A stretch of DNA of 51,660 nt from Candidatus Mediterraneibacter vanvlietii (GTDB lineage: Bacteria; Bacillota; Clostridia; Lachnospirales; Lachnospiraceae): assembly GCA_019113645.1 (NCBI GenBank), contig DXGZ01000135.1, positions 1 through 51,660 on the forward strand. The letters run 5' to 3'. The notes beneath the pieces were generated by a model that was not told where the DNA came from, did not search any database, and saw only the letters and a program-made list of their open reading frames with translations. Both the position numbers and the translations under genes were made by a program. Within the stretch, counting starts at the first letter, position 1. Every line of letters begins with the position of its first letter. Shown here in pieces: positions 1 through 51,660 of the stretch.

Positions 1-733
1 CCAGGCTGCGGACTCTGTCAAAAGATTCCAGTTCGCTTCTCAACAAAACATAAACCATTTCTGAGAGGTCTTCTCTTTTGTCATATCTTCTGAATGCTTC
101 TCTGTACTTTCCAGTCGGCTGAATTGAGATAGGCAGTAACCCGTTATTGATCAGTTGCTGATTAATGATCATCCTCCCTGTTCTTCCATTCCCATCTGAA
201 AAAGGATGGATCCGTTCAAAACGTACATGATTGGCTGCAATTTTTTCAAAAATTTCTTGCACTGTCACCGCTTCTATATCTGCTCCCCTGATCCAGTTTC
301 TCATAAGCTCCGGAACATCCTGCGGCTCTGGTGGATAGTATACAGCTTCCGACAGATTTCCAACATAAACTGTGGTATCTCTATACTCTCCCTGCATATG
401 TCTGATATAGCCATTCGCCTTCTTGATCCACTCTTCATCAATGATTGCCTTCGCAAAGGGAAGCAGCATTTTCTGAATTGCATAGTATGCATTTTTTGCG
501 TCCGCATATTCGGAATAGGTATGATTCGATCTCACTTCATCGTAATCAAGCACTGCGATTGTTTCTTCCAGCGACAGTGTATTCCCTTCTATTGCATTTG
601 TGCTCCATGAAAACCTCTTGGCAAAATCTTCGGTAAATGGCTGACTAATCAGCGGATTTTCCATAAGCTTAAAAATTTTCTCTTTTTCTGTTTCAATCTG
701 TAAGATTCTATTTTCGTTGTCAAATAATGGCAT
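1..733 (-). CDS. Fic/DOC family AMPylase-type protein, C-terminus outside window
   Basis: Fic enzymes transfer AMP (or related groups) from nucleotides to protein hydroxyls. About 244 residues are visible; the frame is still open at base 1, so the C-terminal part is missing. The catalytic loop HPFSDGNGRTGR is complete, with the histidine near residue 176. Upstream, at residues 45-50, TNAIEG fits the (S/T)xxxE(G/N) inhibitory helix, so this is a self-inhibited class II Fic protein with the inhibitory motif N-terminal to the core. The start at 733 was chosen because GGAGG lies 8 nt upstream; no full-length frame starts earlier. No antitoxin-like neighbour is visible. It could be a housekeeping AMPylase or a toxin-like enzyme; the target is unknown. 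Confidence 0.9.
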   Translation of the reverse strand, partial: MPLFDNENRILQIETEKEKIFKLMENPLISQPFTEDFAKRFSWSTNAIEGNTLSLEETIAVLDYDEVRSNHTYSEYADAKNAYYAIQKMLLPFAKAIIDEEWIKKANGYIRHMQGEYRDTTVYVGNLSEAVYYPPEPQDVPELMRNWIRGADIEAVTVQEIFEKIAANHVRFERIHPFSDGNGRTGRMIINQQLINNGLLPISIQPTGKYREAFRRYDKREDLSEMVYVLLRSELESFDRVRSL

Positions 734-940
734 GGTATCTGCCTCCAATATATAATAAATTGAGTGTTTTCTTCTTTCCTGATATTATCATACCTACAAA
801 AGAGACACTCTTTGCCCTGTGCTTTCTTGGATTCTTTTGCAACATAGTATATCATAGAATCATAGCGATATCTATCAGAATATCAGCGTAGTTGTTATTC
901 CTCACAATAAGTAAATTATCTTTTTACTTTTTTAAAAAAT

Positions 941-1252
941 TCACATTCCATTCACCCATTCCTGCACATCTGCTTCATCAACACCAGACCGGAATCTCAT
1001 TCCTTCCTGCCAGTCTCCGGTACCTGCCAGATCCGCCAACAGAGTGCCGCTGTCGCCGATTCCGGATGAAGAAGAGGTACAGAACGGAATCACTGTTTTT
1101 CCTGTGAAATCATTGTTCTCCACAAAGGTATTCATCGGCCATGCCGCAATCCCCCACCAAATAGGATACCCGATGAATACCATATCATAAGAATCCCAGT
1201 TCTCCACTTCTGTTGTCACAAGTTCTACATCTGATCTTTGTTTGGACATCAG
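941..1252 (-). pseudogene. Flavodoxin C-terminal fragment joined to a transposase start
   Basis: The last ~100 residues read as the C-terminal two thirds of a flavodoxin: YDMVFIGYPIWWG is the second FMN-contact strand and loop, followed by TVIPFCTSSSSG and a C-terminal helix. The N-terminal phosphate-binding loop (T/SxTGNT type) is missing. Upstream the frame runs without a stop into an IS200-like transposase start, so the open frame (941-1351) is a chimera made by insertion and deletion, not a real full gene. It is probably inactive. The exact join (about 1250-1260) is an estimate. Confidence 0.75.
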
Positions 1253-1396
1253 CAATTTATTTCTATACTTGCATACGAAAATAATATGATACTGTAACAA
1301 ATACTTGTGTCTGTTTTTTGATTTCCACGTTCCATAACGCAAGTATAGCACTAGCCACCACTTTTGGCTATCTTAACCCACCGTCTAAAACCAGTG
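1253..1396 (-). mobile_element. IS200/IS605-family remnant: end sequence plus tnpA 5' fragment
   Basis: Reading the minus strand, 1396-1337 is a 60-bp end sequence that recurs at 17786-17845, and it contains a small hairpin (TAGCC...GGCTA). It is followed by a frame with NRHKYLLQYHIIFVCKYR, the typical N-terminus of Y1 (IS200/IS605) TnpA transposases. Only about 33 residues remain before the frame merges with flavodoxin sequence; the HUH motif and catalytic Tyr are gone, and there is no tnpB. One edge lies inside an esterase fragment, so the insertion disrupted that gene. Confidence 0.75.
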
Positions 1397-1655
1397 GATA
1401 GGCCTCACGTGATGGTCCGGAACCGTAATATTCATCATCCTCTCCGATTACAAAATACACCGGCGTCCGGCTCTCCACAACCGGTTCGTAATCTCCGTCC
1501 CACTGTGAACTGCACTGGAGATATGCCGTGAAAAGATCCGGTCGTTTTCCCATAACCTGTGACATCGTCTCCCCGCCGCCGGAGTATCCTTCTCCGAAGA
1601 CTCTTGACTCATCTATGTTATAGTTTGCAAGGAAATATTCCACAAGTGTCAGCCA
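1368..1655 (-). pseudogene. Alpha/beta-hydrolase (esterase, PHB-depolymerase-like) fragment
   Basis: The frame shows the nucleophile elbow GYSGGG preceded by NIDESRVFGE, and later TPVYFVIGEDDEYYG, the strand carrying the acid residue. The N-terminal half and the catalytic-histidine end are missing. The last 12 codons are read from the IS200/IS605-type end sequence, so the stop at 1368 comes from the insertion. The upstream edge joins a MATE fragment at about 1655 in another frame. This is a remnant, not a working enzyme. Confidence 0.75.
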
Positions 1656-1770
1656 GATTATAGATCATGGTAACCACCTGACTGATAATCGTAGGGATTG
1701 CAAGCGTTGCCACTGCCCTGGGAACCGGTATCGTCTCAAACAGCTCCTTTTCCGAAATTTCTTTTTTCAT
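1618..1770 (-). pseudogene. MATE efflux pump N-terminal fragment
   Basis: The 50-codon frame begins ATG at 1770 and encodes KELFETIPVPRAVATLAIP and then TIISQVVTMIYNLADT, the recognisable N-terminus and first membrane helix of MepA-type MATE drug/sodium antiporters. After about 43 residues the similarity ends and the frame stops, overlapping the esterase fragment in a different frame. The rest of the pump (over 400 residues) is absent. It looks like the product of a deletion joining two unrelated genes. Confidence 0.7.
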
Positions 1771-1835
1771 AGCATATTTTCCTTCTTTCCCACTTCATTT
1801 TCTGCCGGAACCGGATTCACGTTGTTTTTAAAAGA

Positions 1836-2147
1836 TTATGCGCAGGCCGTCAGACAGCCTGCGCTCAGAGTTTCCGGTATCTTCTTTTCTTTCGCAAGTT
1901 TTGCGCCTTCCTGTACTTTTGCATAAGTAGGATTGGACATAATTCCGCTAAAGTCAAAGACCTTTTTTCCTGCATCCTCAAGAATCTTCTTCACTTCATC
2001 ATAGATTCCGTTTTTCTTTATCGATCCGCCGCCATACGCAAGCATTACATTCTCGCCGTAACCGGAAACAGCCGCCGCAAGATGTTCTCTGGCCGCGCCT
2101 TCGCCGAAATAAACCTTTGTAGCATACTCATAGACAAACTTCTGCAT
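1836..2147 (-). pseudogene. Iron-containing alcohol dehydrogenase, N-terminal fragment
   Basis: The 103-residue frame matches the start of family III (butanol-type) alcohol dehydrogenases: FVYEYATKVYFGEGA, then VMLAYGGGSIKKNGIYDEV and a FDFSGIMSNPTYAKVQEG segment. Family members are about 390 residues; the GGGS cofactor loop that follows and the iron-binding histidines are missing. The last residues are read from an inverted repeat (1837-1861) that resembles a terminator stem. A good promoter is still present upstream, so a short truncated product may be made. Confidence 0.8.
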
Positions 2148-2180
2148 GTCAGATCTCTCCTTTTCTTTTTTCTGTAATAA

Positions 2181-2210
2181 ATTATAGGACCACCTTCATG
2201 CAAATTGAAG
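2181..2210 (-). promoter_or_regulatory. Promoter with palindromic operator ahead of the alcohol dehydrogenase fragment
   Basis: On the minus strand TTCAAT, 17 nt, TATAAT (2181-2186) precede the gene start at 2147. A perfect palindrome CTTCA-N7-TGAAG (2194-2210) lies over the -35/spacer. This placement resembles MerR-type activation sites, but the regulator is not identified. Confidence 0.45.
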
Positions 2211-2267
2211 AAACAATAAGTTCCGCTGTTTATACCTTAGGGTTTCGGCTGTTTATTATCATCATTT

Positions 2268-3296
2268 TTATTTCAGGGAAGCTTTATCCATCTTCCAGTA
2301 TCTCCTGATCTGTTTCTCGTCCAGATCTTCCACAAATCTTCTTTTAAAAACAAGGAATTCTTCCAGATCCATCAGAATATGATACAGCACAGCGCGCCCT
2401 TCAAACTCTTCTCTCGTCTGCGGCAGAGGTTCTTCAGCCATTTGCGCGCATATTTCCTTCAGCTTCTCGATCTGCGCTTCCGGAGTGTTCACTTCCACAA
2501 CATAAGGCGCCAGATAGATCATATAATCTGCGATAATCTTCGCCTGCCGCGGCATTTCTCTGATTTTTTTGATTTCATAATGAAGGTTATGGAGAATGCC
2601 AAGCTGCTTCAGGCGCATCTCAAAATAATCAATGTAATATCCCGGATGGGAATGAAATGTATTATCCTGATACTCGCACGCATCCATAATATACTCCTGC
2701 AGACTCTGCTCCAGCATGCGGATATCATTCCAGACACTTCTCTGCATATCCTTATTCGAGAGATATGCCGCCAGTTCTCCCATGATCATCTGAAGCCGGT
2801 TCTCCGTATCCCTCATACTGCGGATCAGGCCGTTCTTCTGATGCCTGTAATCATAGAACAGATTCAGGATAACCGCAATTGTAATTCCGATAAAAACGAG
2901 CAGAAATTCATTGAAAATAAATGAAAAGCTGAAATCTTTTGCCAGAAGAAAATGAATTCCGATCACAGAATTTACCGATATGGTCGCCTGCCACCCAAAC
3001 GCATGACAGACGAAAATAATCAGAAAAATGAAAATTCCATAGGCGATCCATTCACTGTTGAGCATACCAATCGTCAGTGCCGCGAGCATCACTGAAATGG
3101 CGAATGTGATCAGCCTGTAAAGAGACAGCTTCACCGTCTCCCACTTGGTGGTTACAAGAGTAAGCAGGGTAATCGTCCCCGCTGACGCCGCATTGTCCAG
3201 TCCCAGATGCTGAGCGATATAGATCGCGGCGCTGCTTCCGACAGCAATTTTCACCGCCCGCATCAGCAGTTTTTTCCATTCCTTTTTTTTGTTCAC
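2268..3296 (-). CDS. Aromatic-acid-exporter/FUSC-type membrane protein (DUF939-like)
   Basis: This 342-residue protein has about four to six hydrophobic helices in the first 150 residues and a long charged, helical cytoplasmic C-terminal half. That is the layout of ArAE_1/FUSC proteins of Firmicutes (YqjA/YgaE group), thought to export small organic acids across the inner membrane; the substrate is unknown. Near the N-terminus AVKIAVGSSAAIYIAQ and ITLLTLVTTKWETVKLSL fit the family's first helices. Translation starts at GTG 3296, with AGGAGGT five nt upstream. It stands alone. Confidence 0.8.
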   Translation of the reverse strand: MNKKKEWKKLLMRAVKIAVGSSAAIYIAQHLGLDNAASAGTITLLTLVTTKWETVKLSLYRLITFAISVMLAALTIGMLNSEWIAYGIFIFLIIFVCHAFGWQATISVNSVIGIHFLLAKDFSFSFIFNEFLLVFIGITIAVILNLFYDYRHQKNGLIRSMRDTENRLQMIMGELAAYLSNKDMQRSVWNDIRMLEQSLQEYIMDACEYQDNTFHSHPGYYIDYFEMRLKQLGILHNLHYEIKKIREMPRQAKIIADYMIYLAPYVVEVNTPEAQIEKLKEICAQMAEEPLPQTREEFEGRAVLYHILMDLEEFLVFKRRFVEDLDEKQIRRYWKMDKASLK

Positions 3297-3346
3297 CTTT
3301 ACCTCCTGTTCTTAATCAGGACCGTTTTTCATATTTTCTTTTGAAT

Positions 3347-3374
3347 GTAACAGCTCAGCTCATGGAACTGTTAC
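3347..3374. repeat. Smallest GTAACAG-family palindrome with target duplication
   Basis: GTAACAGCTCAGCT and ATGGAACTGTTAC form imperfect inverted ends. Flanks TTTTGAAT and TTTTAAAT match 7 of 8. Its reverse reads GTTCCATGAGCTGAGC, identical to the inner left end of the 48143-48245 element. Confidence 0.6.
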
Positions 3375-3424
3375 TTTTAAATTGATAATACCTGAGAAAA
3401 TTATATCAAAAAACTGTTTTAATG

Positions 3425-3468
3425 AAAAGCCATACAAAGATCATGGCAGAAATTCTTTGTATGGCTTT
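3425..3468 (-). terminator. Intrinsic terminator after the ATP-grasp fragment
   Basis: AAAGCCATACAAAGA pairs with TCTTTGTATGGCTTT around a 13-nt loop. A short T run follows on the minus strand. It lies just beyond the stop at 3475. Confidence 0.75.
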
Positions 3469-3474
3469 CGGGCA

Positions 3475-3744
3475 TCATTCTGGTTTATTTACACGGCAGC
3501 CCGTTATATGGGACTGCTGCTTCTTCTCTCCATAGATATCGTTCAGGAACAGATTGAGCGCATCCACACGCTGGATCAGCCCTTTTTCAAGCTGCTGAAA
3601 GTCATCATGGGTAATGACTCTTGGAATCGCGTCAAACGGAAACAGCTGCTCGTGGAACTCTCCGTTCTTATAAATGCCGAACTTGACGCCGTAGCGCGCC
3701 ATCAGCCGGTTGATTCCCTCCGTGTGTTCAATCAATTCTCTCAT
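3475..3744 (-). pseudogene. Circularly permuted ATP-grasp protein, N-terminal fragment
   Basis: The 89-codon frame carries YGVKFGIYKNGEFHEQLFPF, then DAIPRVITHDDF and RVDALNLFLNDIYGEK. This is the start of the CP_ATPgrasp_1 (DUF404/DUF407) family, which is normally over 450 residues and linked to peptide ligase/transglutaminase operons. Everything after about residue 75, including the ATP-binding core, is missing and the tail is unrelated. The start at 3744 has AGGAGG seven nt upstream. It keeps a leader attenuator and a terminator, so it is a transcribed remnant at best. Confidence 0.7.
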
Positions 3745-3758
3745 AATCATTCCTCCTG

Positions 3759-3860
3759 AAAAAAAAGCGTTTCCCTGCCATACGCAGGTGAAACGCCTTT
3801 GTCTCACTTCTATCCTTCTGTATCTGATCCGTACCGTTTGCCTTTTACCAGGAAACGCCT
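3759..3860 (-). promoter_or_regulatory. Attenuator-like leader: terminator hairpin with competing upstream arm
   Basis: On the minus strand GCGTTTCACCTGC pairs with GCAGGGAAACGC (3796-3767), followed by eight T residues, directly before the ribosome site at 3751-3756. About 55 nt upstream (3860-3848) GGCGTTTCCTGG can pair with the same 3' arm, giving a terminator/antiterminator choice. A GC-rich stem (3867-3890) lies further upstream. The sensing element does not match a riboswitch or T-box that I know. Confidence 0.5.
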
Positions 3861-3903
3861 GTCCGGGGGCCGCCCTGAGGCGGGCCTCTGAACAAGTATA
3901 TGT

Positions 3904-3938
3904 AAAAAGGGCACCTGACCAACTGATCAAGCGCCCTT
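3904..3938 (-). terminator. Terminator after azlD
   Basis: AAGGGCGC and GTGCCCTT form a stem followed by TTTTT on the minus strand, 90 nt after the azlD stop. Confidence 0.7.
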
Positions 3939-4028
3939 GCTATGCAAGATAATATAAACGATTTTCCGATAATTGTCAAGAGAATAAATATCTTTACTCC
4001 TGACAAATCTTTTTCCTGAAATGATTTC

Positions 4029-4355
4029 CTAGAAGACCAGCTGCACCAGAAGCATGTAGCAGACAGTCCCTCCCGCGATAGACAGAAGCATCTGTCTCTT
4101 CCACACGTGCAGGATGATGACAAGCACAATGGAGATCAACTCCGGAATGGCATGGCTTCCGGAAAAAATGCTGACGTTTCTCAGGCAGTAAATGACCAGC
4201 AGGCCAAACACCGCAGAGGGAAGCACTTTTCCGAGATACTGAATATATTTTGGCGTCGGCTTTCCTGCCGGAAATACCAGAAACGGCAGGAACCTGGTCA
4301 CTGCTGTTCCCAGGACCACCATCGCCACTGTGATAATCTGCTGTGTCAGTGTCAC
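4029..4355 (-). CDS. azlD: AzlD-family branched-chain amino acid exporter small subunit
   Basis: This 108-residue, four-helix membrane protein contains [12 protein letters not shown] and [20 protein letters not shown], the conserved AzlD features. AzlD works with AzlC to export branched-chain amino acids, and in some bacteria 4-azaleucine. The start is GTG at 4355, sharing GTGA with the azlC stop, so the two are translationally coupled. A terminator follows at 3904-3938. Confidence 0.9.
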
Positions 4356-5065
4356 TGTACCTCTCCTCCTTTCTCCAACGGTTGTCTCATTACTGTCAGC
4401 ACTGCAAGCAGCGACAGCATGGCCGGTATAATGAAGTTATCTGCTCCAAATGCCAGCAGACAGATCAGGGAAATCCCCAGCCCCAGCAGGGCGCTTGTAT
4501 GGTTCTTTTCCTTAAGCCACTGTTCCAGAAAGATCACCACGAACATAGCTGTCATGACAAAATCAAGTCCTTCTGTATTAAACTGGATCAGGGAGCCGAA
4601 GATGCCTCCCAGTGTAGCGCCCGAGAACCAGTAAAAATGATTCAGAAGCGTGACAAAGAACATGAACCAGCCCCTGTCCACACCTTCCGGAATGTCGGCA
4701 GTATAATTAATCGAAAACGTCTCATCGCACATACCGAAAATGAGATACACCTTTTTCCACCCAAGCCCCCTGAACTTGTCCAGCATGGAAATGCCGTAGA
4801 ACAGATGTCTTGCATTGATCATCAGCGTCATTGCAAATGCCTGCAGGGGATTAAACGCTCCCAGCAGCATATTAACAGTTACAAACTCAATAGATCCCGC
4901 GAAAATCGTAATGCTCATCAGCATCGGATACCAGAAACTGAATCCCGAAACATTCATATAGATTCCATATGTAAGCCCAAGAAACCAGAAACCGGCAAAA
5001 ATCGGTATCGTATAGGGGAAAGCAGCCCGGAACGCTTTCTTTAACATGTCTGATTTACTTCCCAT
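4352..5065 (-). CDS. azlC: AzlC-family branched-chain amino acid permease
   Basis: This 237-residue integral membrane protein is the large subunit of the AzlCD exporter. Diagnostic segments are [20 protein letters not shown] near the N-terminus, the AGSIEFV block and the NARHLFYG motif, all typical of AzlC. The start at 5065 was chosen over an upstream in-frame ATG because GGAGG lies nine nt before it and the family begins here. It overlaps azlD by 4 nt. It acts in the cytoplasmic membrane; specificity is inferred from the family. Confidence 0.92.
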
Positions 5066-5127
5066 AGATGTATTCCTCCAGATTAATATAGGTCGCAGTT
5101 CTTCCATACAATTTATTCGCCTTCTTT

Positions 5128-6036
5128 TTATACATATGCAGCTGTGCTTTCTGCATCTGCCGGCGGACACTTCCCGCAGTCCGAGCATCCGTTGCACGTC
5201 AGCCGGCTTGCGCACTCCCGACAGGTCACAGGATGATAGTGCGGCACATACAGCTCCTTCTGCGGGATATCATAGCCCCACTCGTCCGTAAGATGAAACC
5301 GGATCTCTTTTCCCTGATAACTGAGTCCGGAACGGAAGGCCTGCTGTGACTGGGTTCTTTTATTCGGAATCCGGTAAGTTTTTCCGTTCTTTACAAAACA
5401 GGTCCCTGTCTCAATAAAATTAAAGGTGACGTCGTATGCCCGGCACTGATCACTCAGCAGTTTCACCCACTCATAATGGCACGGACGGGAACCGTCATAA
5501 TTCTCCCCGCCGCACATCACCTGCTCGATCTGCCCTGCTGCCAGATAAGTCCCGATATCAACAGGGCCGATCAGCGGCGCGGTCATAATGCCTTTATGTT
5601 TAAACGGAAGTTCAAAGAGGATCGGAATCCGCTCATCCGCACGTTTCTGATTCTCACATGTCACATTGAAGAAAACATTCTCCCAGCCGTCTCCCCAGTC
5701 ATAGGGCAGGCAGGACGCGACACGTTCCGGCCGCTTTGTCAGAAGAAAGAATTTCACATCCTTTCTCTCTCTCATCACAGACCAGGCTTCATCTCTCCAT
5801 GCATCCGCTTCTTCCAGAAAAAAATCCGAAGTCATACAGACCCGGATCATTTCCCCGCTTTTCACCTTATATTTTCCCTCCCGGTTCTTCTGAAGGGGAT
5901 ATCGGAATCCGTTCTTTGTACGGTAGATCCGGCTTCCGTCCTGCTCCCTCATCCGATCCAGGAAATACATATAACAGTTCTCGCAGCCCTCCGAGCACTT
6001 TCTGCAGCCATGCCACGGATTCCAGATATCGTGCAT
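5128..6036 (-). CDS. DUF5131 (phage Gp37/Gp68-like) family protein
   Basis: The 302-residue protein begins with IWNPWHGCRKCSEGCENCY, the N-terminal signature of DUF5131 proteins. These occur in phages and bacteria, and their cysteine spacing recalls iron-sulfur or radical SAM proteins. A second motif, FFLLTKRPER, is also typical. The C-terminus has an extra cysteine cluster (CRECASRLTCNGCSDCGKC) that may bind zinc or a cluster. Biochemical function is not established. GGGAG precedes the ATG at 6036. No phage genes flank it, so this looks like a chromosomal copy. Confidence 0.8.
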   Translation of the reverse strand: MHDIWNPWHGCRKCSEGCENCYMYFLDRMREQDGSRIYRTKNGFRYPLQKNREGKYKVKSGEMIRVCMTSDFFLEEADAWRDEAWSVMRERKDVKFFLLTKRPERVASCLPYDWGDGWENVFFNVTCENQKRADERIPILFELPFKHKGIMTAPLIGPVDIGTYLAAGQIEQVMCGGENYDGSRPCHYEWVKLLSDQCRAYDVTFNFIETGTCFVKNGKTYRIPNKRTQSQQAFRSGLSYQGKEIRFHLTDEWGYDIPQKELYVPHYHPVTCRECASRLTCNGCSDCGKCPPADAESTAAYV

Positions 6037-6062
6037 TCTAATTTCTCCCTTTTCCGACTCAG

Positions 6063-6093
6063 AAAAACAGGGAAGCCCATCAGGACCTCCCTG
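6063..6093 (-). terminator. Terminator after the PTS EIIA gene
   Basis: CAGGGA...TCCCTG stem followed by TTTTT on the minus strand, between the EIIA stop and the DUF5131 start. Confidence 0.6.
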
Positions 6094-6111
6094 CTGCTTA
6101 CAGTTTATGTG

Positions 6112-6630
6112 TTATTTCGTCTCGAATATCTTTTCCCCTGCTTTTACTTCCGCATCGGCATCAATCCGGTTCTCAACAGTATTTCCACTTGTCACGATTA
6201 CCATTGTCTCCACGCGGTATCCTTCTTTTTTCACCGCGTCCAGATCAACTGTCGCCAGAAGATCGCCGGCATTCACCTGCTGTCCCTGTTTTACATGTGC
6301 CCGAAATCCTTTTCCATCCAGAGCGACTGTATCAAGACCGATATGTAAAAGAATCTCAACGCCATCTGCTGATGTGATTCCATACGCATGTCCTGTCGGG
6401 AAAACAGTTTCTACCGTACCGCTGATCGGAGCAAAGAATTTGCCTTCAGAAGGGGCTACCGCAACACCGTCTCCAAGAATCTTTTCTGAAAACATACCAT
6501 CTCCAAGCGTCTCAAGAGCGACCGCTTTTCCGTCAGCCGGTGAATAGATGCATCCTTTTTCTTCACTGACGCTGTTTTTTTCAGTGCCTGTACTTTCTTC
6601 ATTTTTAAATAATTTGCTGAACAGCCCCAT
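6112..6630 (-). CDS. crr: PTS glucose-type EIIA component
   Basis: This 172-residue cytoplasmic protein is an EIIA(Glc)-type phosphocarrier that takes phosphate from HPr and passes it to a sugar EIIB. The phosphorylated histidine lies in EILLHIGLDTV (His 96), with the supporting His 81 in PTGHAYG. The IYSPADGKAV start of the domain follows a short linker. The start MGLF at 6630 has GGAGG eight nt upstream; in-frame ATGs at 6636 and 6645 are too close to or before it. No EIIBC gene is adjacent, so it is an orphan component serving a PTS elsewhere. Confidence 0.9.
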   Translation of the reverse strand: MGLFSKLFKNEESTGTEKNSVSEEKGCIYSPADGKAVALETLGDGMFSEKILGDGVAVAPSEGKFFAPISGTVETVFPTGHAYGITSADGVEILLHIGLDTVALDGKGFRAHVKQGQQVNAGDLLATVDLDAVKKEGYRVETMVIVTSGNTVENRIDADAEVKAGEKIFETK

Positions 6631-6686
6631 TTCCATTTCCTCCATTCTTCATTCAGACCACCGCCATCGTACGGACGATTTTCTTA

Positions 6687-8561
6687 TTATCTCTCCTGAG
6701 AGTATATCGCATTTTTCTGCCCGCCGTCAAGAATCTCCGCAATCATTGACGCCCTGTTAAACGGAACCATAAAATAATACCCGTCTGCAGTATCTTCCAG
6801 TTTCTTCCTAATCTCTTCCGCGATCTGTACACCGACTGCCTGAGCTTCCTCCCGGCTCATCTCTTTATCATATCGAGCGATAATTTCATCCGGTACATGG
6901 ATTCCCGTGATCTCATTTTTCATAAACAATGCATTCCGATAGCTGACAAGAGGCATGATTCCGCACACGATCTTTGTGTCGATCCTGTTTTTTATGTAAC
7001 GGATTCTCTCGATATCCTCATCGGAATAGATCGGCTGCGTCAGGAAGAATGCCGCGCCCGCCTCGCACTTCTTCTGCATTCTTCTGATTTCCGCATCAAC
7101 ATTCTTCCGCCCATAGTTCAGAGCTCCTCCGTAAGCAATCGGATCCTCCGCAAAATGCTCTCTGTTGAGCTGCTTCATATAATTCATCAGAGTGACAGAA
7201 TTATAGTCATAGACAGATTTGATAATATCTCTTTCTCCGGAAGGGACCGGGTCACCTGTGACTACGAGGAAATTCCGGATTCCATTCATATAGGCTCCCA
7301 GTATCTCCGCTCCCGTGCCAATCGCATTCCTGTCACGGCATGCCAGATGAGGCATCGTCTCGATCTGAACCTGATTCCCGATCTTGATCGCGGACATTGC
7401 CGCTGAAGCGCGCATCTTTCCCATCGGAGAATCAGAAAACGTAATCATCTCAACTCCCGCGGTTTTTAATATCGCCGCTGCATCCATGATCTTCTTATCA
7501 TTCCCGTCAAAGGGCGGATCCAGCTCAGCAATGACCACTTTTTCTCCGGAGTACAGTTTCCGGATAAAAGGATTATTATCATATCGGATCTGTGACTCGG
7601 CTCTCTGTTCCGGCCGGTCGAAGAGCCGCCTTGATACCGGTCGGTTTCCAACTGCAGACGCCAGTTTTTCAATGTACGCGGGAGTTGTTCCGCAGCAGCC
7701 GCCGATCAGATTCACGCCCAAATCCGCTATCTCTTCCACAGCCTCACAGAAATATCCTGAATTGTCCCGGTATACCATCCGGTTCTCAATCCGGTCCGCA
7801 TACCCTGCATTCGGAGCCGCGAAAACAACCAGATCTCCCAGATCCTGACGTTTCAGAAGCCGGCTCAGATGAGACGGACCGATCCCGCAGTTGAAGCCGA
7901 TACCATCGATCAGACTGCTCTCCTTTGCTGTCTTAATCAGTTCTCTCATCCCGATTCCCGTCTTCGTATAACCGTACATATTCACGGAAAAACTTGCCAT
8001 AATGAAGACGTCACTGACTGATTTTATCCATTCCGCCGCCGGAAGAATCTGTTCAAAGTCTGAAAATGTTTCAAACCAGATCAGTTCCATGCCGGCATCA
8101 AGGTGAGCTTTTGCCATTGCCCTATATTCCTCTGCGATGAATTCTGACGCTTCCCCGCTGCCTCCCTGTTCCGGCACTGGTCCGATATCCCCGGCAATAT
8201 AGATCTCCCGCGGTTTTCTTCCGTTCTCCGCCGCTTCCTTCCGCTCTTCCTCTGCCGCATTCTGAGCAATGCGGCAGGAAGCAAGGACATTTTCATAGAC
8301 TGCTTTCAGCTGTTCTTCCTCTGAAAGCCGGCTGTCCGTTCCCCGGCACAATGTCTGCGCGTTGGATGAGAAACTGTTGGTTCGCAAAACATCCGCCCCT
8401 GCCCGGATATACTCACGGTGAATTTCCCTGATCTTCTGCGGATCCGCCAGATTCGCAATCTCCGGCGCACTGGTTTCCATACCGTACTTCTCACTGTAAT
8501 ATGTTCCCATCGCGCCATCCGTAATCAAACGTCGTGATCTGAATATACTGTAAAAATCCAT
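6687..8561 (-). CDS. Bifunctional homocysteine S-methyltransferase / methylenetetrahydrofolate reductase
   Basis: The 624-residue protein joins two domains. Residues ~1-300 form a homocysteine methyltransferase barrel with zinc cysteines in GFNCG and GGCCGT. Residues ~320-620 form a MetF-type reductase (IAELDPPF, FFLTQPIYS) that makes 5-methyl-THF. The architecture matches B. subtilis YitJ. There is no cobalamin-binding domain, unlike MetH. Together the halves would feed methyl groups to methionine, fitting the metY-cysK pair 10 kb away. A consensus promoter and a palindromic repeat lie upstream; I found no S-box. Confidence 0.93.
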   Translation of the reverse strand: MDFYSIFRSRRLITDGAMGTYYSEKYGMETSAPEIANLADPQKIREIHREYIRAGADVLRTNSFSSNAQTLCRGTDSRLSEEEQLKAVYENVLASCRIAQNAAEEERKEAAENGRKPREIYIAGDIGPVPEQGGSGEASEFIAEEYRAMAKAHLDAGMELIWFETFSDFEQILPAAEWIKSVSDVFIMASFSVNMYGYTKTGIGMRELIKTAKESSLIDGIGFNCGIGPSHLSRLLKRQDLGDLVVFAAPNAGYADRIENRMVYRDNSGYFCEAVEEIADLGVNLIGGCCGTTPAYIEKLASAVGNRPVSRRLFDRPEQRAESQIRYDNNPFIRKLYSGEKVVIAELDPPFDGNDKKIMDAAAILKTAGVEMITFSDSPMGKMRASAAMSAIKIGNQVQIETMPHLACRDRNAIGTGAEILGAYMNGIRNFLVVTGDPVPSGERDIIKSVYDYNSVTLMNYMKQLNREHFAEDPIAYGGALNYGRKNVDAEIRRMQKKCEAGAAFFLTQPIYSDEDIERIRYIKNRIDTKIVCGIMPLVSYRNALFMKNEITGIHVPDEIIARYDKEMSREEAQAVGVQIAEEIRKKLEDTADGYYFMVPFNRASMIAEILDGGQKNAIYSQER

Positions 8562-8592
8562 GTCTTATCTCCTGTAGTCTGTCTCTTTTACA

Positions 8593-8634
8593 ATGACAGT
8601 TCAGCCATAGGACATCCACAGGCTGAACTGCTGC
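8593..8634 (-). repeat. Miniature palindromic element in the leader of the methyltransferase/MTHFR gene
   Basis: GACAGTTCAGCC and GGCTGAACTG form inverted ends around 14 nt. Flanking 8-mers CTTTTACA and TTTTTACA differ by one base, as expected of a target duplication. The element lies between the promoter -10 box and the gene start, so it is transcribed as a 5'UTR hairpin. Confidence 0.55.
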
Positions 8635-8642
8635 TTTTTACA

Positions 8643-8671
8643 AGTATACGTTGTAGGGAAAAATCTGTCAA
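8643..8671 (-). promoter_or_regulatory. Consensus sigma-70-type promoter
   Basis: TTGACA (8671-8666), 17-nt spacer, TATACT (8648-8643), about 80 nt before the methyltransferase/MTHFR start. Between 8672 and 8884 I see no gene, only AT-rich intergenic sequence. Confidence 0.8.
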
Positions 8672-8884
8672 CGCACGGACGGGCACATAAAAATTAAATG
8701 TTGTTCTCTTATGCCTGCTCACACTTCACCGATTTCCTGTTTCATGCTATTTCAGACGTCTTCTTTCCTTTTCTGTTTTTTACAGAATAGCCAATAAGTT
8801 TTTCAGTATATACCAACGGGTTTTGGTTTCAGTGCAGAATGCCGGTGGTCTTTTCATTTCACAGAAATGCAGTTTCCTTTGAAA

Positions 8885-8919
8885 TAAAAAAGCCAGACTG
8901 GATTATCCTCCAATCTGGC
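8885..8919 (-). terminator. Terminator at the end of the glycyl radical enzyme operon
   Basis: GCCAGATTGGA pairs with TCCAGTCTGGC, followed by TTTTTTA on the minus strand. The activase stop codon (8903) is inside the loop. Confidence 0.85.
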
Positions 8920-9697
8920 ACTCGACTCCTGATATTTCCACTGCCGTCCTGAGCAGCATTTCCATTTTTTCATTTGTGGGCGGCTCGACATCTCCCATCA
9001 GGTAAGGCCGTCCCAGCCCCTTATACTTATCCTGTCCCAGTCTGTGATAAGGGAGCAGGTGCATTCTTCTTACATTTTTCAGGCTGCGCGTATATGCGGC
9101 GATCGCCCCGATTTCCTCCGGCGTATCGTTAAATCCCGGAACCACCGGCACACGGATGCTCAGCTCAGTCATTCCGGAATCTGCTATCCTCCTGGCATTC
9201 TCAAGCATCAGCTCATTGCGTTTTCCTGTAAACGCCTCGTGTTTCTCCGGATTCATATGCTTTATGTCCAGAAGATACTGATCCAGATATGGAAGAATCT
9301 GCTCGATCGCCGAATACTGCGCATGCCCCATACTTTCCAGTGCCGTATTGATGCCGGCTTCCTGTGCCGCACGCAGCAGATCCCGTGCGAATTCCGGCTG
9401 GCACAGGCTCTCGCCTCCTGAGAGAGTCAGTCCCCCTCCGGTCCGGCGGTAATAAGTCCTGTCCTTCTCAACCGTGCGCATCACTTCCTCAACAGTAACG
9501 TCTCTTCCAATGATCTTCTCCTCCCCCTGCACTTTCATCGTCTGTATTGCGAATTCCTGAGATTCCGGGTTACAGCACCACCGGCATCTGAGCACACATC
9601 CCTTCAGGAAAACAATGGTTCTTATCCCGTTTCCATCATGTATGGAATACCTCTGTATGTCGAAAATCCGCACTGTTGTCTTCAAATAATCATCCAT
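8903..9697 (-). CDS. Glycyl radical enzyme activase (radical SAM), short form
   Basis: The 264-residue radical SAM protein should abstract hydrogen from the partner's C-terminal glycine using a [4Fe-4S] cluster and SAM. The cluster motif is CVLRCRWC (Cys 34, 38, 41), followed by NPESQ and LSGGESL. Activases of glycerol dehydratase, CutC and HPAD types usually carry a cysteine-rich ferredoxin insert (two extra clusters) right after NPESQ. Here the sequence passes straight to IGRDVTVEEVM with no cysteines, so the insert is absent and the protein is close to PflA size. The start at 9697 has GGAGG 11 nt upstream; a longer in-frame extension has no good site. It lies 91 nt after the enzyme gene. 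Confidence 0.9.
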   Translation of the reverse strand: MDDYLKTTVRIFDIQRYSIHDGNGIRTIVFLKGCVLRCRWCCNPESQEFAIQTMKVQGEEKIIGRDVTVEEVMRTVEKDRTYYRRTGGGLTLSGGESLCQPEFARDLLRAAQEAGINTALESMGHAQYSAIEQILPYLDQYLLDIKHMNPEKHEAFTGKRNELMLENARRIADSGMTELSIRVPVVPGFNDTPEEIGAIAAYTRSLKNVRRMHLLPYHRLGQDKYKGLGRPYLMGDVEPPTNEKMEMLLRTAVEISGVECQIGG

Positions 9698-9788
9698 CTT
9701 TTTGTCATCCTCCATCCTTGTCTTTCTGCTTCGTTCCCGTATATATCCCTCGTCTGGAAACGGGAACCATCTGTATTGCAGCTTATCT

Positions 9789-12320
9789 TCAGAATCCCTG
9801 CTCTGTTCTCCGAATAATATCGTCCTGCAGAGATTTGGACAGAGTGGTAAAGAGCGCGCTGTATCCCGCCACGCGCACAACAAGATGTCTGTACTGATCC
9901 GGATGCTTCTGAGCGTCGAGAAGGGTTTCCCTGCTCACAACATTAAACTGCATGTGGCTTCCCTTTTGGTCAAAATAGGACCGGATCAAACCGACGAAAT
10001 TCTCAAGACCTCGCCTGCCGCTCAGCGCTGACGGATGGAATTTCTGATTAAACAGAGTTCCGTTGGACGCTATAAAATGATCCAGTTTTGACACTGAGTT
10101 TGCCGCCGCAGTGGGACCGCTTACATCTCTTCCCGCTGCCGGGGAAACACCGTCCGCCACAGGCTGATGCGCAAGGCGTCCGTCCGGAGTCGCCCCGGTC
10201 TGAGCTCCCAGAGGTACGTTGGCCGATACCGGATAGAGACCTGCCTGGAAACTCCCGCCCCGCGGATTTCTGTAATTCTGAAGCGGCTTTGTGTAAGTGT
10301 ATGCCACATCCCTTGCAAATGCATCTACCTCCGGGATGTCATTTCCGAACTTCGGCACTTCTTCAATCAGCTTCAGAATGTACTCGCCCTTTCTCTTCAC
10401 CTGTTCGGAATCCAGCATGGATACCACGGTATTTAATATAGCGGTGATCTCTTTCCTGTCGATCTTCTTGCCTTCCCGCCGCAGCCCTTCTGCGATCTCC
10501 GCCGTCATCCCGGCAATGTCCTCCTGGGGAAGCCCCTTTCCGAAATTGGTTGACAGCGCTTCTTTCAGCTCTTTCATCGTAATCTTTTTTTCATCATAGA
10601 CCAGCGTCTTCACCGCATACAGAGAATCCGCCATGTTGGCGATGCCGAATCCCTGGGGACCGGTAAAATTATAGACAGCACCGCCCTCCTGTACCGTCTT
10701 TCCCCGGCTGATACAGTCGTCCACCATGGATGACAGGAAGGGAAGCGGACACCTCTCCGCATGGGCCATATCGATGGCGTTATCCGCATTTACAAGCAGC
10801 TCGATGGCATAGTTCATCTGTGTTTTATACGCCTCATAGAACTCCTCAAACGTCTTCATTTTCTCCACATCACCGGTACGCGGCCCGATCTGCTCTCCCT
10901 TATCTGTGCCGTTTCCGAACACCAGCTCCAGCGGCCTGCACATATTGAAAAATGCAGCGTCATGCCACCCTTCTGTCTTCCCGGCTTTCTGCGGCTCCAC
11001 ACAGCCGATGATATTGTATTCCCTCGCGTCCTGCAGGGTAAGTCCTCTGCTGACCAGTGAAGGTATGATTACCTCGTCATTGTAGTAAGCGGGAAGACCG
11101 ATTCCTGTTCTCGTCAGTTCCGCCGCGCGGATCAGAAGCTCATGAGGGGATCCGTTCCACACCCGGATCGAAAGAGAAGGCTGGGGCAGAAAGACATGTT
11201 TGGATGCATCGATACACATGAAGGACAGATCATTCGTCACATCGATTCCTTCTCCATCCTGTCCGCCCACAATCAGGTTCTGGAACAGGCTGTATCCCGC
11301 GAATCCCTCAGCAGATGCCGCATCCCTGCATTTATTCAGATCATTTAACTTCACCCAGATACAGTCCAGCAGCTCCTGGGCGAATTCCCGTGTCATTGCG
11401 CCGCTGTCAATATCTTTCCTGTAATAAGGATACATATACTGGTCAAATCTTCCCGGCGAGATCGAGTGTCCGCTGGACTCAATCTGCAGAAGCTGCTGTA
11501 CGAACCAGAAAGACTGACATGCCTCATAGAAATTCTCCGCTCCTTTTTCCGGCACATTCGCACAGTTCTGCGCAATTCTCAGAAGCTCCTTCTTTCTCTC
11601 CATATCCGCGCATGCCTCAGCTTCTTCAAGCGCCAGCTGCGCATAGCGTTTCGCATACCGGACAGCTGCGTCACAGCTTAGCATCACTGCCTCCAGGAAA
11701 CGGGATTTTCTCTGATAATTGCCATCGCCAGGATGCATGTTTTCCAGTTCTTTTTCCGCTTTCTCCCTTATCCCCGAGAATCCGATTGCCAGAACCTCCT
11801 CGTATTTTACGGTCACATGCCCTACCCCATTATAGAAATAGTTGCCCGGCGTAAAAATATTATGTTCGATTGCCTTTAATGTCTCAGGCTCCATATACGC
11901 GGTAGCAAGTTCGCTTGTCGTCCTGCCCTTCCAGTACGCGTCCGCTTCCTTTAACTCCCGCTTCGTCCTGTCGGAAATATAGAACGGATCCGCGCTTCTC
12001 TCCGCCACGGTATCGAATTCTTCTTCAAGCCATTCATAGGAAAATTCAGGATAGGTCTGACAGCCCCTCGGCGCGATCGTGGTACTTCCTACAATCAGCT
12101 CATGATCCCGGATCACGATCGGTATATTCTCCAGAATATGCTGAAACGCCTTGGCCCGCCGGATTACCATCGGCTGGTTCTCCGTCTCTTTGTAAGACTC
12201 TGTGATCAGAACCGCCCTGGCTGATTCGATCTCCGGCATTTTTGCATAAAGCGCTTCCACCAGTTTCGGAATCCGGTCAGATTTTCTGACCTCCTGTCCG
12301 TCATAAACATACTTTCCCAT
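9789..12320 (-). CDS. Glycyl radical enzyme, B12-independent glycerol/1,2-propanediol dehydratase-like
   Basis: The 843-residue PFL-like barrel has a glycine loop RVAGYSALF near residue 818 and an active-site GCVEPQ (Cys ~439, Glu ~441). Residues that bind the diol in Clostridium butyricum DhaB1 (His164, His281, Asp447, from memory) appear as GVGHV, SGHSIS and GWHD, the Asp being 14 residues after the Cys exactly as in DhaB1. The cytosolic enzyme should dehydrate glycerol to 3-hydroxypropionaldehyde or propanediol to propanal. It is ~56 residues longer than DhaB1; the excess is a charged helical insert at about 592-648. There is no microcompartment or aldehyde dehydrogenase gene nearby. Other substrates, such as hydroxyproline, cannot be excluded. 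A B12 riboswitch precedes it. Confidence 0.85.
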   Translation of the reverse strand: MGKYVYDGQEVRKSDRIPKLVEALYAKMPEIESARAVLITESYKETENQPMVIRRAKAFQHILENIPIVIRDHELIVGSTTIAPRGCQTYPEFSYEWLEEEFDTVAERSADPFYISDRTKRELKEADAYWKGRTTSELATAYMEPETLKAIEHNIFTPGNYFYNGVGHVTVKYEEVLAIGFSGIREKAEKELENMHPGDGNYQRKSRFLEAVMLSCDAAVRYAKRYAQLALEEAEACADMERKKELLRIAQNCANVPEKGAENFYEACQSFWFVQQLLQIESSGHSISPGRFDQYMYPYYRKDIDSGAMTREFAQELLDCIWVKLNDLNKCRDAASAEGFAGYSLFQNLIVGGQDGEGIDVTNDLSFMCIDASKHVFLPQPSLSIRVWNGSPHELLIRAAELTRTGIGLPAYYNDEVIIPSLVSRGLTLQDAREYNIIGCVEPQKAGKTEGWHDAAFFNMCRPLELVFGNGTDKGEQIGPRTGDVEKMKTFEEFYEAYKTQMNYAIELLVNADNAIDMAHAERCPLPFLSSMVDDCISRGKTVQEGGAVYNFTGPQGFGIANMADSLYAVKTLVYDEKKITMKELKEALSTNFGKGLPQEDIAGMTAEIAEGLRREGKKIDRKEITAILNTVVSMLDSEQVKRKGEYILKLIEEVPKFGNDIPEVDAFARDVAYTYTKPLQNYRNPRGGSFQAGLYPVSANVPLGAQTGATPDGRLAHQPVADGVSPAAGRDVSGPTAAANSVSKLDHFIASNGTLFNQKFHPSALSGRRGLENFVGLIRSYFDQKGSHMQFNVVSRETLLDAQKHPDQYRHLVVRVAGYSALFTTLSKSLQDDIIRRTEQGF

Positions 12321-12442
12321 TTGTTTCTTCTCCTTCCATCAATCAGTTTTTGATGGATGAAGTTCTTCGACAGCATTGTCATCCGGGGATTCTTCATCCT
12401 GCCGGCAGGACCGTCCTCATCGGCTTTCCTGTTCCGACAGAA

Positions 12443-12468
12443 CAAAAAAACCTGCTTGAAAAAGCAGG
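12443..12468 (-). terminator. Riboswitch expression-platform terminator
   Basis: CCTGCTT-TTTC-AAGCAGG followed by seven T residues on the minus strand, 120 nt before the glycyl radical enzyme start. Its 3' arm CAAGCAGGT is perfectly complementary to ACCTGCTTG in the riboswitch B12 box (12561-12553). Confidence 0.85.
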
Positions 12469-12480
12469 CATCAGAAAAGA

Positions 12481-12511
12481 TATATGGACAGGTAATGCAC
12501 CTGACCCATAT
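12481..12511 (-). other. Leader hairpin between riboswitch and terminator
   Basis: ATATGG...TCAGGT pairs with ACCTG...CCATAT around GCATT. It probably positions the competing arms of the switch. Confidence 0.5.
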
Positions 12512-12543
12512 CTGCAGATGGTTGCTTTACTCGGAAGCTTCAT

Positions 12544-12722
12544 CCTATTTGTCAAGCAGGTTTCCTGGCTTACCTATCATCATCTGTCCCCGCCTTCTCA
12601 CAGATTTCTCTGCAATGGCTTTTTCAGGGGAAGACTCCTGGATCACAGTGACCGGATCGCCGGAGATTCTCACTCCGTTCCCTTTTAAAATTCATCCCGA
12701 AGGAATTCTTCACTCGACAAAC
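12544..12722 (-). ncRNA. Cobalamin (B12) riboswitch
   Basis: On the minus strand the conserved core is visible. GGGAACGGAGTGAGAATCTC (from 12682) matches the GGGAA..GGUG.GAAUCC block. GATCCGGTCACTGTGATCC matches the GCCACUG block. AAGCCAGGAAACCTGC (12571-12556) is the B12 box. The outer P1 stem is TTTGTC (12721-12716) with GACAAA (12554-12549). Downstream is an intrinsic terminator whose 3' arm can pair with the B12-box strand, so ligand binding should favour termination. It lies between a promoter and the glycyl radical enzyme gene, on the same strand. Confidence 0.88.
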
Positions 12723-12749
12723 TATTTTATTGAATCATCTCTATCTAAT

Positions 12750-12778
12750 AATTTATCACACACGTTCCCAAAAGACAA
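12750..12778 (-). promoter_or_regulatory. Promoter of the riboswitch-glycyl radical enzyme operon
   Basis: TTGTCT (12778-12773), 17 nt, TAAATT (12755-12750), placed about 25 nt before the riboswitch P1 stem. It separates this unit from the upstream aldo/keto reductase. Confidence 0.55.
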
Positions 12779-12806
12779 CCACAAAGCGCTTAAGAAACAT
12801 AGATTG

Positions 12807-12833
12807 CAGCAGTTTCATAGCTCAACTGCTGCA
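12807..12833. repeat. Short palindrome related to the dispersed element family
   Basis: GCAGCAGTT and AACTGCTGC are perfect 9-bp inverted arms around 9 nt, just past the aldo/keto reductase stop. The flanks share only GATT, so a target duplication is not clear. It may also act as a transcript-end stem. Confidence 0.4.
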
Positions 12834-12841
12834 GCCGATTG

Positions 12842-13831
12842 TCAGCGGTTATTCTCCGCCATCACGCCAACCAGCTTATGAGGAACATAGGCTTCTTCAA
12901 GATAAGTAATCTCCTCCTCCGGAAGCACAAGATCCACTGACTTCACTGCGCCTTCGATGTGATGCATCTTCGTCGCGCCGACCACCGGCGCTGTCACCCT
13001 GGTCAGAAGCCACGCCAGAGAGACCTCTGTCATCGTCACCTGATGCCGTTCCGCCAGCTCTGCCACGCGGCTGATAATTACATTGTCCTGCTCCTCTGTG
13101 GCGTCATATTTTGACTTTGCGTAAGCATCCTCTTCCAGACGTTTTGAGACTTCGCCCGGATGTCTGGAGAGCCGCCCGCTCGCCAGTGCGCTGTAAGGCG
13201 TCATGGCAATGTTATCCTCCCTGCACAGCGGCGCCATCTCCCGCTCTTCCTCCCGGAAGATCAGGTTGTAATGTCCCTGTACAGATACGAATTTTGCAAA
13301 TCCTTCTTTATCCGCAAGTGCGTTTGCTTTTGCGAGCTGCCATGCGTAGCAGTTCGAGATGCCGATATATCTTGCCTTTCCTGCTCTTACAATGCGGTTC
13401 AGTCCGTCCATGATATCGTAAAGAGGCGTCTGATAGTCCCACATATGATAAATATACAGATCCACATAATCCATGCCCAGGTGTTCCAGGCTCAGGTTGA
13501 TCATGTTCTCGATATGCTGCTGCCCGGTGACGCCCGCCTCGATCTCCGTCTGCGTTCTCGGCAGAAACTTCGTTGCCACAATGACATCTTCTCTCTTTGC
13601 AAAGTCCCGCAGCGCCCGTCCGACATACTGCTCACTCGTTCCGCCCTGGTATGCGATTGCCGTGTCATAGAAATTCACGCCCAGCTCCAGTCCGCGCTTT
13701 ATGATCTCACGGGAATGCTCCTCGTCCAGTGTCCATCTGTGCTGTCCGCTTTGCGCATCGCCAAATCCCATACATCCCATACAGATGCGCGATACATTCA
13801 GATCAGAATTGCCAAGTTTTATATATTTCAT
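12842..13831 (-). CDS. Aldo/keto reductase
   Basis: The 329-residue NAD(P)H-dependent cytosolic reductase has the tetrad Asp 56, Tyr 61, Lys 88 and His 129 in NFYDTAIAYQ, VIVATKF and LYIYHMWD. The GISNCYAWQ and PVVGATKM segments are typical of the AKR11/YdhF-like bacterial group. Substrate is unknown. It lies upstream of the glycyl radical enzyme operon on the same strand but is separated by a promoter. A role in reducing aldehydes is possible but unproven. AGGAGG precedes the ATG. Confidence 0.9.
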   Translation of the reverse strand: MKYIKLGNSDLNVSRICMGCMGFGDAQSGQHRWTLDEEHSREIIKRGLELGVNFYDTAIAYQGGTSEQYVGRALRDFAKREDVIVATKFLPRTQTEIEAGVTGQQHIENMINLSLEHLGMDYVDLYIYHMWDYQTPLYDIMDGLNRIVRAGKARYIGISNCYAWQLAKANALADKEGFAKFVSVQGHYNLIFREEEREMAPLCREDNIAMTPYSALASGRLSRHPGEVSKRLEEDAYAKSKYDATEEQDNVIISRVAELAERHQVTMTEVSLAWLLTRVTAPVVGATKMHHIEGAVKSVDLVLPEEEITYLEEAYVPHKLVGVMAENNR

Positions 13832-13858
13832 TGCATGTGCCTCCTTTTTTCTGTATCT

Positions 13859-13889
13859 ATTATACTCACAATTAAAAAAAGAAGTCTAA
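13859..13889 (-). promoter_or_regulatory. Promoter with long 19-nt spacer before the aldo/keto reductase
   Basis: TTAGAC (13889-13884), 19 nt, TATAAT (13864-13859). The 19-nt spacer is characteristic of MerR-type activated promoters. No merR gene is visible in the window. Confidence 0.5.
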
Positions 13890-13982
13890 TACCTGCCGCG
13901 TATTATTATCCATACACGCGACGAATAATTTTCACTTCGCGTAAATACGCATATTCCCGAATTCTGTCCGTAAAAATCTTGA

Positions 13983-15362
13983 TCATATCGCGTTCGAATA
14001 ATTTCCTGCCGACTTCAGCTGCCGGACGCACTGTTTCCTCACGAAATAAAAACATATTGCCTGCATAATAATTGTAATAATCCAGGATCCGGGATAAGAG
14101 ATAAACAGGAAATGCAGGGATCTGTGATGCGGGAAAAATCCATAAATCCAGATGATCCTTGTGCCGACGGTTCCGATTACAGATAATACCATCGGCACCG
14201 CGGAATGTCCCATTCCCCTCAGAGCCCCTGGTATCAGATCCATAATTCCGCAGAGGAAATACGGAACCGTAGTAATCGACAGAATTTCCACTCCACACTG
14301 GATCACCTCGGTCTCAGATGTGTAGATTCCAAGCAGCTGTGATCCAAACACATATGCGCCGACGCCAAGCACTCCGGCGGCACCTGCAGACAGAATGATA
14401 CAGTCCACGAGCACCCGGTCCATACGCTTCTGCTTTCCGACACTGTAATTCTGACTGGTAAAACTCATACACGCCTGGGTCACCGCATTCACTGCCACAT
14501 ACAGGAATCCGATGATATTGTTTGCCGCCGTATATCCCGCCATTGCCGTAGAACCGAAAGAATTCACAGAAGACTGAAGCAGCGCATTGGAGAAATTGAT
14601 TACCGTGCTCTGGATTCCTGCCGGCACTCCGACCTGGAAGATGCGCTTCAGGTAGATCCATTTAATTGACAGCTTCGAAAACCGGAACTGATAGCTTCCC
14701 TCGGACTTCCAGAGACATCGCAGTACCAGAATGCAGGAGATCATCTGGGAAGTTACTGTTCCGATGGCAACTCCTGCCACGCCAAGCGGAATCACAATAA
14801 CAAGAAGCAGATCCAGCGCCACATTCGCCATTCCCGCAGCCGCAAGAAAGAGCAGCGGGCGCTTCGTATCCCCGACTGCTCTTAAAATCGCCGCGCCGTA
14901 ATTATAAAGCATAAAAAACGGCATCCCCATGAAATAGATCCGCATATATGTTACCGACAGGTCAATCACATCAGCCGGAGTCGCCATCAGCTCGAGAGCA
15001 AACCTGGACGCTCCAACACCTACGAACACCATAACGATTCCGCTGATCAGAGCCAGCGCAATCGATGTATGTACAGCTTCCGACATCTCTTTTTCCCGCT
15101 GCGCCGCATAGTAGCGCGCCGCAAGAACATTTGCGCCAAGCGAGATACCGATAAAAAGATTGGTGAATATACTGATCAGGGCGGTCGTTGATCCCACTGC
15201 CGCAAGCGCCTGACTGCTGCTGAACCGTCCCACTACGATGATATCCACTGCATTGAACATCAGCTGAAGAATGCTGGAAAGCATCAGAGGCAGCGAAAAC
15301 GAAATCAGCTTGTCCATGATCGATCCGTTGCACATATCGATTTCATATTTACTGCGTTTCAA
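13983..15362 (-). CDS. MATE family efflux transporter
   Basis: This ~459-residue, 12-helix cation/drug antiporter of the multidrug/oligosaccharidyl-lipid flippase superfamily contains SFSLPLMLSSILQLMFNAVD and VVGRFSSSQALAAVG in the N-lobe and GVPAGIQSTVINFSNALLQS starting the C-lobe. The likely start is TTG at 15362 (MKRSKYEIDMCNG), where homologues begin and GGAGG lies ~11 nt upstream; ATG 15335 is the alternative. A longer frame to 15452 is not supported. Substrate is unknown. Confidence 0.85.
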   Translation of the reverse strand: MKRSKYEIDMCNGSIMDKLISFSLPLMLSSILQLMFNAVDIIVVGRFSSSQALAAVGSTTALISIFTNLFIGISLGANVLAARYYAAQREKEMSEAVHTSIALALISGIVMVFVGVGASRFALELMATPADVIDLSVTYMRIYFMGMPFFMLYNYGAAILRAVGDTKRPLLFLAAAGMANVALDLLLVIVIPLGVAGVAIGTVTSQMISCILVLRCLWKSEGSYQFRFSKLSIKWIYLKRIFQVGVPAGIQSTVINFSNALLQSSVNSFGSTAMAGYTAANNIIGFLYVAVNAVTQACMSFTSQNYSVGKQKRMDRVLVDCIILSAGAAGVLGVGAYVFGSQLLGIYTSETEVIQCGVEILSITTVPYFLCGIMDLIPGALRGMGHSAVPMVLSVIGTVGTRIIWIYGFFPHHRSLHFLFISYPGSWIITIIMQAICFYFVRKQCVRQLKSAGNYSNAI

Positions 15363-15470
15363 AATAACTGGTCCCTCCTCAAGATTTTCATCGATTTTTG
15401 CATTGCATATCTTACTGCTTTCGTTTGTATTCGTCAAGAGGAGGCAGAGCACGTAATTAATAGATAATTC

Positions 15471-16616
15471 TTACTTTCTCGTCGGGAACATACTGCCCGT
15501 CTCGAATTTCTCAGCCACATCTTTCAGGTAATCCGTAATCGGGAGATGCTGCGGACATGCCTTTTCACACTGTCTGCAGCCGATGCAGTCTCCCGCCTTC
15601 CCATGCCTCAGACTGATGTTATTGTAGTAGGATGCCTGGCTGGAGAAACTTCCCGTTGTTCTTGCAATGCTGTTATACAGAGCGAAATACTCCGGAATTG
15701 CAATCTGTTTCGGACATCCGTGTGTACAGTAGGAGCAAGCGGTGCACGGAATCGGCGTGTTTTTCTCAATGATCTCCCGCACCTGATCGATAATTGCCAT
15801 CGCTTCTTCTGTGATCGGCTTAAACTCTTTAAATGTGGCCGTATTATCCATTACCTGTTCCATGGAATTCATCCCGGACAGAACGCGCACGACGCCTTCC
15901 TGACTGGCTGCGAACCGGAAAGCCCAGGATGCGGCGGAAGCCTCCGGAGCATACTCTTTCATCAGGCGCAAGGCCTCATCCGGAAGGTTCACCAGCGTAC
16001 CGCCCTTGCACGGTTCCATGACAAATACCGGTTTTCCGTATTTGTTCGCCACTTCCAGGCAGCGCCGGGACTGCACATTCGGCTGCTCCCAGTCCATGTA
16101 ATTGATCTGAAGCTGTACAAAATCCAGCAGATCCCCGTATTTGCCGAGTATCTCATCCAGCAGTTCCGGCATATCGTGGAAAGACATTCCAAGATGCCTG
16201 ATTTTTCCTTCTTCTTTCTTGCGGGCAGCGAACCCGAACGCGTCGTATTTCTGACATTTTTCATAGACATTGGTTCCCATATTGTGAAGCAGATAATAGT
16301 CAAAATAATCCACTCCACAGTGTTCAAGCTACTCATTGAAAATATTTTCCAGATCTTCCTCATCCCTGAAATCACGAAGGGGGAGCTTGGTAGCCAGTTC
16401 AAAACTCTCCCGCGGATGGCGATCTACAAGCACTTTCTTCACCATTTCCTCACCGTGATATTCATGATAAGTATAAGCTGTATCAAAATAAGTGAACCCC
16501 TGCTCCAGATATGTATCAATCAATTTCTCTGTCAGCGGATAATCAACCGACAGCTGATCCGCTGCATCCAGAAGAGGCAGGCGCATACAGCCGAAGCCAA
16601 ACTGATATTTTTCCAT
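15471..16616 (-). pseudogene. Aldo/keto reductase with C-terminal 2[4Fe-4S] ferredoxin domain, interrupted by an amber codon
   Basis: The full-length frame (381 codons before the final stop) encodes a MEKYQFGFGCMRLPLLD aldo/keto reductase start, the VDYFDYYLLHN segment and a C-terminal ferredoxin-like domain. That domain has CTACSYCTHGCP and CIGCRQCEKACP, the arrangement of the widespread [4Fe-4S] AKR family. At 16331-16329 a TAG stands between FNE and LEHCGVDYFDY, where a CAG glutamine codon would fit. Frame and length are otherwise intact. It is thus a single-nonsense-mutation pseudogene, a read-through gene or a sequencing error. The start at 16616 follows AGAAGGTT. Confidence 0.85.
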
Positions 16617-16675
16617 TATATGTAACCTTCTTTCCATTTTTGATAATATCCTGGTCTTTTCTCAGACTCTGCTAC

Positions 16676-16705
16676 AATATAACAAAAAAGAATATTTCGC
16701 GTCAA
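16676..16705 (-). promoter_or_regulatory. Promoter of the ferredoxin-type aldo/keto reductase
   Basis: TTGACG (16705-16700), 18 nt, TATATT (16681-16676), about 60 nt before the start. Confidence 0.6.
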
Positions 16706-16711
16706 TAAAGG

Positions 16712-16739
16712 AAAAGCCGGTATACAGGGCTGTACACCG
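16712..16739 (-). terminator. Terminator after the DUF3990-partner gene
   Basis: CGGTGTACAG and CTGTATACCG form a 10-bp stem followed by a T-rich tract on the minus strand. Confidence 0.6.
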
Positions 16740-16763
16740 ACATTACATTCCATTCATGTATTT

Positions 16764-17228
16764 TTAAATCACTTTATCTTCCAGATAACACTCCAGCAAA
16801 TAAGATGGATTTTCATAGTACATACTACTGTTATAATCATCAATCTTGTTGCTGATGAACGAATTATAAACCTTCATCAAAGCATCTATAATCCCTGTTT
16901 TTTCCTCCGCTGCCACGGATTTAATCAGTCTTTTATACACCTTTCCAATGTCCCAATAAGAAGGTATCGCATATTTGCATTCCTTTACATTGTCAAATCC
17001 ACCATTTTTAATCGAAGCTTCCTCTATAAAATCATCACTGACACGATCTATATTATCGCTGTGGTACACATCTGCTAATTCATATATTTTTTCAAGACGG
17101 TTTTTCCCCAGAGCATTGACGATATCCGCTCTTGTATTTTTTGTTTTTCTTGCAATATAATCAATCAGACTGCATGTAAAAAACAGATCATTGTCTTTAG
17201 CGTTTTCTCTGCCGTTATTCTCTGTCAT
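16764..17228 (-). CDS. DUF3990-associated partner protein, candidate antitoxin
   Basis: This 154-residue soluble, mostly helical and acidic protein is of a family I cannot name. It has YIARKTKNTRADIVNALG and LEKIYELADVYHSDN, a pattern I associate with genes downstream of DUF3990. It overlaps the upstream DUF3990 gene by 4 nt (ATGA), so translation is coupled. The context suggests a neutralising or accessory partner, but nothing in the sequence shows binding to the toxin-like protein. A terminator follows. Confidence 0.7.
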   Translation of the reverse strand: MTENNGRENAKDNDLFFTCSLIDYIARKTKNTRADIVNALGKNRLEKIYELADVYHSDNIDRVSDDFIEEASIKNGGFDNVKECKYAIPSYWDIGKVYKRLIKSVAAEEKTGIIDALMKVYNSFISNKIDDYNSSMYYENPSYLLECYLEDKVI

Positions 17229-17689
17229 TTTGACACCTCCTCAAATCCTCGGTATTCAAGGCACTTCAAAGATTCTTCGGTACAAAAATTAATTTGATGT
17301 GTTGGATATTTGAATTTTGCCAAAACCCAGAACTGTTCTCTTGTAATAGCGCCATCTATATAATCAGACACATAATTGTAAATCTGATCATCCGCCATTG
17401 CCCCGATCACAATATCGTAATCATGCAGTTCTCCGCTCCTGCAGGCAATAATGAAATCCAGCCACTCATCCGTCATTTCTTTAAACTCTTTAATGTTCAG
17501 ATTCGTGTTTAACCGTACTTCGTATATTGATACAATTTTCTTATCATACCGCTTCGCCCATCGTTCCGCCTGCTCTTTGATGATTGTGCAATAAAATCCC
17601 GGTCCGAAATCCTTTGTATTTCTGCCGATCCGGATTTGCGGATGTTCGACAGGTATATAACCGCCATGATACACTGTCATTTTTGCCAT
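17225..17689 (-). CDS. DUF3990 protein, ADP-ribosyltransferase-like toxin candidate
   Basis: This 154-residue protein has the DUF3990 start VYHGGYIPV and the motif FGPGFYCT. These resemble the first histidine-bearing strand and the second conserved strand of ADP-ribosyltransferase folds. The C-terminal QINFCTEESLKCLEY could supply the acidic catalytic residue, but this is inference. DUF3990 belongs to the ART clan and is often paired with a small adjacent protein in toxin-antitoxin-like units; here the partner overlaps its stop. An IS200-type end repeat lies about 100 nt upstream, consistent with a mobile neighbourhood. AGGAGG precedes the ATG. Confidence 0.8.
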   Translation of the reverse strand: MAKMTVYHGGYIPVEHPQIRIGRNTKDFGPGFYCTIIKEQAERWAKRYDKKIVSIYEVRLNTNLNIKEFKEMTDEWLDFIIACRSGELHDYDIVIGAMADDQIYNYVSDYIDGAITREQFWVLAKFKYPTHQINFCTEESLKCLEYRGFEEVSK

Positions 17690-17785
17690 AAAATCCTCCT
17701 TATTTAATCAAGTGGTTTTCCCTTAAAATCAAGGATAAACATCGGTATCTCAAGCCGGAAAGAGACATACCTGCTATCTCTACAA

Positions 17786-17845
17786 AAGCAAGTATAGCAC
17801 AAATCTCTACCTCCGGCTACCTTAACCCACCGTCTAAAGCCAGTG
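17786..17845 (-). repeat. Solo IS200/IS605-type end sequence
   Basis: This 60-bp block matches 1337-1396: CACTGG(C/T)TTTAGACGG, TGGGTTAAG, TAGCC and TGCTATACTTGC are shared in the same order and spacing. No transposase frame follows here, so it is a lone end. Confidence 0.65.
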
Positions 17846-17910
17846 CCAATGGAATTGAGGCAGCCCTATTTCAACTGATTGTCGTATCATTCTATTCCTT
17901 CATAAGCAAG

Positions 17911-17948
17911 TTTAACCTCGTCATTTTCCCAAAAATGACGAGGTTAAA
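17911..17948 (-). terminator. Perfect 17-bp inverted repeat after cysK
   Basis: TTTAACCTCGTCATTTT and its exact complement flank a CCCA loop, 25 nt past the cysK stop. The arms end in T runs on both strands, so it may terminate in either direction. Confidence 0.7.
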
Positions 17949-17972
17949 TTTCCATTCAATATTTCCTGTTTC

Positions 17973-18905
17973 TTACTCCGTAAACAACGGCGTAGAATAA
18001 TACCGATCCCCGGAATCCGGAAGAAGCGCCACGATCACTTTTCCTTTGTTCTCTTCCCTCTTCGCAAGTTCGATCGCTCCGTGAAGAGCAGCCCCTGAAG
18101 AGATGCCGACAAGGAATCCTTCTGTCCGCGCCAGGAGTTTTGCCGCTGCGAATGCGTCCTCATCCTTTGCGGTTACAATCTCGTCATAGATCGCGGTGTT
18201 CAGCACTTCCGGCACGAATCCTGCTCCGATTCCCTGGATCTTATGAGCTCCCGGAGTTCCTTCGGAGAGCACCGGTGATCCTGCCGGCTCCAGTGCCACG
18301 ATCCGCACCTCAGGCTTCTGCTCTTTTAAGTATTCTCCCACTCCTGTGAGAGTTCCGCCGGTTCCCACTCCTGCGATAAAGATGTCAACCTCGCCGTCCG
18401 TATCGTTCCAGATCTCCGGACCTGTGGACGCCCTGTGAGCTGCTGAATTTGCCGGATTTACAAACTGTCCCGGGATAAAGCTGTCCGGAATCTCAGCCGC
18501 CAGTTCCTCCGCCTTCGCGATGGCGCCTTTCATCCCTTTCGCGCCCTCAGTCAGCACCAGTTCCGCGCCATATGCTTTCAGGATATTCCTTCTCTCCACA
18601 CTCATGGTCTCCGGCATGGTGAGGATGATTCTGTATCCTTTTGCCGCAGCGATGGAAGCCAGTCCGATTCCTGTATTTCCCGACGTCGGCTCGATGATGA
18701 CGGAACCTTCTTTTAATATTCCCTTTGCTTCCGCATCTTCAACCATTGCCTTCGCAGCGCGGTCCTTCACGCTTCCGGTTGGGTTAAAGTATTCCAGTTT
18801 CACCAGGATCTTTGCCTGCAGATCTAACTCCCGCTCAAGGTTCGACACCTCAACAAGCGGTGTTTTCCCGATCAGTTCCAGTGCGCTTTTATAATAATTT
18901 GCCAT
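17973..18905 (-). CDS. cysK: Cysteine synthase A (O-acetylserine sulfhydrylase)
   Basis: This 310-residue cytosolic PLP enzyme makes cysteine from O-acetylserine and sulfide. The PLP lysine is Lys 47 in [10 protein letters not shown]. The substrate loop TSGNTG follows near residue 75, and the phosphate-binding GTGGTLTG loop near 177. Length and motifs match CysK rather than CBS, as there are no extra domains. It lies 42 nt after metY on the same strand, so the two probably form a sulfide-assimilation operon. Confidence 0.95.
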
Positions 18906-18947
18906 ATTGATTTCCTCCTTTGACCATGTTCATTCCCTATTCTACCG

Positions 18948-20255
18948 TTATTCTCGTACTGCGTCAAACGCTGTTTCCAGAGCAGCGATCAGATCTTCTG
19001 CCTTCTCGATTCCGATCGACAGCCGGATCGTGTTTTCCTTAATCCCCTGTTCCAGCAGTTCCTCCTGCGTACACTGGCTGTGCGTTGTGGTCGCCGGGTG
19101 GATGACCAGAGACTTCACATCCGCTACATTTGCCAGCAGGGAGAAGATCGACAGGCTGTCGATAAATTTCTTCGCAGTCTCCGCATTTCCCCGGATCTCA
19201 AATGTAAAGATAGATCCGCCGCCCTGGGGCAGGTACTTTTCGTACAGCTCATGAGTGGGCTCGCTTTCCAGGGACGGATGGTGCACTGCTTCCACCTGCG
19301 GATGAGATGCCAGATAATCCACGATTTTCAACGCATTCTCCACATGCCTCTCCACACGGAGGGAAAGCGTCTCCAGTCCCTGAAGCAGGAGAAATGCATG
19401 GAAAGGAGAAATAGTCGCTCCCGTATCGCGCAGAATCACTGCCCTTACGTAGGTGACGAAAGCGGAATCCGCTGCCGCCTCTGCAAATGCCACGCCGTGG
19501 TAACTCGGATTTGGCTCTGAGATCCACGGATATCTGCCCGAATCTTTCCAGTCGAATCTGCCGCTCTCTATGATCACGCCGCCCAGCGCTGTTCCGTGAC
19601 CTCCGATGAATTTCGTTGCCGAGTGGATAACGATATCCGCTCCGTATTCGATGGGACGTACCAGGTACGGCGTAGCGAAAGTGGAATCCACCACGAGGGG
19701 GATCTTATGCCTGTGAGCGATCTCTGCCAGTGTCTCCAGATCTGCGACATTGGAGTTCGGGTTTCCGAGAGTCTCGACAAAGATTGCTTTCGTATTCTCC
19801 TGAATCGCCGTCTCGAAAGCTCCTTCTTCCTCCGGATCCACAAAGGTTGCTGTGATGCCGCTTGTCAGGGGCAGAGTGTGTGCCAGCAGGTTGTAGGTTC
19901 CCCCGTAGATGGTCCTGGATGCTACGATATGCTCACCCGCCTTTGCCAGCGCCTGAAAAGTATAGGTGATGGCTGCCGCGCCGGAGGCTGTCGCCAGTGC
20001 CGCAGTGCCCCCTTCCAGAGCTGCGATCCGCTGTTCGAATACAGCTTCTGTCGGGTTGGTCAGCCGTCCGTATATGTTTCCCGCATCTCTGAGCGCGAAC
20101 AGATCCTCCGCATGTCTGCAGTCGTCAAATACAAAAGATGCCGACGCATAGATCGGAACCGCCCGTGCGCCTGTTGCCGGGTCTGGCTTTTCCTGTCCGA
20201 TGTGCAGCTGCTTTGTCTCAAAGCTCCAGTTTTTAGAATCTCTTATATCTGTCAT
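18948..20255 (-). CDS. metY: O-acetylhomoserine sulfhydrylase
   Basis: The 435-residue Cys/Met-metabolism PLP enzyme has its lysine at 215 in HSATKFIGGHG. The IYGRLTNPTE segment, and the long YHGVAFAEAAADSAF insert before the C-terminal domain, are typical of MetY (O-acetylhomoserine plus sulfide to homocysteine) rather than MetB or MetC. Homocysteine would then be methylated by the methyltransferase/MTHFR protein. GGGAGG precedes the ATG. It is the first gene of the metY-cysK unit. Confidence 0.93.
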   Translation of the reverse strand: MTDIRDSKNWSFETKQLHIGQEKPDPATGARAVPIYASASFVFDDCRHAEDLFALRDAGNIYGRLTNPTEAVFEQRIAALEGGTAALATASGAAAITYTFQALAKAGEHIVASRTIYGGTYNLLAHTLPLTSGITATFVDPEEEGAFETAIQENTKAIFVETLGNPNSNVADLETLAEIAHRHKIPLVVDSTFATPYLVRPIEYGADIVIHSATKFIGGHGTALGGVIIESGRFDWKDSGRYPWISEPNPSYHGVAFAEAAADSAFVTYVRAVILRDTGATISPFHAFLLLQGLETLSLRVERHVENALKIVDYLASHPQVEAVHHPSLESEPTHELYEKYLPQGGGSIFTFEIRGNAETAKKFIDSLSIFSLLANVADVKSLVIHPATTTHSQCTQEELLEQGIKENTIRLSIGIEKAEDLIAALETAFDAVRE

Positions 20256-20549
20256 GGCGAATTCCTCCCTGTTTGTTTTCCATTTTCAGTCATTCCGTTC
20301 CGTTTTCTGATCTGGAACAAATGCTTTTTGTTGCTGTGTCTTATCCTAACACAGCATTTTCTTCCATGCTAATATACAAAAAAAATAGCTGGTTATAGTT
20401 TCATCCTATACCTGAACCCATCTGCCGCGCCGCATGGCAAATCAATATATTTGCTGTCTTTTATCCATTGTCCATGATATACTGATAACATATATCTACG
20501 GTTTATTGTCCCGCCCGTAAATAAAAAGGACACAGGAGGAATCCATTTT
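20256..20549. promoter_or_regulatory. Divergent intergenic region between metY and the sulfatase
   Basis: No gene is seen. On the metY side there is an inverted repeat TATAG-GATGAAA-CTATA (20394-20410), a T-N11-A-like site fitting a LysR-type regulator. A hairpin GCTGTGT...ACACAGC (20334-20356) lies in the likely leader. On the sulfatase side TTGTCC-17-TATATC is a weak promoter candidate, and AGGAGG precedes its start. Confidence 0.4.
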
Positions 20550-22010
20550 ATGAAACAGCCAAATATTGTTCTGATTATGACAGACCAGCTTCGGGCCGAC
20601 TGCCTTGGATACGCAGGACACCCGGATGTAAAAACACCTTATCTGGATACGCTTGCTTCAAAGGGAGTTGTTTTTGACCGCGCCTACAGCGCATGCCCCA
20701 GCTGCATTGCCGCCCGGGCAGCTCTGCATACAGGCCGTGAGCAGAGCCGCCACGGACGTGTAGGATATGAGGACGGTCTGCCCTGGAACTATCATCACAC
20801 AATGGCGGAAGAGCTCTCTGCCGCCGGATATTACACCCAGTGCGTTGGGAAAATGCATGTACATCCGCTGCGAAATTATCTCGGATTCCACAATGTAGAT
20901 CTTCATGACGGCTATCTGCACTGCGCAAGATATGGCAGCGTTCCCTACAGCGAATCCCAGTTTGTAGCTGATGACTATTTTTACTGGCTGAAAGAGGAAC
21001 TGGGCGTCAGCACGGATGTAACCGAAACCGGTCTGGACTGCAACAGTTATCTCGCCCGTCCCTGGACGCGCGAAGAAAGATATCATCCGACCAACTGGGT
21101 AACGGATCGCAGCCTTGACTTTCTTCGCCGCCGCGATCCCCGGAAGCCATTCTTTCTGATGGCTTCTTACCTGCGTCCTCATCCGCCGTTTGACGCCCCG
21201 CAGCACTATTTCGACCTGTACAGTGCCAAAGATTTGAGGCCGCCTTTTGTAGGCACATGGGAAACTGAAGAATACCTGAAGCGTGACGGCAGAATTTTCG
21301 ACTCCAAAACCGGACCGATTGACCCGGAGCTTGCCCGCCAGGCACAAATTGGATACTACGCCTGCATCACACACCTGGACCACCAGATCGGGCGGCTGAT
21401 TATGGCGCTGATCGAACAGGAAATTTATGATGACACAGTAATACTCTTTACAGCGGACCATGGAGAGGAACTGTGTGATCACCATATGTTCCGCAAATCA
21501 CGCCCCTATGAGGGAAGCTGTCATATTCCTCTGATTATTTCAGCGGGGAGAAATGTACTTCCCGGGCTTTCCTCCGGTTCCGTCTGCCACAGCGTTGCGG
21601 AATTAAGAGATATCATGCCCACACTCCTTGACATGGCAGGAGCTCCTGTCCCTGATACTGTAGATGGCACAAGTCTTCTTCCTCTGGTGGAAGCCCCCGG
21701 CCAGCAGCTTCGTTCATGGCTCCATGGCGAACACTCCTACGGGGAATTTTCCAACCACTGGATCGTGACAGAGACAGATAAATATATCTGGCATTCTCAG
21801 GATGGCCGGGAGCAGTATTTTAATCTGTCCGAGGACCCCCATGAGCTGCAGGATCTGATTCATGACCAAAACGCTCAGCAGCGAATCGAAGAGCTTCGGC
21901 AGCTTCTGATCCAGTCACTGGACGGAAGACCGGAAGGTTTCACTGACGGCCGGAAACTGATTGCCGGACGTCCCTACCCGCCTTCCCTTCCCTCGGCCAT
22001 ACTTCCGTAA
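20550..22010 (+). CDS. Cytoplasmic sulfatase (Cys-type, formylglycine-dependent)
   Basis: This 486-residue alkaline-phosphatase-fold enzyme hydrolyses sulfate esters. The maturation motif is CIAARAALHTGR with the modified cysteine at residue 52, a C-x-A-x-R form of the usual C-x-P-x-R. Metal ligands lie in IMTDQLRAD and FTADHGEELCDH. In anaerobes the cysteine is oxidised by a radical SAM maturase (anSME); none is in the window. There is no signal peptide, so substrates must be imported, which fits the adjacent sugar importer and GH112 genes. Choline or glycan sulfates are possible substrates. The start follows AGGAGG. Confidence 0.88.
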   Translation: MKQPNIVLIMTDQLRADCLGYAGHPDVKTPYLDTLASKGVVFDRAYSACPSCIAARAALHTGREQSRHGRVGYEDGLPWNYHHTMAEELSAAGYYTQCVGKMHVHPLRNYLGFHNVDLHDGYLHCARYGSVPYSESQFVADDYFYWLKEELGVSTDVTETGLDCNSYLARPWTREERYHPTNWVTDRSLDFLRRRDPRKPFFLMASYLRPHPPFDAPQHYFDLYSAKDLRPPFVGTWETEEYLKRDGRIFDSKTGPIDPELARQAQIGYYACITHLDHQIGRLIMALIEQEIYDDTVILFTADHGEELCDHHMFRKSRPYEGSCHIPLIISAGRNVLPGLSSGSVCHSVAELRDIMPTLLDMAGAPVPDTVDGTSLLPLVEAPGQQLRSWLHGEHSYGEFSNHWIVTETDKYIWHSQDGREQYFNLSEDPHELQDLIHDQNAQQRIEELRQLLIQSLDGRPEGFTDGRKLIAGRPYPPSLPSAILP

Positions 22011-22036
22011 TGTTCTCCTGCGGCAGATTTCTTTTC

Positions 22037-22068
22037 CCCGGACAGCATGTTCCGACATGCTGTCCGGG
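22037..22068 (+). terminator. Strong hairpin after the sulfatase
   Basis: CCCGGACAGCATG and CATGCTGTCCGGG form a perfect 13-bp stem with a 6-nt loop. There is no U run, so it may be a processing or termination stem. Confidence 0.55.
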
Positions 22069-22088
22069 AGAAAATCCGTTCATGTACT

Positions 22089-22146
22089 AAAAAAACAGCA
22101 GATGTGCTGTACAGGATTTCTCCTGTACGGCACCCCCGCTGTTTTA
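22089..22146 (-). terminator. Terminator of the sugar ABC-ROK operon
   Basis: AACAGC...GCTGTT outer stem with an inner CCGTACAGGA...TCCTGTACAGC stem, followed by TTTTTTT on the minus strand, right after the ROK stop. Confidence 0.85.
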
Positions 22147-22150
22147 CTTT

Positions 22151-23059
22151 TTAACTGTTCTTTTTCTCCTGGATCATGGGCAGCATGGCTGCGCCGATGA
22201 TTCCCGGCTCCTCCAGCTGCGCTTCCCGGAACACAACCGGCTGCATTCCTTCATGAATCATAGAACGGTAGTACTGTTCCATTTTATTGAAGAATACATC
22301 CTTTCCCTTCATCACACCGCCGCCCACAACAAATACATGCGGGTCAACAATGTGTCCGATTGCGCTGAACATCACCGCAAGGTCATAAGACATGTCGTCC
22401 ACAATCTTTTCCGCGCGGGCATTCCCGTCCGCGGCGAGTTTGAACACATCCCCGGCATCCTGAATCTGATCTCCGAATACCGCTCTTCCCTTTCTCGTAA
22501 TTGCCGTTCCACTGGCTTCATTTTCCACTGCTCCGGCATTCAGGATATTGTATTTCTCTCTGTTACGGTCAATGCAGATATTTCCGATCTCTCCCGCATG
22601 TCCGTTCTGACCGCTGACTACTTTCTGGTTGATCACCAGTGCCCCGCCAATGCCGGTGGAGATCGTCACATAATATACGATCGGATATCCTTTTCCAGCA
22701 CCCTGTACAGCCTCTCCAAGCGCTGCCACCTTCACGTCATTGTCCATATATGCCGGCTTGCCGAAATGTCTGCTGATATAATCAGCGATCGGGAATCCGA
22801 TCAGCTTCGGAAGATTGGTCGATACGATAATCTTCCCTTCCGCCGTATTAATCGGTCCCGGGATTCCCATTCCGATCCCTTCACATTCTTCATATCCATC
22901 CAGACTCTCGATCAGCGATATCATGGTTTCCATCACAGGCTCCGCTCCCCGTTCCGGATTGCTTCTGGTCTTCTCCATGCAGAGAATCCTTCCTTCTTCG
23001 TCTACGACAGCTGCCCTGATATTTGTTCCTCCGAGATCCACTCCGATATATTTTTTCAT
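22151..23059 (-). CDS. ROK family sugar kinase lacking the zinc motif
   Basis: This 302-residue cytosolic ASKHA kinase has the N-terminal phosphate loop YIGVDLGGTNIRAAVVD, the catalytic Asp in YMDNDVKVAALGE and the GHAGEIG segment. ROK kinases normally follow this with a CxCGxxGCxE zinc site. Here the stretch is CIDRNREKYNILNAGAVENE, without those cysteines, so the zinc is probably lost and function may differ. The gene is last in a sugar ABC operon and probably phosphorylates the imported or released sugar, possibly GalNAc/GlcNAc or another hexose. The start at 23059 has GGAAG upstream. Confidence 0.85.
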   Translation of the reverse strand: MKKYIGVDLGGTNIRAAVVDEEGRILCMEKTRSNPERGAEPVMETMISLIESLDGYEECEGIGMGIPGPINTAEGKIIVSTNLPKLIGFPIADYISRHFGKPAYMDNDVKVAALGEAVQGAGKGYPIVYYVTISTGIGGALVINQKVVSGQNGHAGEIGNICIDRNREKYNILNAGAVENEASGTAITRKGRAVFGDQIQDAGDVFKLAADGNARAEKIVDDMSYDLAVMFSAIGHIVDPHVFVVGGGVMKGKDVFFNKMEQYYRSMIHEGMQPVVFREAQLEEPGIIGAAMLPMIQEKKNS

Positions 23060-23075
23060 TATTCTTCCCACTCCC

Positions 23076-23243
23076 TACTTGTACTTCCGGTTATAGAGGT
23101 AGAGCAGGACAAGCAGTCCGGCGAGTCCGATCAGCTCCATCATAAGACCGGTAGCGCCGATATTTTTCTGTCCGATAACAATCAGCGCCAGGCAGACAAC
23201 AAAAACAACTAATAAAATAATATTTTTCACAACATTACTCATA
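23076..23243 (-). CDS. DUF6903-like 55-residue membrane protein
   Basis: A short gene between the ROK kinase and the MalG-type permease. It encodes 55 residues with two hydrophobic helices (IILLVVFVVCLALIVIG and LMMELIGLAGLLVLLYLY) separated by QKNIGATG, and a basic end NRKYK. AGGAGG lies seven nt before the ATG at 23243. It resembles small DUF6903-type proteins that sit in Lachnospiraceae sugar ABC operons. A role with the transporter is inferred only from position. Confidence 0.7.
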
Positions 23244-23254
23244 CCACTGCCTCC

Positions 23255-24127
23255 TTATCCTTTCAGACCGCCCAGCGTCATACCTTTGGTCAGCTGTTTC
23301 TGTACACAGATATAGAGAATCAGTACCGGAATCATTACGATCACCAGACCGGCATACATGATACCGTAATTCGTTGCCGTTCTCTCCACAGCCATCAGAT
23401 TTTTAAGTCCCACAGCAAGTGTACTGTGATCGTCCATGATCGTAAAGGCAATGATATATTCATTCCAGAACGACAGGAACTGGAACAGGATTACTGTCAG
23501 AATGCTTGGTTTGGCCATCGGTATCATGATCTGAACCATGGTTTTGAAATAACCGCACCCATCTATGTAGGCCGCCTCTTCAAATCCCTTCGGAAGAGTT
23601 TTAAAATAACCGCTCAGAAGATAGATGGAAAACGACAGCGAACTGGACGCGTAGATCAGCGACAGTATAAATCTGTTATCCAGGAAGAACTCAACGCCAA
23701 GCGTTTTATTCGCGTCACTGAGCATAAGGAAAATCGGAACAACAATATAGTTGATGTTTACAAAAAGTCCCGCCATAAACGCAATATTGAGAATCTTCTT
23801 TCCTTTAAAATTAAATCTGGAAAGCGCGTATGCTGCCGGGAGCGCAATGATCAGAAGAAGAGCCAGCGCCAGCGCGGTAACAATCACGGAATTCAGGAAA
23901 AATTTCCCCATTTCCGCATCTATAAACGCGGTGATATAGTTCTGATACTGCAGCTGTTTCGGCAGTGCCCATGGATTTGTCCCTTTTCCGATAAATTCCG
24001 CATTTCTCTTAAAGCTGGCCATAAACACCCATGCCACAGGCACGAGAATGGAAATCGTCATAGCGATCAGGGCCGCATAGACAACTACTTTGAATATAAT
24101 CTTTGTAACTGGATTTTGTTTTTTCAT
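23255..24127 (-). CDS. Carbohydrate ABC transporter permease (MalG-like)
   Basis: A 290-residue inner-membrane protein with six helices and the EAA loop EEAAYIDGCGYFKTMVQI that contacts the ATPase. The end PKPLTKG-like sequence KQLTKGMTLGGLKG is typical of MalG/LacG permeases. It forms the membrane channel with the gene just upstream. No ATPase gene is in the operon; a shared MsmK-type ATPase elsewhere is likely, as is common in Firmicutes. Confidence 0.93.
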   Translation of the reverse strand: MKKQNPVTKIIFKVVVYAALIAMTISILVPVAWVFMASFKRNAEFIGKGTNPWALPKQLQYQNYITAFIDAEMGKFFLNSVIVTALALALLLIIALPAAYALSRFNFKGKKILNIAFMAGLFVNINYIVVPIFLMLSDANKTLGVEFFLDNRFILSLIYASSSLSFSIYLLSGYFKTLPKGFEEAAYIDGCGYFKTMVQIMIPMAKPSILTVILFQFLSFWNEYIIAFTIMDDHSTLAVGLKNLMAVERTATNYGIMYAGLVIVMIPVLILYICVQKQLTKGMTLGGLKG

Positions 24128-24146
24128 CCCGCCTATGCCCCCTTTC

Positions 24147-25037
24147 TCAGAATTCCAGTACTTCTCTGTCTGTGATCTTGTTTACAACTGCAGCAAGCGC
24201 AAACGAGAAGATAAACACAACCACACCGATCGCCATGCCGTATCCGTATACTCCGGCGCCGTATGCCTGTTTGTACATATAGTTGAGGAATACCTCGGAA
24301 TGCCCGTTCGGCCCGCCATCCGACATGATCTGAACGAACAGGAAACTTAAGTTAATCGTACTGATGATATAGAAAGTAAGCGTTGTACGGATATTGCTCC
24401 ATACAAGTGGCAGCGTTACCTGGAAAAACATCTGGATCTCCGTTGCGCCGTCCAGCGATGCCGCCTCATAGAGATCCTGCGGAATCGCCGCCATACTTGC
24501 CATATACATAACCATATAATATCCGATAGCCTGCCATACAAGCGCAAAAATCACTGAATACAGAACAATCTTCTGATCTCCCATCCACTGGTGCGTCAGG
24601 CTGTCCAGACCGATCGCACTCAGAAACGTATTCAAAAGACCTGTACTCGGATTATAGATTGCACCGAAAATACCCGCTATAACCACGATACTCAATATGT
24701 TCGGGATATAGAAAATAATCCGGAAGAAATTCTTTCCTTTAAATTTTCCCCGGGACAGGATTGCCGCGAAAAGGATTGCGAAGAATATTGTACAAAGGGT
24801 AACCAGCACAATGATTGCAATCGAATTCTGCATTGCCTGCAGGAAATTCTTATCCTCGATCAGTGATTTGAAATTGTTAAATCCGACAAATTCTTTCCTG
24901 TTTGTAATGCCGCCCATGCGGTACAGAGACATCCTGAAAACATTGATGGTCGGAATAAAGATAAACAATGTAACCAGAATAGCTGCGGGTGCAATACAGA
25001 AAAACACAAACCTTCCCTGAGACCGTTTTCGATTCAT
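24147..25037 (-). CDS. Carbohydrate ABC transporter permease (MalF-like)
   Basis: A 296-residue membrane protein with six helices and the EAA motif YEAASLDGATEIQMFFQVTLP. It begins with a basic N-terminus and the FIFIPTINVFRMSLY segment of the family. It pairs with the MalG-like permease 19 nt downstream and the lipoprotein encoded upstream. Substrate specificity is not readable from the permease itself. Confidence 0.93.
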   Translation of the reverse strand: MNRKRSQGRFVFFCIAPAAILVTLFIFIPTINVFRMSLYRMGGITNRKEFVGFNNFKSLIEDKNFLQAMQNSIAIIVLVTLCTIFFAILFAAILSRGKFKGKNFFRIIFYIPNILSIVVIAGIFGAIYNPSTGLLNTFLSAIGLDSLTHQWMGDQKIVLYSVIFALVWQAIGYYMVMYMASMAAIPQDLYEAASLDGATEIQMFFQVTLPLVWSNIRTTLTFYIISTINLSFLFVQIMSDGGPNGHSEVFLNYMYKQAYGAGVYGYGMAIGVVVFIFSFALAAVVNKITDREVLEF

Positions 25038-25119
25038 ATAATGTCTCCTTTCCTTTTAAAAACGGTGAGCCGCAACAACTCACCGTTTCCCCAGCATGTT
25101 TACTATGCTTCTATTTCTG

Positions 25120-26499
25120 TTATTCCATTGCGTCCGCGCATTTCTCCCAGACATCAGTGAGCTGTGACTGCCACTCATCCACTGTCATTTCACCGTTGCT
25201 GATCGAATCAATCGGTCCGTAAATAGAACCTTTCATGTCAAGTCCTTCGATCGGAGCTGTTGTAGCCCATGTTCCTGTAACTGCAACCACATCATCTCCT
25301 GTCTGGAAACTGCTCTTGATCACACCGTCCGGAAGTTTCTCCGCAGCGCCCTTCACCGGTACTACAATCGGAGAATCAGAAGTCTCTCCTGTCTCCTTGT
25401 TTGTTGTTGTATTTGACAGGCAGAGATCAACTACCGTATCAGAATACATGAATTTGATAAACTCTTTCGCAAGATCGATATTAGCCGCATCTGCCGGAAT
25501 CCACATCTGCTCTGTAAATGTGTAAACCGCCTGGCTCTCATCCGCGCTCCACTTCGGAACACCCATTACGCCCCATTCGTACTCTGCCGGTGTTGTGTTG
25601 GCCATCTCGCCCACTACCCAGCTTCCGTTCGGCATAAAGAGCGCGTCTCCATCGATAACTGCCTGCTGGTTAATCTTGAATCCGCCATCTGTATTTGCAT
25701 TAGATACTGTATCTGCCCAGATATTGTCGGAGGATACAAGCTGAGCAACTGTGTCAAGCACTTTTTTCCCTTCCTCGGATGTCCATGTATTTGCGTCATA
25801 TGTCAGAGCATTGTTATAGAAATCCGTTCCGCCTGCCTGAGCGAGCATCGCGTAAATTGTCGCGTCAAAATATCCTGACTGAGGATATGTAAAGAGAGCT
25901 CTTCCATCCGCTTTTGCCTGCTGACCCAGCGCAAAGAACTCTTCCCATGTCGTCGGGAGCGCATACTGCTTTCCTTCACCCACGAGAGTCGCATTGTACC
26001 AGAAACCTGTCTGTGTATAGAAGATCGGTGCAAGATAAATCTTTCCGTCTCCGTAAGGCTGAGCTGCTGTTCCGTCAAGAATTCCATCCAGCATCTTTCC
26101 CTTAAGTTCATCATCAAACACGTCTGAGATATCCGCTACCGCCTGCTCTTTCAGCATTGTCTCTGTAAATCCGCTTTCCTGACCGAGATTATAGTATACA
26201 ATATCCGGAATATCGCCGTTCTGGATGTCTTTTGTAAGAACCTGATCCAGCTCGGAGGACAGTTCCAGTTCAACCTTGCATCCTGTCTCTTCCTCAAATG
26301 CGGCGGTGATTTTCTCCCAGATCTCAGCGCCGTTTCCGCCTTCGAATGCAGCGACCTTCAGAACATTATCGCCACCCTCGCTTCCATTTCCGCCTTCTGC
26401 AGCATCATCTCCGCCGCTTCCGCATGCGGCGAGCATGGAAACAGCCATTGCAGAAACAAGTGATACGGAAATCAGCTTTTTCACAATTTTCTTTTTCAT
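25120..26499 (-). CDS. Sugar ABC transporter substrate-binding lipoprotein
   Basis: This 459-residue family 1 solute-binding protein has a signal peptide with lipobox LAAC (Cys 26), followed by a Gly/Ser/Asp-rich linker and a two-lobed binding domain (VLKVAAFEGGNGAEIW, DIPDIVYYNLGQ, FMPNGSWVVGEM). It should be anchored outside the membrane and deliver an oligosaccharide to the two permeases. The presence of a GH112 gene just beyond the AraC gene suggests galacto-N-biose or lacto-N-biose, but this is inference. The first gene of the operon, it is transcribed divergently from araC. Confidence 0.93.
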   Translation of the reverse strand: MKKKIVKKLISVSLVSAMAVSMLAACGSGGDDAAEGGNGSEGGDNVLKVAAFEGGNGAEIWEKITAAFEEETGCKVELELSSELDQVLTKDIQNGDIPDIVYYNLGQESGFTETMLKEQAVADISDVFDDELKGKMLDGILDGTAAQPYGDGKIYLAPIFYTQTGFWYNATLVGEGKQYALPTTWEEFFALGQQAKADGRALFTYPQSGYFDATIYAMLAQAGGTDFYNNALTYDANTWTSEEGKKVLDTVAQLVSSDNIWADTVSNANTDGGFKINQQAVIDGDALFMPNGSWVVGEMANTTPAEYEWGVMGVPKWSADESQAVYTFTEQMWIPADAANIDLAKEFIKFMYSDTVVDLCLSNTTTNKETGETSDSPIVVPVKGAAEKLPDGVIKSSFQTGDDVVAVTGTWATTAPIEGLDMKGSIYGPIDSISNGEMTVDEWQSQLTDVWEKCADAME

Positions 26500-26751
26500 A
26501 AGATTTTACCTCCTTTATTCCTGTTGTCTTCATCATATCTTATTTCTATAAGCCCTTCCATACGGATATTGCCTTTTGTTTTATGATTATTGCTCTTTTA
26601 ACATCTTTATTGCATAATTTATAAATTTTTTTGTCATTTCTCTCTGATATACTTGCTTTATGCCCATCTTTATTTGTATAATATTTACAACAAAAAGCAA
26701 TATACTACAAATTTTTATTATATTTCTCAACACATACTACGGAGGATAACC
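26500..26751. promoter_or_regulatory. Divergent regulatory region between the SBP operon and the AraC regulator
   Basis: AT-rich, no gene. A TATACT at 26648-26653 (plus strand) and TTATAC-like boxes on the minus strand are candidate -10 elements. I could not define convincing -35 partners or AraC sites. GGAGG at 26741-26745 serves the AraC start. Confidence 0.35.
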
Positions 26752-27582
26752 ATGAGCCACAGACACTATTCTATCAAAACAGACAGCATACCGAAAATGA
26801 ATTCGCGGCTTCTCTCCATTTCACTTTCCAAAGACGAAAAGGACTGGAGCAGCGTCCCCCATACCCACCACTTTACTGAGATTTTCTTTGTCCTGAACGG
26901 AAAGGGGAACTTTCTTTTTCACAATGACATACGCCCCATTGAAACAGGTGATCTGATCATTATTCCCCCATATCTGGAGCACACGGAACAGTCCATTCCC
27001 GGTCTGCCTCTGGAATACTATGTGATCGGAATTGACGGCATTGCATTCCAGCCGAAAAACACAGAGAATACTGCTCAGATTTTCTGCAACTTCGACAACC
27101 GGCAGCTCATTGCCGATCTGTTTGCTCAGATTTATTTTGAAGTAAAAGAACAGCGGTATGGTTCGGACATGATCTGTCAGCATCTTCTTGAAATCCTGAT
27201 TCTCCGCATTATCCGGTCCCAGCAGGTGATCCCTGTTTCGATCGATACTGTCCGCATGACAAAAGAATGCGCTCAGATCAAAGAATACCTGGACACAAAC
27301 TACGCTCAGCACATTACGCTGGATAAACTCACCGGCCTGACACACATGAACAAGTATTATATGGCACACTCTTTTGCCAAATTCACAGGGCTCTCGCCAA
27401 TCCAGTACCTGAACCGCCGGCGCCTTGAAACAGCCTGCCAGCTGCTCCGCGATACAGACTATTCTGTTTCCGACATTGCGGGCTCCACCGGTTTTTCCTC
27501 TCAGTCATACTTTACACAGATTTTCAGAAAAACCTACGGAATCACCCCTGTCAAATACCGGCAGTCCCACAACCAGAATTAA
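26752..27582 (+). CDS. AraC family transcriptional regulator
   Basis: A 276-residue regulator: an N-terminal cupin sensing domain (HTHHFTEIFFVLNGKG, GDLIIIPPYLEHT) and a C-terminal double helix-turn-helix (ITLDKLTGLTHMNKYYMAHS and VSDIAGSTGFSSQSYFTQIF, ending RKTYGITPVKYR). The start at 26752 has GGAGG six nt upstream; the 33 codons upstream are AT-rich leader. Sitting between the SBP operon and the GH112 gene, it most likely controls both in response to the sugar. Confidence 0.92.
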   Translation: MSHRHYSIKTDSIPKMNSRLLSISLSKDEKDWSSVPHTHHFTEIFFVLNGKGNFLFHNDIRPIETGDLIIIPPYLEHTEQSIPGLPLEYYVIGIDGIAFQPKNTENTAQIFCNFDNRQLIADLFAQIYFEVKEQRYGSDMICQHLLEILILRIIRSQQVIPVSIDTVRMTKECAQIKEYLDTNYAQHITLDKLTGLTHMNKYYMAHSFAKFTGLSPIQYLNRRRLETACQLLRDTDYSVSDIAGSTGFSSQSYFTQIFRKTYGITPVKYRQSHNQN

Positions 27583-27609
27583 GAACTGCTGTTTTTCATA
27601 TCGGACATA

Positions 27610-27672
27610 AAGAGCGGGGATCCGCCCGGTCCCGCAGATTTTCTCTGCTGACCGTCGCAGACCCCCGCTCTT
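27610..27672. terminator. Bidirectional terminator between araC-type gene and GH112 gene
   Basis: AAGAGCGGGG pairs with CCCCGCTCTT around a structured loop between two convergent genes. Confidence 0.75.
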
Positions 27673-27692
27673 CCTGTTCTTCGTCAGATTTT

Positions 27693-29861
27693 TCAGATCT
27701 CATACCAGCGAATCTCGTTCGCCTCAAGATCCAGACTGAAACTGCTGCCGTCCCCGCGATATATCGTTGTGCTCTGAGGCTCATATGTGTTATTAACCAC
27801 ACAGTATTTTCCATTCTTCACATAAGCGTGAACCTCTACATTATAATTTGTGCTGAACCATCTGTGAAGGTGCTCCTCCTCATGAGCGGCCCAGATAATT
27901 GACCGGTACAGGATACGGCTGTTTTCAAAACTGTACGGCAGACCGCTGATATAGACGCAGCGTCCTTTTCCAAAGTCACTGACCGCCATCTGCACCTCTC
28001 TGTCGCGCTGAACAAGAATCTTTGCGCAGTCAAGGGCGTACATGTTCTTCTTGCCCTCACCGAAGTCGATCTCGCCTTTACAGTCTTCTTTAATAAAATG
28101 ATCATGCTCTTCCCAGTTGTATTTATCTACATTCAGTGTGAATCCTGTCTCTTTTTCCACTCCCATCACAGTGGCAAGCTGAAGGAAGTGTCCCTGATAC
28201 TGATGTCCTGCCGGCTCTCCCACGCCGATAAAACCGCCTCCGTTATAGATGAACTTTTTCACAGTGCTTACGATTACTTCATCTGTCCAGTTTTCCCCTC
28301 CGGTATATGCCGTGTCCGCGTCTCCCACGTTGAGAATAACATCAACATCATCCAGAACAGACGGATTCTTCCTGATATCATCAAAACTTATGAACACCAC
28401 GTCAAACGGAGCTCCGCTGAGCGCCTCGATCACTCCCGCGTAAGAATAATTCTGTTTATAGTAGATTGCATGGTGAACCATATGGTTTCCCCAGGCCCGC
28501 ATTCTTCCCCAGCAGTTGAGGACCGCAACTTTTTTGATACAATACGGGGTTGTCCCTTTGATATTCTCATAAAGCGTCCTGAACTCGTCACATACGCTCT
28601 CCACATAATTCACAAATTCCGGGAACTGAAGAGCAAGTTTCAGATAACCGCCGTATCCGATACGGTCAATCGGCTTCCTCAGAATCGCTCTTCTCGCCGT
28701 CACCCAGTTCACCTTCGCTTCTTTTACCGGGTCTCCTCCCTCATGGAACACGTCCGGGAAGAAATACGGAAGCAGCCTTCCTTCCGTATATTTTACCCCT
28801 TCAATGTCACTGATCAGACGAAGAGTGGCTCCGTTTCCGACACTTCCAACAACCGCATCCAGCCCGATGGATTTGAATTCGTCCATAAACGGTTCCATGC
28901 CGATCCAGTGATCCCCCAGAAACATCATGGCTTCTTTTCCACATTCGTGAGTAATATCCACCATCTCTTTCGCGAGCTTTGCCACTTCTCTTCTCTGGAA
29001 ATTCTGAAAATCACGAAATTCTTTTGATGGTATCCGATAGGTATTGTTCATATATCCCTGATCAATAATATATTCCGGGCGGAATTTATATCCTGCTTCC
29101 TTTTCAAACTGTTCCAGAATATACGGGCTTACCGAAGCGGAATATCCATACCAGTCCACATATTTTTCTCTTGCAAGTTCGTCAAAAATCAAAGTAAACT
29201 GATGGAAAAATGTCGTATACCGAAGTACATCCACATGGGGATTATCTGCAATAAACTTCCGCAGACGCTCCATGGAATACTCGTGTGTCTTCGGCTGACG
29301 TACGTCAAAGGTAATCTGCTTCTCAAAATTCGTCCATCCGTTTGTCACCGCGTTGTACATATGCACCGGATCCCACATGATATACGCAAGAAAACTCACC
29401 GTATAATCATGAAACTCCCTTGCTCCGCTGATCTTTACGTTTCCGCTTTCACTGTCATACGTCCACTGTGATACAGGCACAACATCCCCTGTTGTACGGT
29501 CTATCACTTCCCACCATCTCGCAATATCATCATGATCGTTCACTTTAAGCATGTCCGGATAGAGATGGTTCATCAGATGAATCTCCAGTTCCGGAGCCAC
29601 GGCAGTATAGAACGGCGTCATGATATACATCTGCTGAATCTCATCCGGATTCGCCTTTGCCCACGCATTGTCTTTTCTTGTTGTATAATATGTGGAATAC
29701 ACCCTGGCATCCACACTTTTAAGTTCCTCCGGATAATCTGTTCCATCACAGTCTCGGATTGCGTCTGCCCCCCATCTGTCCAGAAGTTCCAGTGTCTCAG
29801 GCACCACATCCACATCCGTCGGGATCGTCACTCTTCCTTTTGTATGTTCCTTCACCGTCAT
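27693..29861 (-). CDS. GH112 galacto-N-biose/lacto-N-biose (or galactosyl-rhamnose) phosphorylase
   Basis: This ~722-residue cytosolic enzyme has GH112 signatures throughout: GRVTIPTD, LLDRWGADAIRDCDGTDYP, MTPFYTA, FLAYIMWDPVHMYN, GKEAMMFLGDHWIGMEP, TEGRLLPYFFPDVFHEG and GGGFIGVGEPAG. Members phosphorolyse Gal-beta-1,3-GalNAc or -GlcNAc to galactose-1-phosphate and HexNAc, or Gal-beta-1,4-rhamnose. Specificity within the family is not certain here; the nearby ABC importer, ROK kinase and sulfatase favour mucin or milk glycan use. ATG 29861 is used, but GTG 29855 has better ribosome-site spacing. ATG 29894 is excluded by the promoter. Confidence 0.92.
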   Translation of the reverse strand: MTVKEHTKGRVTIPTDVDVVPETLELLDRWGADAIRDCDGTDYPEELKSVDARVYSTYYTTRKDNAWAKANPDEIQQMYIMTPFYTAVAPELEIHLMNHLYPDMLKVNDHDDIARWWEVIDRTTGDVVPVSQWTYDSESGNVKISGAREFHDYTVSFLAYIMWDPVHMYNAVTNGWTNFEKQITFDVRQPKTHEYSMERLRKFIADNPHVDVLRYTTFFHQFTLIFDELAREKYVDWYGYSASVSPYILEQFEKEAGYKFRPEYIIDQGYMNNTYRIPSKEFRDFQNFQRREVAKLAKEMVDITHECGKEAMMFLGDHWIGMEPFMDEFKSIGLDAVVGSVGNGATLRLISDIEGVKYTEGRLLPYFFPDVFHEGGDPVKEAKVNWVTARRAILRKPIDRIGYGGYLKLALQFPEFVNYVESVCDEFRTLYENIKGTTPYCIKKVAVLNCWGRMRAWGNHMVHHAIYYKQNYSYAGVIEALSGAPFDVVFISFDDIRKNPSVLDDVDVILNVGDADTAYTGGENWTDEVIVSTVKKFIYNGGGFIGVGEPAGHQYQGHFLQLATVMGVEKETGFTLNVDKYNWEEHDHFIKEDCKGEIDFGEGKKNMYALDCAKILVQRDREVQMAVSDFGKGRCVYISGLPYSFENSRILYRSIIWAAHEEEHLHRWFSTNYNVEVHAYVKNGKYCVVNNTYEPQSTTIYRGDGSSFSLDLEANEIRWYEI

Positions 29862-29889
29862 TCTCCTCTCTTTACGCCGATTTTTATCT

Positions 29890-29919
29890 ATCATAATTGA
29901 AAATCTCGGAGAGCGTCAA
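29890..29919 (-). promoter_or_regulatory. Promoter of the GH112 gene
   Basis: TTGACG (29919-29914), 18 nt, TATGAT (29895-29890). Transcription would start near 29883, so translation must begin at 29861 or later. The rest of 29920-30074 is AT-rich with no gene. Confidence 0.65.
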
Positions 29920-30074
29920 TGCGCACCTTGCTTACATTTTTATGTTTCTTGCGTATTGTACGGTTTCTGACAATCTTTTTTCACATTTTTCAAAACGAAA
30001 AATAGTCGCTGCAGAAATAATTTTGCATCAGCAAAAAAGAAATTCAAAAATCCAAAAACTGTATATATTCAATA

Positions 30075-30128
30075 TTGACAGTCAGCACATTGTCGTGTAT
30101 ACTGTGCTTATCAAGTAAGTACAGTATA
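30075..30128 (+). promoter_or_regulatory. Promoter and GntR-type operator of the ABC exporter operon
   Basis: TTGACA (30075-30080), 17 nt, TATACT (30098-30103). A near-perfect 13-bp palindrome TATACTGTGCTTA-TCAAG-TAAGTACAGTATA (30098-30128) covers the -10 box. It resembles YtrA-type operators, and the operon encodes such a regulator, so autorepression is likely. Confidence 0.85.
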
Positions 30129-30172
30129 GTTTTCTTACAAAGATACAGTCTCAAGAAAAAGGAGTGAATCAT

Positions 30173-31024
30173 ATGAATCAGGAATATATATCTATTCAGC
30201 ATTTATCCAAGAAGTTTGATAAAGACTTCGTATTAAAAGATGTAAACGCAGTTCTCGACAGAGGGGAGATCCTTGGTTTTCTGGGGCCCAGCGGCGCAGG
30301 GAAAACAACAACTATCAAGATCCTGACCGGTCAGCTGCGTCCCACTTCCGGCGAAGCAGAAGTTCTTGGCATTCCCTGCGACCGAATCGATGAACGGATC
30401 TATGAACAGATCGGCATCGTAACCGACACAAGCGGCGTCTACGAGAGGATGACTGTCTACGATAACCTGAAATACTTCGCCCGCCTGCTGAATGTCTCCC
30501 TTTCTGAAATCGATCCTCTTCTGAAGCGGATCGGCATGTACGAGCAACGGAAAAAAACAGCCGGTAAACTCTCAAAAGGACAGACACAGCGCCTGATCCT
30601 CGCAAGAGCGATCCTTCACAGACCAAAAGTGCTGTTTCTCGATGAACCCACAAGCGGACTGGATCCTTCCACCGCCGTGGAGATTCACAATCTTCTTCTC
30701 GAATTAAAATCGGAAGGGATGGCGATCTTCCTCACCACCCATAACATGGAGGAAGCCACGAAACTCTGTGATCATGTAGCGCTGTTAAATGAAGGCGTAA
30801 TCGTTGAATACGGTTCTCCGGAAGAAATCTGCCTGAAATACAACCGCACAAAACGGTATCGCGTACAGCTGACAGACGGCACAAAAATGACACTTGCACA
30901 GGATCAGGACACAGCGGGAAAAATTATGCTCTGGATGAACGATAACCGGATCGAAACACTGCATTCCTGCGAGCCTACACTGGAAACCGTATTCTTGGAA
31001 GTAACAGGGAGGGAATTAAAATGA
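30173..31024 (+). CDS. ABC transporter ATP-binding protein (YtrB-like)
   Basis: A 283-residue ATPase with Walker A GPSGAGKTT, signature LSKGQTQRL (K for G in LSGGQ), Walker B VLFLDEPTSGLDP and the switch His in TTHNMEEA. The ~80-residue C-terminal extension is typical of drug/lantibiotic exporter ATPases. The start at 30173 has AAGGAG upstream; a GTG nine nt earlier is disfavoured. It partners with the overlapping permease. Confidence 0.92.
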   Translation: MNQEYISIQHLSKKFDKDFVLKDVNAVLDRGEILGFLGPSGAGKTTTIKILTGQLRPTSGEAEVLGIPCDRIDERIYEQIGIVTDTSGVYERMTVYDNLKYFARLLNVSLSEIDPLLKRIGMYEQRKKTAGKLSKGQTQRLILARAILHRPKVLFLDEPTSGLDPSTAVEIHNLLLELKSEGMAIFLTTHNMEEATKLCDHVALLNEGVIVEYGSPEEICLKYNRTKRYRVQLTDGTKMTLAQDQDTAGKIMLWMNDNRIETLHSCEPTLETVFLEVTGRELK

Positions 31025-31776
31025 AAGCAATCACATTAAAACCGGTTCATCTCCGGAAACTTGCAGCAATCTCAGAAGTAAAGGGAAAAGCTCTCTTCAG
31101 TAAAAACTTTATCATTATGCCTGTCTTTTCCATCGGATTTACTTTCCTGATGGATCTGATCTACGGGAATGTCATCGGAAATGCCTTTAACAAAGTCCCC
31201 ATGAGCGCCTATGCGCTTGCGATCGGAACACTGATGAACATCTCCATGATGGGAATCTATGTGGCGGCAGCCGCTCTGGCGGAGGAGAAAGAAAAAAATA
31301 CACTTCGCACACTGATGACATCCTCGGTAAACGGACTGGAATTTTTTCTCGGGAGTCTGATCCCCGTTGTGCTCATGACTGTTCTTGTAAACGTCATCTG
31401 CGTATTCATTGTCCGCCTGCCCATGACTCCAGCTCAGTGGGGCGGTTATCTGGCTGTTACCACTGTTTCAGCCATCATTGCCACAGTTGTCGGGATGCTC
31501 TTCGGCATCTTTGCGAAGAACCAGGTATCGGCCAGTACCATCACCACCCCGGGAATTCTCATTTTAATGATGATTCCCATGTTTTCGGGGCTGAACGAGA
31601 CCCTGGAAAAGATATCCGGCTTTTTCTTCACCGGGATTACATTTGATCTGGTTGCAAATATTAAAAACGGATCTGCACTGATTGATGCACGCGGAATTCT
31701 TGTTCTCACAGCAGAACTGATTCTTTCCATTGTTCTTTTCCTTTTCCTTTACAGGAAAAACGGATTTGAGAGGTGA
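31021..31776 (+). CDS. ABC-2 type exporter permease
   Basis: A 251-residue membrane protein with about six helices of the ABC-2 class; AEEKEKNTLRTLMTSSVNG is the conserved cytoplasmic elbow (EKE.GTL..L). It overlaps the ATPase stop by 4 nt (ATGA), so the two are translated together. Exported substrate is unknown; the YtrA-like control suggests cell-envelope stress or peptide antibiotics. Confidence 0.88.
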   Translation: MKAITLKPVHLRKLAAISEVKGKALFSKNFIIMPVFSIGFTFLMDLIYGNVIGNAFNKVPMSAYALAIGTLMNISMMGIYVAAAALAEEKEKNTLRTLMTSSVNGLEFFLGSLIPVVLMTVLVNVICVFIVRLPMTPAQWGGYLAVTTVSAIIATVVGMLFGIFAKNQVSASTITTPGILILMMIPMFSGLNETLEKISGFFFTGITFDLVANIKNGSALIDARGILVLTAELILSIVLFLFLYRKNGFER

Positions 31777-31780
31777 CGCC

Positions 31781-32155
31781 ATGGAAATTATTTTGAGCAG
31801 CGCAAGCGAAAAGCCAATCTACGAACAGATCACCTCACAGATTAAAGAGATGATTATGACAGGGGAATTAAAGCCCGGAGAAGCCCTTCCCTCCATGCGC
31901 AAACTGGCAAAAGATCTCCATGTGAGCGTGATTACTACGCAGCGTGCCTATGATGACCTGTCAAAAGACGGATTCATCGTCACAATCCCGGCAAAAGGCA
32001 CCTTTGTTTCCACACAGAACCAGGATTTCATCCGCGAGGAGAATCTCAGACGGATCGAGGGTCTGCTCTCAGACGCCGCGCGCCTTGGAAGGGAAAACGG
32101 CCTGTCTCTGGAAGAATTAGAGAAAACATTAGAACTTGTCTACACGGAGGAGTAA
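31781..32155 (+). CDS. GntR family regulator, YtrA subfamily
   Basis: A 124-residue repressor: winged helix-turn-helix with YEQITSQIKEMIMTGELKPG, LPSMRKLAKDLHVSVITTQR and GTFVSTQ, then a short dimerisation tail of ~45 residues rather than a full effector domain, which defines the YtrA group. It sits between two ATPase-permease pairs. The palindrome at 30098-30128 is its probable binding site. Confidence 0.93.
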   Translation: MEIILSSASEKPIYEQITSQIKEMIMTGELKPGEALPSMRKLAKDLHVSVITTQRAYDDLSKDGFIVTIPAKGTFVSTQNQDFIREENLRRIEGLLSDAARLGRENGLSLEELEKTLELVYTEE

Positions 32156-32160
32156 CACAG

Positions 32161-33024
32161 ATGGAACACGCAATACAGGTAAGAAACCTGACAAAAAAAT
32201 ACAAAGACTTCACACTGAATGATATTTCCTTTGACCTGCCCAGCGGCACCATCATGGGGCTGATCGGCGAGAACGGCGCAGGAAAATCCACGCTTATCAA
32301 CGCCATCCTCGGCATATCGGAGTCCGATTACGAACAGGCGGATATCCTTGGGTATGACATCGCCTCCCAGGGCAGCTTTGCCCGCGAAGATGTCGCGACC
32401 ATCTTCTGTGACTCTCATTTTGACCAGGAGTTTACGCCGCTCTTTCTCGGAAAGATGCTCTCGAAAGTATACAAAAACTGGGATCAGAAGGCATATATGA
32501 ACTATCTGGAGAGATTTGATCTCCCCTTAAAAAAACGATTAAAAAAGATGTCCACCGGAATGCGTGTGAAAGTGGAATTCGCCGCCGCACTGAGCCACCA
32601 CCCGAAGCTTCTCGTTCTGGATGAGGCTACCAGCGGACTGGATCCCGTATTCCGCGATGAACTTCTCGATATCCTGCGGGAATTCACAGAAGATGAGGAA
32701 CACTCCGTGTTCATCTCCTCCCATATTACAAGTGATCTGGATAAGATCGCCGATTACATCGCGTACCTTCACGAAGGAAATCTGCAGTTCGTCTCATCAT
32801 ATGATGATCTCAGGAATAATTACGGCATCATCAACTGCGGACAGCAGTTCTTTGACGCGCTGAGCAGGGAAGATATCGCAGCCTATCGAAAAGAAGCCTA
32901 CAGCTATCGGGTTCTTGTGAATAACCGGCAGAAACTGCGCCAGGTATTTCAGGACATTCAGATGGAGAATGCATCCATCGAAGATATCATGGTATTTTAT
33001 GTGAAAGGGGAAAAAGTACGATGA
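32161..33024 (+). CDS. ABC transporter ATP-binding protein (YtrB/YtrE-like)
   Basis: A 287-residue ATPase with Walker A GENGAGKST, signature MSTGMRVKVEF (a degenerate LSGGQ typical of this group), Walker B LLVLDEATSGLDP and switch His in SSHITSDL. It follows the regulator by 5 nt and overlaps the next permease by 4 nt. It forms a second exporter, distinct from the first pair. Confidence 0.92.
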   Translation: MEHAIQVRNLTKKYKDFTLNDISFDLPSGTIMGLIGENGAGKSTLINAILGISESDYEQADILGYDIASQGSFAREDVATIFCDSHFDQEFTPLFLGKMLSKVYKNWDQKAYMNYLERFDLPLKKRLKKMSTGMRVKVEFAAALSHHPKLLVLDEATSGLDPVFRDELLDILREFTEDEEHSVFISSHITSDLDKIADYIAYLHEGNLQFVSSYDDLRNNYGIINCGQQFFDALSREDIAAYRKEAYSYRVLVNNRQKLRQVFQDIQMENASIEDIMVFYVKGEKVR

Positions 33025-33680
33025 AAGGAATTATACTCAAAGATCTCTATGACAATTTCCGGATAGGAAAAAATCTGGCTTCCTATATCTTCGGAGGAGG
33101 ATTTATCATCCTGTTCGCTCTCCTCTTTTCCGCAGGAGTGTCCACACAATTCAGCTTTGGCTGGCTCATCATGATGACATCAACCATATTCTCATCATGC
33201 ACTCTTGAATCAGCCTGTGAACAGGACGAAAAGGCAAACTTCAATCGACTTTTAATCTCCTTTCCCCTGTCCAAAACACAAATTGTACTCTCCCGCTACC
33301 TGCTGACGCTCTGCTGTATCGGAGCAGCCAATCTGCTGACCCTGCTGCTGACTCTGTATACCGTATTTTTCCGGCATTCCTTTTCATTGAAAATGGGGTT
33401 TGCACTCTGGGCTCTGGGATTGGCAATCAGCATCCTGTTCTCCGGAATCAGCATCATATGCTACTATCTTCTTGGGAAAAAGAACGGCACCATTGTTTAT
33501 ACGATCCTGTTTTTCATTTTAGCTGTTGTCTACAATGTTTTTATAGTGTCATTACAGAGCTTCGGAATCATCACCATAAACTGGACCTTCCTGCTGATCA
33601 TCAGTATTCCGGTTTCTATCGTAGTCTTTGCATTAAGCTTTCTGATATCCAACTGGATATTCAAAAGGAGATACTCATAG
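33021..33680 (+). CDS. ABC-2 type permease (ABC2_membrane_5-like)
   Basis: A 219-residue membrane protein with six predicted helices. The CTLESACEQDEKANFNRLLI block is the conserved loop of permeases in YtrA operons. Last gene of the five-gene operon; the terminator stem overlaps its stop. Confidence 0.88.
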   Translation: MKGIILKDLYDNFRIGKNLASYIFGGGFIILFALLFSAGVSTQFSFGWLIMMTSTIFSSCTLESACEQDEKANFNRLLISFPLSKTQIVLSRYLLTLCCIGAANLLTLLLTLYTVFFRHSFSLKMGFALWALGLAISILFSGISIICYYLLGKKNGTIVYTILFFILAVVYNVFIVSLQSFGIITINWTFLLIISIPVSIVVFALSFLISNWIFKRRYS

Positions 33681-33692
33681 TATCTCCTTTTT
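33663..33692. terminator. Bidirectional terminator
   Basis: AAAAGGAGATAC-TCATA-GTATCTCCTTTTT between convergent genes, with T runs on both strands. Confidence 0.85.
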
Positions 33693-33705
33693 CTGTAATA
33701 TTCCG

Positions 33706-35796
33706 CTATTCGGCCTTCTCCTCCGAAAGAAGATTTTTCATGCTCCGCAGGCTGATCGCCAGTGTGGATGTATTATGAAACAGCGCGGAGGTGGTCGGCT
33801 GGATCACTCCCGCAACGCCAAGTCCGATCAGCCCCGAATTGATTCCCACGATACCGCGGTAATTTTTCCTGATCCGCCGCATCATCAGATCGGAGAGCTT
33901 TTTCAGCGTCACGACCTCTCTTAAGTCATCCGCGGCAATGGTGATATCCGCGATCTCCCGGGCAATCTCCGCCCCGTCGCTGATGGCGATTCCCGCATCC
34001 GCGGCGGACAGAGCCGGAGAATCATTGATTCCGTCGCCGATCATGATCACTTTCCTGCCGGCGGACTTCTCCTTCTCCACAAACGCCGCCTTATCCTCCG
34101 GCAGCACTTCGGAGTAGTATTCGTCCACGCCCACACGCTTTGCAATCGATGCGGCGGTGCGCTCGCTGTCTCCGGTCATCATAACGACTTTCGAGATTCC
34201 TTCCTTCTTCAGCATCCGCACCATATCCGATGCTTCCTCCCGGAGCGGATCCTCGATGCAGATCACTGCGGTCAGTTTCCCGTCAATGGCAAGGTACAGA
34301 TGCGAATACTCCGCCGGGAGAGCGTCAAAGCGTTCCCTGCATTCCGGACGGATGGTACATCCCTCATCCTCAAACACAAAATGACTGCTTCCGATCACTA
34401 CCTTCCGTTCATCAATATAGGAAGAAATGCCGTGCGCCACAATATACTCTACTTTGGAGTGCATCTCCTCGTGATACAGCTTTTTCTTCTTCGCCGCGTC
34501 CACCACAGCCTTCGCCATGGAGTGGGGAAAATGTTCTTCCAGGCAGGCTGCGATCCGGAGAGCCTCATCCGCCGGATAGTCTCCGAACACTTCGACCTGT
34601 ACCACTGTCGGTTTCGCTTTTGTGAGGGTTCCGGTCTTGTCAAACACAATCGTATCCGCCTCTGCCACAGCTTCCAGATATTTGCCGCCCTTTACCGTGA
34701 TTCCGTGCTGTCCTGCCTCACGGATCGCCGAGAGTACTGTAATCGGCATGGCAAGCTTCAGGGCGCAGGAGAAATCAACCATGAGTACGGACAGCGCCTT
34801 TGTCGCGTTCCGGGTCACAAGTCCCACAATCCCCGTTCCGAGCAGTGTATATGGCACCAGCTGATCCGCCAGGTGCTCTGCCTTGCTCTCCAGTGAGGAT
34901 TTCAGTTTCTCCGAATCCTCGATCATAGTCACAATCTTCTCGAATCTGGTGGAGCCGGACACCGCCTTCACCACAATCTCAAGCTCACCTTCCTCCAGCA
35001 CGGTACCGGCATATACGATCTTGCCCTTCTCTCTTCTGACCGGAATGGATTCCCCGGTCAGGGACGCCTGATTCACCATCCCCTCACCGGCATACACTTC
35101 CCCGTCAAAAGGAATGACATTTCCCATATGAACGACAACAATATCTCCGGGTCGGATGGAAGAAGAATGAACAAGTACTTCGCTCTCATCCGTCTTCAGC
35201 CAGACCTTCTTCACGTTCAGCGACATGCTCCGCGCAAGGTCGCCTACTGATTTCTTGTGGGTCCACTCTTCCAGAAGTTCCCCGATCCCAAGGAGGAACA
35301 TCACCGAACCCGCAGTTTCAAAGTCTCCCCGGAACACAGATACTCCGATGGCAGTGGCATCCAGAACCGGAACTTCGATCTTTCTCTTTGCCAGGCAGCG
35401 CACACCTTTCCAGATATAGCGCATGGCCTTGAACGTCATCCACACCTTTCGGATCGGATAGGGCACGATCAGCTTCCCTCCATAATGGAGGAGGGTCTTC
35501 ATAATCAGTTTTTCCCGATAAGAAGAATTCAACTCCCTGCCGGAACCGGCAAGCACGTTCTCCGGGACCTCCGTCTTCTCATAGCAGAACCCCTGCAGAA
35601 GAACGATGATCTCTTCCCGGCTTCCTGTATAGCGGATCACGGCATCTGCGGTGCGCTCATATACCTTTGCATCCGTTATATTTTCCTGCTGCACGAGGAA
35701 CCAGCAAAGAATATCCGCCTGCTCACATGTCATTATTCCCTGAACAACATGTATTCGCAGGCGGCCTTCTATCTCATGTTTTATGATAAATTTCAT
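33706..35796 (-). CDS. P1B-type heavy-metal ATPase with unusual SCA membrane motif
   Basis: A 696-residue metal-exporting ATPase: N-terminal HMA-like region (~1-75, no CxxC), actuator motif LTGESIPV, phosphorylation motif DKTGTLTKAKP, HP locus in EEHFPHSMAK and hinge GDGINDSPAL. The metal-binding helix reads VDFSCALKLAMP, so the usual CPC/SPC/TPC is replaced by SCA. The metal is therefore uncertain; the feoAB context suggests Fe(II), Mn or Zn. It lies at the end of a long minus-strand metal cluster, directly after DUF6110. Confidence 0.9.
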   Translation of the reverse strand: MKFIIKHEIEGRLRIHVVQGIMTCEQADILCWFLVQQENITDAKVYERTADAVIRYTGSREEIIVLLQGFCYEKTEVPENVLAGSGRELNSSYREKLIMKTLLHYGGKLIVPYPIRKVWMTFKAMRYIWKGVRCLAKRKIEVPVLDATAIGVSVFRGDFETAGSVMFLLGIGELLEEWTHKKSVGDLARSMSLNVKKVWLKTDESEVLVHSSSIRPGDIVVVHMGNVIPFDGEVYAGEGMVNQASLTGESIPVRREKGKIVYAGTVLEEGELEIVVKAVSGSTRFEKIVTMIEDSEKLKSSLESKAEHLADQLVPYTLLGTGIVGLVTRNATKALSVLMVDFSCALKLAMPITVLSAIREAGQHGITVKGGKYLEAVAEADTIVFDKTGTLTKAKPTVVQVEVFGDYPADEALRIAACLEEHFPHSMAKAVVDAAKKKKLYHEEMHSKVEYIVAHGISSYIDERKVVIGSSHFVFEDEGCTIRPECRERFDALPAEYSHLYLAIDGKLTAVICIEDPLREEASDMVRMLKKEGISKVVMMTGDSERTAASIAKRVGVDEYYSEVLPEDKAAFVEKEKSAGRKVIMIGDGINDSPALSAADAGIAISDGAEIAREIADITIAADDLREVVTLKKLSDLMMRRIRKNYRGIVGINSGLIGLGVAGVIQPTTSALFHNTSTLAISLRSMKNLLSEEKAE

Positions 35797-35802
35797 AGCT
35801 TG

Positions 35803-36135
35803 CTATACAGTCTCTTCTCTGAAATCTTCCGCACCTCTGTCATTGTCTGTCTCATCCGCAGAAGCCGTCTCCGCTTCGTCTTCCTTTACGGCCGCCGCTT
35901 CTTCCGCTGCTCTCTTCTCATTGATCTGCTGCGCTTCAGCAAGTATGTCCTCCGCGTTCTCCTGTACCGTAGTCGCCGTCTTCATCACGCAGTCCTTCGC
36001 CCGCAGCGCTGCCGCTGTGCAGTTCGTATAGACCTTCTTCGCGTCCTTGCTGGAGAGCATCTTGACTCCAGCTGTTCCGAAGAGAACTCCTCCTGCAAAT
36101 AATCCGATCTTTTTTAATGTTGAAATACTTACCAA
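35803..36135 (-). CDS. DUF6110-like small protein
   Basis: A 110-residue protein with an N-terminal hydrophobic segment (IGLFAGGVLFGTAGVKML), a conserved SSKDAKKVYTNCTAAALRA region and a very acidic tail rich in Glu/Ala/Asp. This is the DUF6110 pattern often found next to P1B ATPases in Lachnospiraceae. It ends 6 nt before the ATPase start. Function unknown; it may be an accessory or metal chaperone. Confidence 0.8.
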   Translation of the reverse strand: MVSISTLKKIGLFAGGVLFGTAGVKMLSSKDAKKVYTNCTAAALRAKDCVMKTATTVQENAEDILAEAQQINEKRAAEEAAAVKEDEAETASADETDNDRGAEDFREETV

Positions 36136-36158
36136 AATAAATTACCTCCTATTTGTGC

Positions 36159-36236
36159 TTATAACCTGTGTAAAATACCATTACAAAACAAAAAACCGCA
36201 GCCCACGCCCAGAACCTGTGCTGTTTCACGCCACAT
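36159..36236 (-). CDS. Possible 25-residue peptide
   Basis: A short frame with AAAGGAAGTG just before the ATG, encoding a hydrophobic peptide with two cysteines (VGCGFLFCNG). It lies between the Fur-like gene and DUF6110. I do not recognise it; it could be a leader peptide or chance. Confidence 0.25.
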   Translation of the reverse strand: MWRETAQVLGVGCGFLFCNGILHRL

Positions 36237-36261
36237 CACTTCCTTTATTAAAATATGCAAA

Positions 36262-36660
36262 TTAATTTTGAACTTTAATTTTCTCTATCTTTTGATCTTT
36301 CAGATAACCACATGTGCGCATTCCCTCCCGGACAACCTTGTTCCAGTTCCCAGGGGAAAGATAACAGATCGTATGATCATCCAGAACGATCTCGCAGCCT
36401 TCGCCATCTTCGGCGTCATCTCTGCACTCCACCTTGTACATATTCTTCCGGCTGATCGCTCCGATCTCCTCAAGAGCATTTACCATCCGGTAGACAGTCG
36501 CCACCCCGATCTTTGAGTCGGATTTGGCTGCCTTGTAAAAAATCTCCTTGCAGCTTGAACACTCATTCTCGAGGATAATATCAATCAGCACCAGACGCTG
36601 CTTTGTGATACGGCATCCATTATCTTTTAATTTTTCAATAATCTGTTCTTTCTTGCTCAC
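36262..36660 (-). CDS. Fur-family regulator lacking the usual metal motifs
   Basis: A 132-residue protein whose first 80 residues form the Fur winged helix (GCRITKQRLVLIDIILENEC, IGVATVYRMVNALEEIGAIS). The C-terminal domain is short and lacks the HHH-x-C regulatory segment and the paired CxxC structural zinc sites of Fur/Zur/PerR, having DDHTICYLSPGNWNKVV instead. It therefore may sense metal differently or not at all. The start is GTG 36660, with AGGAGG five nt upstream; the ATG-initiated longer frame has no support. It sits within the iron cluster. Confidence 0.85.
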   Translation of the reverse strand: MSKKEQIIEKLKDNGCRITKQRLVLIDIILENECSSCKEIFYKAAKSDSKIGVATVYRMVNALEEIGAISRKNMYKVECRDDAEDGEGCEIVLDDHTICYLSPGNWNKVVREGMRTCGYLKDQKIEKIKVQN

Positions 36661-36752
36661 GGCCGCCTCCTGACATCTAAAACAGCAAACAGCCACCGGA
36701 AATACTGCTCCGCCTGTTGCTGCTTTCATGCATACTATCTGTTGCTGCATTC

Positions 36753-37121
36753 TTATGAAATACCCGTGACCTTGAATCCCTCTCTCTCAACAGCATGTTT
36801 CAGATCCGCTTTCTCAATTTTCCTGTCGCAGGACACCTCTGCGCTGCCCCTGCTCAGACTCACCTTTGCCGTGACTCCGTCCAGAGCATTCAGCGCATTT
36901 GTCACACTGTTGACACAGTTCTTGCAGTGCATCCCGGAGATTTCGATAGTATAATGACCGATCACAGGTCCTTCCAGTTTCTTTTTCTTTGGTTTCCGGG
37001 CCCTGATCGTGCCGGAACCGCCGCCGCAGCAGGCACCTTCTCCTTTGAAATGCTTAATCGACTCTTTCACCGCGAATATCAGCAGCACAACAAGTAAGAG
37101 AATAATAATCGCATTCGTCAT
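36753..37121 (-). CDS. Membrane-anchored HMA protein (FeoB-associated Cys-rich type fused to HMA)
   Basis: A 122-residue protein: an N-terminal transmembrane helix (IIILLLVVLLIFAV), a cysteine-glycine motif CCGGGSG, a basic linker RKPKKKK and a C-terminal heavy-metal-associated domain with MHCKNC and the GVTAKVSLSRGSAEV strand pattern. It resembles a FeoB-associated cysteine-rich membrane protein fused to a metallochaperone domain. It lies in tandem with a paralogue and may pass metal between FeoB and the P1B ATPase (inference). Confidence 0.85.
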   Translation of the reverse strand: MTNAIIILLLVVLLIFAVKESIKHFKGEGACCGGGSGTIRARKPKKKKLEGPVIGHYTIEISGMHCKNCVNSVTNALNALDGVTAKVSLSRGSAEVSCDRKIEKADLKHAVEREGFKVTGIS

Positions 37122-37139
37122 AACTATCCTTCTTTCACA

Positions 37140-37511
37140 TTATGAAATACTGACAACCTGATAGCCTGTTTTCTCAACCGCCTCTTTTAAAATCTCATCG
37201 CTGATTTCCCTGTCATATGCTATTTTCGCCGTTCCTTTTGAAAGGCTGACTTCAGCGCGTACTCCATCGATCCGGTTGAGCACCAGGGTCACATTTCTTG
37301 CGCAGTGCTCACAGGTCATTCCCGATATTTTCATTCTTTTTCTTCCAATCACCCGTCCAAGCTTCTTTTTCGGCATTTTTCTACTGCCCGGGCAGTTTCC
37401 TCCCGCCGGACAGCCAATACATTTCACACCGCTTTTTTTAGCCTTTACAATATATGTAACCGCGCCTCCGATCAGAAACGCCAGGATGAGGAGTACAATA
37501 ATATCCGCCAT
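37140..37511 (-). CDS. Membrane-anchored HMA protein, tandem paralogue
   Basis: A 123-residue protein with the same plan: a helix (IIVLLILAFLIGGAVTYIV), a FeoB-associated motif CIGCPAGGNC, a basic linker and an HMA domain with MTCEHC. The C-terminal 65 residues are clearly related to the protein encoded 18 nt downstream (GVRAEVSLSKGTAKI against GVTAKVSLSRGSAEV), while the cysteine motifs before the linker differ. This suggests duplication followed by divergence. It is probably co-transcribed with feoB. Confidence 0.87.
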   Translation of the reverse strand: MADIIVLLILAFLIGGAVTYIVKAKKSGVKCIGCPAGGNCPGSRKMPKKKLGRVIGRKRMKISGMTCEHCARNVTLVLNRIDGVRAEVSLSKGTAKIAYDREISDEILKEAVEKTGYQVVSIS

Positions 37512-37587
37512 TTCAATACATCATCCTTTCATTCAATGCCAAACGGTGGACAAAGTAAGCTTCCCTGTCCACCGCCAGTCATCTTAA

Positions 37588-39591
37588 TTATGCCTTCGCA
37601 TGCAGGCTGTATTCTGCCGCAAATTCTTTATCAGACTTGCGGATTCTCCATATAATAATAGCAGCAAATACCAGAATTGCAATCAGTCCGGGAACAAATG
37701 CTGTTCCAAGAGCTCCTGTCGTAACCAGAGTGCCGATCTGATATACAAGAAATGCAACCGTATATCCTGTGGCAAGCTGGAGGCAGATACCGCCAAACAG
37801 CCATTTTCCACTCTTCATCTCAGAGTTCATCGCGCCGAGAGCCGCGAAGCACGGCGGTGTGTAAAGGTTGAACATCAGGTATGCCAGCGCCGCTGCTTTT
37901 GTAAGTCCCATAATTGCAGCGACTTCATTTCCGCTTCCGACCAGCGCCAGTTCCTCTGTATCGATCAGGTTTGTAACTCCGTAAACAACAGCCAGAGTAC
38001 CTACCACATTCTCTTTTGCGATAAATCCTGTAATCGCCGCAGCAGCGAGCTGCCATACGCCGAATCCAAGCGGGATGAACAGAATCGCGAACGGATGCGC
38101 GATGCCTGCGAGGATGGAGGTGCCCTCCGCTCCTTCTTCCACAAGCTGGAACTGCCAGTTAAAGCTCTGCATGATCTGCACGACTGTATTGCACACCAGA
38201 ATGATGGTTCCGGCTTTCACAATATAAGCCTTACCACGCTCAAGCATAGATACGCATGCTCTCTTCAGGCTTGGAATCTTATATTCCGGAAGCTCAATGA
38301 TGAAGAAAGATTTACGGTATTTCTGTCCTGTGATTCTCTTGACAAGCAGCGCTCCCAGCAGAACGAGCACAATACCCACCAGATACATGGTTGCCGATAC
38401 CCACCATGCATCAGCAAAGAACGCTCCCGCAAACAAAGCGATTACCGGAATCTTCGCTCCGCACGGCATAAACGGTGTGAGCATTGCCGTTGTACGGCGC
38501 TCTCTCTCGTTACGGATCGTACGGGAAGCCATGACACCGGGGATTGCACATCCGGTACCGATTACCATGGGGATAACGGATTTTCCGGAAAGTCCTACTC
38601 TCTTGAAGATCGGGTCAAGCACAACTGTTGCCCTTGCCATGTAGCCGCAGTCTTCCAGAAGAGCAATCAGGAAATACATTACCATTACCAGAGGCAGGAA
38701 ACCTACTACCGCGCCAACGCCTCCGATGATACCGTCAACAAGAAGCGCGTACAGCAGCGGATTGGCGTTCTCCATCAGTCCGCCAACCCAGCCCTGGAAT
38801 GTCTCAATCCATCCCACCAGCCAGTCTGCGATCCAGGTTCCCACTGTCGTCTGGGATATGTAGAACACAAGGAAAATGACAACCACGAAAATCGGAATAC
38901 CGATAATCTTATGCGTGATAATACTGTCAATCTTATCCTGGAAGTTTTTGTCCTTTGTGAAGACTTTTCTCTTCTCCACCTGTTTCACAATGCCGTTTAC
39001 AAACTCAAAACGTTTCCTGTCGGCAGCTTCCACCGCTTTCTTGTCATGCAGGTCGATATCAGCCTGAACGTAAGGAGCTTTCTGTCCCTTCCCGTTTAAA
39101 GCCACAGCCGCAGCGACAACCTCCTTCAGTCCCTCGTGTCCCGAAGAAGTGGAGATCGTCTTGATCACCGGGCATCCCAGTTTCTCAGACAGAAGTTTCT
39201 CATCGATCTTCGTCTGCTTCTTCTCGGTAATGTCGCTCTTGTTCAGAGCCACAACCACAGGAATCCCAAGCTCCAGGAGCTGGGTGGTAAAGAAGAGGCT
39301 TCGGCTCAGATTCGTCGCGTCCACGATATTGATAATCGCGTCCGGATTTTCATGCTTCACATAACTGCTTGTGATACTCTCCTCCGAAGTGAACGGAGAC
39401 ATAGAGTAGGCACCCGGCAGATCAACCGCAACCAGCTCCTCCGTTCCATTGTAATAGACCTTTTTGATCAGGCTTTCTTTTCGTTCCACCGTAACACCGG
39501 CCCAGTTTCCAACGCGTTCATTTCTTCCTGTCAGCGCATTGTACATCGTGGTTTTACCGCTGTTAGGATTTCCTGCAAATGCAATTCTCAT
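37588..39591 (-). CDS. feoB: Ferrous iron transport protein B
   Basis: A 667-residue Fe(II) importer: an N-terminal G domain with G1 GNPNSGKTT (7-15), the NWAGVTVE switch, G3 DLPGAYSM and G4 NKSD. It is followed by a helical GDI-like region and a membrane domain with two gate repeats (FMPCGAKIPVIALF and FIPLGFG-type blocks) and the TGCAIPGVMASRTI segment. Length is within the family's range. AGGAGGAG precedes the ATG. It lies downstream of feoA, separated by a small hairpin and an operator-like palindrome. Confidence 0.96.
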   Translation of the reverse strand: MRIAFAGNPNSGKTTMYNALTGRNERVGNWAGVTVERKESLIKKVYYNGTEELVAVDLPGAYSMSPFTSEESITSSYVKHENPDAIINIVDATNLSRSLFFTTQLLELGIPVVVALNKSDITEKKQTKIDEKLLSEKLGCPVIKTISTSSGHEGLKEVVAAAVALNGKGQKAPYVQADIDLHDKKAVEAADRKRFEFVNGIVKQVEKRKVFTKDKNFQDKIDSIITHKIIGIPIFVVVIFLVFYISQTTVGTWIADWLVGWIETFQGWVGGLMENANPLLYALLVDGIIGGVGAVVGFLPLVMVMYFLIALLEDCGYMARATVVLDPIFKRVGLSGKSVIPMVIGTGCAIPGVMASRTIRNERERRTTAMLTPFMPCGAKIPVIALFAGAFFADAWWVSATMYLVGIVLVLLGALLVKRITGQKYRKSFFIIELPEYKIPSLKRACVSMLERGKAYIVKAGTIILVCNTVVQIMQSFNWQFQLVEEGAEGTSILAGIAHPFAILFIPLGFGVWQLAAAAITGFIAKENVVGTLAVVYGVTNLIDTEELALVGSGNEVAAIMGLTKAAALAYLMFNLYTPPCFAALGAMNSEMKSGKWLFGGICLQLATGYTVAFLVYQIGTLVTTGALGTAFVPGLIAILVFAAIIIWRIRKSDKEFAAEYSLHAKA

Positions 39592-39616
39592 TTACAATTC
39601 TCCTCCTTCATTCCGA

Positions 39617-39672
39617 TTAGCATAGACTAACCTTGGTGCAAAAAAAATAGTAAATAAATTACTATTTTCTTT
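39617..39672 (-). promoter_or_regulatory. feoA-feoB intergenic hairpin and operator-like palindrome
   Basis: On the minus strand AAATAGTAA...TTTACTATTT followed by eight T (39640-39672) is a weak terminator after feoA. Next comes TTAG-TCTATG-CTAA (39630-39617), resembling DtxR/MntR-type sites and the palindrome near feoA. No good promoter was found here, so feoB may depend on read-through. Confidence 0.5.
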
Positions 39673-39679
39673 AAATATT

Positions 39680-39892
39680 TTATATTGAAATAGCTTTCGC
39701 TAAATCAGTATCAATATTATATCTTCCATCCTTGATGGAAACCACACAGCCGCCTCTTACCCTGGAAACCACGGTAATCGGTTCACCGCTGTAACACCCA
39801 AGGGAAAACAGAAAAGCTTCCATATCCTCATCATCTGTCACAATATCCTTTATGATATACTCTTCGCCCTCTCTGGCATCCAGTAAATTCAT
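39680..39892 (-). CDS. feoA: Ferrous iron transport protein A
   Basis: A 70-residue SH3-like cytosolic protein. The segment FLFSLGCYSGEPITVVSRV, then GCVVSIKDGRYNIDTDLAKAI, matches the FeoA core (LG..pGe.i.v......gp..v...g..i.l...A..i). It assists FeoB. The ATG at 39892 was chosen over a GTG six codons upstream because GAGAGGA lies at suitable distance and the family begins here. Confidence 0.92.
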   Translation of the reverse strand: MNLLDAREGEEYIIKDIVTDDEDMEAFLFSLGCYSGEPITVVSRVRGGCVVSIKDGRYNIDTDLAKAISI

Positions 39893-40002
39893 ATCCGTCA
39901 GTCCTCTCACTTCAGTTTATATGCCGTTTTCAGTTATATACTGCTCCGGTTATATTCTATTTCATCTATATGCATTTATGCGAATTGTTTCATCTAACAA
40001 AT

Positions 40003-40034
40003 GGTAGTTTAAACTAACTTCCTTTATTTGTCAA
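40003..40034 (-). promoter_or_regulatory. feoA promoter with overlapping palindromic operator
   Basis: TTGACA (40034-40029), 17 nt, TAAACT (40011-40006). The palindrome TAGTTTAAACTA (40005-40016, extended GTTAGTTTAAACTACC) covers the -10 box, a repressor position. The divergent DtxR/MntR-like protein is the likely binder. Confidence 0.75.
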
Positions 40035-40062
40035 TGCTTTTTGAATTATTTTCTCAAAAAAT

Positions 40063-40123
40063 GTAACAGTTCAGCCGCGCCAGCCGGAAATTTGGATTGC
40101 CGGAAATTTGGATTTGCTGTCAC
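40063..40123. repeat. GTAACAGTTCAGCC-family element with internal tandem repeat
   Basis: It starts GTAACAGTTCAGCCGCGCCA, the same end as the element at 48143-48245. It contains two copies of GCCGGAAATTTGGATT in tandem (40083-40114) and ends in CTGTCAC, an imperfect inverted end. No target duplication is visible. Confidence 0.5.
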
Positions 40124-40142
40124 AGATTGAATATGATATACT
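40114..40142 (+). promoter_or_regulatory. Promoter of the DtxR/MntR-type regulator gene
   Basis: TTGCTG (40114-40119), 17 nt, TATACT (40137-40142). The -35 box lies in the end of the repeat element, so the element may supply part of the promoter. Confidence 0.55.
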
Positions 40143-40181
40143 TACTAGAAAGTATTTAAAAATATGAGCGAGGTGAATCAC

Positions 40182-40541
40182 ATGCACGGAAATGAATCTG
40201 CCGAAAACTATCTGGAAACGATCCTGATCTTAAGCCAGCGCCTCCCCGTAGTACGTTCTGTAGATGTTGCGACAGAGCTGAACTTTAAGAAATCCAGCGT
40301 CAGCGTAGCGATGAAAAAATTAAGGGAAAGCGATAATATTATCGTCTCTCCGGAAGGATATATCACCCTTACCGAAAGCGGAAAAAAAATTGCCGACTGC
40401 ATTTACGAACGGCACACTCTTCTTTCATCCTGGCTGGAGCGTCTCGGCGTGAATCCAAAGACAGCCGCGGAAGACGCATGCCGCATCGAACATGTAATCA
40501 GCGCGGAGAGTTTTGAAGCAATCAAACGGCATATAAAATAA
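40182..40541 (+). CDS. DtxR/MntR-type metal-dependent regulator
   Basis: A 119-residue protein: winged helix (AENYLETILILSQRLPVVRS, VDVATELNFKKSSVSVAMKK) and dimerisation domain with metal-type residues (ERHTLLSSWLERLGV, DACRIEHVIS), lacking the C-terminal SH3 domain, as in MntR. It is divergent from feoAB and probably represses it with Fe(II) or Mn(II). The start at 40182 has GAGGTG seven nt upstream. Confidence 0.9.
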   Translation: MHGNESAENYLETILILSQRLPVVRSVDVATELNFKKSSVSVAMKKLRESDNIIVSPEGYITLTESGKKIADCIYERHTLLSSWLERLGVNPKTAAEDACRIEHVISAESFEAIKRHIK

Positions 40542-40573
40542 GCGGGTCAGCAATGCTGATTCCGCTTATTTTT
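40535..40573. terminator. Bidirectional terminator between regulator gene and ldh
   Basis: AAATAAGCGG pairs with CCGCTTATTT, T-rich on both ends, between convergent genes. Confidence 0.8.
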
Positions 40574-40604
40574 CTGTCCGTATCTGCAAGTTTTCTATCA
40601 TCAA

Positions 40605-41546
40605 CTATTCAATCTGAGCAAGAACTTCCTTCAGTTCATCCGCCGACCTTCTCAAACGCTCTTCTTCCTCTGCATTCAGGCTGATCTCAAGCACCTGCTC
40701 TGCCCCACGGCTTCCTATAACAGCCGGGATACTCAGGCACAGATCACTCAAACCGTATTCTCCATTCAGCGACACAGACACAGGCACCACTGTATGGCTG
40801 TCACGAACGATCGCTTCGGCAATCTTTGCCGCCGCCATGCCGATTCCGTAATAGGTTGCGCCTTTTCTCTCTATAATCTCATAAGCGCTGTCCCGTACTG
40901 CATGGTAGATCTCGTCCTTTTCTTTCGTAAAATCGCGAAATCCTCGTATCTTCGCAAATTCATCAATACTGATCCCGTAAATATTCGCACAGCTCCATAC
41001 TGCCAGTTCGCTGTCTCCATGCTCTCCTGCTATGAACGCATGCACATTCCTGCTGTCGACATTCAGCTTCTCGCTGACCAGATATTTCAAACGCGCCGTA
41101 TCAAGAACCGTTCCGGAACCAATCACCCTTTCTTTTGGAAATCCGGATTCCCTGAGCGCCACCTCGGTCAATATATCCACAGGATTGGACACAATCAGAA
41201 GAATTCCTTCACAGTTTACCCTTTTCACCTCACTGATAATCGAGCGCATAATACGGGAATTCTTCTGCACAAGATCGAGCCGCGTTTCACCCGGTTTCTG
41301 ATTTGCCCCGGCAGTAATGATCACAACCGCAGCATCTGCAATATCCTCATAAGTTCCTGCATAGATATCCATCGCATGGGCGAAGGGCAGACCGTGACTT
41401 ATATCCATAGCCTCGCCTTCTGCCTTTCCCTGTGCCGCATCCAGCAGCACCATTTCCGAAAATGTTCCCTTCTGCATCAGCGTATACGCTATTGTTGATC
41501 CTACGAATCCACAGCCGATCACGGCCACTTTCTGTATATTAATCAT
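40605..41546 (-). CDS. ldh: L-lactate dehydrogenase
   Basis: A 313-residue NAD-dependent cytosolic enzyme that reduces pyruvate to L-lactate. It has the nucleotide loop GCGFVGSTIA, substrate residues Gln 83 and Arg 89 in ANQKPGETRLDL (Gln favours pyruvate over oxaloacetate), Arg 152 and the catalytic His 176 in AGEHGDSE. Monocistronic, with a consensus-like promoter and a palindromic operator just downstream of the -10 box. Confidence 0.95.
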   Translation of the reverse strand: MINIQKVAVIGCGFVGSTIAYTLMQKGTFSEMVLLDAAQGKAEGEAMDISHGLPFAHAMDIYAGTYEDIADAAVVIITAGANQKPGETRLDLVQKNSRIMRSIISEVKRVNCEGILLIVSNPVDILTEVALRESGFPKERVIGSGTVLDTARLKYLVSEKLNVDSRNVHAFIAGEHGDSELAVWSCANIYGISIDEFAKIRGFRDFTKEKDEIYHAVRDSAYEIIERKGATYYGIGMAAAKIAEAIVRDSHTVVPVSVSLNGEYGLSDLCLSIPAVIGSRGAEQVLEISLNAEEEERLRRSADELKEVLAQIE

Positions 41547-41615
41547 ATTTCACTTCTCCTCTCTGATTTTTTACTTATCTGTTTTGTCTGTTCTTTTCCT
41601 TCCATTCAGATAATC

Positions 41616-41676
41616 CCTAGTAAATTACTAGGATTTATCTCTGTCCTCATTATATTATATTTTCCAGAAAAAGCAA
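41616..41676 (-). promoter_or_regulatory. ldh promoter and perfect palindromic operator
   Basis: TTGCTT (41676-41671), 16 nt, TATAAT (41654-41649). The palindrome CCTAGTAAATTACTAGG (41616-41632) lies about 17 nt after the -10 box, a position for repression. The binder is unknown; the form suits a MarR-like or Rex-unrelated dimer. Confidence 0.7.
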
Positions 41677-41710
41677 GAGGTTGTATGGTATTTTTTCCCA
41701 TACAACCTCT
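41676..41710 (-). terminator. Terminator after rhaD
   Basis: AGAGGTTGTATGG pairs with CCATACAACCTCT, followed by TGCTTTTTC on the minus strand. It abuts the ldh -35 box. Confidence 0.75.
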
Positions 41711-41764
41711 GTAAAATTTTTCACTACTTTAATTGAGCCATTTATTCCGTCCCTGCTTCTCTAT

Positions 41765-42598
41765 TTACACTCTCTTCTCATAAAGGAATCTCTCCGGAAG
41801 GGAAATGTTGAATCCCTTCTCGAGTTTTCTGAAATTATCCGGCGTAATCGTCTGCGTCTTCTGCGGAACCATGGACAGTACTTTTATCAGAATCTCCGCC
41901 GACTTTTCAATCGTATGCATCAGTCCAAAGGTAAGATCAAATGTCTCACCTGAGCAGAACATGCCGTGATGCGCCCAGATAACCGCATTGTACTTTTCCA
42001 TCAGTTTGCTCGTCTCAACTGCTATCTCGCGTCCGCCCGGAACCATCCAGCCGATCACGCCCACACCTTCCGGAAATACAACCGGGCATTCTGTTGCCAT
42101 TTCCCAGAGTTCTCTTGTAAATACTTCATCATTCAGCAGGAGTACAAATGTAAGAGCGATTGTATTCGTTGTATGCGCATGATAGATTACTCTGTGCTTG
42201 CCGCCCGTCAGTTTCTTTTTCACTTCGTGGTTCATCAGATGGGTCGGAAGCTCACTTGTCGGACCGCCGCCCTCTACGAGTCCCCAGCGGATTCTGTAGT
42301 TGTGTCCCTGCTCATCCACTTCGATAATAGCCAGGCAAGCCTCCGGATCAACTGCAATGTTTCTGAAATATTTTCCCGTTCCGGTCACGAGGAAATACTC
42401 TCCTGCAAGACCGGGTACGTCTGTTCCAATCGGCTGCCACGGCGTATCTGTATACAAACGTCCGCGAATCGCGTCTACCTCGCCTTTTTTCAGTCTGTAG
42501 GAAAGATTGCCGCCATTTCTCTCATGCCATCCAAGTTTGTATCCGTCATCTGCCATTTTAATAAAATCCTGCATGAATTTCGATTCCAATACTTTCAT
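41765..42598 (-). CDS. rhaD: Rhamnulose-1-phosphate aldolase
   Basis: A 277-residue class II aldolase that cleaves rhamnulose-1-phosphate to DHAP and lactaldehyde. It has GWHERNGGNLSYRL near the N-terminus, the catalytic Glu in GGGPTSELPTH, and zinc His residues in IYHAHTTNT and WAHHGMFCSGE. The length matches E. coli RhaD. No rhamnose isomerase or kinase gene is adjacent. A four-repeat operator precedes it. The start at 42598 has GGAGG seven nt upstream. Confidence 0.93.
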   Translation of the reverse strand: MKVLESKFMQDFIKMADDGYKLGWHERNGGNLSYRLKKGEVDAIRGRLYTDTPWQPIGTDVPGLAGEYFLVTGTGKYFRNIAVDPEACLAIIEVDEQGHNYRIRWGLVEGGGPTSELPTHLMNHEVKKKLTGGKHRVIYHAHTTNTIALTFVLLLNDEVFTRELWEMATECPVVFPEGVGVIGWMVPGGREIAVETSKLMEKYNAVIWAHHGMFCSGETFDLTFGLMHTIEKSAEILIKVLSMVPQKTQTITPDNFRKLEKGFNISLPERFLYEKRV

Positions 42599-42648
42599 TT
42601 CATTTCCTCCAATCAAAACGAATCAAAATATGTTTTTGCATTTTACAT

Positions 42649-42727
42649 GTTGTTTTGTGTTGTTTTTAACGGATTTTTATGTTGTTTTCCGTTGTTTTTA
42701 TTCTATCACACTTTTCTGCGAATGCAA
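42649..42727 (-). promoter_or_regulatory. rhaD promoter with four helically phased operator repeats
   Basis: TTGCAT (42727-42722), 16 nt, TAGAAT (42705-42700), followed by four AACAAC repeats (plus-strand GTTGTT at 42649, 42659, 42681 and 42691). The steps of 10, 22 and 10 bp keep them on one DNA face, as for DeoR-type repressors. No regulator gene is adjacent. Confidence 0.65.
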
Positions 42728-42842
42728 CATGTTTTTCTCATTTTGTTAATATTCAACAGTTTCTCTATAGATTCTTCCCTGTTTCCGTAATATTTTTTCA
42801 TTGTGACAAATATGAACTCCACATAATTCCACGTTTTTAATG

Positions 42843-42871
42843 TTGCTTTTCGCTTTCCGCCGCATTATATT
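42843..42871 (+). promoter_or_regulatory. Ferritin promoter
   Basis: TTGCTT, 17 nt, TATATT (42866-42871), 58 nt before the ferritin start. Confidence 0.6.
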
Positions 42872-42929
42872 GTATTTGAGAGGCAGAACACCTGCCGACA
42901 GCATTTATTTCACGAAAGGGGATTCAACC

Positions 42930-43442
42930 ATGTTAAACGAAAAAGTAGCAGAACTTCTTAACACGCAGATCAATAAAGAGTTCTATTCCGCCTACCTGTA
43001 TCTCTCATTTTCAAATTATTTTTCAGACGAGGGGCTGGACGGATTCGCGAACTGGTATCGGATTCAGGCACAGGAAGAGCGCGACCACGCAATGCTTTTC
43101 ATCCAGTACATGCAGAACAATGATGCAAAGATTACTTTTGAAGCCATCAACAAACCGGAAAGCGAATTCGATAATCACATGGCAGTTCTCGAGGCAGGAC
43201 TGAAACATGAACGCTATGTAACAGGACTGATCAATAACATCTACGGAGCTGCTTATGACCTGAAAGATTTCCGCACCATGCAGTTCCTCGACTGGTTCGT
43301 AAAAGAGCAGGGAGAAGAAGAGACAAACGCAACCGACCTCATCAAAAAGATGGAACTGTTCGGATCAGATCCGAAGAGCCTGTACCTTCTGGATCAGGAG
43401 ATGGCGGCACGCACCTACGCAGCTCCATCTCTTGTACTGTAA
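42930..43442 (+). CDS. ftnA: Bacterial ferritin
   Basis: A 170-residue four-helix iron-storage protein. Ferroxidase residues Glu 17, Glu 50 and His 53 (QAQEERDHAMLF) are present, as are the helix C/D segment LKDFRTMQFLDWFVKEQGEE and Gln/Glu residues. It oxidises and stores Fe(II) and no haem-binding Met is required. The start at 42930 has AAAGGGG upstream. It stands alone, with its own promoter and terminator. Confidence 0.94.
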   Translation: MLNEKVAELLNTQINKEFYSAYLYLSFSNYFSDEGLDGFANWYRIQAQEERDHAMLFIQYMQNNDAKITFEAINKPESEFDNHMAVLEAGLKHERYVTGLINNIYGAAYDLKDFRTMQFLDWFVKEQGEEETNATDLIKKMELFGSDPKSLYLLDQEMAARTYAAPSLVL

Positions 43443-43465
43443 TCACTTAGAAAATAATCAGAGTT

Positions 43466-43506
43466 AAAAAAACGAAAAGCAGCACATGGCTGCTTTTCGT
43501 TTTTTC
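43466..43506 (+). terminator. Terminator after ferritin
   Basis: AACGAAAAGCAGC pairs with GCTGCTTTTCGTT, followed by TTTTC. A-rich on the other side, so it may also end the corA transcript. Confidence 0.9.
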
Positions 43507-43549
43507 ATTACCGACTGCTCTCTGAACGATTTGTCCGCAAACTCGGATC

Positions 43550-44461
43550 TTACAATATATGTTTCTTCTTAAAGATAAGGATACACCCGACAATGACAAC
43601 AATACTGAGTACCACGACTGCCGGATACCCGTTCTCCAGCCCGGGCATGTCCTTAAAGTTCATTCCAAACCATCCGGTGATCAATGTCAGCGGGAAGAAT
43701 ATGGTGGATATCACGGTCAGGAACTGCATATTGCTGTTCTGCTTTGCGTCAATCTGGGCCTGATACGCCTCTTTTACCTGCTGCGCATATTCCAGGAGAT
43801 GGCTCGTCCGGCTCATGAGACGGTCCGCGCGGTCCGTCAGCGCTCCGAAATATTTCAGCTGTTTCTTCAGGAAAAAGCCGTTTTCGTTCTCCTCCAGCTC
43901 TTTCGTCAGATCCATGATTTCATCATAATAGCTTCTGAGATTCAGCAGTTCCCTGCGGATCGGCATCAGCTTTGACTGAAAATTAGCAATATGCTCCTGG
44001 CTCACATCTTCTTCCATCCGAAGAAGTCTTCTCTCATATGCAACAAGCATCTCCTGGTCACGGCTTATGAACTCAGAAATATAGTTATAGATAAATCGCT
44101 CCTTCGTCTCTCCCTGATGCGTCTTTTTCTGCTGGATACGCCGGATAAGACGTTCCGTAAAATCTTCATCATCAACAATAACCACATTGCTCCGGTTGAC
44201 AAAGAAATACATTCTGTATCTGCTCCCCAGCACATCAAGCAGTTTGGGAATACACAGCGTTCCCACAACACAATCCTGCTGGTTCTCCAGTCGGCAGAAC
44301 CCGATCTTCGCTATGTGTATTTCATTTTCATATATGATCCCTGCCTTTGCCAGCGTTGCTTCCGCATGGCGTGAATCTGTGACAAATACTGCCGGGACCT
44401 GATCCGCCTCCCATTCTTCCTCACTGATCGGAAGAAGCTGTTCGCCAAATTTAAATATCAT
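43550..44461 (-). CDS. corA: CorA family magnesium transporter
   Basis: A 303-residue protein with a large cytoplasmic N-terminal domain, a long coiled helix (FFLKKQLKYFGALTDRADRL) and two C-terminal membrane helices with the pore motif GMN in LITGWFGMNFKDMP. It carries Mg2+ (or Co2+/Ni2+) inward. The start lies 21 nt after the ppk1 stop, so both are probably co-transcribed. Confidence 0.92.
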   Translation of the reverse strand: MIFKFGEQLLPISEEEWEADQVPAVFVTDSRHAEATLAKAGIIYENEIHIAKIGFCRLENQQDCVVGTLCIPKLLDVLGSRYRMYFFVNRSNVVIVDDEDFTERLIRRIQQKKTHQGETKERFIYNYISEFISRDQEMLVAYERRLLRMEEDVSQEHIANFQSKLMPIRRELLNLRSYYDEIMDLTKELEENENGFFLKKQLKYFGALTDRADRLMSRTSHLLEYAQQVKEAYQAQIDAKQNSNMQFLTVISTIFFPLTLITGWFGMNFKDMPGLENGYPAVVVLSIVVIVGCILIFKKKHIL

Positions 44462-44482
44462 TCTACCACCTTACGTCTGTTT

Positions 44483-46570
44483 CTATTTTTCTTCCTCCGT
44501 GCTTTCCGCCGCCTGTCCGGCATTTCTCTGCGCTATGCGGTCATATGCCTCCTGGTAGAGAATCTCCTGGGAATTGATTGCTTCCCCTTCGCTTTTTACA
44601 AGTGTATATCTGCCATCCGCACCCGCTGCTCTTGCTTTCCTGTTATCGCTTAACATCAGATCAAAGAGTGCACGGACACGGTTTCTGATCGCCTGTGAAT
44701 AAATCGGCGCCGCAACCTCGACTCTCTTCACTGTATTTCTTGTCATGAAATCCGCGGAAGAAATATAGTATTTCGCTCTCTCGCCGCATCCGAAAATATA
44801 GATTCTCGAATGTTCAAGGAATCTTCCGACAATGCTGATAATCCGGATATTATCTGTCTCGCCTTTCACGCCCGGAATCAGACAGCAGATGCCTCTCACG
44901 ATCATGTCAATCTTCACTCCCGCACGGGACGCATCGATCAGCTTGTCGATGAGTTTCTTGTCCGTCAGTGAATTCAGCTTCAGACCGATATAGGCTTCCT
45001 CGCCGTTTTTCCTGTGTTCAATCTCTTCATTGATCATATCGATAATCCGTGACTGCAGGCATTTCGGGGCCACCAGAAGATGTTCTGACTCTTCCACTGT
45101 CTCGCCTTTCGTCAGAGCCTGGAATACTCTCGCAGCGTCCATTCCGATCTGATCGTTTGCGGTCATAAGAGAGAGATCTGTGTAAAGTCTTGCAGTCTTC
45201 TCGTTATAGTTTCCTGTACCGATCTGAGTGATATATTCGATTCCGTCTTCGCCTTTTCTTGTAATCAGGCAAAGTTTGGAGTGCACCTTATACCCTTCCA
45301 GACCATAGATAATCTGACATCCGGCTTTCTCCAGCATACGGGACCAGCGGATATTGTTCTCCTCATCAAAACGGGCGCGAAGCTCCACAAGCACAACAAC
45401 TTCTTTTCCATTTTCCGCAGCTTCACAGAGCGCCTCGATGACCTTGCTCTGTTTTGCCAGTCTGTAAAGAGTCATCTTAATGGAAATCACACTGTCGTCT
45501 TCAGCCGCCTCGTTCAGCATGCGCAGGAACGGACGGATCGACTCGTACGGATAAGAGAGAAGCTTGTCCTCCTCTTTAATCTGGCTGAGAATGCTCTCCC
45601 CATCTCTGAATGATGCGGATTTCTGCGGCACTCTCTTCTCATAAAACAGCTCCGGATTCATGCGGAGCAGATCCTGAATCTTATAGACAAAAGAAAGATC
45701 CAGCGGCGCCTCGCTGCGGAATACACGCTCCGGAAGCACATCCAGGTACCGGCACAGGGCCTCTACCACAGATTCATCGATCTCACGTGACATATCCAGA
45801 CGAACCGGTGAAAGTTTCTTCCTCTCTTTCATCAGATCCGCCATAAACTCCCTGTAATCAAGGTCTTCATCATACAGCGCATCCGCGTCAATATCCGCAT
45901 TTCTCACAACGCGGATCAGAGATTTTCCCTTTACCTTATAGCCTTTGAACACTTTGCCGATATAGTGAAGGATCAGATCCTCTGAGAGGATATATCTTCC
46001 CTTTCCACCCGGAAGCTCAATCAGCCTCTCCACCATGTTATTGGTGCAGGGGATAATACCGATTCTCTCTTTGCCGCTTCTCGTCTCAAGTACCACAACG
46101 GCATAAATATCTTCATTCTTAAGGAACGGGAACGGCTGTCTCTTTCCGACAATCGTCGGGGAACTCAGCGGAACAATCTCACGGTTAAAGTACTGTTCGA
46201 GGAATTTCTTCTCCTCAGACTTTGCAACCGTAAAATCGATCAGTTTAATCCCATACTCTTCCACTTTCTCCATAACAGCATGGTATGCCGCGTCTTTCCT
46301 CTTATTCAGACGTTTTACTTCCTTGAGAATCGCTTTGATCTGCTCCTCTGACGTCATATTGGTCTTATTATCTCTGATTTTTTTATTCACAAGCATCTGA
46401 TCCTGAAGCGATCCCACACGAACCATAAAGAATTCGTCAAGATTGCTCTGGTAGATCGACACAAAATTCATTCTCTCACAGAGCGGCACTTCCGGATTCT
46501 CAGCTTCCTCAAGCACCCTTTCATTGAATTTCAGCCATGACAGTTCCCGGTTTACATACAGATTTTCCAT
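44483..46570 (-). CDS. ppk1: Polyphosphate kinase 1
   Basis: A 695-residue cytosolic enzyme that polymerises ATP gamma-phosphate into polyphosphate. It begins NRELSWLKFNERVLEEA and has the catalytic His in KVHSKLCLIT, with YTQIGTGNYNEKTARLYTDL, plus a second site HSRIYIFGCGE. All PPK1 domains (N, head, C1, C2) appear present. AGGAGG precedes the ATG at 46570, and a promoter lies upstream. Confidence 0.95.
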   Translation of the reverse strand: MENLYVNRELSWLKFNERVLEEAENPEVPLCERMNFVSIYQSNLDEFFMVRVGSLQDQMLVNKKIRDNKTNMTSEEQIKAILKEVKRLNKRKDAAYHAVMEKVEEYGIKLIDFTVAKSEEKKFLEQYFNREIVPLSSPTIVGKRQPFPFLKNEDIYAVVVLETRSGKERIGIIPCTNNMVERLIELPGGKGRYILSEDLILHYIGKVFKGYKVKGKSLIRVVRNADIDADALYDEDLDYREFMADLMKERKKLSPVRLDMSREIDESVVEALCRYLDVLPERVFRSEAPLDLSFVYKIQDLLRMNPELFYEKRVPQKSASFRDGESILSQIKEEDKLLSYPYESIRPFLRMLNEAAEDDSVISIKMTLYRLAKQSKVIEALCEAAENGKEVVVLVELRARFDEENNIRWSRMLEKAGCQIIYGLEGYKVHSKLCLITRKGEDGIEYITQIGTGNYNEKTARLYTDLSLMTANDQIGMDAARVFQALTKGETVEESEHLLVAPKCLQSRIIDMINEEIEHRKNGEEAYIGLKLNSLTDKKLIDKLIDASRAGVKIDMIVRGICCLIPGVKGETDNIRIISIVGRFLEHSRIYIFGCGERAKYYISSADFMTRNTVKRVEVAAPIYSQAIRNRVRALFDLMLSDNRKARAAGADGRYTLVKSEGEAINSQEILYQEAYDRIAQRNAGQAAESTEEEK

Positions 46571-46622
46571 TTTTTCCTCCTTAGAATTCAGCATAATTTA
46601 CTGCTGTCTGCAATTAATTTGT

Positions 46623-46651
46623 ATAATACGCTTTTCTTTCCGAATAATCAA
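46623..46651 (-). promoter_or_regulatory. ppk1-corA promoter
   Basis: TTGATT (46651-46646), 17 nt, TATTAT (46628-46623). Confidence 0.65.
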
Positions 46652-46670
46652 CTTCAAAGATTATTCTTTC

Positions 46671-48044
46671 TCACAATCTTCGCACTGCCTCCATCGCCAG
46701 GGCAGACCTCTCGCATTCGTCCGTTGTCATTGTGATCTGCCAGCAGAGGGGACTCCCCTTCATATGTTCTGAGGCATAGCTCAGCCCGTTTGTCCTCTCG
46801 TCGAGGAACGGGCGGTCGATCTGGTTCGGATCGCCGAGCAGGATGAGTTTTGTATCTTTGCCTGCCCTTGTAATAATCCCTTTGATCTGATCCGGCGTTG
46901 TATTCTGCGCCTCATCTATAATGAGATACGTCTTTACAATAGACCGTCCGCGTATGTAGTTGAGCGCCTCAGCCTGGATAATGCCTCTGCCGAAAATCTC
47001 CTCCAGCTTTCCTTTCAGTTCTTCTTCATTGCTGTACCGTTCTTCCTCGCTGGAATCAATCAGCTGTTCCAGATTATCAATAACCGGACGCATAAGCGGA
47101 GATATTTTCTCCTGCTCGTCTCCCGGCAGAAATCCGATATCGTCATCGAACTGAGCGTTTGGCCGGCAGATCAGAATCCTTCTGTACTCTCCGGTCGGAT
47201 GGTTCAGCAGCTTTTCAAGACCGACCGCAAGTGAATAAAATGTTTTGCTCGTCCCGGCCATGCCCTTGACGATTACCAGGGGCGCTTTTTCCGCCGGCTG
47301 CATCAGGGCTTCCTGCAGGAAATACTGACCGGCATTTCTCGGAGAGATCCCATAGGGAGCACTCTTTCTGTACTCCAGCTTGCGTATCACTCCCTTTTCC
47401 ACCCTGCCGAGCTGAGTCTTTTTCGCTGACTGATCTGCCCTGAGAATCACGAACTGATTCTCTTCGAGTTCCGGAACATAACTCTCCCCCTGTCCGTCCA
47501 GCATATAGACCTGATCCGCAGGAACTCCTTTTTTCTTAAATCCCCTGAACAGTTCCTCCGGGACATACACTTCACATCGTCCGCTGTACTGATTCTCATG
47601 TTCCAGCACCTGATCAGTCGTAAAATCCTCCGAGCAGATTCCGAGAATCTGTGCCTTTATGCGGAGCAGAAGATCTTTTGTCACAAGGATCACCTGTTCT
47701 TCAGAGTCCGCCGACAGACCAAGGCACACTTTCAGGATCCGGTTATCTGCAAGTTCAGCTGAGAGATCCTCCGGCAGCGTTACATTTACAAAGTTCTTCT
47801 CCACCCGGAGTGTTCCGCCTTTTTCCAGACTCACCCCTTTAATCAGATCGCCTTTCTGCCTGAGCTGTTCCAGATAGCGGATTACGCGCCGGGCATTCGC
47901 ACCGATCTCTCCCTCCGCCTTCTTGAAATGATCCAGTTCTTCCAGCACAACCATGGGTATAATGACTGAATTATCTTCAAAACTCTCCATGGCATAAGGC
48001 GCCTGCAAAAGGACATTTGTGTCAATCACATATTTTTTTACCAT
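46671..48044 (-). CDS. PIN domain-PhoH ATPase fusion
   Basis: A 457-residue protein: a PIN nuclease-like domain (residues ~1-140, KYVIDTNVLLQAP with Asp 8, later ELADNRILKVCL) and a PhoH P-loop ATPase (~240-457) with Walker A GMAGTSKT (S replacing the usual G), RPNAQFDDDIGFLPG, YLIIDEAQN and LLGDPNQID. Such PIN-PhoH proteins (YlaK type) act on RNA. It lies upstream of ppk1 on the same strand but with a separate promoter between. Confidence 0.93.
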   Translation of the reverse strand: MVKKYVIDTNVLLQAPYAMESFEDNSVIIPMVVLEELDHFKKAEGEIGANARRVIRYLEQLRQKGDLIKGVSLEKGGTLRVEKNFVNVTLPEDLSAELADNRILKVCLGLSADSEEQVILVTKDLLLRIKAQILGICSEDFTTDQVLEHENQYSGRCEVYVPEELFRGFKKKGVPADQVYMLDGQGESYVPELEENQFVILRADQSAKKTQLGRVEKGVIRKLEYRKSAPYGISPRNAGQYFLQEALMQPAEKAPLVIVKGMAGTSKTFYSLAVGLEKLLNHPTGEYRRILICRPNAQFDDDIGFLPGDEQEKISPLMRPVIDNLEQLIDSSEEERYSNEEELKGKLEEIFGRGIIQAEALNYIRGRSIVKTYLIIDEAQNTTPDQIKGIITRAGKDTKLILLGDPNQIDRPFLDERTNGLSYASEHMKGSPLCWQITMTTDECERSALAMEAVRRL

Positions 48045-48142
48045 AAAGTTTCCTCACAGTTTTTTATTAATATGTCTTTACTATTCTATAATAAACTCGC
48101 ATGGGATGGGGTAAGAGAAATGTTAAATGTAAGTAAAATGCC

Positions 48143-48245
48143 GTATCCGTTCCATGAGCTGAGCGCCTGTTTATGAGGAAAACAGCGGCGCAGCCGCAGT
48201 AAGCACGGAAGTGCGGTTTTCCGAATGGCGCGGCTGAACTGTTAC
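48143..48245. mobile_element. MITE-like element with 8-bp target duplication
   Basis: The 103-bp element begins GTATCCGTTC and ends GAACTGTTAC (8 of 10 bases complementary). It is bracketed by identical AAAATGCC repeats (48135-48142 and 48246-48253). Its right end GGCGCGGCTGAACTGTTAC is repeated at 40063. Inside, GCGGCGCAGCCGC and other stems make it highly foldable. It has no coding capacity. Confidence 0.65.
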
Positions 48246-48300
48246 AAAATGCCAGGCCTGCACACGTTAAATTCCTGTGCAGACCTGGCATTTTCTTTTT
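48246..48300. terminator. Terminator next to the symporter gene
   Basis: AAAATGCCAGG and CCTGGCATTTT arms with an inner CTGCACA...TGTGCAG stem. On the minus strand the tract after the stem is ATTTTG and then the repeat element, which seems to have inserted at the foot of this terminator. Confidence 0.75.
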
Positions 48301-48356
48301 GTATGCCCTGGAGAGACTGTTCATTCACAGATCCGGAAGATTTCCTGTCTCCGTTC

Positions 48357-49574
48357 TCAGAGTTCAATTTTCAGATTCTGTTCTTTGATGTTATGGCGAT
48401 TTGCATAACCAGACAGAATCAGGGTCAGAGCCCCGTCTCCCGCAATGTTGCAGGCGGTTCCGAAACTGTCCTGCAGAGCAAAAATTGTCAGCATCAGCGC
48501 GGTTCCCGTCTCGTCAAATCCAAGTACGCCTGTGATCAGACCAAGTGATGCCATAACCGTTCCTCCCGGAACGCCCGGCGCGCCGATGGCGAACACCCCG
48601 AGAAGCAGGCAGAACAGCACCATTGTTCCCGGGGACGGCATACTGCCGTAGAGAATCTGCGATACTGTCATGACAAAAAATACTTCTGTCAGAACGGAAC
48701 CGCACAGATGAATATTGGCAAAAAGCGGAATTCCAAAGTCAACCATATCATCCCGAAGCGGCGGCTCCGACTTCTTCGCGCATCTGAGCGCCACGGCAAG
48801 AGTCGCTGCGGATGACATCGTTCCAATCGCCGTAATATAGGCGGGACCATAATTACGGATCACATCAAGCGGATTGCTCTTTGAGTAAATGCCCGCCACG
48901 ATGTAGAGCACTGCCAGCCAGATATAATGACCGACGATCACGATCAGTACAATCTGAATAAATACCGGAAGCTGCTTCGTGATGGTTCCCTCATAGGAAA
49001 GACCGCAGAAGGTAAAACCGATAAACACCGGAAGCACCGGGATCACCACTCTGGTTACAACCTGAAGCACAATCTTCTGGAATTCTTCCAGAAGGTTTAT
49101 CGTTGTCTCCGCTTTTGTCCACGTCGCCGCAAGACCTAAAAGCACCGATAACACAAGGGCGCTCATCACGCTCATGATCTCGGGGATCTCAAGCTGGAAT
49201 ACAATCTCAGGAAGTTCTTTCAGCCCGTCAACTTCTGACACAATAGACAGATGCGGAATGATCGTATATCCTGCTGCCATGGACAGAAGAGCCGCCAGAA
49301 TGGAAGATGTATACGCGCAGAACAGGGCGACCGCAAGCATACGCGACGCACTTCTCCCCAGTCTGGTGATTGACGGAGCAATAAACCCGATAATAATCAG
49401 CGGAACACAGAAATTAATCAGCTCGGAAAGGATAAATTTTACAGTTACAACTACGTTCATCACAGCGTCACCAGCTGCTTTAAACATTTCCATTCCTGAC
49501 AGCTGCCCGACTGCAATTCCGATTATCACACCCAGAAGCAGCTTGAACGGAAGACTTTTCACTATTTTTTTCAT
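48357..49574 (-). CDS. Dicarboxylate/amino acid:cation symporter (DAACS family)
   Basis: A 405-residue membrane transporter with about eight helices and two re-entrant loops. Family motifs are AIGTMSSAATLAVAL (serine-rich HP1) and AIGAPGVPGGTVMAS (HP2), with GDGALTLILSG near the end. It takes up Glu/Asp, Ser/Thr or C4-dicarboxylates with Na+ or H+; the precise substrate is unknown. The start at 49574 has GAGGAA upstream. The LysR gene is directly upstream on the same strand. Confidence 0.92.
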   Translation of the reverse strand: MKKIVKSLPFKLLLGVIIGIAVGQLSGMEMFKAAGDAVMNVVVTVKFILSELINFCVPLIIIGFIAPSITRLGRSASRMLAVALFCAYTSSILAALLSMAAGYTIIPHLSIVSEVDGLKELPEIVFQLEIPEIMSVMSALVLSVLLGLAATWTKAETTINLLEEFQKIVLQVVTRVVIPVLPVFIGFTFCGLSYEGTITKQLPVFIQIVLIVIVGHYIWLAVLYIVAGIYSKSNPLDVIRNYGPAYITAIGTMSSAATLAVALRCAKKSEPPLRDDMVDFGIPLFANIHLCGSVLTEVFFVMTVSQILYGSMPSPGTMVLFCLLLGVFAIGAPGVPGGTVMASLGLITGVLGFDETGTALMLTIFALQDSFGTACNIAGDGALTLILSGYANRHNIKEQNLKIEL

Positions 49575-49695
49575 GCTGTTTCCTCTCAATTCTTATTCAT
49601 TTTCAGGGAATACACTGTTTTCCGTTTCCCTGTCAGCCTATTGTAATCGATCCCAGTCTGCCAGGCAATCATGTATTTCATTTTATACAAGTAAA

Positions 49696-50562
49696 TTAAC
49701 GGTAATCCAGATAATCGATAAAACGTTTCACTGCAAGAGACGCCTCCTTCTTATCTTTCAGCGCAAGTCCGATACTGCGATAAGCCGGGATTTCCAGTTC
49801 TTTTACTACGATATGGTAGGGAATCCGCTTCAGAATCAGTTCCGGCAGGATACTGATCCCCAGCCCGCTCTCCACCATCGCCATGATCGCATAATCATCC
49901 CATGTTGTGAAATGTACTTTCGGAGTCAGCCCGCATTTTTCAAAAATATCCGACACTTCTGCCCTTGCGCCTTTTTCCAGCAGCATAAACGGTTCCTCCA
50001 CCAGGGCATTGACCGGGAATTTCTCACATTCCGCCAGCGGATGTCCTTCTGGCAGAACAACAAGAAGGCGGTCCTGTTCCAGAAAGATCGTCTCCAGCTC
50101 CGCGTGAACCGGAAGCCGCAGGAAACCGCAGTCTACTCTCCCTTCCAGAATCCATTCCTCGATCTCCGTGTAATCGCCGAGCAGGAGTTCGTAGTCAATA
50201 TCCGGGTAATCTTTCTGAAATTCCCTGATAATATTGGGAAGCCACTGGGATGCCACACTGGAGAATGCGCCGATCCGGATCAGTCCGGATTTCAGCCCGT
50301 TCAGTTCATCTACCTGCATCTGCAGTTTCTCATATTCCCGGCACACATTTTCCGCATAGGGAAGAAGCTTCAGACCGTCACTTGTAAGCCGCACACCGCC
50401 TCTGCTCCGCTCCAGAAGCAGAACCTTCCACTCTTTCTCAAGGTCATGTATCATACGGCTGATTCCCGACTGGGAATAATTCAGTATCTCCGCGGCTTTT
50501 GTAAAACTGCCGCACTCCACGGTCTTGACAAACGCCAGATATTTCTGAAGATTCATATCCAT
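49696..50562 (-). CDS. LysR family transcriptional regulator
   Basis: A 288-residue regulator: N-terminal winged helix (YLAFVKTVECGSFTKAAEIL, NYSQSGISRMIHDLEKE) and a C-terminal periplasmic-binding-like effector domain (IRIGAFSSVASQWLP, ESGLGISILPELI). It may control the symporter downstream or the divergent proB. A palindrome upstream is its probable own site. Confidence 0.93.
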   Translation of the reverse strand: MDMNLQKYLAFVKTVECGSFTKAAEILNYSQSGISRMIHDLEKEWKVLLLERSRGGVRLTSDGLKLLPYAENVCREYEKLQMQVDELNGLKSGLIRIGAFSSVASQWLPNIIREFQKDYPDIDYELLLGDYTEIEEWILEGRVDCGFLRLPVHAELETIFLEQDRLLVVLPEGHPLAECEKFPVNALVEEPFMLLEKGARAEVSDIFEKCGLTPKVHFTTWDDYAIMAMVESGLGISILPELILKRIPYHIVVKELEIPAYRSIGLALKDKKEASLAVKRFIDYLDYR

Positions 50563-50590
50563 TTCCTTCGCCCTCCTTTTCTATGATATT

Positions 50591-50611
50591 TTATCATGTT
50601 TTTCATGATAA
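50591..50611. promoter_or_regulatory. Palindromic site between LysR gene and proB
   Basis: TTATCATG-TTTTT-CATGATAA, perfect 8-bp arms, in the 158-nt divergent region. It fits a LysR dimer site. Confidence 0.6.
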
Positions 50612-50720
50612 ATATTCGCTTTTGTAATCTATAAGTCTATGATACGATATCACAGTAAGTGATTCAAGCAGAAAAACACACAACAATTAACAAACAGCAA
50701 CAACAAACGAGGAGATCATC

Positions 50721-51518
50721 ATGGGACTTTATAATAACAGAATCGTAGTAAAAGTAGGAACATCCACTCTCACGAACGACGCAGGCAAAAGCGACCTTCG
50801 CGCCACAGACCGTCTGGTCTGTACTCTGGCAGATATTCAGAACATGGGATATGAAGTGATTCTCGTGTCTTCCGGCGCCATCGCAGTGGGACGGAACAAA
50901 CTGAACATGCACACGAAACCGGACAGCATGAGAATGAAACAGGCCGCGGCCGCTGTAGGGCAGTGCAGTCTGATGTACCTTTATGATAAATTTTTCGGTG
51001 ATTACGATAAAACAGTTGCCCAGATCCTTCTGAATGCCGAGGATATCGAACAGGAGGAAAAGAAAGAAAACCTGACTAACACCTTCAATGCCCTTCTCGA
51101 GATGGGTGTCATCCCGATTGTAAACGAGAACGACTCCGTAAGCTACACCGAGATCGAATCCGAAGACCGGCTCTTCGGTGATAACGATATGCTCTCCGCT
51201 GTCGTAGCCGTGCTCTGCCGCGCGAAAAAACTTGTCATACTCTCAGACATTGACGGATTCTATGACAGTGACCCGCGGCTGCATCCGAACGCCAGGCTGA
51301 TCGAACAGATCGACTGTATTGATGAGAGCATCTACTCCCTGGCAGGAGGCGCGGGAAGCCGCCGCGGCACCGGCGGAATGCGCACAAAACTCCAGGCAGC
51401 CGAACTGGCTACAACGAACGGAATCGACACGATTGTTACGAACGGAAAACGTCCGGAAGCGCTGTATGATATCGTAAAAGGCGGCAAGGCAGGAACTCTG
51501 TTTACAGGGAAAATCTGA
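50721..51518 (+). CDS. proB: Glutamate 5-kinase (no PUA domain)
   Basis: A 265-residue amino acid kinase, the first step of proline synthesis (glutamate to glutamyl-5-phosphate). Motifs: VVKVGTSTLTNDAG, ILVSSGAIAVG, PIVNENDSVS, DNDMLSAVVA and GGMRTKLQAA. It ends after the kinase domain; the C-terminal PUA domain of E. coli ProB (367 residues) is absent, as in many Firmicutes. Start has GAGGAG upstream. The next gene, perhaps proA, would lie beyond the window or is not adjacent. Confidence 0.95.
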   Translation: MGLYNNRIVVKVGTSTLTNDAGKSDLRATDRLVCTLADIQNMGYEVILVSSGAIAVGRNKLNMHTKPDSMRMKQAAAAVGQCSLMYLYDKFFGDYDKTVAQILLNAEDIEQEEKKENLTNTFNALLEMGVIPIVNENDSVSYTEIESEDRLFGDNDMLSAVVAVLCRAKKLVILSDIDGFYDSDPRLHPNARLIEQIDCIDESIYSLAGGAGSRRGTGGMRTKLQAAELATTNGIDTIVTNGKRPEALYDIVKGGKAGTLFTGKI

Positions 51519-51660
51519 GACTGTTGTCAGTCAGCTATTTAGTTCACTAAGCAGACTCAAAAAGTATGGCAGGAATCGAAACCGGATGATTGAGAAAAAC
51601 GTATTCTGGACGAGGGGATGTACCTGTCATGTTCCGTTCCAGAATCCGGGAACTTCTAAA
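51519..51660. other. Non-coding end of window
   Basis: No gene start seen. ATTCTGGA and TCCAGAAT (51602 onward) can form a stem. The right edge cuts whatever follows. Confidence 0.3.

Follow-up and report, generated by a model that had tools for sequence, protein, structure and literature searches.

In Listeria and Enterococcus, the B12-dependent route is promoted by B12, by way of a regulator or a small RNA. In their bacterial microcompartment (BMC) pathways (eut, pocR), as at the locus described here, a cobalamin riboswitch bears on whether the pathway runs (compare PMC8547011, partial text); here, however, B12 would directly turn off a B12-free enzyme. In general, isozymes of B12-dependent enzymes are established targets of cobalamin riboswitches (PMC3766115, partial text). 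For metE, the B12-independent methionine synthase that stands opposite metH, the logic is the same, in that cobalamin represses a B12-independent isozyme (PMC9600662, partial text), but the target here is a glycyl radical enzyme (GRE) with its activase, in a catabolic pathway linked to a BMC.

The closest described organelle is the GRM5/Pvm BMC of R. inulinivorans and C. phytofermentans, with which our organism shares GRE and activase, class II aldolase, AldDH, PduL, PduS and shell proteins (PMC6325248; PMC6620236, partial text). The difference is that here GRE and activase lie outside the operon, under a riboswitch, and that a separate place in the genome encodes PduCDE, which has a similar N-terminal peptide. 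GRM3 and PDU-BMC clusters never co-occur in a genome to the knowledge of the authors of one paper, who called the two strategies mutually exclusive (PMC5311937, partial text). Further, 28 Clostridiales genomes with both dehydratases are on record (PMC9403272, partial text), in a paper whose main text does not contain the word "riboswitch". For the fucose/rhamnose BMC it was argued that propanediol dehydratase is not used, on the basis that 3 of 13 genomes lack PduCD and that no more than 6 have it co-localized (PMC6620236, partial text).

The main text of PMC3766115 contains none of the terms glycyl, propanediol, pduC and glycerol dehydratase. In titles, abstract openings and selected passages of the open-access literature, we found no described cobalamin riboswitch before a glycyl radical dehydratase. 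What is known is thus the sensor and the logic; what appears to be new is the target enzyme class, for which no described case was found.

The window, that is the whole stretch of 51,660 nucleotides analysed here, carries a cobalamin riboswitch aptamer on its minus strand (12538..12732), upstream of the GRE gene. The Rfam model RF00174 is matched at full length by cmscan, over all 189 model positions (1-189; 12732-12538 on the minus strand), with 106 bits against a gathering score of 31.5 and an E-value of 1.3e-25. The sequence-only reading, which had predicted both this riboswitch and its Rfam match, is borne out, but the 5' limit that it gave, 12722, falls short, as the aptamer extends 10 nt farther 5', to 12732. 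In the whole window RF00174 is the only Rfam family above its gathering score, and the scan gave no tandem SAM riboswitch there. A permissive scan of 12250-12900 added three sub-threshold matches to unrelated families.

The alignment to the RF00174 consensus shows the conserved core and the B12 box AAGCCAGGAAACCTGC (12556..12571, minus strand), which can also be recognized in the sequence itself. Our own covariance model, R1, matches 12555-12683 with 113.3 bits, the window aptamer being among the 30 sequences of that model. A promoter had also been claimed but was not confirmed; between 8500 and 13000, no minus-strand consensus match lies above 11887.

An intrinsic terminator follows on the minus strand (12443..12469), where an 8-pair stem (12469-12450) runs into a T tract, between aptamer and GRE as had been claimed. 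The antiterminator would be built from a left arm AAACCTGCTTGA (12552..12563), which overlaps the B12 box, and a right arm TCAAGCAGGTTT (12448..12459), which includes the 3' arm of the terminator, both on the minus strand. The two arms (12563-12552 and 12459-12448) are complementary at 12 of 12 positions, and when the downstream stretch was shuffled (300 mononucleotide shuffles) this was never equalled. The complementarity between box and terminator arm had been noticed before, at a length of 9 nt; it is in fact perfect over 12. The same pairing appears in the minimum-energy fold: when 12560-12438 is folded alone, B12 box and terminator 3' arm form a helix, and a second helix sequesters the terminator 5' arm (-40.8 kcal/mol, as good in 0 of 200 shuffles, z -3.95).

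Complement and fold together couple the expression platform to the B12 box, and judged from them the platform is predicted to be an antiterminator that competes with the aptamer for the box. Two other genomes of the genus, G027 and G008, retain this platform in their leaders, with a complement of 10 nt in each (reached in 0 of 300 shuffles for G027 and 5 of 300 for G008). In G008 a T-A pair between B12 box and terminator arm has become C-G, a compensatory change. The minimum-energy fold of the isolated platform is the antiterminator in G008; in G027 it is the terminator and not the antiterminator, which we count against our main reading.

Downstream on the same strand, AAGGAG (12330..12335) is the probable ribosome-binding site of the GRE gene (9789..12320), whose 843-residue product has PFL-like and Gly_radical domains. 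The radical SAM activase comes next (8903..9715); it has a Radical_SAM domain and scores over the cut-off of TIGR02494, the glycyl-radical activating protein family. Its translation starts at 9715 or 9697, within a listed open reading frame that opens upstream, at 9883. A strong terminator (8892..8919, minus strand; an 11-pair stem with a T run) closes the unit after the activase, and the riboswitch should therefore control two genes.

The GRE contains IIGCVEPQ from residue 437 and RVAGYSALF from residue 816, which we take to be the motifs of the catalytic Cys and of the radical Gly. Among solved structures the best match to the GRE is 5i2a, which is labelled diol dehydratase and is presumably the Roseburia inulinivorans enzyme (1364 bits, residues 6-842 on 4-840, end to end). 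The Roseburia inulinivorans enzyme has been crystallized, and its identity as a 1,2-propanediol dehydratase demonstrated (PMC5311937, partial text). The second-best solved relative, the C. butyricum glycerol dehydratase 1r8w, reaches 1058 bits in two stretches that flank an insertion in the GRE: the 50 residues 595-644 are absent from the C. butyricum enzyme and aligned in 5i2a. An inter-domain stretch of GRM3 enzymes has been proposed as an encapsulation peptide (PMC5311937, partial text).

The match to 5i2a supports the predicted identity of the GRE as a propanediol dehydratase, of the diol dehydratase type that the sequence-only reading had inferred. That reading also held that a B12-dependent counterpart exists only for diol dehydration, which is too narrow: ribonucleotide reductases, with B12 in class II and a glycyl radical in class III, are another such pair. 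The assignment of propanediol as substrate is therefore based on the homology to 5i2a and not on the uniqueness of a B12-dependent counterpart.

The genomic site of the unit is variable. In G033 the same flanks, an aldo-keto reductase and a BHMT-MTHFR gene, enclose a different gene, an open frame of about 300 codons. When the window is compared with G033 (L362:298-1432), similarity stops at window position 12840 and restarts at 8673, so that riboswitch, GRE and activase behave as one insert in a variable slot (window 8674-12839). G033 was considered as a clean empty site and rejected, since its flanks hold another gene. In the other 20 genomes that carry the BHMT-MTHFR gene, no aldo-keto reductase was seen within the flank of at most 1500 bases. 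Elsewhere in the window, a sulfatase and a lacto-N-biose phosphorylase (20550-22010 and 27693-29894) suggest growth on host glycans, from which fucose, and through it propanediol, could be derived.

The own genome (G000; 3.2 Mb in 144 contigs, 98% complete) also encodes the B12-dependent counterpart. Its one PF02286 gene, PduC, scores 1020 bits on contig C88 and is followed by the medium and small dehydratase subunits and a reactivase. In G027 a cobalamin adenosyltransferase also follows PduCDE and reactivase; the corresponding place in G000 lies beyond the contig end. The pair of isozymes, one B12-dependent and one B12-free, that had been supposed before any search of the genome for pduCDE is thus encoded there.

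A second cobalamin riboswitch in the own genome (41.8 bits) precedes genes with CbiM, CbiN, CbiQ, ABC ATPase, CbiK and CbiD domains and a tetrapyrrole methylase. As these are cobalamin synthesis genes, the cell regulates cobalamin synthesis itself. Between cbiK and cbiD, inside the cobalamin synthesis operon, lies an AhpC/TSA-family, peroxiredoxin-like gene (L005:12045-12497).

Among 58 genomes of the genus, a GRE of at least 77% identity occurs in seven. The riboswitch stands directly before it in three (G000, G027 and G008), and at the GRE of the other four (G012, G010, G019 and G031) R1 gave no riboswitch match. In all four of the latter, GRE and activase head a BMC operon with class II aldolase, AldDH, zinc alcohol dehydrogenase, BMC shell proteins, PduL, and EutN-type and PduS-type proteins, not every gene being seen in each genome. 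G000 and G008 have the BMC operon, along with the divergent PHP-domain gene next to it, and GRE and activase are absent from the operon; in G027 the operon head, on a separate contig, likewise lacks both. In G008 about 27 kb separate the GRE from the operon; in G000 and G027 the two lie on different contigs.

Consequently, the operon in these three genomes encodes no dehydratase, and the GRE is found elsewhere, behind a riboswitch. The rest of the GRM5/Pvm gene set (shell, AldDH, PduL, aldolase) is present on C81 (= L315), where the genes were assigned from their likeness to those of L177/L178, for which the Pfam domains had been read; what sets G000, G008 and G027 apart from GRM5/Pvm is that GRE and activase do not lie within the operon. 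In a tree of 32 GRE proteins (the seven of the genus and 25 of the best 80 loci) these three form one clade with 100/100 support. PduC is found in all three riboswitch-bearing genomes and in two of the other four. The latter two, G012 and G019, have GRE and PduCDE with no riboswitch before the GRE, and are counted against our main reading.

The co-occurrence of PduC with the BMC operon bears on whether PduCDE serves the same organelle. As a marker of the operon we used its AldDH; the operon or its head was read in 11 of the 33 marker-positive genomes. AldDH and PduC each occur in 33 of the 58 genomes, and 30 have the two together (both, AldDH only, PduC only, neither: 30/3/3/22; p 7e-10, with phylogeny and draft quality ignored). 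In the GRE-negative genomes of the genus the corresponding table is 25/1/3/22. PduC occurs without AldDH in G014, G023 and G033, which are 81, 94 and 75% complete. AldDH occurs without PduC in G010 and G031, both of which have the GRE, and in G054, which has neither and is counted against our main reading. In total, 32 of the 33 AldDH-positive genomes have PduC or GRE. The contig of PduC differs from that of AldDH in the 30 genomes that have both, except in G012, where about 1.7 Mb lie between them. As to G054, its BMC operon (L357; G054:C87) lies in a genome that is 90% complete and where no PduC or close GRE was found; the assembly may be incomplete, or this may be a BMC without a known dehydratase.

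Further, the N-terminus of PduD resembles that of the BMC AldDH and that of an HbpS-like protein (0 of 500 shuffles as good in each case), and less so those of the alcohol dehydrogenase (14/500) and PduL (51/500). The controls PduC, PduE and aldolase showed no such N-terminal likeness (at least 100/500 each). It should be noted that short matches can arise by chance, as the unrelated pair PduG and alcohol dehydrogenase scored 1/500. The insertion of the GRE showed no likeness to the AldDH peptide beyond shuffles (191/500). Hydrophobic moments of the putative encapsulation peptides were not distinct from shuffles, and peptide similarity was used instead.

How common is the linkage? We took the best 80 of at least 585 confirmed GRE relatives in the contig collection and three further, overlapping sets: the seven of the genus, 75 places from a sample of 397 family genomes (74 of them with a GRE relative), and 56 places from 391 class genomes (53 of them with one). 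Among these sets the riboswitch stands directly before the GRE in four genomes only: G000, G027, G008 and Clostridium methylpentosum. For this count the DNA upstream of each GRE was taken, and contigs that end near the gene (for example L054, L071, G099 and G414) are uninformative. The linkage is rare, and three of the four genomes are one clade, which we count against our main reading.

The model R1 was built from 30 riboswitches because a B12-box pattern misses the variant boxes seen in the genus, and was run on 213 loci and then on the window and 11 more. For L174, L175, L081, L047, L048, L057 and L060, as for the window, a match was partly built in, because the model contains these sequences or, from other loci, the same places. 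Beyond the model members, R1 matched L033, L039 and L005, and weakly L052 (E 0.035, about 4 kb upstream), which is not counted.

A B12-box scan restricted to 900 nt upstream of the GRE missed six riboswitches that lie 1.2-4.5 kb upstream in Blautia-type loci (B12 boxes at L033 4328, L039 1462, L047 1817, L048 4256, L057 2931 and L060 3567). Their leader is much like that of the window, and they stand upstream of GRE-BMC operons, with the gene of a small, cysteine-rich PF04071 protein next to them. As GRE riboswitches they were rejected, since the gene behind each of them shares 73-100% identity with the PF04071 gene of L047. In L047 there is no other notable gene between the PF04071 gene and the GRE, but by eye a terminator-like hairpin. 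The riboswitch of the GRE may derive from such leaders. In G017 (L123:1501-1695) a cobalamin riboswitch with a box end like that of the window precedes the gene of a Peripla_BP_2 substrate-binding protein.

The gene neighbourhood of the best 80 of at least 585 loci includes at least one gene of the BMC set in 68; six are stand-alone and six too short. A riboswitch is found at 4 of 9 stand-alone GREs and at none of 71 operon GREs (p 8e-5, phylogeny ignored and the duplicate L015 dropped). Its restriction to stand-alone GREs fits our reading, because a switch at the operon head would also silence the shell and AldDH. Five stand-alone GREs (L017, L041, L043, L080 and L083) gave no riboswitch match, and the genome of L017 has PduC.

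PduC is present in 4 of 4 GRE genomes with the riboswitch. Of those without it, 16 of 73 have PduC in the family sample, which excludes the own genome; in a second sample 11 of 38 have it (39 of the best 80 loci, that is the nearest 25 and others of interest). By a Fisher test the association has a p-value of 0.012 when counted per genome and of 0.10, which is not significant, when counted per origin; it is suggestive only.

In C. methylpentosum DSM 5476 (L081) RF00174 scores 124.6 bits and the match ends 153 nt before the likely ATG of the GRE. PduC lies here within a BMC cluster (aldolase, pduC, D, E, G, AldDH, shells), and the riboswitch-led GRE lies outside it. The location of this PduC inside a fucose/rhamnose BMC cluster was noted previously (PMC6620236, partial text), in an article whose main text does not contain the word "riboswitch"; the BMC with PduCDE is confirmed by our analysis, and what is added here is the riboswitch-led GRE outside the cluster. 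In the GRE tree C. methylpentosum stands apart from the clade of the genus, and well-supported branches force at least two changes of the riboswitch label. Its leader has no terminator T run, and the best complement is 6 nt, a length reached in 152 of 300 shuffles, so the switching mechanism there would differ from that in the window.

Aptamer, complementary arms, enzyme homology, PduCDE and the GRE-less BMC operon all come from the computation, as does the same arrangement in two members of the genus. With these in hand we hold it probable, with good confidence, that a terminating riboswitch represses GRE and activase, that GRE and PduCDE are exchanged as isozymes, and that the unit has been separated from the BMC operon. 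That cobalamin is bound, and that it represses, is what we infer. With enough cobalamin the B12 box would be held in the aptamer, the terminator would form and the GRE would be off, and the AdoCbl-dependent PduCDE would dehydrate 1,2-propanediol. With too little, the box would pair with the terminator 3' arm, transcription would read through and the GRE would take over. The unit would have been separated from the fucose/rhamnose-type BMC operon that the GRE heads in relatives. Shell, AldDH and PduL would for that reason be outside this B12 control, and the dehydratase alone would be exchanged.

An exchange of the signature enzyme of one organelle is probable. That both enzymes are encapsulated in one BMC, where the riboswitch decides whether PduCDE or GRE is the cargo of the lumen, and that this logic has arisen twice, is a fuller claim to which we give an even chance; the second origin is suggested because the riboswitch-led GRE of C. 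methylpentosum stands beside a BMC operon that contains PduCDE. A simple isozyme switch, with GRE and PduCDE cytosolic or in different compartments, is the less likely but still serious alternative. In its favour, both enzymes are encoded outside the BMC operon in the own genome, and the GRE insertion has no clear likeness to the AldDH peptide. However, the N-terminal peptide of PduD is AldDH-like, PduC tracks the operon AldDH across the genus, no dehydratase is encoded within the BMC operon, and the GRE retains the 50-residue insertion, an inter-domain stretch of the kind proposed as an encapsulation peptide in GRM3 enzymes (PMC5311937, partial text).

The riboswitch could also be a relic, or act in the other direction, if it once stood before a B12-related gene and came to lie before the GRE by rearrangement. 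Look-alike leaders, recognized by eye from the box end GGAAACCTGCTT and a conserved CTTCCG-GTAAAG stretch, do stand before the PF04071 gene at six Blautia-type loci, as does a look-alike riboswitch before the Peripla_BP_2 gene of G017, and the slot that holds the GRE unit varies in content, with conserved genes on either side. We nevertheless regard this as very improbable, given that aptamer, terminator and complement are retained in three genomes, with a compensatory change, and that the linkage recurs in C. methylpentosum, a second lineage whose leader is different. Hardly more probable is glycerol, in place of propanediol, as the substrate of the GRE: its second-best solved relative is the C. 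butyricum glycerol dehydratase, but 5i2a scores higher (1364 vs 1058 bits) and aligns end to end, including 595-644, and 68 of the best 80 relatives adjoin BMC or aldolase/AldDH genes.

The proposed exchange between PduCDE and a riboswitch-led GRE bears on the debate about the fucose/rhamnose BMC, and the element in the window is a concrete candidate for the switch between the two dehydratases. As PduC or GRE is present in 32 of 33 AldDH genomes and PduC is on another contig or far off in 30 of 30, the enzyme can be encoded in trans, and a trans-encoded dehydratase makes the dispute raised in PMC6620236 directly testable. If the reading of one BMC with an exchangeable signature enzyme is true, the organelle is refitted according to the vitamin supply. 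This would link the B12 supply of the gut to the conversion of fucose and rhamnose to propionate.
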